DNA of 32,304 bases from a virus. Position numbers and translations under genes: made by a program. This document shows positions 1-32,304 of this stretch, piece after piece (within the stretch, counting starts at the first letter, position 1; the number at the start of each line of letters is the position of its first letter). A model generated the notes under the pieces. That model was not told the origin of the DNA, made no database searches, and saw nothing but the letters and a program-made list of their open reading frames with translations. The stretch spans positions 1 through 32,304 of IMG/VR virus record IMGVR_UViG_3300008012_000091; one strand, given 5' to 3'.

Positions 1-50
1 CCTTCGTGGATGTAAGGAGTTTGAAATCTTCCTATTACTACTGATAACAT
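1..50 (-). CDS. Nucleotidyltransferase N-terminus (partial, cut by window edge)
   Basis: Only the first 16 codons are in the window; the gene runs off the left edge. The peptide begins MLSVVIGRFQTPYIHEG. This resembles the opening beta strand and the start of the HxGH-type nucleotide-binding loop of cytidylyltransferase-like enzymes, such as NMN adenylyltransferases (GRFQPxHxGH). Several phages carry such enzymes for NAD salvage or related nucleotidyl transfer. A good ribosome site, AGGGGA, lies about 7 bases upstream of the ATG at 50-48, which supports a real start. It is the most distal leftward gene visible, 24 bases after the NinB-like gene. The substrate cannot be told from so short a piece. 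Confidence 0.6.
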   Translation of the reverse strand, partial: MLSVVIGRFQTPYIHE

Positions 51-74
51 GTTTATTCCCCTATTATTGATTAA

Positions 75-662
75 TTATTTTTCTGGTGGCGTTGGTATAT
101 CAATTCCATATCCTGCCGCCCACCTTATCACGGCATCAATATATTTAGTTATCTCGGACTTATTGCCTGCGTTAGAAATGGTTATCATACTTTGATACAC
201 TTCGCCATTAATTGGATTAACTTTTTCGCTAGTCAAACCCTCTTCGTCTTTGATGCAATGTCTTATCGCCTCGTGCAGCTCTGTTTCCTTCATGAAGTTA
301 CCTTCGCCTTTAAAGTGTTCTTGTATAGCAGGAATCACAACCCCCCAATAGTAACCCCTTTGCTCACAACTTGGTGGCGTGATAGCTGTAATCATCACTT
401 GAAAATCGTTGAAAGGCTCTTGCTTTATCCTTCTAGTCAACTCTTTTCCTAAAGTCATTTTTATATCTGGCAATAAATCAAATTCGGATTGCTTAAAGTG
501 AAACACTCTAGGGTCTATAATCTTCTTGATGGCTTTACTAGAAGTTTTAAATATAATCTCAACATCGCCAGCATTAGCCACTTGTTGAGCTTTAAAATAA
601 ACATTGTTAGCAAAGCTAGATAAATCTTCGCCTATTTTATATTTAGCTGTGTGCAGTATCAT
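75..662 (-). CDS. NinB-like recombination-associated protein
   Basis: A 195-aa protein. Its C-terminal half carries the pattern RGYYWGVVIPAI (about residues 102-113), then a LHEAIR segment, a WAA segment and a closing GIDIPTP. This pattern is common in phage proteins encoded beside RecT and YqaJ genes and resembles NinB/Orf-type recombination mediators, which load recombinase onto SSB-coated single strands. The start codon overlaps the stop of the YqaJ gene (ATGA), so the three recombination genes are translationally coupled. The N-terminal half (1-95) is not recognised. The family call is inference from motif and context; a generic phage hypothetical is the alternative. Confidence 0.5.
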   Translation of the reverse strand: MILHTAKYKIGEDLSSFANNVYFKAQQVANAGDVEIIFKTSSKAIKKIIDPRVFHFKQSEFDLLPDIKMTLGKELTRRIKQEPFNDFQVMITAITPPSCEQRGYYWGVVIPAIQEHFKGEGNFMKETELHEAIRHCIKDEEGLTSEKVNPINGEVYQSMITISNAGNKSEITKYIDAVIRWAAGYGIDIPTPPEK

Positions 663-1270
663 TTTAATTTACTTAAGTATTCATCGCGTATTGAAATAGT
701 TTTTTTAGCTAACTCGGAAAGTTTAGAAATATAATCTTCGTCACGCTCAACCCTTACAACAAATAATTTTCGCTCTTTAAAGTTGGGGTGGTACGAAACA
801 AAGTCACACCAACTTCTTTCACTAACCCATAAGCCACATTGAACTTGCTGAATGTAATCTTTAGGCATTTTACCATCTAAGATATAATTTAAGTGCGTTG
901 TGGCAAGAGGGCATTTAATTTCAATTAGACCATCATCACCAATCAAGCCGTCAGGACTATATCCAAAATTTCCACAATCACTTTTAAACATTGCTATCTC
1001 TTCAACTGAACACAAAGAGCTTTCCTGATAAGCTTGTCTGGCTAGGGGCTCTAGATCATTACCTCTTTGCATGGCGCTATTTTTATAAGTCTCTTCTGGT
1101 TTATCTAGTAAGTGCTGCGTGGCAAGCTCTAGCGCATACTTTGGAAGGGTGCTTGACTCTTTTGCTGTAGTAGCTGTAATAATCTTATTAAAATTAGAAG
1201 CTGTAGCAACTCCCATTCTTAATTTAAGCCACTCATCACTACCTTGTTCTATGTCTTTAATTATTTGCAT
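659..1270 (-). CDS. YqaJ-type (lambda exonuclease-like) recombination nuclease
   Basis: A 203-aa PD-(D/E)XK nuclease of the YqaJ viral recombinase family. The N-terminus has QGSDEWLKLRMGVATASNF, the usual family opening. Candidate catalytic residues are E74 (RGNDLEPLAR), D107 (YSPDGL) and E117/K119 (IEIKCP), followed by the helix with QQVQCGLWV (about 131-139). Such enzymes resect duplex ends 5' to 3' so that RecT can anneal the exposed strand. The length is normal for the family. The start overlaps the end of recT by 10 bases. Together the two genes form a Red-like single-strand annealing system, probably used in phage recombination or concatemer formation. Confidence 0.88.
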   Translation of the reverse strand: MQIIKDIEQGSDEWLKLRMGVATASNFNKIITATTAKESSTLPKYALELATQHLLDKPEETYKNSAMQRGNDLEPLARQAYQESSLCSVEEIAMFKSDCGNFGYSPDGLIGDDGLIEIKCPLATTHLNYILDGKMPKDYIQQVQCGLWVSERSWCDFVSYHPNFKERKLFVVRVERDEDYISKLSELAKKTISIRDEYLSKLK

Positions 1271-2115
1271 AAAGCCCCCTTTAATACTTCATATTTGTCA
1301 AGTGGAAGCTGGACAATAGATTCTATTTGATAAATAGAGTATATGTCCTTCTCGTCCTTTCCTGATTTTTTGATTAACTCTTGAAGTTCAAAAGCTTTTT
1401 CTGAGTCTATTAACTCCTTTTCTATAGGTTCAACAACTTTTGGCTCTAAATCATATTCTTTATTGTCATAATCAATAACTTCATCTAAGTCTTGATTGAT
1501 ACCTGCAAAATGAACTTTACAAGCTCTCTTGATTATAGCCACTTTCGCCTTCTCGGCAAACCATTTATTCCAAATAAATTGTTGCTTTGCACACCCTTTG
1601 ATTTTGTTTATTTCACTCAAAGACATAGTTTCACAAAAAGATCTCAATCTACCGCCCGATGTGTATGATATATAGCAAAACCCACCAATAATTTTAGAAT
1701 CATCAGCAAAAGGATTATTTCTAACCAGATTATACATAGTTGAATCACCTTCTTTAATCAACTTAAATTCATCACCCTCATAAACTAATTGGCAATCAAT
1801 ATTAGCGTCTGGGAAAGCTCTTTTAATCGAGTATATTAAGCCACGATACCCAACTTGAAGATTTGCTTCATTCTTATATTTAATCAAATGGCAATGCTGT
1901 CTGCCGTCAATTTCTAATTGTAAATCACACGCCTTTTTAACTGCAGTAACGATACTACTTGGAGTGCATAAAGTCAAATCGCCACCCTTAGTATCACCCT
2001 TTGTTTTAATAATTTCAGCCATAACATTAGCAGTATATTTATTCAACTTAACTCCTAAAGCTGCTTGAAGTGATTTAGACTCTTCTAATCTTTTTTGAAT
2101 TATTTGTAATGACAT
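1261..2115 (-). CDS. recT: RecT-family single-strand annealing protein
   Basis: A 284-aa protein with RecT hallmarks. There is a basic N-terminal region. A CTPSSIVTAVKKACDLQLEID block (about 50-70) follows, then GYRGLIYSIKR (about 89-99), GGFCYISYTSGG (about 144-155) and the W..WFAEKAKVAIIKRACK helix (about 183-201). RecT proteins bind single-stranded DNA and anneal complementary strands with a partner exonuclease, which is the next gene here. The acidic C-terminal tail (about 215-284) is typical and less conserved. An AAGGAAAAGAT ribosome site precedes the ATG at a good distance. The gene sits third from the window end of the leftward unit. Confidence 0.9.
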   Translation of the reverse strand: MSLQIIQKRLEESKSLQAALGVKLNKYTANVMAEIIKTKGDTKGGDLTLCTPSSIVTAVKKACDLQLEIDGRQHCHLIKYKNEANLQVGYRGLIYSIKRAFPDANIDCQLVYEGDEFKLIKEGDSTMYNLVRNNPFADDSKIIGGFCYISYTSGGRLRSFCETMSLSEINKIKGCAKQQFIWNKWFAEKAKVAIIKRACKVHFAGINQDLDEVIDYDNKEYDLEPKVVEPIEKELIDSEKAFELQELIKKSGKDEKDIYSIYQIESIVQLPLDKYEVLKGALCK

Positions 2116-2145
2116 ATCTTTTCCTTAATTAATTATTTAAACTCT

Positions 2146-2370
2146 CTATAATAAAGCCCTTCTATAGTCAGCGGTGACTTGCTTCTCGTGTCTTTCTTGC
2201 TGCATAGCCTCAACATTAGCAGTAATGTCACTTTGTGCCTTTTCTTGATACTCTGCAAGTTTCTTCCTCAACTCTTCTGCTAAATCAAGAAAGTCAGCAG
2301 GCTCTTGATCATTGTATGCGTCATGGATATAACCAGATACATCGTCAATAATATTTTGTGTGTTTGTCAT
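2146..2370 (-). CDS. Small acidic protein of unknown function
   Basis: A 74-aa protein I do not recognise. It is helical throughout: an acidic N-terminal half (DNQEPADFLDLAEELRKK) and a charged, probably coiled-coil C-terminal half (about 35-74). It is the first gene after promoter-like sequence A, followed by RecT with a 30-base gap, so it probably belongs to the recombination unit. It lacks a Shine-Dalgarno. Instead it is preceded by AAAACGGTAAATAAA, the same leader that precedes the gene starting at 7692. Confidence 0.6.
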   Translation of the reverse strand: MTNTQNIIDDVSGYIHDAYNDQEPADFLDLAEELRKKLAEYQEKAQSDITANVEAMQQERHEKQVTADYRRALL

Positions 2371-2376
2371 TTTTAT

Positions 2377-2386
2377 TTACCGTTTT
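2377..2386 (-). repeat. AAAACGGTAA leader element, copy 1
   Basis: AAAACGGTAA on the minus strand, 7-16 bases upstream of the start of the 74-aa gene. Identical copies lie in both leaders of the central divergent region. The role is unknown: it could enhance translation or act as an antitermination (nut-like) RNA site. Confidence 0.4.
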
Positions 2387-2403
2387 TGTTAATAAGTGAA
2401 TAT

Positions 2404-2432
2404 AGTTTGACGCACTAAAAATAGCATGTCAA
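2404..2432 (-). promoter_or_regulatory. Promoter-like sequence A for the recombination genes
   Basis: Minus-strand -35 box TTGACA at 2432-2427, then 17 bases to CAAACT (2409-2404), a poor -10. The 5' half, from the box through TAGTGCGT, is nearly identical to promoter B at 2805-2833, differing only by transitions. It lies just upstream of the 74-aa gene, recT and the nuclease. It could equally be an operator that mimics a -35 region. Confidence 0.45.
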
Positions 2433-2436
2433 TACT

Positions 2437-2679
2437 TTATTTCAATATTCTTATAATTAATCCACGAGGTGTTAAATCTTTATTGAGCCCATTTTTACCG
2501 CCCTCAACTGATTTTTTAATATAACCTAATTCAACAAGTTTTCTTAGATGAAGGTCAATGGTTGATATGCTAACACTTAGTTCTTTTGCTATATCTTTTT
2601 TATAAAACTTTTGAGTGTCCTTACTTTTCAGTAAGGTTATTAGTTTAAATGTTTGTGGTTTTAGTTCTTTATATTTCAT
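2437..2679 (-). CDS. Winged-helix DNA-binding regulator
   Basis: An 80-aa protein. Residues about 25-50 (FYKKDIAKELSVSISTIDLHLRKLVELGYI) form a clear helix-turn-helix followed by a wing (KKSVEGGKNG). This is the ArsR/MarR/LexA-like fold used by small repressors and activators. It stands alone between two related promoter-like sequences (B upstream, A downstream), which makes it a good candidate for the protein that binds them. It has no Shine-Dalgarno, and tandem 10-bp repeats lie 15-38 bases upstream of its start. Whether it represses or activates cannot be told. Confidence 0.75.
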   Translation of the reverse strand: MKYKELKPQTFKLITLLKSKDTQKFYKKDIAKELSVSISTIDLHLRKLVELGYIKKSVEGGKNGLNKDLTPRGLIIRILK

Positions 2680-2693
2680 TTTTTATTTTTATT

Positions 2694-2717
2694 TAATTGA
2701 ATCTAATTGAATCTAAT
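2694..2717. repeat. Tandem 10-bp repeat upstream of the winged-helix gene
   Basis: TAATTGAATC occurs twice head to tail (2694-2703, 2704-2713), followed by a partial third copy (TAAT). The 10-bp period places the copies on one face of the helix. The position, 15-38 bases before the regulator's start codon, suits autoregulation, but this is inference. Confidence 0.5.
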
Positions 2718-2776
2718 AGCAGATCTTTTTGGTATCCTTTTGCAAACCGTATCCCAATAACACCTCCGTTTGGCGA

Positions 2777-2804
2777 TTCACCTTAAAAAGATAATTGAGG
2801 TGAA
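2777..2804. promoter_or_regulatory. Inverted repeat at the start of the promoter B transcript
   Basis: TTCACCT (2777-2783) and AGGTGAA (2798-2804) form a perfect 7-bp inverted repeat with a 14-base spacer. It lies immediately downstream of the -10 of promoter B on the minus strand. It could be an operator or a hairpin at the very 5' end of the mRNA. Confidence 0.45.
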
Positions 2805-2833
2805 ATATTAACACGCTAGAAATGACATATCAA
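2805..2833 (-). promoter_or_regulatory. Promoter-like sequence B for the winged-helix gene
   Basis: Minus-strand -35 TTGATA (2833-2828), 17-base spacer, -10 TAATAT (2810-2805). The upstream half matches sequence A closely. The leader to the winged-helix gene is about 120 bases. It contains GGAGGTG followed 3 bases later by a TTG codon, a possible short leader ORF. Confidence 0.5.
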
Positions 2834-2840
2834 TACTTTT

Positions 2841-3314
2841 CTATATATTTCTAAGTATCTCAATAAAATCATCAACCTTTTTGTCTGCGCTAATCTTTAA
2901 TTTTTCCCAGTCTTTATCAGAAATATCTTTACCGTCAAACGTCTTTTCTTGTTCTCTTGCTAATCTTAAAAACTCTTCAACTAAATCTTCAATCTCTTGC
3001 TCCAGTAAATCATCTTCTTTCATAGTCCAACATACAAGATGAAGTGCCATGACTAACTTATGTGTATTTACATGATTTGTTTGTTTATCTGTGAATAGGT
3101 CGTAAATGCGTAGTATGCCAGACTTAAAACATCTTCTATGCATCTTGACCTTGTCTTTGCTATGCTCTTTTATCTTTGAATCAAAAAGAGAGTTGCAAAG
3201 CTCTTTTAGTTTAACTGTCCTTTTACTCGTCTTACCTTTTTCAATACCGATCTGTGATATTTCAGACAAGAGAGGTAGTAAATAATATCTTTGGCAAAAT
3301 TCTTTATCTCTCAT
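2841..3314 (-). CDS. Unknown 157-aa early protein
   Basis: I do not recognise this protein. It is soluble, mostly helical and highly charged. There is a Lys/Arg-rich first half (about 20-65: KGKTSKRTVKLKELCN and KMHRRCFKSGI) and an acidic, helical second half (about 100-157). It overlaps the end of the 72-aa gene by ATGA, so the two are coupled and lie directly downstream of the DnaB-like helicase gene. Neighbours suggest a role in replication or early takeover, but nothing in the sequence fixes it. Confidence 0.55.
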   Translation of the reverse strand: MRDKEFCQRYYLLPLLSEISQIGIEKGKTSKRTVKLKELCNSLFDSKIKEHSKDKVKMHRRCFKSGILRIYDLFTDKQTNHVNTHKLVMALHLVCWTMKEDDLLEQEIEDLVEEFLRLAREQEKTFDGKDISDKDWEKLKISADKKVDDFIEILRNI

Positions 3315-3529
3315 TTTTTCTTTATTGAATTGATGAAATTATCAACGTTAAAAGTTGACTTGTCTTTTATAATTTCTTGCATTTTGTCAAAGTTCCCAGA
3401 CCTTATCAAAGCCTTATATTGATCTAAACTATCGAAATATTGCAAAAACTTATTCTCATTGTCTTCAAAGAATTTAACTTTTGAGTTATTTATTAAGATC
3501 CTTTGCATCGCTTGTTTTATGTGTTGCAT
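3311..3529 (-). CDS. Unknown 72-aa early protein
   Basis: A small, helical, Lys-rich protein (MQHIKQAMQRILINN at the start, a DNFINSIKKK tail). An AAAGAG stretch lies upstream of the ATG. It sits 12 bases after the helicase stop and overlaps the next gene by 4 bases. In many phages a small helicase loader or primase-accessory protein lies beside the helicase, but there is no motif here to claim that. Confidence 0.5.
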   Translation of the reverse strand: MQHIKQAMQRILINNSKVKFFEDNENKFLQYFDSLDQYKALIRSGNFDKMQEIIKDKSTFNVDNFINSIKKK

Positions 3530-3541
3530 AGCTACTCTTTA

Positions 3542-4810
3542 TCAAAAATTATTAATTTCGGTAAATCTGCCGAACTCACCCTCAAGCTGAAAATGAATAT
3601 CTCCCGACTTACCATCCCTATTTTTAGCTAAAATCCACGTGCCAGCCATAGAATAGTAACTATCTTTCCTCTTATCTTCCTCTAGCTCTTCTCTATGAAT
3701 AATGATTGCTACATCTGCATTTTTTTCGATAGCACTTGAACCCTCGAAGTGTGCAAGTGTCGGTTTATCAACCCCACCTCTGTTAATTTGTGCCGCTGCA
3801 ATCATGGCAATATCAAACTTCTGCGCCATTGCCTTTAATGCAACCACGTTCTTGCTTATCTCCATTGTTGCCGAATTAGTATTCTGATTATCATAAGTTA
3901 TGTGTTGCACATAATCGATAAATACCGCATCAACTGGTTCCTCCGCTATCTTGTTTTTAATTAACCTCTCTATATCCTTCGCCTTCATCCCAGTCGAATC
4001 ATTAATATAAACGCCAAGATTAGACAACTCCTCCTCCGCATTTATTACCTTTTCATAATCCGCAGCATTCAAAAGGTTTTTAGCTATCTTCCAAGATGGC
4101 ACTGACGAGATATTAGAAAGAAATTTGAATGTCACTCTATCGCTATCAACCTCAAGCGAGACAAAAAGGCACTTTTTACCATTTCTTGATGCCCTTAAAG
4201 CTATATCCTGAAGAAGCGTAGTTTTTCCAACTGCCGTTCTCGCTCCTATAATTGCCAATTGTTTGGAATAGAAACCCCCATTCAGTTTGTGATCCAAGTT
4301 AAGAAATCCAGTCGATACGATATTCGGCTTAACTCCTAACTTCCTCCTATCCTTTATACCATCAATGACATTGGAGATATGTTGAGTCGGCTTAATGTTG
4401 CTTTGTATATCCAACTTCGCTAATTCGTTGTCAATTAAAGCTGTTATCTTCTCTATATTGTCACCTTCTTCTAATTTCAATCTTGAATCAAGCAGAACTG
4501 CGTTTAGCTCTCTTTTCTTCCAGAAGTCAATTAGAATAAAAGCATAATCTCTTACTCGAAGCATGCCGTCAGTATTTAATATTTCATTTCTAGCTTCAGA
4601 GTTGTCACCAAAAAATTCAACAATACTAATCACATCAACTGGTTTTTCGTTGTTAAGCTTTTCAGTAATAAAATTATATAGATTAGCATGCAGTTCTTGC
4701 GCGAAGTGCTTAGCTTCTAAGATGTCACTTACTTTGTAAAAAGCATCGTTATTCATTATGATTTTGCAAAGTAAAGCTCTTTCCGCTTCTAAGTTATAAA
4801 AATTAGTCAT
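3542..4810 (-). CDS. dnaB: DnaB-type replicative helicase
   Basis: A 422-aa RecA-fold helicase. Residues 1-100 match the DnaB N-terminal helical domain (NLEAERALLCKII). The ATPase domain has Walker A GARTAVGKTT (189-198), Walker B DAVFIDYVQ (294-302), a sensor/DNA-loop region QINRG (342-346) and an AKNRDGKSG loop (395-403) that contains the likely arginine finger. Such hexamers unwind the fork ahead of the polymerase. It is slightly shorter than bacterial DnaB, as is common in phages. Its start overlaps the stop of the initiator-like gene by one base (TAATG). This gives an initiator-helicase pair like lambda O-P or P22 18-12. Confidence 0.92.
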   Translation of the reverse strand: MTNFYNLEAERALLCKIIMNNDAFYKVSDILEAKHFAQELHANLYNFITEKLNNEKPVDVISIVEFFGDNSEARNEILNTDGMLRVRDYAFILIDFWKKRELNAVLLDSRLKLEEGDNIEKITALIDNELAKLDIQSNIKPTQHISNVIDGIKDRRKLGVKPNIVSTGFLNLDHKLNGGFYSKQLAIIGARTAVGKTTLLQDIALRASRNGKKCLFVSLEVDSDRVTFKFLSNISSVPSWKIAKNLLNAADYEKVINAEEELSNLGVYINDSTGMKAKDIERLIKNKIAEEPVDAVFIDYVQHITYDNQNTNSATMEISKNVVALKAMAQKFDIAMIAAAQINRGGVDKPTLAHFEGSSAIEKNADVAIIIHREELEEDKRKDSYYSMAGTWILAKNRDGKSGDIHFQLEGEFGRFTEINNF

Positions 4811-5607
4811 TAGAATTTTGGTTCAAAGTTAGTAATATTAAGCTCTTTAGAGATCTTGTCTTTTATTTCATTTCTCAAATCAATATCAAGATTTTGATAC
4901 TTTTTAAAACTATCTGCATTGGTAAACCATATTTGCGCTTTATTTGGCGTAGAAATGATAATTTGAGTTATTAAGCTATGTCCTATCATTTTATTAATAA
5001 AATCAACTGTGTGTGTATTTGTGTTTGATTTAGACGTATTCTGATTATCGGTTTTAGCTTCCCAAGTCAAAAGCTTCTGTTTCCAGTTCTTAACTTGATT
5101 TCCTTTTGCATCTTTCCAATCACCAGCAGAATAATAATCAAAAAACTTCTTGGCATCTACTGAATTATTTCTTTCTTTGCAATAATCTTGAACATCCTGC
5201 AAAATTGGCGGCACAAATCTTTTTTTATTATTACTTTCTTTTTTACTTTCCTTCTTACTATCACTATCACTCTTACTATCACTATCTGCTAGATTTGCTA
5301 ACTTTTGCTTGCATTTGCTAGCATTTGCTACCTTTTGCTTACCACCTTTCGAGCCAGCTATTCGCCTAACTTCACAAGTGTTCCTATACTTTTCTTCATC
5401 TCTTAAAAATTGGTTTAGAAACGGCTCGAAAACGATAGAAATAAGATTGTCTTCTGGTAACGATTTAGTTTCTTGATAGTTAGCTATGGCCTTAAAAAGC
5501 TCTCCAGCTTTTTCATTATTTAGTTTTTTTAAAACTGATAAACTATCTTTATGAATTATAAAGCTTTTACGATTGATTATTTGATTTGTCATTTTGATAC
5601 ATTTCAT
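4810..5607 (-). CDS. DUF6291-like replication initiator candidate
   Basis: A 265-aa protein. Residues about 10-95 (SFIIHKDSLSVLKKLNNEKAG to a basic RRIAGSKGGK) resemble the DUF6291 domain found in phage replication modules. A low-complexity Ser/Asp/Glu/Lys linker (about 105-135) follows. A second block (about 138-185: FVPPILQDVQDYC, FFDYYSAGDWKD, NWKQKLLTWEAK) is typical of initiators encoded beside DnaB-type helicases. The linker DNA carries five 10-bp iterons, a likely origin. The gene overlaps the preceding 67-aa gene and the helicase start. Neither the first ATG (5607) nor the next one (5592, MTNQII) has a Shine-Dalgarno, so the start is uncertain. Confidence 0.7.
   Translation of the reverse strand: MKCIKMTNQIINRKSFIIHKDSLSVLKKLNNEKAGELFKAIANYQETKSLPEDNLISIVFEPFLNQFLRDEEKYRNTCEVRRIAGSKGGKQKVANASKCKQKLANLADSDSKSDSDSKKESKKESNNKKRFVPPILQDVQDYCKERNNSVDAKKFFDYYSAGDWKDAKGNQVKNWKQKLLTWEAKTDNQNTSKSNTNTHTVDFINKMIGHSLITQIIISTPNKAQIWFTNADSFKKYQNLDIDLRNEIKDKISKELNITNFEPKF
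5291..5340. repeat. Five iterons with 10-bp period, candidate replication origin
   Basis: TTTGCT begins at 5294, 5304, 5314, 5324 and 5334. The 10-mer consensus is close to NNWTTTGCTW. The array lies inside the initiator-like gene, next to a pyrimidine-rich tract (5221-5290) with repeated ACTATC and ACTTTC. The period is not a multiple of three, so the repeats are read in all three frames and cannot be explained by a protein repeat alone. Confidence 0.65.
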
Positions 5608-5770
5608 TAATTAACATTTCACATACATTATTTTTATACGAGTAAAGCACCTTTTTGAAAGACTGTTTCTGCTCGTTTGATGCTTGCATAGATTCTAGTA
5701 TTGGCATTAAATACCCGACTAGCTTTCTTGCTTCATCATTTAATATTTCTTCGATTTTATATTTATTCAT
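5567..5770 (-). CDS. Unknown 67-aa early protein
   Basis: Not recognised. A helical protein with an acidic start (KIEEILNDEARKLVGYL) and a more polar, basic middle. Its C-terminus overlaps the start of the initiator-like gene, so it is coupled to replication. A promoter-like sequence ends only about 8 bases before a likely transcript start upstream of this ATG, leaving almost no leader and no Shine-Dalgarno. Confidence 0.55.
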   Translation of the reverse strand: MNKYKIEEILNDEARKLVGYLMPILESMQASNEQKQSFKKVLYSYKNNVCEMLINEMYQNDKSNNQS

Positions 5771-5784
5771 TGCATGTATTACAT

Positions 5785-5814
5785 ATTATAGCGAAGAGGG
5801 AAAACGGTAATCAA
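5785..5814 (-). promoter_or_regulatory. Candidate promoter for the replication genes
   Basis: Minus strand: perfect -10 TATAAT at 5790-5785, with TTGATT (4 of 6) at 5814-5809 after an 18-base spacer. Transcription would begin near 5778, only about 8 bases before the ATG at 5770. An inverted repeat (5793-5830) covers the -35 region. Confidence 0.5.
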
Positions 5815-5830
5815 CCCGCTCCGCCTCTTC
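5793..5830. promoter_or_regulatory. Inverted repeat over the replication promoter
   Basis: GAAGAGG (5793-5799) pairs with CCTCTTC (5824-5830), with a smaller CGG/CCG pair nested inside. It brackets the -35 region. Options are a repressor operator, or a weak terminator for the 57-aa HTH gene upstream; there is no strong T-run. Confidence 0.4.
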
Positions 5831-5859
5831 AATTATTATTATACATCCTAAAAAGTAAA

Positions 5860-6033
5860 CTACTTTTTAAAATCACTTAAAGTTTTTCTTGGCCTACCTG
5901 CCTTTCTTACCTTCTCAAAGCCATTTTGACGCAAGAAGTTATAAAAAGAACCTGTACTTTTAAAACCGTATTTTTTCATCAAGTCATTAATTTTAATCGA
6001 TGTATCTTGATAATCTTTTTTAAAATCTTTCAT
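5860..6033 (-). CDS. Small HTH protein with AT-hook-like tail
   Basis: A 57-aa ORF starting at the ATG at 6033-6031 and ending TAG at 5862-5860. Residues about 13-38 (IKINDLMKKYGFKSTGSFYN) look like a helix-turn-helix, followed by a basic tail with AGRPRK (about 45-50). GRP flanked by basic residues is the core of an AT-hook, which binds the minor groove of AT-rich DNA. It lies just upstream of the replication promoter and could act there. No Shine-Dalgarno is visible. The short length limits confidence, but the composition is protein-like and the frame fits the operon. Confidence 0.6.
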   Translation of the reverse strand: MKDFKKDYQDTSIKINDLMKKYGFKSTGSFYNFLRQNGFEKVRKAGRPRKTLSDFKK

Positions 6034-6069
6034 TGTTTTATTGTTATTTTTCTTAACTTAGCTAGAAAC

Positions 6070-6291
6070 CTAGCCTTTAACCTTATTAGCCTTCTTATCA
6101 TTTTCTTTTTGAATTTGTTTATAAAGAACAGAAAGACATAAAAGGTCTTCCCACTCTGGCTTATATTCGCCACTTCTAACCGCCTCTTTCTCCTTCTCAA
6201 AATATTCAACATAATCATTTTTTTCAGAGTTCTTTAAAAGAGCGGTTAAATTGTCACAAAGATTCATAAATCTACTTTCTACACTACCCAT
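6070..6291 (-). CDS. Unknown 73-aa early protein
   Basis: Not recognised. An acidic helical protein (YVEYFEKEKEAVRSGEYKPEWEDLLCLSVLYKQIQKEND), probably a coiled coil, ending in a basic tail. It starts 3 bases after the stop of the 81-aa gene. A later in-frame Met (residue 9, MNLCDN) is a possible alternative start, since neither has a clear Shine-Dalgarno. Confidence 0.5.
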   Translation of the reverse strand: MGSVESRFMNLCDNLTALLKNSEKNDYVEYFEKEKEAVRSGEYKPEWEDLLCLSVLYKQIQKENDKKANKVKG

Positions 6292-6294
6292 AAT

Positions 6295-6540
6295 TTAAAA
6301 ATAAAATTGGCCGCCTTCGCGCTCTAGGTTATCATAAATGCGCATAATAATTATATCTTTCTGGTTGTCGCTATACTCCTTAAACCTTGAATCAACCTCA
6401 TCAAAAATATAACTCAACAAGGGGTAGCCATAAAGTTTGACACCCTCTATATGTTTCTTAATGTTACTGGTTGAATGCGACAGCCTTTTAAAGATGCAAT
6501 CCTTCTTTTTGTAGTCGCTTATCTTAATTATATTAGTCAT
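6295..6540 (-). CDS. Unknown 81-aa early protein
   Basis: Not recognised. Begins MTNIIKISDYKKKDCIFKR, basic in the first half and acidic towards the end (DEVDSRFKEYSDNQKDIIIM). A good ribosome site, GAGGTG, lies 6 bases upstream, inside the 29-aa micro-ORF whose stop overlaps this start. The MTN opening is shared by several leftward genes. Confidence 0.55.
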   Translation of the reverse strand: MTNIIKISDYKKKDCIFKRLSHSTSNIKKHIEGVKLYGYPLLSYIFDEVDSRFKEYSDNQKDIIIMRIYDNLEREGGQFYF

Positions 6541-6622
6541 TTAACACCTCATTGATTAAAATTCGTTTAAATCTTTCATTATTTAAGTAATTTCTAATAG
6601 CTTTTCTTATTGATTTAATCAT
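6533..6622 (-). CDS. 29-aa micro-ORF coupled to both neighbours
   Basis: ATG at 6622-6620 overlaps the stop of the methyltransferase gene, and its own TAA at 6535-6533 overlaps the next start. The peptide is basic and likely helical (MIKSIRKAIRNYLNNERFKR, then ILINEVLND). It may be a true microprotein, or only a device that carries ribosomes across the gap to the 81-aa gene. Confidence 0.3.
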   Translation of the reverse strand: MIKSIRKAIRNYLNNERFKRILINEVLND

Positions 6623-7319
6623 TTTTTTTAAGTTTTAAGTAGTTCATAATTTTCATTGGATCAAGAAAAATAAATTTACTGCAATCAAGTCCATCTCCTA
6701 GAGACAAAAGATCTTCTTGTGATTTATAATCGAGCTTCCACTCCAATAAGTTCGTCATAAATTCTCTATGGCTTGCATTAATATCAACGTTGCCAAGTAT
6801 CAACGACCCACCTTTGTTTAAACAGTTGAACAATTTATTACTTAGTCTTTTTGAAAGCTTAAGATGTAAATAATCAAACAAGCCAAAGCAATAAATCAGA
6901 TCATATTTTTGCTTAATCGGTTTATTAACCACATTTAATTTAATCGGGTTGATATTTTTCAAGCCCCTAGACCTTAACTTATTTAAAGCCATTTCGTCCA
7001 CATCATAACAATCAATCTGACAATTTAGATTAGGATTTAATTGATAAGCCTTTTCAATCTCTAATCCAGACCCACAAGCAATAGAAGCAACTTTTTGCCC
7101 TTTTAATTGAGAAAGTTCATCAGCAAAAAAATTAGTTCTATAGACTACATGAGCTGAAAAATCAGAACGAGCAAGGAAATTATTAATTTTAACACCAAGA
7201 TCACTACTGTGAGTTGCTGCATCATAAATTGCATCGATATGCTTATATTGACCTTTGATTTTATCACTAAGGATCATGTTACCGATTTGACTTAGTTTTA
7301 TATCTTCTTTATTAAACAT
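6615..7319 (-). CDS. Class I SAM-dependent methyltransferase
   Basis: A 234-aa Rossmann methyltransferase. Motif I is VASIACGSGLEIEKA (77-91), the acidic ribose-binding turn is CYDVD (104-108), motif IV is YDLIYCFGLFDYL (139-151), and LNKGGSLILGNV (167-178) is the post-motif strand. The C-terminal pattern REFMTNLLEWKLDYKSQEDLL (185-205) recalls bacterial enzymes annotated as 3-hydroxypalmitic acid methyl ester (extracellular factor) synthases, which have an xFMxxxxxWxLxYRxxxxL ending. It is not a typical DNA methylase: there is no NPPY or target-recognition domain. A strong ribosome site (GAGGTGAAAG) precedes it. It is coupled to the 126-aa gene by an 8-base overlap. The substrate is unknown. 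Confidence 0.72.
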   Translation of the reverse strand: MFNKEDIKLSQIGNMILSDKIKGQYKHIDAIYDAATHSSDLGVKINNFLARSDFSAHVVYRTNFFADELSQLKGQKVASIACGSGLEIEKAYQLNPNLNCQIDCYDVDEMALNKLRSRGLKNINPIKLNVVNKPIKQKYDLIYCFGLFDYLHLKLSKRLSNKLFNCLNKGGSLILGNVDINASHREFMTNLLEWKLDYKSQEDLLSLGDGLDCSKFIFLDPMKIMNYLKLKKND

Positions 7320-7692
7320 CTTTCACCTCGCTTAAATTAATTTCTGCACAATCTCCAAACTTGCCTTCTATAGCGTGAATTGCCATAATTCTTTCTTGCT
7401 CTAATTGTTTATTTTTAGCCGCAAACTCCTCAGTGAAATAATTTAAGTGTTTAACTAAGATACTTAAACCCTTTTTAGCTTCATCGAAATCAAGATTATA
7501 ATAATAATTAAAGTCACTTTCAACTATACCACAATATTCAAGCTCTCTTGCTTTTTTTTGTCTAATATTATCAATAATCTTCTCAAGCCTAAAAGACGAG
7601 CTAGGGAGAATATTAAAAGCTTTGTCAAGACCTTCTGTTATGTTTTTGGCCTCATTAAATTCTTTTTCAAATTTATCAAATATATTTGTCAT
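7312..7692 (-). CDS. Unknown 126-aa first gene of the leftward unit
   Basis: Not recognised. An acidic, largely helical protein: an amphipathic start (NIFDKFEKEFNEAKNITEGL), an aromatic patch (DFNYYYNLDF, about 61-70) and a probable coiled coil (about 86-112). It is the promoter-proximal gene of the leftward early block, where phages often place host-takeover proteins, but that is only position. It is preceded by AAAACGGTAAATAAA instead of a Shine-Dalgarno. Confidence 0.6.
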   Translation of the reverse strand: MTNIFDKFEKEFNEAKNITEGLDKAFNILPSSSFRLEKIIDNIRQKKARELEYCGIVESDFNYYYNLDFDEAKKGLSILVKHLNYFTEEFAAKNKQLEQERIMAIHAIEGKFGDCAEINLSEVKDV

Positions 7693-7697
7693 TTTAT

Positions 7698-7707
7698 TTA
7701 CCGTTTT
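7698..7707 (-). repeat. AAAACGGTAA leader element, copy 2
   Basis: Minus-strand copy 6-15 bases before the start at 7692. Together with the next bases it matches the leader of the 74-aa gene (AAAACGGTAAATAAA). Confidence 0.4.
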
Positions 7708-7748
7708 TTATTAAAAATTAAAATCAAATTAACTTTGATAACCACAGA

Positions 7749-7775
7749 ATAACACACCAACTTTTAGTATGTCAA
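7749..7775 (-). promoter_or_regulatory. Candidate early leftward promoter C
   Basis: Minus-strand -35 TTGACA at 7775-7770. The best -10 is TGTTAT (7754-7749) with a short 15-base spacer. The block shares TTGACATRC and GTGTTA with sequences A and B. The leader to the first gene is about 50 bases. The weak -10 suggests activation or a different true box. Confidence 0.42.
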
Positions 7776-7823
7776 GAATATAAATGAAATATTTTTAAAC
7801 TATTTATTTTAGGCTTACTTATT

Positions 7824-7838
7824 GTTTCAAAATGAAAC
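7824..7838. promoter_or_regulatory. Palindrome in the divergent control region
   Basis: GTTTCA (7824-7829), AAA, TGAAAC (7833-7838): a perfect 6-3-6 inverted repeat. It is 14 bases upstream of the rightward -35 box and about 50 bases upstream of the leftward one. Its size and place fit a dimeric repressor site. Confidence 0.45.
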
Positions 7839-7852
7839 AGTAGATTAATTTG

Positions 7853-7881
7853 TTGACATATTATTTTTAATAAACTACAAT
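7853..7881 (+). promoter_or_regulatory. Strong sigma70-type rightward promoter
   Basis: TTGACA (7853-7858), exactly 17 bases, TACAAT (7876-7881). This is the closest match to consensus in the window. Transcription should start near 7888. Its first 15 bases resemble promoter A (TTGACATRYTATTTTTA). Confidence 0.75.
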
Positions 7882-7887
7882 TACCAG

Positions 7888-7945
7888 CGTCACAGTGGTG
7901 GCAGTAAATATGGGGCTTGCAGCTTAATTGTTGCAAGTTTTTTTT
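7888..7945 (+). ncRNA. Possible short leader RNA or attenuator with five-codon ORF
   Basis: The predicted transcript from the strong promoter would end at the intrinsic terminator after about 58 bases, giving a short RNA unless termination is overcome. It contains ATG GGG CTT GCA GCT TAA at 7910-7927, whose last codons form the 5' arm of the terminator. The upstream ribosome site is weak (GGTGG). Attenuator, small RNA and chance are all open. Confidence 0.35.
7916..7945 (+). terminator. Intrinsic terminator in the rightward leader
   Basis: CTTGCAGC (7916-7923), loop TTAATT, GTTGCAAG (7930-7937): an 8-bp stem with one G-U pair, followed by eight T residues (7938-7945). It stands about 30 bases after the transcript start and 20 bases before the first rightward gene, so it must be bypassed for that operon to be expressed from this promoter. 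Confidence 0.72.
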
Positions 7946-7949
7946 AAAT

Positions 7950-7959
7950 AAAACGGTAA
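7950..7959 (+). repeat. AAAACGGTAA leader element, copy 3
   Basis: Plus-strand copy just after the leader terminator and 6 bases before the ATG at 7966. Further copies occur at 5801-5810 (upstream of the replication promoter, opposite strand) and at 13038-13047 (inside a coding region). Confidence 0.4.
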
Positions 7960-7965
7960 TAAGAC

Positions 7966-8202
7966 ATGATTAAAATATTAGGATATACGGTCAACGATTT
8001 TTGCGCTACGCACAACGTAAGCAAATCAACAATCTACAATCTATATAAAAAGGGCGGTGAAGATAGAGTTATTAAGTTTCTCGTGAAGAGAGGAAAGCAG
8101 ATCCCTATAAAGAAAAGCAGCAATCAAACAAGTCCTTTGGCATTAACCTTAACAAGCATAGCAATTGTTTTAGTTATTTACCTTATTGCAAGGGGGATAT
8201 AA
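7966..8202 (+). CDS. Membrane-anchored helix-turn-helix protein
   Basis: A 78-aa protein in two parts. Residues about 6-30 (GYTVNDFCATHNVSKSTIYN) form a clear helix-turn-helix, followed by a basic stretch (VKRGKQIPIKKSS). Residues about 56-77 (PLALTLTSIAIVLVIYLIA) form one transmembrane helix at the very C-terminus. It would tether a DNA-binding domain to the inner face of the membrane. It is the first gene after the leader terminator. No Shine-Dalgarno is present. The target is unknown: it could act on host envelope genes or position phage DNA at the membrane. Confidence 0.68.
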   Translation: MIKILGYTVNDFCATHNVSKSTIYNLYKKGGEDRVIKFLVKRGKQIPIKKSSNQTSPLALTLTSIAIVLVIYLIARGI

Positions 8203-8205
8203 AAC

Positions 8206-8234
8206 ATGGGTAATAAATCAAATAATTTACCCAT
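8206..8234. promoter_or_regulatory. 8-bp hairpin between early rightward genes
   Basis: ATGGGTAA (8206-8213) and TTACCCAT (8227-8234) pair perfectly across 13 bases. There is no T-run, so it is not a normal terminator. It begins 4 bases after the stop of the membrane HTH gene and lies in the leader of the next gene. RNA processing or protection, or an operator, are possible. Confidence 0.4.
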
Positions 8235-8281
8235 ATCCAACTCGTAACATACATTATGTGAAATAAAAATAAGGAGTAAAT

Positions 8282-8488
8282 ATGAATATCTGGAAAAAAA
8301 TAAAAGCTATATTTATTAGATCTGCACCAGTATTACCCATAGAAGATGATGACTTTCCTACTCTTAGGGTTGAAGTTGAGCAGCAGATCGAAGACTTAGA
8401 AGAGTCATTAAGTCGCTCCGTGTCAATATCTGTTAGATCAGCGACAGCCGAAAGACTTGTTAGTAACTCTAGTTATAGAGAAATTTAA
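8282..8488 (+). CDS. Unknown 68-aa early protein
   Basis: Not recognised. A basic, amphipathic start (MNIWKKIKAIFIRSAP) is followed by an acidic linker, a helix with EVEQQIEDLEESLSRS (about 31-46) and a Ser/Val-rich end. A strong ribosome site (AAGGAG, 6 bases) supports expression, unlike many neighbours. Confidence 0.6.
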   Translation: MNIWKKIKAIFIRSAPVLPIEDDDFPTLRVEVEQQIEDLEESLSRSVSISVRSATAERLVSNSSYREI

Positions 8489-8502
8489 AGGAGTAAATAG
8501 AT

Positions 8503-8763
8503 ATGACTAAAGACATTAAACAATACAAAGAGCGGATAATCTGCGCAAAATGTGATAAAGAGGTCGATTATTGGGAATATTTCGATGATCCAATGAATAA
8601 TAATAGAATAACTACTGTGAAATGCCACGGCGAAACCGAGACAAGGGCTTTAGATTTATTTCTGTTCGCCAAAGAGTTTAATTCCATTGATATTAAACAT
8701 ATGCCATTAGTAGCTTTTAATGAATTTCAGACCAAACAACTTGAATCAAATAACAGTGACTAA
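8503..8763 (+). CDS. Zinc-ribbon-like small phage protein
   Basis: An 86-aa protein with CAKC (about 14-17) and a later KCHGETE (about 41-47), spaced as two metal-binding knuckles. The middle WEYFDDPMNNN and the CHG end recall small phage proteins of unknown function with a C..C / CHG pattern. Four metal ligands (three Cys and one His) can be drawn, so zinc binding is likely but unproven. GGAG precedes the start. It is directly upstream of the tRNA. Confidence 0.6.
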   Translation: MTKDIKQYKERIICAKCDKEVDYWEYFDDPMNNNRITTVKCHGETETRALDLFLFAKEFNSIDIKHMPLVAFNEFQTKQLESNNSD

Positions 8764-8795
8764 AGACCAAAATAATTATTAATAACAAGAAATAC

Positions 8796-8871
8796 GCTGG
8801 ATTAGCTCAATTGGTAGAGCACTTCACTTGTAATGAAGGGGTTGTCAGTTCAAATCCGACATCCAGCACCA
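8796..8871 (+). tRNA. tRNA-Thr (anticodon TGT)
   Basis: Full cloverleaf with encoded CCA. Acceptor GCTGGAT/ATCCAGC (7 bp), D-arm GCTC/GAGC with AATTGGTA loop, anticodon stem CTTCA/TGAAG with loop CTTGTAA (anticodon TGT at 8829-8831), T-loop TTCAAAT, discriminator A. The T-stem GTCAG/CCGAC has one A-C mismatch. It reads ACA and, by wobble, other Thr codons, which suits an AT-rich genome. Confidence 0.93.
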
Positions 8872-8890
8872 ACTAAAACAAAAAACTAAA

Positions 8891-9061
8891 ATGAGAATAT
8901 TATTGACTTTAATATTAATTCTAATATCTACTAACGCTTACGCATTATACGAAGATCAAAAGAGAAATGAAGAACTCTTTCGACAAACAAAAGAAATGCA
9001 CAAGAATAACTTAATAAATGACATAGATCAATATGAACGTGGGAAGACCAGCCAGTTTTAA
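8891..9061 (+). CDS. Small exported protein overlapping the small terminase gene
   Basis: A 56-aa ORF. Residues 1-18 (MRILLTLILILISTNAYA) are a signal peptide with an AYA cleavage site; the mature part of about 38 residues is charged and helical. There is no lipobox Cys. Its 3' end overlaps the start of the small terminase gene by 29 bases in another frame, which could couple their translation. No Shine-Dalgarno. A secreted or periplasmic peptide in an early/packaging unit is unusual; superinfection exclusion would be one possibility, but nothing shows this. Confidence 0.55.
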   Translation: MRILLTLILILISTNAYALYEDQKRNEELFRQTKEMHKNNLINDIDQYERGKTSQF

Positions 9062-9401
9062 ATCAGTAGAAGAGTTACAAGAGAAAATATATCAGTATTT
9101 CGAAGAGTACAAACTACTTGATAAACCATTGACAGTCGAGATGTTAGCTTGGAGATTAGGGACTAACAGACAAACGATATTAGAGTATGAAAACAAAGAT
9201 GAATATTCTGACACAATAAAAAGTGCTAAGGAGTATATACTAGCTACTAAGATGGAGAATTTGAACACTAGAGACGGTAACACAGCAGGTATAATATTTG
9301 ACTTGTGTAACAATGGGAAATACAGCAATAAACATGCAAACGAAGATAAAGGAATAAGCATCACAATCAATGATAAATCAAAAGAGGTTCTTCATGACTA
9401 A
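9033..9401 (+). CDS. terS: Terminase small subunit (gp3-like)
   Basis: A 122-aa protein. It opens with NVGRPASFKSVEEL, has a helix-turn-helix-like centre (LTVEMLAWRLGTNRQTILEYENK, about 33-55) and ends with the pattern GNTAGIIFDLCNNGKYSNK (about 82-100). This order is typical of the P22 gp3-type DNA-packaging small subunit, which binds the pac site and hands DNA to TerL. Length is normal for compact members. TerL lies about 360 bases downstream, with one small gene between. Confidence 0.75.
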   Translation: MNVGRPASFKSVEELQEKIYQYFEEYKLLDKPLTVEMLAWRLGTNRQTILEYENKDEYSDTIKSAKEYILATKMENLNTRDGNTAGIIFDLCNNGKYSNKHANEDKGISITINDKSKEVLHD

Positions 9402-9651
9402 AGAGAAAAAGATAAAAACACCAACAAAAAAGAAAGCAGTAAAGAAAAAGACTTTCAAGCAACAATTAATTGAATCAAATATTAGTAAAAGAATAAGCCC
9501 TACCGCTCTTGGCTTAATTGCCAATAGATTTGAAAGGGACGAAGTGCTAAAAGAGATAATAATCAGATTAAACCCATTCTTTGCAAAATGCTCAATTGAA
9601 GATTTCCTTGAAATATCAAAAGCAATTGAAGAGCTGAGAAAAGGTAAATAA
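9394..9651 (+). CDS. Unknown Lys-rich 85-aa protein between terminase genes
   Basis: The start at 9394 is chosen because GAGG lies 6 bases upstream and the ATG overlaps the terS stop; an upstream in-frame start lies within terS. The first 25 residues are strongly basic (KEKKIKTPTKKKAVKKKTFK), a likely nucleic-acid-binding tail, followed by a helical body. It is not recognised. Its place between TerS and TerL hints at a packaging accessory role, which is inference. Confidence 0.5.
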   Translation: MTKEKKIKTPTKKKAVKKKTFKQQLIESNISKRISPTALGLIANRFERDEVLKEIIIRLNPFFAKCSIEDFLEISKAIEELRKGK

Positions 9652-9727
9652 CTCGAAAAAATGTTAAATCATCACTAATTTTTGAGAAAATTCATTAAAA
9701 ATTGAAACCGCATAAATAAAGGGTTGA

Positions 9728-9750
9728 GGCAACTTCGCCCACGCGGTGGA
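9728..9750. other. GC-rich structured island before the large terminase gene
   Basis: Two small hairpins, GGC/GCC (9728-9739) and CCAC/GTGG (9739-9749), in an otherwise AT-rich 113-base gap. It is a candidate packaging-initiation site or RNA element; nothing proves either. The GGAG at its end is 13 bases from the TerL start, too far for a normal ribosome site. Confidence 0.25.
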
Positions 9751-9764
9751 GACAAAAAAAATAT

Positions 9765-11054
9765 ATGGAAATTGACATCCCTTTTAACTGGACACCAAGA
9801 GACTACCAAAAACCCCTTTGGGCAGCTTTACAGGAATATAAAAGAGCAATATATGTCTGGCATCGAAGAGCTGGAAAAGATTTGTTGGGCTTAAACTACT
9901 TAATTAAAAGCGCAATACTAGATACGCCCGGGACATACTGGCATGTATTCCCAACTTACAATCAAGGCAAGAAAGCAATCTGGACAGAAACTGACATCAA
10001 TGGCCGCAAATATCTTGACTATATCCCGAAAGAGCTAATAGCGTCGAAGAACGATCAAGAAATGAAGATTAAATTCTTTAACGGTTCTGTGTATCAAATT
10101 GTAGGCTCTGATAATGTGGATGCTTTAAGGGGAGCGGGTATCAAAGGAGCTGTATTTAGTGAGTACGCAGAGCAGAGGCCGACAGCTTGGCAAGTGATCC
10201 AACCTATGCTTATGGCAACGAATGGCTGGGCATTGTTTAACTTTACGCCCAAAGGTCACAATCATGCTTACGAGTTATGGGAGATGGCAAAGAAGAATGA
10301 TAATTGGTTTACTCAAATATTAACGGTTGATGATACAAATGGACAAGTATTTACCACCGAGCAAATACAACAAATAAAACAAGAGTTTATAGAGCAAGGA
10401 AAGACTTTAGACTTGTTTAATCAGGAATATTACTGTTCTTTTAATTCAGCGGTCGAGGGGGCTTTTTATAGTGAGCAACTAAACGAGGCTAAAAAAGATG
10501 GTAGAATTACTTCAATGCCTCATGAATCTAATTTACTAGTTCAAACGTGGTGGGATCTTGGGGTAAGTGACGCAACGGCGATTTGGTTTACTCAGCAAGT
10601 AGGAAATGAGATTAGAATTATTGACTTCTTGGAAGACTCAGGCAAAGGGCTTGATTTCTATATCAAAGAAGTAAAAGCAAAACCCTACATATACGAGCAA
10701 CACAACGCACCACATGATATTGCTGTCAGAGAGTTTACTAGCGGTAAAGCAAGAATTGATATTGCACATGACTTAGGAATTGATTTTGACATTGTGCCAA
10801 ATATCCCCGTTCAAGACGGCATCAACGCTGTACGATCCGTATTCAATAGATGCGTCTTTGATGAGGATAAATGTAAACAAGGGCTACTAGCTTTGCGTAA
10901 CTACAAAAAACAATTTGACGAAATGAAAAACACGTTTAAACTCAAACCACTACACGACTGGTCTTCTAACGCTGCTGATTCGTTTAGATATATGGCAGTA
11001 GGTATAAGCGAAAGAAAACCTAAATATTATCAACCTGAATACGCAATTAAGTAA
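9765..11054 (+). CDS. terL: Terminase large subunit
   Basis: A 429-aa packaging motor. The ATPase domain has a Walker A-like HRRAGKD (33-39), Walker B GAVFSEYAE (128-136) and the coupling motif FTPKG (160-164). The nuclease domain begins with WWDLG (262-266; candidate metal-binding D264), and a further acidic site lies near the C-terminal NAADSFRY (about 408-415). It drives ATP-dependent DNA translocation into the prohead through the portal and cuts the concatemer. Length and motif order are those of the Terminase_6 group. Its stop overlaps the next start (TAATGG). Confidence 0.9.
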   Translation: MEIDIPFNWTPRDYQKPLWAALQEYKRAIYVWHRRAGKDLLGLNYLIKSAILDTPGTYWHVFPTYNQGKKAIWTETDINGRKYLDYIPKELIASKNDQEMKIKFFNGSVYQIVGSDNVDALRGAGIKGAVFSEYAEQRPTAWQVIQPMLMATNGWALFNFTPKGHNHAYELWEMAKKNDNWFTQILTVDDTNGQVFTTEQIQQIKQEFIEQGKTLDLFNQEYYCSFNSAVEGAFYSEQLNEAKKDGRITSMPHESNLLVQTWWDLGVSDATAIWFTQQVGNEIRIIDFLEDSGKGLDFYIKEVKAKPYIYEQHNAPHDIAVREFTSGKARIDIAHDLGIDFDIVPNIPVQDGINAVRSVFNRCVFDEDKCKQGLLALRNYKKQFDEMKNTFKLKPLHDWSSNAADSFRYMAVGISERKPKYYQPEYAIK

Positions 11055-11347
11055 TGGGAGCAAGTAAGACATTTAATAAAGTGGTAAATACTGGGATCCT
11101 TGGCCTTCCAGGTACTGTTTTAAGGAAGCAAAGGCTAGCTTCTGAGAGAAAAGGAAGGGCTGAAGGTATAGCAAGAGAGCAAGCTAGATCAAAAGAAGAG
11201 ATTGCAAGACAAAAAGCCATTGCTGATGAATCAGTGCGCAAACAAAAAGAAAAAGCAAGAAGGCAACTTATATTTGCTGGCAATGCTCAAAATAATTTAT
11301 TTTCTCCAACTCTTGGCGGAGTAGGTGGACAACAAACACTAGGCTAA
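11054..11347 (+). CDS. Unknown 97-aa coiled-coil protein
   Basis: Glycine-rich ends enclose a long basic/acidic helix rich in Arg, Lys, Glu and Ala (about 24-75), a probable coiled coil. The tail (FSPTLGGVGGQQTLG) is flexible. Small proteins between TerL and portal in T7-like marine phages are often uncharacterised. It overlaps both neighbours by one base, so it is made with the portal. A virion or packaging role is likely from position only. Confidence 0.55.
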   Translation: MGASKTFNKVVNTGILGLPGTVLRKQRLASERKGRAEGIAREQARSKEEIARQKAIADESVRKQKEKARRQLIFAGNAQNNLFSPTLGGVGGQQTLG

Positions 11348-12990
11348 TGGACATCAACACTTTATTAAAAAAAGCAGAATTATTAAAATCTGGTCGCTCT
11401 AACTTTGAGACGGAATGGCAATATGTTGCTGATATATTTAGGCCAATCAAAGCTAATATAACAAGTCAAAGATCACAAGGTGATAAGGAGCAATTAAGAC
11501 GTATCTTTGATTCTTATCCTGTGAATGCCGTACACACACTAAAATCAATAGTTATCGGCTTATTCTTTAATCGCTCAATCAAACCAATAACTATTGTTTC
11601 ACCTATTGAAGAAGTAAATGAAGATATTGAAGTCAGTGAGTGGTTGACAGATTTCACTAATTTAATCTTAAAGACCATGTTTGACCCTAAGAGCGGGTTT
11701 GAACGTTCTTTAAGTGAAGCCGTGGCCGATGATATTGTTTTTGGTACAGTTGCCACTTTGATTGAGAAGGGTAATTTTCCTATTAAGTACCACACTTTAC
11801 ACATCAAAGATTATTGCATTGCTGAATCAAAGGATGGAGATATTGATTATATTGTCTTGGATGTTAAAAAAACAGCTAGACAAATTATTCAAGAATGGGG
11901 CAATAATCCCGACGCACAAATAAATGAAAAAATTAAAAAAGCAGCAAACAAAGAGCCTTTTAAAGAATTTCACTTACAATTACACATTCTTCCTCGTGAA
12001 GAAAGAGAAGAGCAAAAGATTGATATATTAAATAAACCTATCGCTGGTTACTGGATAGACGTTGCCAATAAACAACTAATAGAAGAGACTGGTTGGGATA
12101 CAATGCCAATCGCAATAGGTAGAAGCGAAAAAGCATCCGATGAAGTTGATGGAACTTCTCGCGCAATGATGGCTTTAGCCAGTGCCAACCAATCCAACGA
12201 GATGTGGAAGCAGTTAAATGAAGCAACTGAACTTGCTTTACGCCCCCCAATGAATGTAAACGCTAACTATTCGAGAGTGCTCAATCTAAAATCTGGTGCA
12301 TTAAACTACCCTGAGCAAAAGAATTTAGCCAACGGACGCGCGGCAGTAGAACCGATTAATCTAGTCGGTAGTATTGCGGCAAATAAAGACTTAATTCTTG
12401 AGATTAAAGAAACTATCAAGGACACGTTCTTTATTGATAAGTTAAAAGTGTTTGAAAATCCCAATGCAACAGCGACTCAAGTTCTGGAATTAAGAGCAGA
12501 AGGCTTTAGGATTATGGGCGACTTTGTAACCTCTTTGGTTGATTATATGGATAAAGTCCTGACTAGAACATTTAGCTTGCTCTACTCGCAGGTTTATGAT
12601 CTAAACAACGACCTTATTCCTGATAACGGCTTATTCAATAAAGATCTTCCTAACCTTTTAAAGGAAAACAGAGAGTTAAAGATTGAGTACATTAACCCAA
12701 TTGCACAAAGTCAGAAGTTAAGCGAATCCACTTCAATTGATAAATGGCTGACTGACGTTGCTAACCTAGCTCAATTCAACCCTGATGTATTAGACCTTGT
12801 TAATTTTGATGAGGTTATTAGATATAAAAGAGAGATCTTAAACATTGAACCTGAATTAATTAACAGCAAAGCAAAGGTTCAAAAACTAAGAGAGCAAAAA
12901 CAAACTCAACAAGAGCAACAAGAGCAAATAATGCAAGAACAAGAGGCGGTTAAAACTGCCGCAATGGCAAAACAAGCGGAATTAGTATGA
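11347..12990 (+). CDS. Head-tail connector (portal) protein
   Basis: A 547-aa protein that fits the T7 gp8 family. The start has LKSGRSNFETEWQYVADIFRP, a hallmark of this family, followed by VHTLKSIVIGLFFNRSIKP. A DVSRAMMALAS-like helix region (DEVDGTSRAMMALASANQSNE) and FIDKLKVFENPNATATQVLELR (about 358-379) are also typical. The C-terminus is a Gln-rich coiled coil. Twelve copies form the portal through which DNA enters and leaves. The next gene overlaps its end by 4 bases. Confidence 0.9.
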   Translation: MDINTLLKKAELLKSGRSNFETEWQYVADIFRPIKANITSQRSQGDKEQLRRIFDSYPVNAVHTLKSIVIGLFFNRSIKPITIVSPIEEVNEDIEVSEWLTDFTNLILKTMFDPKSGFERSLSEAVADDIVFGTVATLIEKGNFPIKYHTLHIKDYCIAESKDGDIDYIVLDVKKTARQIIQEWGNNPDAQINEKIKKAANKEPFKEFHLQLHILPREEREEQKIDILNKPIAGYWIDVANKQLIEETGWDTMPIAIGRSEKASDEVDGTSRAMMALASANQSNEMWKQLNEATELALRPPMNVNANYSRVLNLKSGALNYPEQKNLANGRAAVEPINLVGSIAANKDLILEIKETIKDTFFIDKLKVFENPNATATQVLELRAEGFRIMGDFVTSLVDYMDKVLTRTFSLLYSQVYDLNNDLIPDNGLFNKDLPNLLKENRELKIEYINPIAQSQKLSESTSIDKWLTDVANLAQFNPDVLDLVNFDEVIRYKREILNIEPELINSKAKVQKLREQKQTQQEQQEQIMQEQEAVKTAAMAKQAELV

Positions 12991-13178
12991 ACGAACTAGA
13001 AAAAATTTATTCTGAAGTATTTAATAACGAGAATGGAAAAACGGTAATAAAGGAGTTGGAAGCTTTTATTATGACGAGCTTTCCTTTTCATGTTGACGAT
13101 ATAGCAAAAGATGCTCTTTTAAGAGAAGGCGCATTACTTTTACTTAACCACATTTATGCCCAACTCCCTAATAACTAA
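12987..13178 (+). CDS. Unknown 63-aa protein between portal and scaffold
   Basis: A helical protein with a conserved-looking end (REGALLLLNHIYAQL) reminiscent of small phage proteins encoded at this spot in other podoviruses, where the C-terminal half helps virion assembly. I cannot name it. It starts 4 bases before the portal stop (ATGA), so it is translationally coupled. Confidence 0.5.
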   Translation: MNELEKIYSEVFNNENGKTVIKELEAFIMTSFPFHVDDIAKDALLREGALLLLNHIYAQLPNN

Positions 13179-13189
13179 ATAAAAAAAAC

Positions 13190-14029
13190 ATGACAGAAGA
13201 AACAAACGTGTCTCCAAATGAGATAGCACAAGAAACTTCAACCGAAGAATCTTCAACAGCATTTAACTTTGCTGATTATTTCCCCGAAGATGTAAAGAGC
13301 GACCCCGACTTCGAGAGAATTAGCTCTAACTTACCACTAGATAAACCAGAAATGCTTGCTAAAGAGCTTTACCACAAAACTAAACACTTTGGTAAAGTCA
13401 AAGACGAAGTAAGAAAAGAACTTGAAGGAGAATTTAACAAAGAGTATGCTCCAGAGGATTACTCTTACGAAGCCCCTGAAAACTACGAACCAAACGAAGA
13501 GATTTTAGGAGCTATCAAATCTAAAGCTCAAGAGTTAGGGATTAATCCAGATTCATTTAAAGCCCTAGCAGAAGAGTATATGGGATTGGAACAAGGTGTT
13601 ATGACAAAGAGTCAAGAAGAATCCGAGGCTCAATTTCAAGCTCAAGTAAAAGAAGAGTCGGATTTTTTAAAACAAAAGAATGGTATTGAGTCTGAAAAAC
13701 TAATCGAGCAATCAAAGACCACTTGGAATAACTTTGTTGACCCAAGATATAAAGATATATTTGATAAATTTGAAAAAGGAACCCAACTTGTTTTGGCTGA
13801 TATGTTAAATAATATCTCTAACAGGGTGAGCGAGCCATCGACTGGCAAACAAGAATCCTCTTATACCATGAGCAGAGACACTGCGCTGTCTAGAATTGCT
13901 GAAATAAGAGCGGATTCAAAAATCCCTGAACATCAAAAGACATCAATGCTTTCTGAGCTATACCCCATTGCTTATCAAGACCAAGATGCAAAATCACTGG
14001 GCATTGTGTCAAATTTAAGCAAGTTATAA
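13190..14029 (+). CDS. Capsid scaffolding protein
   Basis: A 279-aa, strongly acidic, helical protein with an unstructured N-terminus (ETNVSPNEIAQETSTEESS), a central coiled coil (about 60-170) and a basic/polar C-terminal helix-turn segment. This composition, and its place between portal and major capsid gene, match T7 gp9-like scaffolds, which guide prohead assembly and then leave. No Shine-Dalgarno; an A-rich leader precedes it. The sequence itself is poorly conserved in this family, so the call rests on composition and position. Confidence 0.78.
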   Translation: MTEETNVSPNEIAQETSTEESSTAFNFADYFPEDVKSDPDFERISSNLPLDKPEMLAKELYHKTKHFGKVKDEVRKELEGEFNKEYAPEDYSYEAPENYEPNEEILGAIKSKAQELGINPDSFKALAEEYMGLEQGVMTKSQEESEAQFQAQVKEESDFLKQKNGIESEKLIEQSKTTWNNFVDPRYKDIFDKFEKGTQLVLADMLNNISNRVSEPSTGKQESSYTMSRDTALSRIAEIRADSKIPEHQKTSMLSELYPIAYQDQDAKSLGIVSNLSKL

Positions 14030-14037
14030 ATATATAC

Positions 14038-14065
14038 TTGACAATAATTTGTTATTTAGTATTTA
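14038..14065 (+). promoter_or_regulatory. Candidate promoter for the capsid segment
   Basis: TTGACA (14038-14043) with TATTTA (14060-14065) at 16 bases; the -10 is weak. It is followed at once by the palindrome TACCTA-TTT-TAGGTA (14072-14086), which could be an operator or a 5'-end hairpin. Confidence 0.4.
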
Positions 14066-14088
14066 TCTAAGTACCTATTTTAGGTATG

Positions 14089-14115
14089 TGGGGCTAGAAA
14101 CGAACCCTAGCCCCA
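14089..14115 (+). terminator. Strong hairpin between scaffold and capsid genes
   Basis: TGGGGCTAG (14089-14097) pairs perfectly with CTAGCCCCA (14107-14115) across a 9-base loop. Only a short TTTAG follows, so termination is probably partial; it may instead protect the capsid mRNA from decay. A second, weak stem with a GTGA loop and T-run lies at 14189-14207. The 205-base gap holds no ORF. Confidence 0.55.
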
Positions 14116-14188
14116 TTTAGATGATTGTCCGCACACGAAGTAAAGGGTAGCCTTGTAAGGTCTTTGAAAAGTTAAGGGTAGCAATTCT

Positions 14189-14207
14189 GGGAGTGATCCT
14201 GTTTTTT
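14189..14207 (+). terminator. Weak terminator-like stem in the capsid leader
   Basis: GGGA-GTGA-TCCT gives a 4-bp stem (one G-T pair) with a GNRA-type loop, then GTTTTTT. It is only 28 bases before the capsid start. Too weak to be a strong terminator on its own; it may be chance. Confidence 0.25.
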
Positions 14208-14234
14208 CTATTTTTAATTTAAATCAAACTTACA

Positions 14235-15101
14235 ATGACTGATTCTCAAAATCAAATTCATGTTAAGCAGTTTAAAGATGATATTATCCAAGCTGTTCAA
14301 CAAAACAATTCACGCCTTGATGGCACTGTTAGAAGAAAAGAAGCTGTAAAAGCTGAAGAATTTTTCTTTCACAAGTTAGGATCTTTTAACCTACTTGAAA
14401 AAACTTCTCGTAACGGAACTACTCCTTTTATTGATCCAGTACACACTAGAAGAAAAATGACTACTGCCGCTTTTCATGGCGCTTTATTTATTGACGACTT
14501 CGACACTGATCGTTCAATCATTTCTGGTTTAGATTCTGACTACATGCAAGGCTTGATCAAAGCTGCAAAACGCAAAAAAGATGATGTGATCATCGCTGCT
14601 GCAACTGGTACTGCGTATGAAGGTAAAGACGGCACAACTGCTTCTGCACTTCCTTCTTCTCAAAAAATCGTACACGGTTCTGCTGGTCTATCTTCTACTA
14701 AGCTTTTAAATGCTATGGAAATCATCAAAGGCAACGATGTTGACCCTGAAGAAATGGTTTACTGTGCAATTACTGCTTCACAAGAAAACGACTTAATGCA
14801 AGACGAAAAAATCATCAATGCTGACTATACGGCAGGCGCGGTTCTTGATAAAGGCATTATTGGTAAATGGAACAATATCAACTTTATCCGCTCTGAAAGA
14901 CTAGGTCTTGATGGCGATTCTAATAGACAAGTCCTTCTTTATACTGAAAACGCTTTAGGTTTCGGTATGGCTAAAGATATTACTATGAAAGTTGGCGAAA
15001 ACGCAGAACGTTCATTCACTAAAACTCTTTACCTTAAATTAGACGTTGGTGCTACTCGTATTGAAGACGAAAAAATCGTTGAAATCGCTTGTACTGAATA
15101 A
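14235..15101 (+). CDS. Major capsid protein
   Basis: A 288-aa protein in the classic position after portal and scaffold. The middle has ARRKMTTAAFHGALFIDDFD-like residues (HTRRKMTTAAFHGALFIDDF) and later GFGMAKDITMKVGENAERS, resembling HK97-fold capsid proteins of marine podoviruses. Codons are unusually biased to GCT, GGT, ACT and CGT compared with neighbours, as expected for the most abundant protein. There is no Shine-Dalgarno; the leader is A-rich (AAATCAAACTTACA). Flanking hairpins set it and the next gene apart as a separate expression segment. Confidence 0.82.
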   Translation: MTDSQNQIHVKQFKDDIIQAVQQNNSRLDGTVRRKEAVKAEEFFFHKLGSFNLLEKTSRNGTTPFIDPVHTRRKMTTAAFHGALFIDDFDTDRSIISGLDSDYMQGLIKAAKRKKDDVIIAAATGTAYEGKDGTTASALPSSQKIVHGSAGLSSTKLLNAMEIIKGNDVDPEEMVYCAITASQENDLMQDEKIINADYTAGAVLDKGIIGKWNNINFIRSERLGLDGDSNRQVLLYTENALGFGMAKDITMKVGENAERSFTKTLYLKLDVGATRIEDEKIVEIACTE

Positions 15102-15125
15102 TTAACCTTTAAATAAATTAATATT

Positions 15126-15608
15126 ATGGCTGTTGTTACAACAAAAGGTTCAATCAACATTGACAATCTAGATTCAGATCCAGTTGTTTTGAACTCAAAA
15201 CTTTTTAACTCTCCTGTTTTAAGACAAGTAGAAACTGTTGCCATCGCTGCTGCTGATGACGATACTTCAACTTATACTATTGCAAGAGTTCCTTCTAACG
15301 CTGTATTGTCTAATCAATCAGAAATCGAAAATGACGCTATCACTGGTGGTACTGACTTCAATGTGGGGTTCTACTACACTGATGGTACCGTTATTGATGA
15401 TAACGCTTTATTAGACGCTTTAGACTTAAGTTCAGCAACTTCAACTAAACTTCTAAGCGGTGTAGATAAAAACATCCGTAACCAAGAAGTTTGGCAGTTA
15501 GCTGGTCTTTCTTCTGACCCTAAGAAAATGATTGACATCGTTTTGACTTCTGTAACAGTTGGTACTGCCGCAGGTGACATCACTATGGAAACTTTCTACA
15601 CAGTTTAA
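15126..15608 (+). CDS. Abundant structural protein, probably head decoration
   Basis: A 160-aa acidic protein rich in Thr, Ser, Asp and Ala, with predicted beta strands and no recognised motif. It shares the codon bias of the capsid gene, lies 24 bases after it and is closed off by a hairpin at 15616-15637, so both are probably made in high amounts. A head decoration or head-fibre role is the natural reading, but this is inference from context. Confidence 0.55.
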   Translation: MAVVTTKGSINIDNLDSDPVVLNSKLFNSPVLRQVETVAIAAADDDTSTYTIARVPSNAVLSNQSEIENDAITGGTDFNVGFYYTDGTVIDDNALLDALDLSSATSTKLLSGVDKNIRNQEVWQLAGLSSDPKKMIDIVLTSVTVGTAAGDITMETFYTV

Positions 15609-15615
15609 ACTCCAG

Positions 15616-15640
15616 TAGGGGGTGTAAAAGCCCCCTATTT
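15616..15640 (+). terminator. Hairpin after the capsid and decoration genes
   Basis: TAGGGGG (15616-15622) pairs with CCCCCTA (15631-15637) across 8 bases, followed by TTTCAATTT. A GC-rich 7-bp stem with a short T-run: probably a partial terminator that lowers expression of the tail genes relative to the capsid. Confidence 0.65.
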
Positions 15641-15654
15641 CAATTTATAAGATT

Positions 15655-15957
15655 ATGACTAGAGGATTATCCGAAGCTACAATTACAGCTCAAAATACAG
15701 GAACAGAAGCCATAAGAGCAAATCAAACAGAAATAAACGCAACTGGTGATTTTGAAACTGGTTCTTTTGCTGGCACAGTTCATTTACAAAGACGTTTTAT
15801 TGATAATGGTGTAGCTGGCAACTGGATTGATGTTGAAAGCTATATTGCTACATTTAATAAAATTATAAAAGAAGTAGAAACAGATGTTGAGTATCGTTTG
15901 TTTGTTAAAACTGGAAATTTTTCTGGTACTTCTGCATATTTAAGACTTAGCTTCTAA
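15655..15957 (+). CDS. Unknown 100-aa structural protein
   Basis: A small beta-rich protein (GDFETGSFAGTVHLQRRF, then VEYRLFVKTGNFSGTSAYLRLSF) resembling short phage virion proteins with a single beta-sandwich fold, found near the head-tail joining genes. It ends one base into the next gene. The start MTRGLSEATITAQN lacks a Shine-Dalgarno. Not identified further. Confidence 0.5.
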   Translation: MTRGLSEATITAQNTGTEAIRANQTEINATGDFETGSFAGTVHLQRRFIDNGVAGNWIDVESYIATFNKIIKEVETDVEYRLFVKTGNFSGTSAYLRLSF

Positions 15958-16556
15958 TGACTTCTAAAACTTCTATTTGTAATAAAGCATTAAGAAAAAT
16001 TGGCGTAAGTACATCAATCAACATTGACACTGATACTTCGCCACAAGCTACTGCCTGCAAAGCAGTATATGACGATCTTCTTTTAGAAGTTTTAAGAGAA
16101 CATGAATGGAACTTTGCTATTTTCAGAAAGAATTTAGCACAAGATTCCACAACTCCTGCTTACGAGTACTCTTATCGTTTTGTTTTGCCAACTTTCCCGA
16201 TTATAGTTAGGTTGTTAGATGTGTATAACAACACTAACTATAAGATTGAAAATGGTTACTTACTAACCAATGAAACAACTGCAAAAATTAAATATGTAGG
16301 AAAAGAAACAGACCCTAATAAGTATGATTCTTTATTTATCGAAGCTTTCTCCTTAAGAATAGCTCAAGAAGTTTGTTTCGAACTTACTGGCGATAAAGGT
16401 TTAAATTCCTCTATGTTTGAATTGTATAATGTTGCATTACAGAACGCTAAAGACAAAAACTATCAAGAGGACAATCTAACACCAATCACTGGCAGTAAAT
16501 ACAACGATGCCAGAGAAACTTATTTTAGTAACGATATATCACAATTAGTTGAATAA
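15957..16556 (+). CDS. Tail tubular protein A (T7 gp11-like)
   Basis: A 199-aa protein. Its start matches the gp11 family: SICNKALRKIGVSTSINIDTDT (6-27), then ACKAVYDDLLLEVLREHEWNFAIFRKNLA (33-61, with the conserved WNFA). Twelve copies form the adaptor ring under the portal, which joins the nozzle. Size is normal. It overlaps the next gene start (TAATGC), and the two tail tube genes are adjacent, as in T7. Confidence 0.88.
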   Translation: MTSKTSICNKALRKIGVSTSINIDTDTSPQATACKAVYDDLLLEVLREHEWNFAIFRKNLAQDSTTPAYEYSYRFVLPTFPIIVRLLDVYNNTNYKIENGYLLTNETTAKIKYVGKETDPNKYDSLFIEAFSLRIAQEVCFELTGDKGLNSSMFELYNVALQNAKDKNYQEDNLTPITGSKYNDARETYFSNDISQLVE

Positions 16557-18985
16557 TGCCTAGAGTCTCAGAACTAAGGACAAATTTTACCGCTGGCGAA
16601 CTTAGCAAGTTAGTTAATGCAAGAGTTGACTTCGGTAGATATTATAACGGAAGTGAGACCGTAGAAAACTTCCTGCCCCTCCCCCAAGGACCATTATTCA
16701 GAAGAAAAGGCTTTAAATTCATAGCTGAAACTAAAGACTCATCAAAGCAATCCTATCTAGTCGAATTTGAATTTAGCGACAGCCAATCTTACGCAATAGA
16801 GATGGGAGAAACCTATATGAGGTTTTTCAAAGATATTGCAAGAGTTTTAGAGAACGAAACAACAATCACAGGCGCAACACAAGCTAACCCTGTTGTTATA
16901 ACAGATGCTGGACATCCCTATGCCAACGGAGATGTCATTATTATACAAGATGTAGCTGGAATGACAGAACTCAACGATAAGGAGTTCACAATTGCAAACA
17001 AAGCGACAAACACTTATGAGCTACAAGGGATAGATGGCACAGGTTACACAGCTTATTCATCTGGCGGAACTTCTTCAAGAATACATGAGGTTGCTACGCC
17101 TTACCTAGAAAGCGAAATACCTGATGTTAGATATGTGCAAGATTCTGATGTTATGTATTTTGTGCATCCTAACCACCCAATCTACAAACTAACCAGACTT
17201 GCGACTAATTCGTTTAATTTCTCTGAACTTACTTTACTTAAGGGTCCATTTGTTGCCGAAAATATCGTATCAACCGATTTAGTAGCTTTAACTGGCGGCT
17301 CTCCATGGGGTGAAGGGGATAGTGGAACATTAACAGCAAGTGGCGGCCATACGCCTTTTACCTCTGATCACGTAGGCGGACTATGGAAAATAAGAAGCGG
17401 CACAGATATTGCTTTTCTTAAAATAACCGCCTTCACAAGTTCAACAATAGTTACCGTAGAGTTTCAAGCTGCAATTCCTGCATCTTTACAAACAGGTACT
17501 CATTTTACTTGGAGTGAGGGAGAGTTTAGCGATGCTAGATCACATCCCTCTTGCATTGCTCTACACGAACAAAGAATGATACTTTCTGGCACTTCTTTTA
17601 ACCCTCGCAAAGTGTTCTTCTCACAATCAAACGCTGATTATGAAAACTTTGAGGCTGGTACAGAAGACAATGACGCATTTAATATTAAAACTGCTTCCCA
17701 AAAAGGTGATATTAAATGGCTATTCTCCGATGAGGTCTTGTTTATTGGAACGACTAACGGCATATTTAGAGCTACTAGCTCATCAAATGGATCTGTACTA
17801 ACACCTAGCGACATCGATGTAAAAAGACATATATCTTTCGGCTGCTCAAACATTCCACCTAGATTAGTAGGAAGTTCGCCACTTTATCTTCAAAAAAGCA
17901 ACAAGAAGATTAGGTCTATTAATTACAATATTAATAGCGATAAATATGCAGCGCAAGATCTAACTGTTGACGCTAATCATATCACAGGAGATGGTATAGT
18001 TCAACTATCATATCAGCAAGATCCGCTTTCGAATCTATGGGCTGTGCGTAGCGATGGCCAACTAGCCTTGTTAAGTAGTGAGCAAGATCAAGAGGTTTTG
18101 GCTTGGTATAGGTTTACTACACAAGGTAGTTTTGAGTCCATAGCGGTAATTAACAGCGCAGATGATACTGATGAAAATTACGCTATAGTAAATAGAACAA
18201 TTGATGGCTCAACTAAGAGATATGTTGAAGTACAAGATCCTAATTTTTTAGTCTCTAACTTTTATAGAACTTATCTTGATTCATTTTTAACATATAACGG
18301 AACTCAATCTATAGTTTTAACACTAGATTCTTCTAACGCAGAAGCTGCTAGCTCCTTATTCACATCAGATGATATAGGAAAGGAAATTCACGACTTAGAC
18401 GGAAACGGCAGAGGCTTGATCACTGCTTATGTTGATGATCAGAATGTCACCTTAGATATACTAGAGCCATTCGCAAATGACAGCCTAACTAATTGGGCTT
18501 TTGCAGTAAAAACCATAACTGGATTAGACCATTTAGAAGGTGCTACAGTATCTATATGTTCGGATGGAGCGACTATTCCTGACCAAGTAGTCTCTAATGG
18601 AGTTGTTACTTTAAACCTAGCTGGTGCCATAGTTCATGTAGGTTTATCTTACACCTCTACGCAAAAATCAATGCCTATCGAGGCAAGAGCCTTAGCTCAG
18701 ACGATAGGATCGACACAAAGTAAATTAGATCGAATTGATACAGTTTCTATACGACTTGAGGACACAAACGGTGGCAAAATTATATCTAGTGAAAATACAG
18801 TTGTAATTCCTGCAAGATCAACTAATAATAACATGAATGAAACACCTCCTCTATTTGAAGGTGACAAAGAAATCAGAACTGGTGGAACTTGGGGAACGAT
18901 TAGTCAAATTTCAGTTGTCCAAGATGGGCCACAACCAATGACTATCAAAGGTATAACTTATAAAGTAACGGTAAATGATAAGTAA
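16556..18985 (+). CDS. Tail tubular protein B / nozzle (T7 gp12-like)
   Basis: An 809-aa protein. It opens with the family signature VSELRTNFTAGELSKLVNARVDFGRYYNGSETVENFLPLPQGP (4-46), followed by RRKGFKFIAE. Residues about 105-172 carry an inserted ubiquitin-activating-E1-FCCH-like beta domain (VITDAGHPYANGDVI, AGMTELNDKEFTI), common in such nozzle proteins. The long beta-propeller-like remainder contains LHEQRMILSGTSFNPRKVFFSQS (about 336-358). Six copies make the tail nozzle. The gene overlaps the next by 11 bases. Confidence 0.9.
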   Translation: MPRVSELRTNFTAGELSKLVNARVDFGRYYNGSETVENFLPLPQGPLFRRKGFKFIAETKDSSKQSYLVEFEFSDSQSYAIEMGETYMRFFKDIARVLENETTITGATQANPVVITDAGHPYANGDVIIIQDVAGMTELNDKEFTIANKATNTYELQGIDGTGYTAYSSGGTSSRIHEVATPYLESEIPDVRYVQDSDVMYFVHPNHPIYKLTRLATNSFNFSELTLLKGPFVAENIVSTDLVALTGGSPWGEGDSGTLTASGGHTPFTSDHVGGLWKIRSGTDIAFLKITAFTSSTIVTVEFQAAIPASLQTGTHFTWSEGEFSDARSHPSCIALHEQRMILSGTSFNPRKVFFSQSNADYENFEAGTEDNDAFNIKTASQKGDIKWLFSDEVLFIGTTNGIFRATSSSNGSVLTPSDIDVKRHISFGCSNIPPRLVGSSPLYLQKSNKKIRSINYNINSDKYAAQDLTVDANHITGDGIVQLSYQQDPLSNLWAVRSDGQLALLSSEQDQEVLAWYRFTTQGSFESIAVINSADDTDENYAIVNRTIDGSTKRYVEVQDPNFLVSNFYRTYLDSFLTYNGTQSIVLTLDSSNAEAASSLFTSDDIGKEIHDLDGNGRGLITAYVDDQNVTLDILEPFANDSLTNWAFAVKTITGLDHLEGATVSICSDGATIPDQVVSNGVVTLNLAGAIVHVGLSYTSTQKSMPIEARALAQTIGSTQSKLDRIDTVSIRLEDTNGGKIISSENTVVIPARSTNNNMNETPPLFEGDKEIRTGGTWGTISQISVVQDGPQPMTIKGITYKVTVNDK

Positions 18986-19391
18986 AGAATTTAAGTTAGA
19001 TCATTTAGACTTGGTTAATTTTAAGATAAATTATCCTAATTTAAACGAATTAAAAGGCGAAGTATACCCTTTTGACGAGGATAAAGCTTTGACTTATATA
19101 AAAGACGACAAGATTATATTTTGTTGCGGATTAAAGCTAGTTAGGAGGGGTGTGGCGCATTGCTGGGTGATTCCTAGTGTTTATGTGGATAATTACGCAA
19201 AAAGCTTCTACAAAGAGATTAATAATCTCTTAGAGAGTTATGTAAAAAAAATGAATATTCATCGGGTGCAAACCACAATTACCGATGAGTTCGTGAAGTG
19301 GATAGAAATGTTAGGGTTTGAAAAAGAATCCACATTAAAACAAATGACCTTCGATAAGAAGGATGAATATTTTTATACTAAATTTTATTAA
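18975..19391 (+). CDS. GNAT-like internal virion protein (T7 gp13-like)
   Basis: A 138-aa protein with the layout of a GNAT fold: strand with IIFCCGLKLVRRGVAHCWVIPS (about 48-69), a helix with KSFYKEINNLLESYVKKMNI and an end with FVKWIEMLGFEKES (about 105-118). Related genes follow the nozzle gene in T7-like phages (gp13/DUF2833), where the protein is needed for ejection-complex assembly rather than acetylation. The pyrophosphate-loop signature is not clear here. ACGGTAA directly abuts its ATG. Confidence 0.68.
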   Translation: MISKEFKLDHLDLVNFKINYPNLNELKGEVYPFDEDKALTYIKDDKIIFCCGLKLVRRGVAHCWVIPSVYVDNYAKSFYKEINNLLESYVKKMNIHRVQTTITDEFVKWIEMLGFEKESTLKQMTFDKKDEYFYTKFY

Positions 19392-19393
19392 TT

Positions 19394-19831
19394 ATGGCAA
19401 CAGGCGCAGTAATTGGTGGAGCGGTCTTATCTGGCGGAAGTCAAATATATGGCGGTATTCAAGCTAGAAAAGCAGCAAAAGAACAACAAGCAGCTTTAGA
19501 CGCTAGGGCAAGACTAGAAAGAGAATCTGCGGAGTTTGAAGCTATTCAAGCTGGTCGTAAGTTTGATAAGTTGCTAGGTACGCAGAAAGCTAGAATATCT
19601 GGAAGCGGCATAATGCTTGAAGGGTCGCCGATGATGCTAATTGAAGAGACTTTAAGAGATAAAGCGGAAACTATCGCTAACATAAAAAGACATGGACAAG
19701 CAAGATCTGATGCTTTAAAAGCTCAAGCTGGCAACGTTAGAGATGCTGGAAGAGATGCTTTAACCTCTTCTATTATCGGAGCCTTTGGCACTGGATTAAA
19801 AACAGCAAGTAAATTTGGAGGCTCTAAATAA
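19394..19831 (+). CDS. Internal virion protein (T7 gp14-like ejection protein)
   Basis: A 145-aa protein. Its start is a Gly/Ala-rich hydrophobic segment (GAVIGGAVLSGGSQIYGGI), followed by a long Ala/Arg/Glu helix with KLLGTQKARISGSGIMLEGSPMMLI (about 56-80). This is the typical pattern of gp14-like pore proteins, which are ejected first and form the outer-membrane channel. Overlap with the next gene start keeps the ejection proteins in one translational unit. Confidence 0.78.
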   Translation: MATGAVIGGAVLSGGSQIYGGIQARKAAKEQQAALDARARLERESAEFEAIQAGRKFDKLLGTQKARISGSGIMLEGSPMMLIEETLRDKAETIANIKRHGQARSDALKAQAGNVRDAGRDALTSSIIGAFGTGLKTASKFGGSK

Positions 19832-21420
19832 TGGTAATGATTCCAAGAAGTCAGGGTGTAACAGTAGGAAAGACAACCGAAACTGGCCTTGCGCCAAAAT
19901 CTATAGCGCAAACTCAAATAATACCTAACGCACTAGCTAATCTAGGCGGCACTATTTCATCAATAGGTATTAATAAACTCCAACAAGAACAAGCCGAGCA
20001 AAGAAAGGCTCAAGAAGAGTTTCAAGCGACACAAGCTTTGGATTTTAGAAATAAGCTTAGAGAGTTTGATAATCAAGCAAAAATTAGATTATCTGAATCA
20101 GCTAACGATCCAGAGATTATAAACGGTGCAAAAGAAAAAATAAGCGAAGAAAGGAAGAATTATTTTGAAGAGTTAAGCGCATCTTACGGTGACGACAAAA
20201 GACTCCAAAAGGTTCTTCAACAAGAATACGAAACCAGTCAGGTAAGCTTAGATTTTAGTGTCGATAAAGAGCTATCTAACAAGAGAAAGACTTATGCAAA
20301 GAACGCTCTTTATAGCACGGTTTTCGACTTAGAAAATAGGTTTAATAACGCCAAAAGAGAAGAAGATTTAATTCAAGTAAGTCAGGATTTAAGCGACACA
20401 TTAAATTTAGGTTTAAAGCAAAACCTTGTGAGTGTAAAGGAGATAAACTCTATTGAAAATAGGATAAGAGAGTCAAGGAAGAGAAAAGAGAAGGTGCAGG
20501 CCGATTTACTAGAAAAGGCTCAAAAACTAAGGTTTAGCGATCCGTGGAAGTTTGTCGATACCTTCGATAAAGAAGATGTGCCAGAAATTGATTTAGTAAA
20601 CGTTGAAAACTCCGCTGAGAGCCTAGAAAAAAGAATTGAATTTGTTTCAAAAAAAAGCGAGCAATATCAAATTGATATGCCCCTGCTTAATAAAAATGAA
20701 TCCGAAGCTTTAATTAAAACACTAGAATCAGCTACCCCAGAGAATGCAACAGGTTATTTAAATAGTTTAACGAGCAATATCACGGAAGAGCAAAAAGACT
20801 TATTAGCTAAAAACATATTTGAAGAAAATAAATCACTTGGTTTAGCGATTACCCTTGCCAATGAGGACGGCAAAACATCTTCGGAAATACTATCTGGTAG
20901 TAAAGCTATAAAAAGTAAAGTGGTTACAATGCCTAGTCCTAATACTATGAGGAATAAGTTCTTAGATATCGCTGGAGACGCTATTGTTCAACAGGATTAT
21001 AGGGAGGCTTCAATAGAGGCTATAACAAATATATACGCTCACAAAGCCGTTTCTAATAATATCAATGATACTAACACAGATCAAGAACTAATAGAGAAGT
21101 CAATTAAACAAGTTTTTGGTGATATAATCGAAGTCAACGATTCGAAGGTTGTGGGTTTTAGAAAGAATGACGGTAAATTTATCAGTGAAAGTGAGTTTGA
21201 GGATCTTTTTGATGGACTAGACAGGGCTACTATTATGAGTGTGCAAGGTGATGTTCCTAGAATAGCTAATGGTAGTGAATTAAGTGAGGATGCCTTAAAA
21301 GATGCCCAGCTTGTTGTCGTGGGTGATGGGCTTTACACTATAAGTTTATATGACGAATTTGCCGTAGATAAACAAGGGAATCCTTTTGTGCTTAACCTTA
21401 AAGAAATTTATAACAGATAA
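19831..21420 (+). CDS. Internal virion protein (T7 gp15-like ejection protein)
   Basis: A 529-aa, almost fully helical and highly charged protein with long coiled-coil stretches (about 50-240), lacking Cys-rich or enzymatic motifs. It opens with VMIPRSQGVTVGKTTETGLAP. Position after the gp14-like and before the large gp16-like genes identifies it as the gp15-type tube protein that spans the periplasm during DNA ejection. Sequence similarity in this family is low, so the call depends on context. It starts and ends with one-base overlaps (AATAATGG; GATAATGT). Confidence 0.68.
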   Translation: MVMIPRSQGVTVGKTTETGLAPKSIAQTQIIPNALANLGGTISSIGINKLQQEQAEQRKAQEEFQATQALDFRNKLREFDNQAKIRLSESANDPEIINGAKEKISEERKNYFEELSASYGDDKRLQKVLQQEYETSQVSLDFSVDKELSNKRKTYAKNALYSTVFDLENRFNNAKREEDLIQVSQDLSDTLNLGLKQNLVSVKEINSIENRIRESRKRKEKVQADLLEKAQKLRFSDPWKFVDTFDKEDVPEIDLVNVENSAESLEKRIEFVSKKSEQYQIDMPLLNKNESEALIKTLESATPENATGYLNSLTSNITEEQKDLLAKNIFEENKSLGLAITLANEDGKTSSEILSGSKAIKSKVVTMPSPNTMRNKFLDIAGDAIVQQDYREASIEAITNIYAHKAVSNNINDTNTDQELIEKSIKQVFGDIIEVNDSKVVGFRKNDGKFISESEFEDLFDGLDRATIMSVQGDVPRIANGSELSEDALKDAQLVVVGDGLYTISLYDEFAVDKQGNPFVLNLKEIYNR

Positions 21421-23270
21421 TGTCTTTAGCTACGTTTATAAAAAAAGAGACAGCCCCAATAGGCAATCAACCAATCCAGCAAGAGCCTTCATCTTTTACA
21501 GATGTATTATCTAAGCAGTTTAGGTCTTTTAGGGATAATTTCATCACAACATCTAGATCAAACCTTATCAACGATCAAAAATCAGAGCGGGCTAAACTGT
21601 TCGAGGAAATAGAGGGTGGAAAATTAGACCCAGCGAGAGCTAGTAATTATAAGCCTTTTGAGGAACCAAGTGCGCAAGCCGTTTTGGAGTTGGGGCCTAT
21701 TCACATTTCTAACATGAGGAAGAAGCACGATGAAAAATATATAGAAGATTATATTGCCGAGCTAAAACAAAAAGAGCCTGAGAAATACAAGAATATTTTG
21801 ACAAAAGAAGAATTAGAAGACCAAGCGAGGAAAACGGCCAAGTTGTCAAAGTTAGAAGCTCAACAAGCCTCGGCAAGATCTGGTACATTTTCTGGCGTTT
21901 CTGCTAATTTATTAGGTGGTATAGGGGCAGTTGCTACCGATCCTATTAATATTGCTGTACTGCCATTTGGGGCGGCTAGAGGTGCTGGGGTGTTAAGAAC
22001 AGTTTTAATTGAGGCTGGAGTTAATGCAACAGCAGAATTGGCAACCCAGCCATTCGTGTCTAAGTGGCAAAAAGAATTGGGCGAAGATTATGGGTTTAAA
22101 GAGGTGGTGGAAAATGTCGGATTTGCCGCTTTATTTGGCGGCTCTATGGCTGGAGCGTTGAAAGGAGCTAAACCGTCTGCTATGCTTATTTATAATAAGA
22201 TGTCTAAAATTAAAAATCTAAAACCTTCTCAAAAGATAGCGGCATCTTATATGTCAAAGGTAGCTCATTTAAAAGAGGCTATGCCGTTCGTTAGAAGTAA
22301 AACACTTGTTGAAACCAAGAAGCATTACGACAGCGTAAAAGCAGCGTCAGAAGCTCTTGAAAATGGAAAAAAAGTGAAGCCTGATGATATTAAAGTCACG
22401 GAGTCAGAATTTCTTGCTTTAGATACAAAGCCAAAAAGAGGCGACACACAAATTGAAAAAGCCAGATTAGCAGAGCTTGAAAGGTTTAAAAAAGATAAAG
22501 ACCCTTTGGTTTTAGAAGCCTCTAAATTTGATAATGTTGATGATTTTATAGAATCTGTTCCAATTAAAAAAGGATCTTTAGATGGCGCTATGGGGCATAG
22601 ACCAACAAAAACAGGTGCAAACGCTAGTAATATTACACAAGAAGTTTCTGAGATGGGTTTTCCTGATGATTTTTATAAAAATCCTCAATACTACGAGGAT
22701 ATGAGTGATAAATCTGTCAAAGAATCTTTTAACGCATTAACGAATGTTAAAGGAAGTCCTGATGCGGAGATAACGATTTACAGAGCATCACCAAAAAAAG
22801 AATTAAGAACGGGAGACTGGGTTACTTTGTCGAAAGAATATGCAAAAGGCGAAAGTTTAGCAGAAGGGGTAAAGGTTCATTCTTTTAAAGTAAAGGCCAA
22901 AGAGATAGAGTTTGCAGGAGATAGTATTAATGAGTTTGGATATTGGGGTCATAACAGTAAAACAAAAGAACAGCTAACAGAAGCATTTAATAAAGCCAAA
23001 AAAGAACCAACCCAGAATCAACCCAGAGTCAACCCAGAGTCATCCAATAAAGACGTATTAGAACCCGACTTTATGGATAGGTTGTTAGATGAAAGCAACA
23101 ACCCTCAATTCATACAAGCTGAAGATATTAATTTTAGAGCATTAGCAGAAGAAAACCCGGACTTGCTAATTTCCTTAGAAGATGGAGAATTTAGGATAGG
23201 AGAATTACTAGAAAGATTCGATAATGACGAAAACTTTTTAAAGCAAATAACAACTTGTACAATAGGATAA
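21420..23270 (+). CDS. Ejection protein with ADP-ribosyltransferase-like domain
   Basis: A 616-aa protein. The first 150 residues are charged and helical. A Gly/Ala-rich membrane-active stretch (about 155-250: NLLGGIGAVATDPINIAVLP, FAALFGGSMAGALKGA) is typical of internal virion proteins. Residues about 390-515 form a separate domain: GHRP (392-395), ITIYRAS (451-457, R455), GDWVTLSKEYA (465-475, S471), then DSINEFGYWG (501-510, E505). This is the R-S-E layout of arginine-type ADP-ribosyltransferases. A short repeat linker and an acidic C-terminus follow. It would enter the host with the DNA, as T4 Alt does. Activity and target are inference. Confidence 0.72.
   Translation: MSLATFIKKETAPIGNQPIQQEPSSFTDVLSKQFRSFRDNFITTSRSNLINDQKSERAKLFEEIEGGKLDPARASNYKPFEEPSAQAVLELGPIHISNMRKKHDEKYIEDYIAELKQKEPEKYKNILTKEELEDQARKTAKLSKLEAQQASARSGTFSGVSANLLGGIGAVATDPINIAVLPFGAARGAGVLRTVLIEAGVNATAELATQPFVSKWQKELGEDYGFKEVVENVGFAALFGGSMAGALKGAKPSAMLIYNKMSKIKNLKPSQKIAASYMSKVAHLKEAMPFVRSKTLVETKKHYDSVKAASEALENGKKVKPDDIKVTESEFLALDTKPKRGDTQIEKARLAELERFKKDKDPLVLEASKFDNVDDFIESVPIKKGSLDGAMGHRPTKTGANASNITQEVSEMGFPDDFYKNPQYYEDMSDKSVKESFNALTNVKGSPDAEITIYRASPKKELRTGDWVTLSKEYAKGESLAEGVKVHSFKVKAKEIEFAGDSINEFGYWGHNSKTKEQLTEAFNKAKKEPTQNQPRVNPESSNKDVLEPDFMDRLLDESNNPQFIQAEDINFRALAEENPDLLISLEDGEFRIGELLERFDNDENFLKQITTCTIG
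23009..23041 (+). repeat. Three tandem 11-bp repeats in an ejection-protein gene
   Basis: AACCCAGARTC three times (23009-23019, 23020-23030, 23031-23041), the first copy with one A/G change. Total 33 bp keeps the frame, but each copy is read in a different frame (TQNQ, PRVN, PESS). It encodes the linker just after the ART-like domain and looks like recent slippage. Confidence 0.7.
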
Positions 23271-25715
23271 ATGTCTTTTATAAAATGTTTACAATCAAAG
23301 GTCGATGAAGGCTTGCTAAGTAAAGGTCAATTAAAAACCCTTGAAAAGAAATTCGAGTCTCAAAAAGAAATATATGCTGACACAATGGGGGACGCTGATG
23401 CCGCCAATAAGGCAGCTTTAGACATAATGACTGCAGAAGCTAATCTGATTGCTGAGAAAAAACGAAATACTATTAAAGCCGCTTTAACACAAAACGCCAT
23501 CAGAAAAAGTCTATTAGAAAAAGTTGAAAAAGGACAGGCTTTTGACGCTGCGGTAAGAGATCTGTTAGAGGATTCGTATTTAAGAAAAGGAACTATCCTT
23601 AAACAATATTTTGCCAATATGGATAAATTCGCTGATGAATACAGAAGTAAATTTGCAGGACTTCACAGGAGGCAGGATGGTATAAGAGATGTTGTTGGTG
23701 AGTTGTTAGGCAAAAATACAAGCAATGCAGAGGCAAGGCAGTTTGCGACTTCAATAAGAAAAACCTTTGAGCAAGCTAACAAAAGATATAAAAACGCTGG
23801 CGGTATAATGGGAGACTTAGAAAACTATTTCCCCACAGCTCACAAAAAAGAACTACTAGAAAAAACATCTTTTGAGGATTGGTATAATCACCTAGAGCCG
23901 CGACTAGATAAAAGCAAAATGATAGACCGTGAAACAGGGTTGCCATTTACAAAAGAAAAACTACTTGCTGAGATGAAAGAGGATTACGATGGCATAATAA
24001 CTAACGGAAGAAGTAACATCTTAAGAGACATAGAAGCTGGCAAATCTTCTATTGGGAAATCTAAGGAAATATCAAACAAGAGGATCTCTAGCAGGTTTTA
24101 CAGATTTAAAGATGCTGACTCTTTCCTTGAATATAACGACCTCTATGGCGTTGGTGATGATGGTTTATATGACTCTGTTATAAATCACCTCGAATCTTTA
24201 GCGAGAGATACAGCTATTCTGGAAAAAATGGGGCCAAAACCAAATGCTTTAATGAGAAGTTTAGATTTAGAAATGCTCGCAAGAGACACCAAAGACTTCA
24301 AAAGAAAGTGGACTAATGGAATGTATCAAGTTTTAAACGGCTATGTTGACTCTTCGGTTGGTGAAGGGTGGCTGTTCAGAACAATTGGCAACACTAAAAA
24401 CTTACTAAGTGCCGCCTTACTAGGTGCAGCGCCTATATCAGCTATATCAGACACAGCATTTACAGCGGCAGCGGCTAATATAAATGGATTGTCTGCAACA
24501 AAAACACTAAAGAGATACGCAAAACTACTTAACCCGACCAACTCTAAAGATAGAAAATTAGCAAAAAGAAGCGGTTACATTGCTGATATAGCTAGAGGCT
24601 CAGCATTAGCAGATGTCAGGTTTACTGGCGAGAATATGGGCGGCAAGGTGACTGGATGGCTGGCTCAGTTTACAAATAGAGCCAGTGGATTACAGGCGAT
24701 GACAAAGGCGGCCGCAGATGCAGCGTCAATGGAGCTAGAAGCTACTCTAGCAGAGCTTGTTTTGGCCAAAACAGATTGGGTTAATATAAATAAGGACTTT
24801 AAAGCAGGTTTAAAACTTCATAATATCACCAAAGATGACTGGGATATAATAAAGAAGGCTAAAACCTTCTCTCCAGAGGAGGGTGTTAATTTTCTAAGAA
24901 GTGAAGACTTGTTAAGGGTTAAAGGTATTGCAGCAAGTAGACTCTTAGAAGTTGGAAATAAAATTGATGACTTTTCTCAATCTTTAAGAATGATCGCCAC
25001 CAATGAACCAACCTTAAGAACAAGGGCAATCAATACTGGAGCTATCTTAAGTGATGACGCAAGAAGTGGGACGGCAGTTAGGGGTTTAGCAGCTACATTC
25101 TTGCAATTTAAGTCATTCCCTATGACTGTTATGTTTAACCACATGATACCATCTATTAAATCCGCCAAACAAGGAAAATATGGACACGCTGCATACTCCT
25201 TCGTTGGAGCTTCTTTATTGGGTGGTGGCGCCATGATGTTAAAAGATATAGCCAAAGGCAGAGACCCGCGAGACCCTGAAGATCCTAGATTTTGGGGGGC
25301 GGCTATTCTTCAAGGTGGTGGTTTAGGTATTTTTGGCGATTTCCTTTTTGGCAGGGCTGGTTTAGCTGAGTCCATTGGGGGCCCAGTGGTTGGTTTAGCT
25401 GAGGATGCGAGAAACACTTTAATTGGCAACTTAGATAAATTGGCTGACGACCCAACATCGGACACGGTAGAAAAAATAAGAAGGGACGCTTTTAACTTAG
25501 CTAAAAGAAATATCCCAGCCTCTACCCTCTGGTATTCTAGGCTAGTTGTCGAAAGGCTTATACTAGATCAATTGGAGGAGATGGTGGACCCTGATTATAA
25601 AAAAAGAGTTAGGAGGTTGGAAAACAGGCTGGAAAGCCAAACTGGACAGCGTTATTTTTGGAGGAAGGGAAAAAGTTCCCCAAGTAGAACTCCAAGAATA
25701 ACGAATAAAAAATAA
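23271..25715 (+). CDS. Large internal virion protein (T7 gp16-like position)
   Basis: An 814-aa protein. The N-terminal 450 residues are helical and charged (opening MSFIKCLQSKVDEGLLSKGQ; GLHRRQDGIRDVV near 140). It then has several Gly/Ala-rich amphipathic segments suited to membrane insertion: NLLSAALLGAAPISAISDTAF (about 378-398), FVGASLLGGGAMMLKDIA and AAILQGGGLGIFGDFLFG (about 640-690). No lytic transglycosylase domain is seen at the N-terminus, unlike T7 gp16. It is probably the inner-membrane part of the ejection machine. The basic C-terminus (RKGKSSPSRTPRITNKK) could hold DNA. Confidence 0.72.
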   Translation: MSFIKCLQSKVDEGLLSKGQLKTLEKKFESQKEIYADTMGDADAANKAALDIMTAEANLIAEKKRNTIKAALTQNAIRKSLLEKVEKGQAFDAAVRDLLEDSYLRKGTILKQYFANMDKFADEYRSKFAGLHRRQDGIRDVVGELLGKNTSNAEARQFATSIRKTFEQANKRYKNAGGIMGDLENYFPTAHKKELLEKTSFEDWYNHLEPRLDKSKMIDRETGLPFTKEKLLAEMKEDYDGIITNGRSNILRDIEAGKSSIGKSKEISNKRISSRFYRFKDADSFLEYNDLYGVGDDGLYDSVINHLESLARDTAILEKMGPKPNALMRSLDLEMLARDTKDFKRKWTNGMYQVLNGYVDSSVGEGWLFRTIGNTKNLLSAALLGAAPISAISDTAFTAAAANINGLSATKTLKRYAKLLNPTNSKDRKLAKRSGYIADIARGSALADVRFTGENMGGKVTGWLAQFTNRASGLQAMTKAAADAASMELEATLAELVLAKTDWVNINKDFKAGLKLHNITKDDWDIIKKAKTFSPEEGVNFLRSEDLLRVKGIAASRLLEVGNKIDDFSQSLRMIATNEPTLRTRAINTGAILSDDARSGTAVRGLAATFLQFKSFPMTVMFNHMIPSIKSAKQGKYGHAAYSFVGASLLGGGAMMLKDIAKGRDPRDPEDPRFWGAAILQGGGLGIFGDFLFGRAGLAESIGGPVVGLAEDARNTLIGNLDKLADDPTSDTVEKIRRDAFNLAKRNIPASTLWYSRLVVERLILDQLEEMVDPDYKKRVRRLENRLESQTGQRYFWRKGKSSPSRTPRITNKK

Positions 25716-25750
25716 CTTGTTTATAATAATATTTTTTTTAAATTAAAATC

Positions 25751-27214
25751 ATGACTATCGCAGAGAAAACAACATCAGCAAGAAACGACTACACAGGAAA
25801 TGGAGTTCAAACAGAATTTTCATTTACCTTCGAAGTCTTAAACGAAGCTAATTCTTCGACTGGGAAAGACTACACCCTTAAAGTTTTGGTTGATGACGTT
25901 GAGCAAACAGAGGACACGGACTACACAGTAGACTATGATTCTTCAACAAGGTTGGGATCTGTTACATTCACTACAGCACCAGCATCAAGTGCCGTAATCA
26001 CACTATTAAGTCAAATAGCATTAACACAAAGCACTGACTATATTAACATAGGGACAGGCGCCTTTCCTGCTAATTCTCATGAAGATACAGTTGATAAACT
26101 AACTTTAATTTCAAGAGAACTAGACGAAAAGATTGATAGATCAATTTTACTACCCGAAAGCTCGACTCTTTCTAATGTAACAATACCTGTATCAAGTGCG
26201 AATGCGGGGAAATTTATCACAGTAAATGGCGATGGTGACGACCTGACAGCAAGCGAAATAGCTGATACAGTGGGTTCACCAGTATCAACATACATAAAAA
26301 CCTTACTAGACGATGAAACAGCTTCAGAAGCAAGAACAACTCTTGGAGCGCAAGAAGATGTTATTACTACAAGGGGCGATATTATTAGAGGTTCTTCTCC
26401 TGGAGTTGCTGAAAGATTAGCTTTAGGATCATCAAATCAAATCCCTGTTAGTGATGGAACTGACCTTGTTTATAGTGACAACCAGGCTACAACATCCGCA
26501 TTAGGTAGAGTTTACCTAAATGACAGAATAACCGTCTCCAACAACGGAACTGACTCAGACCACGACATCGACTTTGCGGCAGGCAACTTCCAATTTGATG
26601 ATGGAAGTGGGCAAGCTGTAGCAAGCGCCTTAACTAAGCAAATTGATGCTGTATGGGCAGAGGGTGATGCCGCTGGCGGCTTAGATACTGGTTCGGTTGC
26701 GGCAGATACGACTTATCATATGTTTGCTATATGGAATCCAACAACTGAGACAGCTGACTTTTTATTTTCAGCATCTTATGTAAGCCCAACGCTTCCAAGC
26801 GGATATACCAAGAAAGATTGGGTGATGGCTGTTATAACCGATGGCAGCAGTAATATAAGAGACTTTAAGCAAGACGGCAGATTTATTCAAGGGGGACTAA
26901 CAGAATATAACAGCACCACTGTTCCTACTGCTTTTACAGACTTAGCTATAAATTTAGTGCCAACTGGCATTAGAATTAGAGTTGTTTTAGTGATTGGTTT
27001 GATAGACAATGTTCCAAATCTTATAACTTTTAAAGATAAAGTGACAGATTTCAATTATAACGTATCAAGGGTTGAATCTAATGCCAATGTAGTGAATTGG
27101 GTTTCATTTTATACAGACACTAATTCAACTATTCAGCATAAAGGCACTGCAACGCCAGCAAGTACCTATGTTATATCTTCAGCAGGTTGGTTTATTCCTG
27201 ACGAGCTTTATTAA
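25751..27214 (+). CDS. Tail fibre with T7 gp17-type N-terminal anchor
   Basis: A 487-aa protein. Residues 1-150 match the phage T7 tail-fibre N-domain: RNDYTGNGVQTEFSFTFEVL, then DYTVDYDSSTRLGSVTFTTAP and NSHEDTVDKLTLISRELDEK. This part docks the fibre on the tail adaptor. The middle is repetitive and low in complexity; the end (about 285-390) has IDAVWAEGDAAGGLDTG and SPTLPSGYTKKDWVMAVITD, a module seen in many fibres and spikes. It lies 35 bases after the ejection genes. The host receptor is not predictable. Confidence 0.85.
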   Translation: MTIAEKTTSARNDYTGNGVQTEFSFTFEVLNEANSSTGKDYTLKVLVDDVEQTEDTDYTVDYDSSTRLGSVTFTTAPASSAVITLLSQIALTQSTDYINIGTGAFPANSHEDTVDKLTLISRELDEKIDRSILLPESSTLSNVTIPVSSANAGKFITVNGDGDDLTASEIADTVGSPVSTYIKTLLDDETASEARTTLGAQEDVITTRGDIIRGSSPGVAERLALGSSNQIPVSDGTDLVYSDNQATTSALGRVYLNDRITVSNNGTDSDHDIDFAAGNFQFDDGSGQAVASALTKQIDAVWAEGDAAGGLDTGSVAADTTYHMFAIWNPTTETADFLFSASYVSPTLPSGYTKKDWVMAVITDGSSNIRDFKQDGRFIQGGLTEYNSTTVPTAFTDLAINLVPTGIRIRVVLVIGLIDNVPNLITFKDKVTDFNYNVSRVESNANVVNWVSFYTDTNSTIQHKGTATPASTYVISSAGWFIPDELY

Positions 27215-27231
27215 TATTGATAATTATAAAA

Positions 27232-27795
27232 ATGACTCCTTTTTACATTAAAAACACAGACACAAGCGAAATTCTAGAACTAGAAGCAGATTCTTACGAA
27301 TCACTATCTAAAAACTTTCGTCAAGCCCCTTTTGAATTAATCGAAGGCAAAGAAAGAGATGCGCTTATTTTAAAAGAAAAGAAGGCATCTAAAATTTCAC
27401 AAATGAAGGCTAACAGAGATGCTTCATTAGATAAACCAATGGTCTCAATCAAAGCCCTAGAGTATGGAACTGATAAAAAGGTTTACTTTAAATTCAAAAC
27501 CAAAGCAACAGGTAACACAGCCACAGAGCCTTCTACTATTTTAGATAGGGCTCTAAATAGCTCAAGTGTCAAGTATAGTTGCTCTATCATAGAAGGCGAA
27601 AAAGAAAGAAAGGGTTATGTTGAAATAACTAAAGATGTGGCTCAAAGCTTAAGTTCGCATTTACAGGTTAGAGCTATAAGCTCTATACAACATTCTAATG
27701 ATTTAGCTGAAGAAATTAACGCTATAAAAATTGAGGACTTTAAATCTTTAGATGATGCGCTAGATAAATTGAATAACATTAATATAAATTTCTAA
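27232..27795 (+). CDS. DUF4376-like fibre-associated protein
   Basis: The ATG at 27232 is chosen over the upstream TTG. The product is 187 aa. Residues from about 60 on (a basic helix, then KKVYFKFKTK, YVEITKDVAQSLSSHLQVRAI, and a helical end with FKSLDDALDKLN) fit the DUF4376 pattern, found in tail-fibre connector or chaperone-like proteins encoded beside fibres. It probably links or assembles the fibre and the following adhesin. It overlaps the next start (TAATGG). No Shine-Dalgarno. Confidence 0.55.
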   Translation: MTPFYIKNTDTSEILELEADSYESLSKNFRQAPFELIEGKERDALILKEKKASKISQMKANRDASLDKPMVSIKALEYGTDKKVYFKFKTKATGNTATEPSTILDRALNSSSVKYSCSIIEGEKERKGYVEITKDVAQSLSSHLQVRAISSIQHSNDLAEEINAIKIEDFKSLDDALDKLNNININF

Positions 27796-29342
27796 TGGCT
27801 TTAACTAGAGGGTTAACAAGCGGAATAACAAGAGATATAACAGAAGGAATTGTATCTATCCCTAACTTCATCTTCACAGTAAAAACAGACAACGCAGGAA
27901 CGTCAAACAATGATCAATTCACAGTTCCAACTGTATCAGGCGGAACCTATGATTGCACTGTTTACTGGGGAGATGGGACTTCTGATGATATAACAACTTG
28001 GAATGACGCAGCATGGACGCATACCTATCCGAGCGCAGGAACCTACACAGTTAGAATCGTGGACACTATCACTGGTTGGAGATTCAATAACGCCGGTGAT
28101 GAAGAGAAACTAATTACTATCAGTCAATGGGGTAGCTTAGATTTAACAAATGAAAGCGGAGCATTCTTTGGGTGCAATAAATTAACAGCAATAACAGCAA
28201 TAGATATTCCTAAGTTCCTTAGTAATTCTGGCGGGGCTGAACTTCTTTCTCTATTCTTCAACTGCAACAACCTAACTTATATCACTAATTTAGAGCAATG
28301 GACGGCACCTAATATTAATAGCCGTCAGAATATGTTCTTAAATTGCAACAAGTTAAACCAAGATATCTCCAATCTTATTACGGGTAATGTACACACTATT
28401 ACAAACATGCTTAGAAATTGCACTTTGTTCGATCAAGATTTATCGGGTGCTGATTTTTCTAGTATTATCGCAGCTACCAACTTTATGGAAGGAACAACAA
28501 CAATATCAACAGCTAATTATGACGCTTTATTAATTAGCCTAGACGGTCAATCTTTACAATCAGGGGTGAATATCCATTTTGGCAATGCAACATATACAGG
28601 ATTCTCTGCCGCTGGCACAGCGCATACAAAACTAAGAAACCAGTTAAGCTGGACAATAACAGACAATGGCGCAGATATTGATGCTGACACTGTTCTCTGG
28701 CTAGATTCTTATGACTCTACCACAGTTACAGAAGCTTCAGGTTTAGTAAGTCAATGGGATGATAAATCTGGCCTAAGTTATGACGTGACGCAGGCTGTAA
28801 CAGCTGAAAAACCTTTATACACAGCAAACAGTTATATGACTTTTGACGGTACGGATGATGAGTTAATTAAGGCAACAACAGCATTTAGATACGATGAATA
28901 TACCGTACTTTCAGTTATAAGAAACTCAACTACTAACACTAACTCTAATGTATCTTATTTCAGTACGCCAGGTGGCAGCAATCCAGCTATTTGGTGTATA
29001 GCAAGAAGCACAGGAAGGGTAGGTGTAACAGTGAAATTAGATACCGAAGCAATTCAATCTACCCAAGAGAATAATGATCAAGATGTCGACTTATTACTTA
29101 GCAGCTATTCGGGGAGCAGTTCAGATGCACAATATATTCGTATAAATGGGACACAAAAAACAGGTTCAGTTTTAGCTTCAGCGATTGCGAAGGATTCAAC
29201 AGAGATAGCTATAGGAAGACAGAAATCTACTAGAAACTTTGGCGGTAGAATATATGAGATTATCGTACTTAAAAAAGTATTAACATCAGGTGAATTAAGC
29301 TTTATTGAGTCTTACTTGAATGATAAATGGGGGGTGTATTAA
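27795..29342 (+). CDS. PKD/BspA/LamG-type adhesin, candidate receptor-binding protein
   Basis: A 515-aa protein in four parts: a short anchor-like N-terminus (TRGLTSGITRDITEG); a PKD-like beta domain (about 23-110: TYDCTVYWGDGTSDD, YPSAGTYTVRIVD); leucine-rich BspA/DUF285-like repeats (about 110-235, with recurring F..CN.L and MF..C..L); and a LamG/concanavalin-like domain (about 297-515: LWLDSYDSTTVTE, WDDKSG, FDGTDDE, GGRIYEIIVLKK, ESYLNDKWG). Such domains bind surface sugars or proteins. Following the fibre, it is a good receptor-binding candidate. It overlaps the next gene (TAATGT). Confidence 0.72.
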   Translation: MALTRGLTSGITRDITEGIVSIPNFIFTVKTDNAGTSNNDQFTVPTVSGGTYDCTVYWGDGTSDDITTWNDAAWTHTYPSAGTYTVRIVDTITGWRFNNAGDEEKLITISQWGSLDLTNESGAFFGCNKLTAITAIDIPKFLSNSGGAELLSLFFNCNNLTYITNLEQWTAPNINSRQNMFLNCNKLNQDISNLITGNVHTITNMLRNCTLFDQDLSGADFSSIIAATNFMEGTTTISTANYDALLISLDGQSLQSGVNIHFGNATYTGFSAAGTAHTKLRNQLSWTITDNGADIDADTVLWLDSYDSTTVTEASGLVSQWDDKSGLSYDVTQAVTAEKPLYTANSYMTFDGTDDELIKATTAFRYDEYTVLSVIRNSTTNTNSNVSYFSTPGGSNPAIWCIARSTGRVGVTVKLDTEAIQSTQENNDQDVDLLLSSYSGSSSDAQYIRINGTQKTGSVLASAIAKDSTEIAIGRQKSTRNFGGRIYEIIVLKKVLTSGELSFIESYLNDKWGVY

Positions 29343-29815
29343 TGTATAAATTAGGAACTTTAAAACAATTTGAGCTGGAAGACCAAGAAGCTAAAAAAGC
29401 TGCTGGTTGGACTAGTGAAGAAATCAAGAATGGTAAAGTCACTGTAATAGAGGATGAGGGTGAGACTTATGAAAATAAACAGACTCAGGTTTTAGCTAAG
29501 AGACAGAATCCTAATGGATCTGATGAATATCTATGGGAAAGTATAAGTGGGGATATTAAAGATCCATTTAACATAAAATCTTCATGGAAAAAGCAAATTA
29601 AGGGTCATAAATTCGCAAAATACTATGTAGCCCAAAAGTCAATCTGTAGCGTATCTAATTCTGGCGAGAAGGATTGTTATCTATATAGGGAAGTGAAAGT
29701 TGGTCAAGTTGTCAGTTTCGGGTCTAATGTTTGCTCTATTGAAATCTTTGATACAGAGGCGCAGTATTTAGGTAGGTTGAAGGAATTAGACATTGCGATG
29801 GAAGAGGCGATATGA
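29342..29815 (+). CDS. Unknown 157-aa protein after the adhesin
   Basis: Not recognised. The ATG at 29342 follows GGGGGTG by 5 bases and overlaps the adhesin stop, so it is preferred to an ATG at 29327. The protein is polar and beta/helix mixed, with three Cys in the second half (SICSVSNSGEKDC, SNVCSIE). It may be a small virion or fibre-modifying protein. Overlap with the next gene (ATGA) places it between the tail and lysis sets. Confidence 0.5.
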   Translation: MYKLGTLKQFELEDQEAKKAAGWTSEEIKNGKVTVIEDEGETYENKQTQVLAKRQNPNGSDEYLWESISGDIKDPFNIKSSWKKQIKGHKFAKYYVAQKSICSVSNSGEKDCYLYREVKVGQVVSFGSNVCSIEIFDTEAQYLGRLKELDIAMEEAI

Positions 29816-30198
29816 GCAGAGCGGTGGAATCTTTAACAGCTACGTTAAACCACTTAATGACTGAAACATGGGGTGGTATAATTGGATTCTGGGGGCTGCT
29901 TGTTGCAATACTCTTCAAGTTCTTCGTGTTTCTTGGTGAATGTATGGCCGCCGGAGCTATTAAAAAAAGCATAGACAGCGCAATGCCTCAAATAATTAAA
30001 TTGATTAAAGAGGAGATAGCGCCACTTAAGAAAGATGTTACGCATTTAAAAGAGGTTATACCCCAATACAGACAAGAGAAGCACGCAATAGAAGGGGAGC
30101 TAAAAACCATAAAACGCACCATTGTAGATGATGACAAAGAAATATTAAAAGACCTAAGAATCTTAATTAAAAAACAAAATGAGAACCACGAATCTTAA
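29812..30198 (+). CDS. Single-span membrane protein, holin candidate
   Basis: A 128-aa protein with one strongly hydrophobic stretch (about 20-50: WGGIIGFWGLLVAILFKFFV, then CMAAGAI), followed by a long charged coiled-coil tail (about 60-128). GAGG precedes the start. Coming first in the lysis region makes it a candidate holin or holin regulator, but the long soluble tail is also consistent with another membrane protein. The next 49-aa gene begins inside its end. Confidence 0.5.
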   Translation: MSRAVESLTATLNHLMTETWGGIIGFWGLLVAILFKFFVFLGECMAAGAIKKSIDSAMPQIIKLIKEEIAPLKKDVTHLKEVIPQYRQEKHAIEGELKTIKRTIVDDDKEILKDLRILIKKQNENHES

Positions 30199-30328
30199 AC
30201 TTATACTAGATTTTTTAAAGTGGTACACTGAAAACAGAAAATGGCAATCTAGGCTAATTTTAACAAGTTTCTGCCTCTCGATTGTTAAAGGTGACGTAAT
30301 GATAATAATAAAATATTTAGTACAATGA
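30179..30328 (+). CDS. 49-aa protein coupled to both lysis-region neighbours
   Basis: ATG at 30179 lies inside the end of the preceding gene, and the stop overlaps the next start as ATGA (30325-30328). The peptide is basic with aromatic residues (LKLILDFLKWYTENRKWQSR) and a mildly hydrophobic C-terminal half (ILTSFCLSIV). Overlaps at both ends, and the lack of any other ORF in this 126-base gap, argue that it is real. Function unknown. Confidence 0.55.
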   Translation: MRTTNLKLILDFLKWYTENRKWQSRLILTSFCLSIVKGDVMIIIKYLVQ

Positions 30329-30939
30329 TATTTATAATACTAGGCGCAATATTCAATAGAATCAGAGGCGGCTGGCTAACTGACTTAGTCGATAAAACCA
30401 CAACCACAAAAAAGATCCTAATCAAGCTGAAGATATACAGAAAGAACGAGGTTCAGCACGTAAGAGATTTAAACGCTACTATATTCGCCATTACCTACTG
30501 TTTATACTTTAACATTGATATAAAGTATATAATAATATTTTACCTCTCTATGAGACTTGCTGCATCATTTGGCTGGGGTGGTTACATAGAAGGGATGATA
30601 AGCAAAGAAATACAGCACAATAGAGATGATGTTGGCCTCTTGGATAAGTGGTTCAGAAGCGATAGACATCCAGTCGCTAGTAGTTGTGCTGCCTTAAGCT
30701 TTAGGGGTGTTATGTGGTCAACCTCAATCTACTTGGCTTTTCTATCATTAACTTACTTCGGATATGAATTTAACCCTTCATATCATTATATCCCACTACT
30801 TGGCTTCGCTATGGGTTCTATCTATCTTGCTTCTTGCGAGATAATGCAAAGAATAACTATCAGAGGTAATGGCTGGCAGTTAGGCGAAGTTCTTTTTGGG
30901 GCCTATATTTGGTTTACACCTTGTTTATTAATCAATTAA
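30325..30939 (+). CDS. Polytopic membrane protein of unknown function
   Basis: A 204-aa protein with about four to five hydrophobic segments. It opens FIILGAIFNRIRGGWLTD, has RLAASFGWGGYIEGMI (about 76-91) and ends ITIRGNGWQLGEVLFGAYIW (about 176-195). This layout, RGG near the start, GWG in the middle and LGE near the end, occurs in uncharacterised phage membrane proteins from lysis regions. It may act in lysis or exclusion; nothing fixes this. Confidence 0.6.
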   Translation: MIFIILGAIFNRIRGGWLTDLVDKTTTTKKILIKLKIYRKNEVQHVRDLNATIFAITYCLYFNIDIKYIIIFYLSMRLAASFGWGGYIEGMISKEIQHNRDDVGLLDKWFRSDRHPVASSCAALSFRGVMWSTSIYLAFLSLTYFGYEFNPSYHYIPLLGFAMGSIYLASCEIMQRITIRGNGWQLGEVLFGAYIWFTPCLLIN

Positions 30940-30946
30940 AAAAGAA

Positions 30947-31147
30947 ATGAAGTATTTAAAACCAATTTTAGCAATTTTAGGTTTGCTATTTAAAATGATT
31001 CCACTACAAGTCAGGATAAATATGGCTATCCTTATTTTAAGGGAAACAGCAAAAAAAACTGATAATGAACTTGACGACAAGATTGTTGACGAGGTTGAAA
31101 TTAAAGCGAAAAAATGGACGAAGATTCTGAAATCGAATTACAAATAA
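30947..31147 (+). CDS. Small single-span membrane protein
   Basis: A 66-aa protein: one N-terminal hydrophobic segment (about 5-20: KPILAILGLLFKMIPLQ), then an amphipathic and charged tail (KKTDNELDDKIVDEVEIKAK). Size and form suit a small holin or pinholin-type protein, or an accessory lysis protein. It stands between the polytopic protein and the spanins. No homology is recognised. Confidence 0.45.
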   Translation: MKYLKPILAILGLLFKMIPLQVRINMAILILRETAKKTDNELDDKIVDEVEIKAKKWTKILKSNYK

Positions 31148-31160
31148 ACATGACTGGCTG

Positions 31161-31397
31161 GTGGTAATATTCAAGTACATTAAAACAGCACTAATATTTA
31201 TTGCTGGTGGCTTTTTATTCTACTTTGGCGGGTTAATGACCAAGTCAAAGCACCAGAAGAAAAAGCAGCGAGAAAAAGATTTGATTATAAAAAACTTAAA
31301 GAGCGATGCAAAAATTAAAGAGCGTATTTCTAAGCTTAGTTTTAATGAGCTTAGTAGCAAGTTGCTATCCAAGCAAAGAAATAATCGTATCAAGTGA
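31161..31397 (+). CDS. Candidate inner-membrane spanin (Rz-like)
   Basis: A 78-aa protein read from a GTG start, since no ATG precedes the membrane segment in this frame. It has an N-terminal transmembrane helix (about 8-26: TALIFIAGGFLFYFGGLM) and a basic coiled-coil tail (KKKQREKDLIIKNLKSDAKIK). The last 92 bases overlap the lipoprotein gene in another frame, the classic overlapped Rz/Rz1 arrangement. It is shorter than most i-spanins, so the call depends on architecture. It would cross the periplasm to fuse inner and outer membranes. Confidence 0.55.
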   Translation: MVIFKYIKTALIFIAGGFLFYFGGLMTKSKHQKKKQREKDLIIKNLKSDAKIKERISKLSFNELSSKLLSKQRNNRIK

Positions 31398-31623
31398 TTT
31401 CTGTTACTCTTACATTAGGTTGACCGATAGCCTGTCAGAGGTTGTGATTAGGCATTGGAAAATCAATCAAGAGATTATAACAAAAAAAGAAAAGAATTTA
31501 GAGGCTTTAACGCCAAACGAAGCATTGCTGAAAGTATTTATTGAAAATATATCACGCAATGATGAGTTTTGGGAAGATAAATGCAAAAACCGCAGCACTC
31601 ATAAAATAAATTATTGGTCATGA
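31306..31623 (+). CDS. Candidate outer-membrane lipoprotein spanin (Rz1-like)
   Basis: A 105-aa lipoprotein. Residues 1-20 (MQKLKSVFLSLVLMSLVASC) are a signal sequence with lipobox VASC and lipidation Cys20. The mature part has FCYSYIRL early and a closing DEFWEDKCK, two Cys typical of a phage lipoprotein group that is paired with Rz-like proteins. It is larger than lambda Rz1 and is not Pro-rich. It starts inside the i-spanin gene, and its stop overlaps the endolysin start (ATGA). Lipidation implies a host with an outer membrane. Confidence 0.62.
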   Translation: MQKLKSVFLSLVLMSLVASCYPSKEIIVSSDFCYSYIRLTDSLSEVVIRHWKINQEIITKKEKNLEALTPNEALLKVFIENISRNDEFWEDKCKNRSTHKINYWS

Positions 31624-32078
31624 ATAGATTAAAAAGAAAAAACTTTTCACCTAATGAATTTTTTGTTAGCGATACAGCTAGAAGATTAGGTATAGAAAAC
31701 TATCCAACTGAAAACGTTAAAGAAATACTGGATAATTTAGAATCAACGGCGGACATGATGCAGGAGGTAAGGGAGGAATTAGGTCACCCTATTATCATAA
31801 CTTCAGCATATAGGTGCAAGGCTGTTAATGATGCTGTAGGTTCAAGCGACAAATCTCAACACTTACAGGGCTTGGCTTGTGATTTTGTCTGCGAGGGTTT
31901 CGGAGAGCCGAAAGACATAGTAAGGTTTTTAAAAGGAAAGGGCTTCAAAATTGACCAATGTTTTAATGAGGGGTCTTGGGTTCATATTAGTAGAATAAGA
32001 GAAGTGAGAAATAGAATGATGTATGGTCACTATCTACCTAACGAATCAGGCAAAAGAGTATTTAAGCCATTACCTTAA
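31620..32078 (+). CDS. M15-family peptidase endolysin
   Basis: The ATG at 31620 overlaps the spanin stop (ATGA) and is preferred to a TTG 6 bases earlier. The 152-aa product has the Peptidase_M15 zinc site: SSDKSQHLQGLACDF (75-89; H81, D88) and WVHIS (120-124; H122), with SAYRCKAVN (62-70) before it. Such enzymes cut peptidoglycan peptide cross-links (L-Ala-D-Glu or D-Ala endopeptidase type). No signal peptide, so it needs a holin to leave the cytoplasm. It is the last rightward gene and overlaps the minus-strand ORF beyond. Confidence 0.86.
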   Translation: MNRLKRKNFSPNEFFVSDTARRLGIENYPTENVKEILDNLESTADMMQEVREELGHPIIITSAYRCKAVNDAVGSSDKSQHLQGLACDFVCEGFGEPKDIVRFLKGKGFKIDQCFNEGSWVHISRIREVRNRMMYGHYLPNESGKRVFKPLP

Positions 32079-32243
32079 ATCTGGTTCACCTATATTATAC
32101 TGATATATATAATTAGATTCTGCGCGCTCCACTGGCATGCCAAGCAGGATAGCATCTATAATAAAAGCTAAAGCACCAGCAAAAAATAAACCTACAATCA
32201 AATAGAATAATCTTCTATATAATTTAGTATTTAAAATAGTCAT
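32070..32243 (-). CDS. 57-aa single-span membrane protein (minus strand)
   Basis: A minus-strand ORF from ATG (32243-32241) to TAA (32072-32070), converging on the endolysin with a 9-base overlap. It has one transmembrane helix (about 11-35: RLFYLIVGLFFAGALAFIID) and a short polar tail. No Shine-Dalgarno. It may be the last gene of a further leftward unit that lies mainly outside the window. Function unknown. Confidence 0.45.
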   Translation of the reverse strand: MTILNTKLYRRLFYLIVGLFFAGALAFIIDAILLGMPVERAESNYIYQYNIGEPDLR

Positions 32244-32245
32244 AA

Positions 32246-32304
32246 TTAAACCATTGGCGATACAACTAACAACACTAACATTACAACGACTAATTCCATG
32301 TTTC
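32246..32304 (-). CDS. Tiny hydrophobic ORF end at right edge (partial)
   Basis: From the right edge the minus-strand frame is open and ends at 32248-32246. The visible residues are hydrophobic (MELVVVMLVLLVVSPMV). It may be the C-terminus of a longer membrane protein or a short peptide by itself; the edge prevents a decision. Confidence 0.22.
   Translation of the reverse strand, partial: NMELVVVMLVLLVVSPMV

Follow-up and report, generated by a model that had tools for sequence, protein, structure and literature searches.

The DUF6291 locus

The window, i.e. the whole stretch of 32,304 nucleotides analysed here (IMG/VR record IMGVR_UViG_3300008012_000091), carries on its minus strand the gene of a DUF6291 protein, abutted by that of a DnaB-like replicative helicase. 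A short array of phased repeats and a tract of biased composition lie within the DUF6291 gene. The features of the locus are the following.

3542-4810, minus strand: gene of a DnaB-like replicative helicase, abutting the initiator gene (Pfam DnaB_C, 3.1e-51)
4810-5607, minus strand: coding sequence of a 265-residue DUF6291 protein, the proposed origin-binding initiator (Pfam PF19808, E-value 2.6e-18)
4813-5220, minus strand: C-terminal half of the DUF6291 protein, with a KH-like fold at its end (residues about 192-265; AF2 model)
5221-5290, minus strand: C-poor, A-rich tract with GATAGT/GAAAGT repeats on the coding strand, a proposed unwinding element
5285-5290, minus strand: AGCAGA, a sixth and degenerate copy of the unit, 9 bp further along (read off the sequence)
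5294-5339, minus strand: the proposed iterons, an array of five AGCAAA units each exactly 10 bp from the next
5332-5565, minus strand: DUF6291 domain (residues 15-92), the proposed DNA-binding domain (profile match and model)
5341-5367, minus strand: signature segment RRIAGSKGG (residues 81-89), of class R..AG (class-array match)

The array lies ~270 bp into the DUF6291 gene. Its units read TTTGCT on the plus strand, at positions 5294, 5304, 5314, 5324 and 5334, and AGCAAA on the coding (minus) strand, where the whole array reads GGKQKVANASKCKQKLANLAD. TRF delineates a 10-bp array at 5287-5339 and an (ACTATC)x5 repeat at 5257-5286. This is the sole run of four or more copies of any hexamer at a constant lag of 8-30 bp in the whole window, and dinucleotide shuffles of the latter (n=200) yield longest hexamer runs of 2 or 3 over the same lags, as compared to the 5 observed. 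AGCAAA/TTTGCT forms no other run of four or more in the window at lags of 9-12 with up to one mismatch, and no second array of this motif was found there. The adjacent tract contains 39 A, 17 G, 13 T and a single C on the coding strand, reading SDSKSDSDSKKESKKES; its A+T content is no higher than that of its surroundings.

A preliminary description of the locus, made from the sequence alone, had reported five TTTGCT copies 10 bp apart in the linker of a DUF6291-like protein, encoded beside a DnaB-type helicase, together with a pyrimidine-rich tract at 5221-5290. The positions and spacing of the copies hold exactly, as do both gene assignments, by the Pfam matches listed above, and the location in a linker (residues 92-123, of low confidence in the AF2 model). 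The tract also holds, with one C out of 70 on the coding strand and the (ACTATC)x5 repeat identified by TRF.

The proposed initiator protein and its neighbours

PF19808 matches residues 15-92 of the window protein with 66.4 bits, versus a curated cut-off of 27.2; Pfam lists DUF6291 as a family of unknown function. The AF2 model comprises a three-helix N-terminal domain, the low-confidence linker and a folded C-terminal half (136-264). The model predicts the third, long helix of the DUF6291 domain to end with the signature. RRIAGSKGG at this position is proposed to be the specificity element, an inference drawn from covariation in the absence of binding data. The fold of the DUF6291 domain has no clear match among the solved structures of the PDB, and its matches in a viral structure library are mostly other DUF6291 entries, some of them named DnaD-like or replisome organizer. 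In the literature searched, mostly without subscription journals, no earlier description of DUF6291, of the array sequence or of these in-gene iterons was found.

Several family assignments were considered and rejected. Scanned against Pfam and PHROGs, the window protein matches only DUF6291 and PHROGs of unknown function, and membership of the lambda O family is not supported; O-like PHROGs are matched by some other A1 members. A Rep_3-type iteron plasmid initiator is likewise not supported, no Rep family appearing in the Pfam scan at E-values up to 0.1. The C-terminal domain resembles in fold the Vibrio cholerae DnaB loader DciA (8a3v chain C), with a middling Z score of 6.0. Kinship with DciA was rejected: PF05258 has no match in the window, and the profile-profile probability is 0.2%. 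The C-terminal half may serve in helicase recruitment, a role that remains unproven. To note, its KH-like domain (window 4813-5013, minus strand) is common to L019 and L255 (11-bp set) and to L004 (AACCCA class); the array classes thus exchange C-terminal modules.

The genes downstream encode a helicase, a loader or a primase-helicase in about 39 of 62 DUF6291 loci. A DnaB-like gene is found in 21 of the 62, while the first long ORFs of the remaining loci include 11 primase-helicases, five DnaC-like loaders and two lambda P-like proteins. The same kinds of neighbour occur in cultured phages, where the DUF6291 gene is mostly annotated as hypothetical.

The array is selected as DNA

The 10-bp period is not a codon multiple, and the preliminary description had taken its reading in all three frames as a sign of selection on DNA. 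This is supported by synonymous shuffles, spacing controls, a consensus shared between codon phases, mobile arrays and the co-change of array class and protein signature. When the gene is shuffled synonymously, with the peptide fixed, a run of five is obtained once in 20,000 trials. The comparison was extended to a non-redundant set of 69 DUF6291 genes, retrieved through similarity at the protein level, mostly with the domain alone and for the rest via the whole window protein. Lag-10 periodicity exceeds that of synonymous shuffles (p<0.05) in 35 of these 69 genes, as compared to 0-5 genes for lags 7-9 and 11-14. In the AACCCA and TACC classes, which are nearest to the window, individual genes do not reach significance in the lag-10 test, because direct units, inverted units and 9-bp steps occur together in their arrays.

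The 137 units of the AGCAAA class are distributed over the three codon phases (30, 51 and 56 units), and a single consensus, [T/A]AGCAAA[T/A]G, is found in all three. A T precedes AGCAAA in 0 of 104 units in the phase where it would create a TAG stop, versus 118 of 213 in the other two phases; some non-coding arrays carry this T in consecutive phases.

The spacing was further explored by scanning IMG/VR for four AGCAAA at a fixed spacing, without any protein information. The ORFs at these places were then compared to a DUF6291 profile built from a tighter domain alignment (A4), which is matched at 1 of 35 places for 9 bp, 70 of 100 for 10 bp, 28 of 123 for 11 bp and 0 of 121 for 12 bp. The totals for 11 and 12 bp are lower bounds, of at least 123 and at least 121 places. 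The DUF6291 share differs strongly between 10 and 12 bp (Fisher, 6e-34), and the 35 stretches at 9 bp are mainly codon repeats such as TEQTEQ or KANKAN. Pfam identifies DUF6291 in 53 of the 57 non-redundant 10-bp ORFs (the window protein included) and in 31 of the 63 non-redundant 11-bp ORFs, the remainder of the latter including DUF1376 and Lin1244_N. Judged by their signatures, the 10- and 11-bp arrays belong mostly to different DUF6291 subgroups.

Outside DUF6291, AGCAAA arrays also occur at 12 bp, 18 of 85 ORFs being initiator-like with an R..[AS]G motif. The strict 10-11-bp phasing is therefore a property of DUF6291 and not of every AGCAAA array. As a separate observation, initiator-like proteins without a DUF6291 profile match (L154, L165, L206, L210, L258 and others) display R..AG..GG followed by AGCAAA arrays, and it is possible that R..AG..GG is a portable recognition element.

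Two explanations that do without selection on DNA were weighed against these results. According to the first, the linker is a protein feature, a repetitive lysine/glutamine/alanine/asparagine segment of which the DNA repeat is a by-product. The predicted disorder of the linker and its 10-residue peptide period speak for it. Against it, peptide-preserving shuffles lose the run (the 1 in 20,000 above), one DNA consensus spans three codon phases, codon-multiple spacings (9 and 12 bp) are nearly absent from DUF6291 genes, non-coding arrays exist and relatives replace the peptide altogether, all of which leaves this explanation with very little plausibility.

The second is neutral slippage, tandem duplications being common in linkers because they are unopposed there. 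Tandem arrays do arise in this way, and the hexanucleotide tract is microsatellite-like. Nevertheless, identical hexamers are found in diverged genes with different spacer bases and fixed 10- or 11-bp steps, the array class matches the protein, and frame-keeping events should favour 9 or 12 bp; slippage is thus also a very poor candidate. On comparative evidence, the array is selected as DNA and the linker peptide tracks the DNA. The preliminary description had named as refuting a peptide that is kept when its phasing disappears. No such case was encountered; on the contrary, the peptide changes while phasing or motif persists.

Array classes and the matching protein signature

In close relatives of the window, the layout is preserved and the motif differs. 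Their arrays are of AACC[CG]A or TACC type, with direct and inverted units, and occupy the same linker, followed by the same tract, the peptide being replaced altogether. In the 69-gene set, 27 genes belong to the AGCAAA class, 22 to the AACC class and 10 to the TACC class; the other 10 are without class.

The end of the DUF6291 domain follows this classification in 59 of 59 genes: R..AG accompanies AGCAAA (27/27), N..NG accompanies AACC (22/22) and N...KR[WYH] accompanies TACC (10/10). The patterns were read from the alignment and then scored as defined classes. They were thus defined after the alignment had been viewed, which is why the later sets matter. Genes picked by the AGCAAA motif alone exhibit R..[AS]G in 38 of 52 tails, and those picked by the AACCCA motif alone exhibit N..NG in 31 of 38, the lineages of both sets being partly shared with the first. 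Among cultured phages (n=13), the signature fits the array class in all 10 that could be classified. Cultured DUF6291 phages include Vibrio phage D478, with an AGCAAA array, and Pseudoalteromonas phage PS_L5, with an AACCCA array. The classes are interleaved on the domain tree, with at least seven forced changes for AGCAAA; this tree rests on few columns and is poorly resolved.

Signature and array are adjacent, and recombination could therefore move both together. Adjacency alone as the cause of their co-inheritance is opposed by two kinds of arrangement in which the class match is kept. In L416, L445 and L451, most of the array lies in a loop of the folded domain, and in L063/L111 (R..SG) and L023/L073 (R..AG) the array lies outside the gene. 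Reading the arrays without ORF with an alternative code (TAG as Q) did not result in DUF6291 genes. Taken together, these results make it very likely that the array functions as DNA and is recognized by the protein in whose gene it lies, although binding data are lacking.

Two further rearrangements were observed. In L062 (5653-6603, on a contig shared with L543), an insertion of ~100 residues separates the DUF6291 domain from the array, which has moved with its tract. In L046 (1721-2419), array and peptide are duplicated within the gene, KAKVSKSKQSLAKVSKVTDEE being present twice.

A bolder reading treats the DUF6291 initiator and its origin as a cassette that can be swapped between phages and that obeys a simple recognition code. 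In this reading, the residues at the domain end, R..AG, N..NG or N...KR[WYH], would set which iteron is read, AGCAAA, AACC[CG]A or TACC, respectively; R..AG..GG joined to other domains (DUF1376, Lin1244-type) would read AGCAAA arrays at 10-12 bp; and phages would repeatedly switch origin specificity by exchanging the element together with the adjacent encoded array. Considered jointly, these propositions are as likely to fail as to hold.

The C-poor tract beside the array

A dipeptide-like tract follows the array in 67 of the 69 genes. Its codon usage is extremely biased: Ser is encoded by AGT in 93% of cases versus 18% elsewhere, Asp by GAT in 98% versus 70%, and Asn by AAT in 98% versus 60%. 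The C content is 3% in the tract as compared to 17% elsewhere (67/69 genes). AGTAAT-type tracts also follow the non-coding arrays of L024, L040 and L063. In further contigs (L158, L202, L219, L224, L268 and similar ones), a non-coding array of four AGCAAA at 11 bp is found, in most cases followed by an (AAGAT)n tract, and the array-plus-tract layout is thereby repeated outside a gene.

A putative replication origin inside the initiator gene

Two criteria for an in-gene iteron origin are fulfilled, namely an array inside the initiator gene that is conserved as DNA, and an adjacent helicase or loader gene, the DnaB gene abutting that of the initiator. For a further one, an adjacent unwinding tract, the C-poor, strand-asymmetric composition and the strong codon bias in 67/69 genes speak in favour, but the A+T content does not exceed that of the flanking DNA. 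It is likely that 5221-5339 is the phage replication origin, located inside the gene of its own initiator; binding, melting and replication are inferred. The preliminary description had proposed such an origin, which comparative evidence makes likely without binding or replication data. The GC-skew check that it suggested provides no origin signal, as the skew of the window merely follows transcription.

In the proposed mechanism, each helical turn of the array would present one AGCAAA iteron, and DUF6291 molecules would occupy all five from the same face of the DNA. As inferred from covariation, the contact would involve the basic tail R..AGSKGG together with the end of helix 3. The phased nucleoprotein array would strain the duplex, and the adjacent C-poor, A-rich tract would open; this step is inferred from the layout and the codon bias, in analogy to lambda and SPP1. 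Finally, as inferred from gene order, the DnaB helicase encoded by the next gene would be brought in by the C-terminal half of the initiator. The peptide linker may act as a disordered tether that tolerates whatever the DNA must spell.

The main rival is an operator: the protein would bind the array in its own gene to repress or tune transcription of the early operon. A DNA-binding protein with sites in its own gene is a usual design of autoregulation, and selection on DNA and the class match also fit this explanation. It leaves unexplained, however, the conserved C-poor tract after the array and the frequent helicase, loader or primase neighbour. Moreover, operators are normally located at promoters, while the array is well inside the gene. 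An operator is thus considered unlikely. Another cis-acting site read by the DUF6291 protein, for packaging or partition, was also envisaged, since these sites, too, are repeat arrays and may be located within the gene of the protein that binds them. The neighbours are replication genes, not terminase or partition genes, and the terminase gene of the window is located at 9765-11054; this last alternative is very improbable.

Comparison with known origins

The origin reading can be set beside characterized systems. The lambda origin lies in gene O, as in relatives among Stx phages, with iterons in the middle of the gene, then an A+T-rich tract, and a helicase-delivery gene adjacent (PMC7466680). 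The window shares the initiator-binding repeats (here putative) in mid-gene and the helicase-related neighbour, its C-poor tract being the proposed counterpart of the A+T-rich one, and the lambda P-type loader found downstream in two DUF6291 loci adds to the likeness. In lambda, each iteron is an inverted repeat to which O binds as a dimer (PMC5043065), with four iterons per origin, whereas the window possesses five cores of 6 bp, in direct orientation and spaced by exactly 10 bp. The lambda initiator is O, while the proposed one of the window is a DUF6291 protein without a match to any lambda O family. The resemblance to lambda put forward in the preliminary description thus holds for layout and does not extend to ancestry; its remark that the repeats are shorter and phased as compared to lambda holds, with one unit per turn.

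In SPP1, oriL lies in gene 38 and combines direct repeats with an A+T-rich unwinding element, within a module encoding the replisome organizer gp38, the loader gp39 and the DnaB-type helicase gp40 (PMC6316719). Direct repeats inside the initiator gene and a DnaB-family helicase in the module are common to both, and the C-poor tract of the window would stand for the unwinding element. SPP1 has a second origin, oriR, whereas the window is without a second AGCAAA array, and, unlike in SPP1, no separate loader was identified beside the initiator. Iteron plasmids (P1, F, RK2, R6K and others) also carry direct repeats in helical phase, theirs with an A+T-rich flank, and disturbing this phasing can inactivate the origin (PMC5043065). 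Plasmid iterons are about 17-22 bp long and lie mostly outside the gene, as compared to one unit per single turn, inside the gene, in the window.

In-gene origins are already known from lambda and SPP1. The putative origin described here differs by its DUF6291 initiator, by unusually short iterons, one per turn, and by a match between protein and site that can be read from their sequences. If the origin reading is true, DUF6291 gains a function, and sequence alone would suffice to mark the origin in many phages, both uncultured and cultured (Vibrio, Aeromonas, Pseudoalteromonas, Shewanella). Single-residue swaps would then make it possible to test origin specificity and how it switches. The locus also offers a clean case of one DNA stretch carrying two codes, in which the peptide follows the DNA signal.

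Other repeats of the window

Two further repeats are present in the window. The first, at 23003-23042 on the plus strand, consists of 3.6 copies of the 11-bp repeat AGAATCAACCC within a late gene (21420-23270). Its units are AACCCA-like at 11 bp, which is not a codon multiple, though the initiator of the window is of the AGCAAA class; this remains unexplained. The second, at 2694-2717, consists of 2.4 copies of TAATTGAATC with a 10-bp period. On its minus-strand side it immediately precedes a small HTH gene (2437-2679, minus strand), of which it may be the operator.
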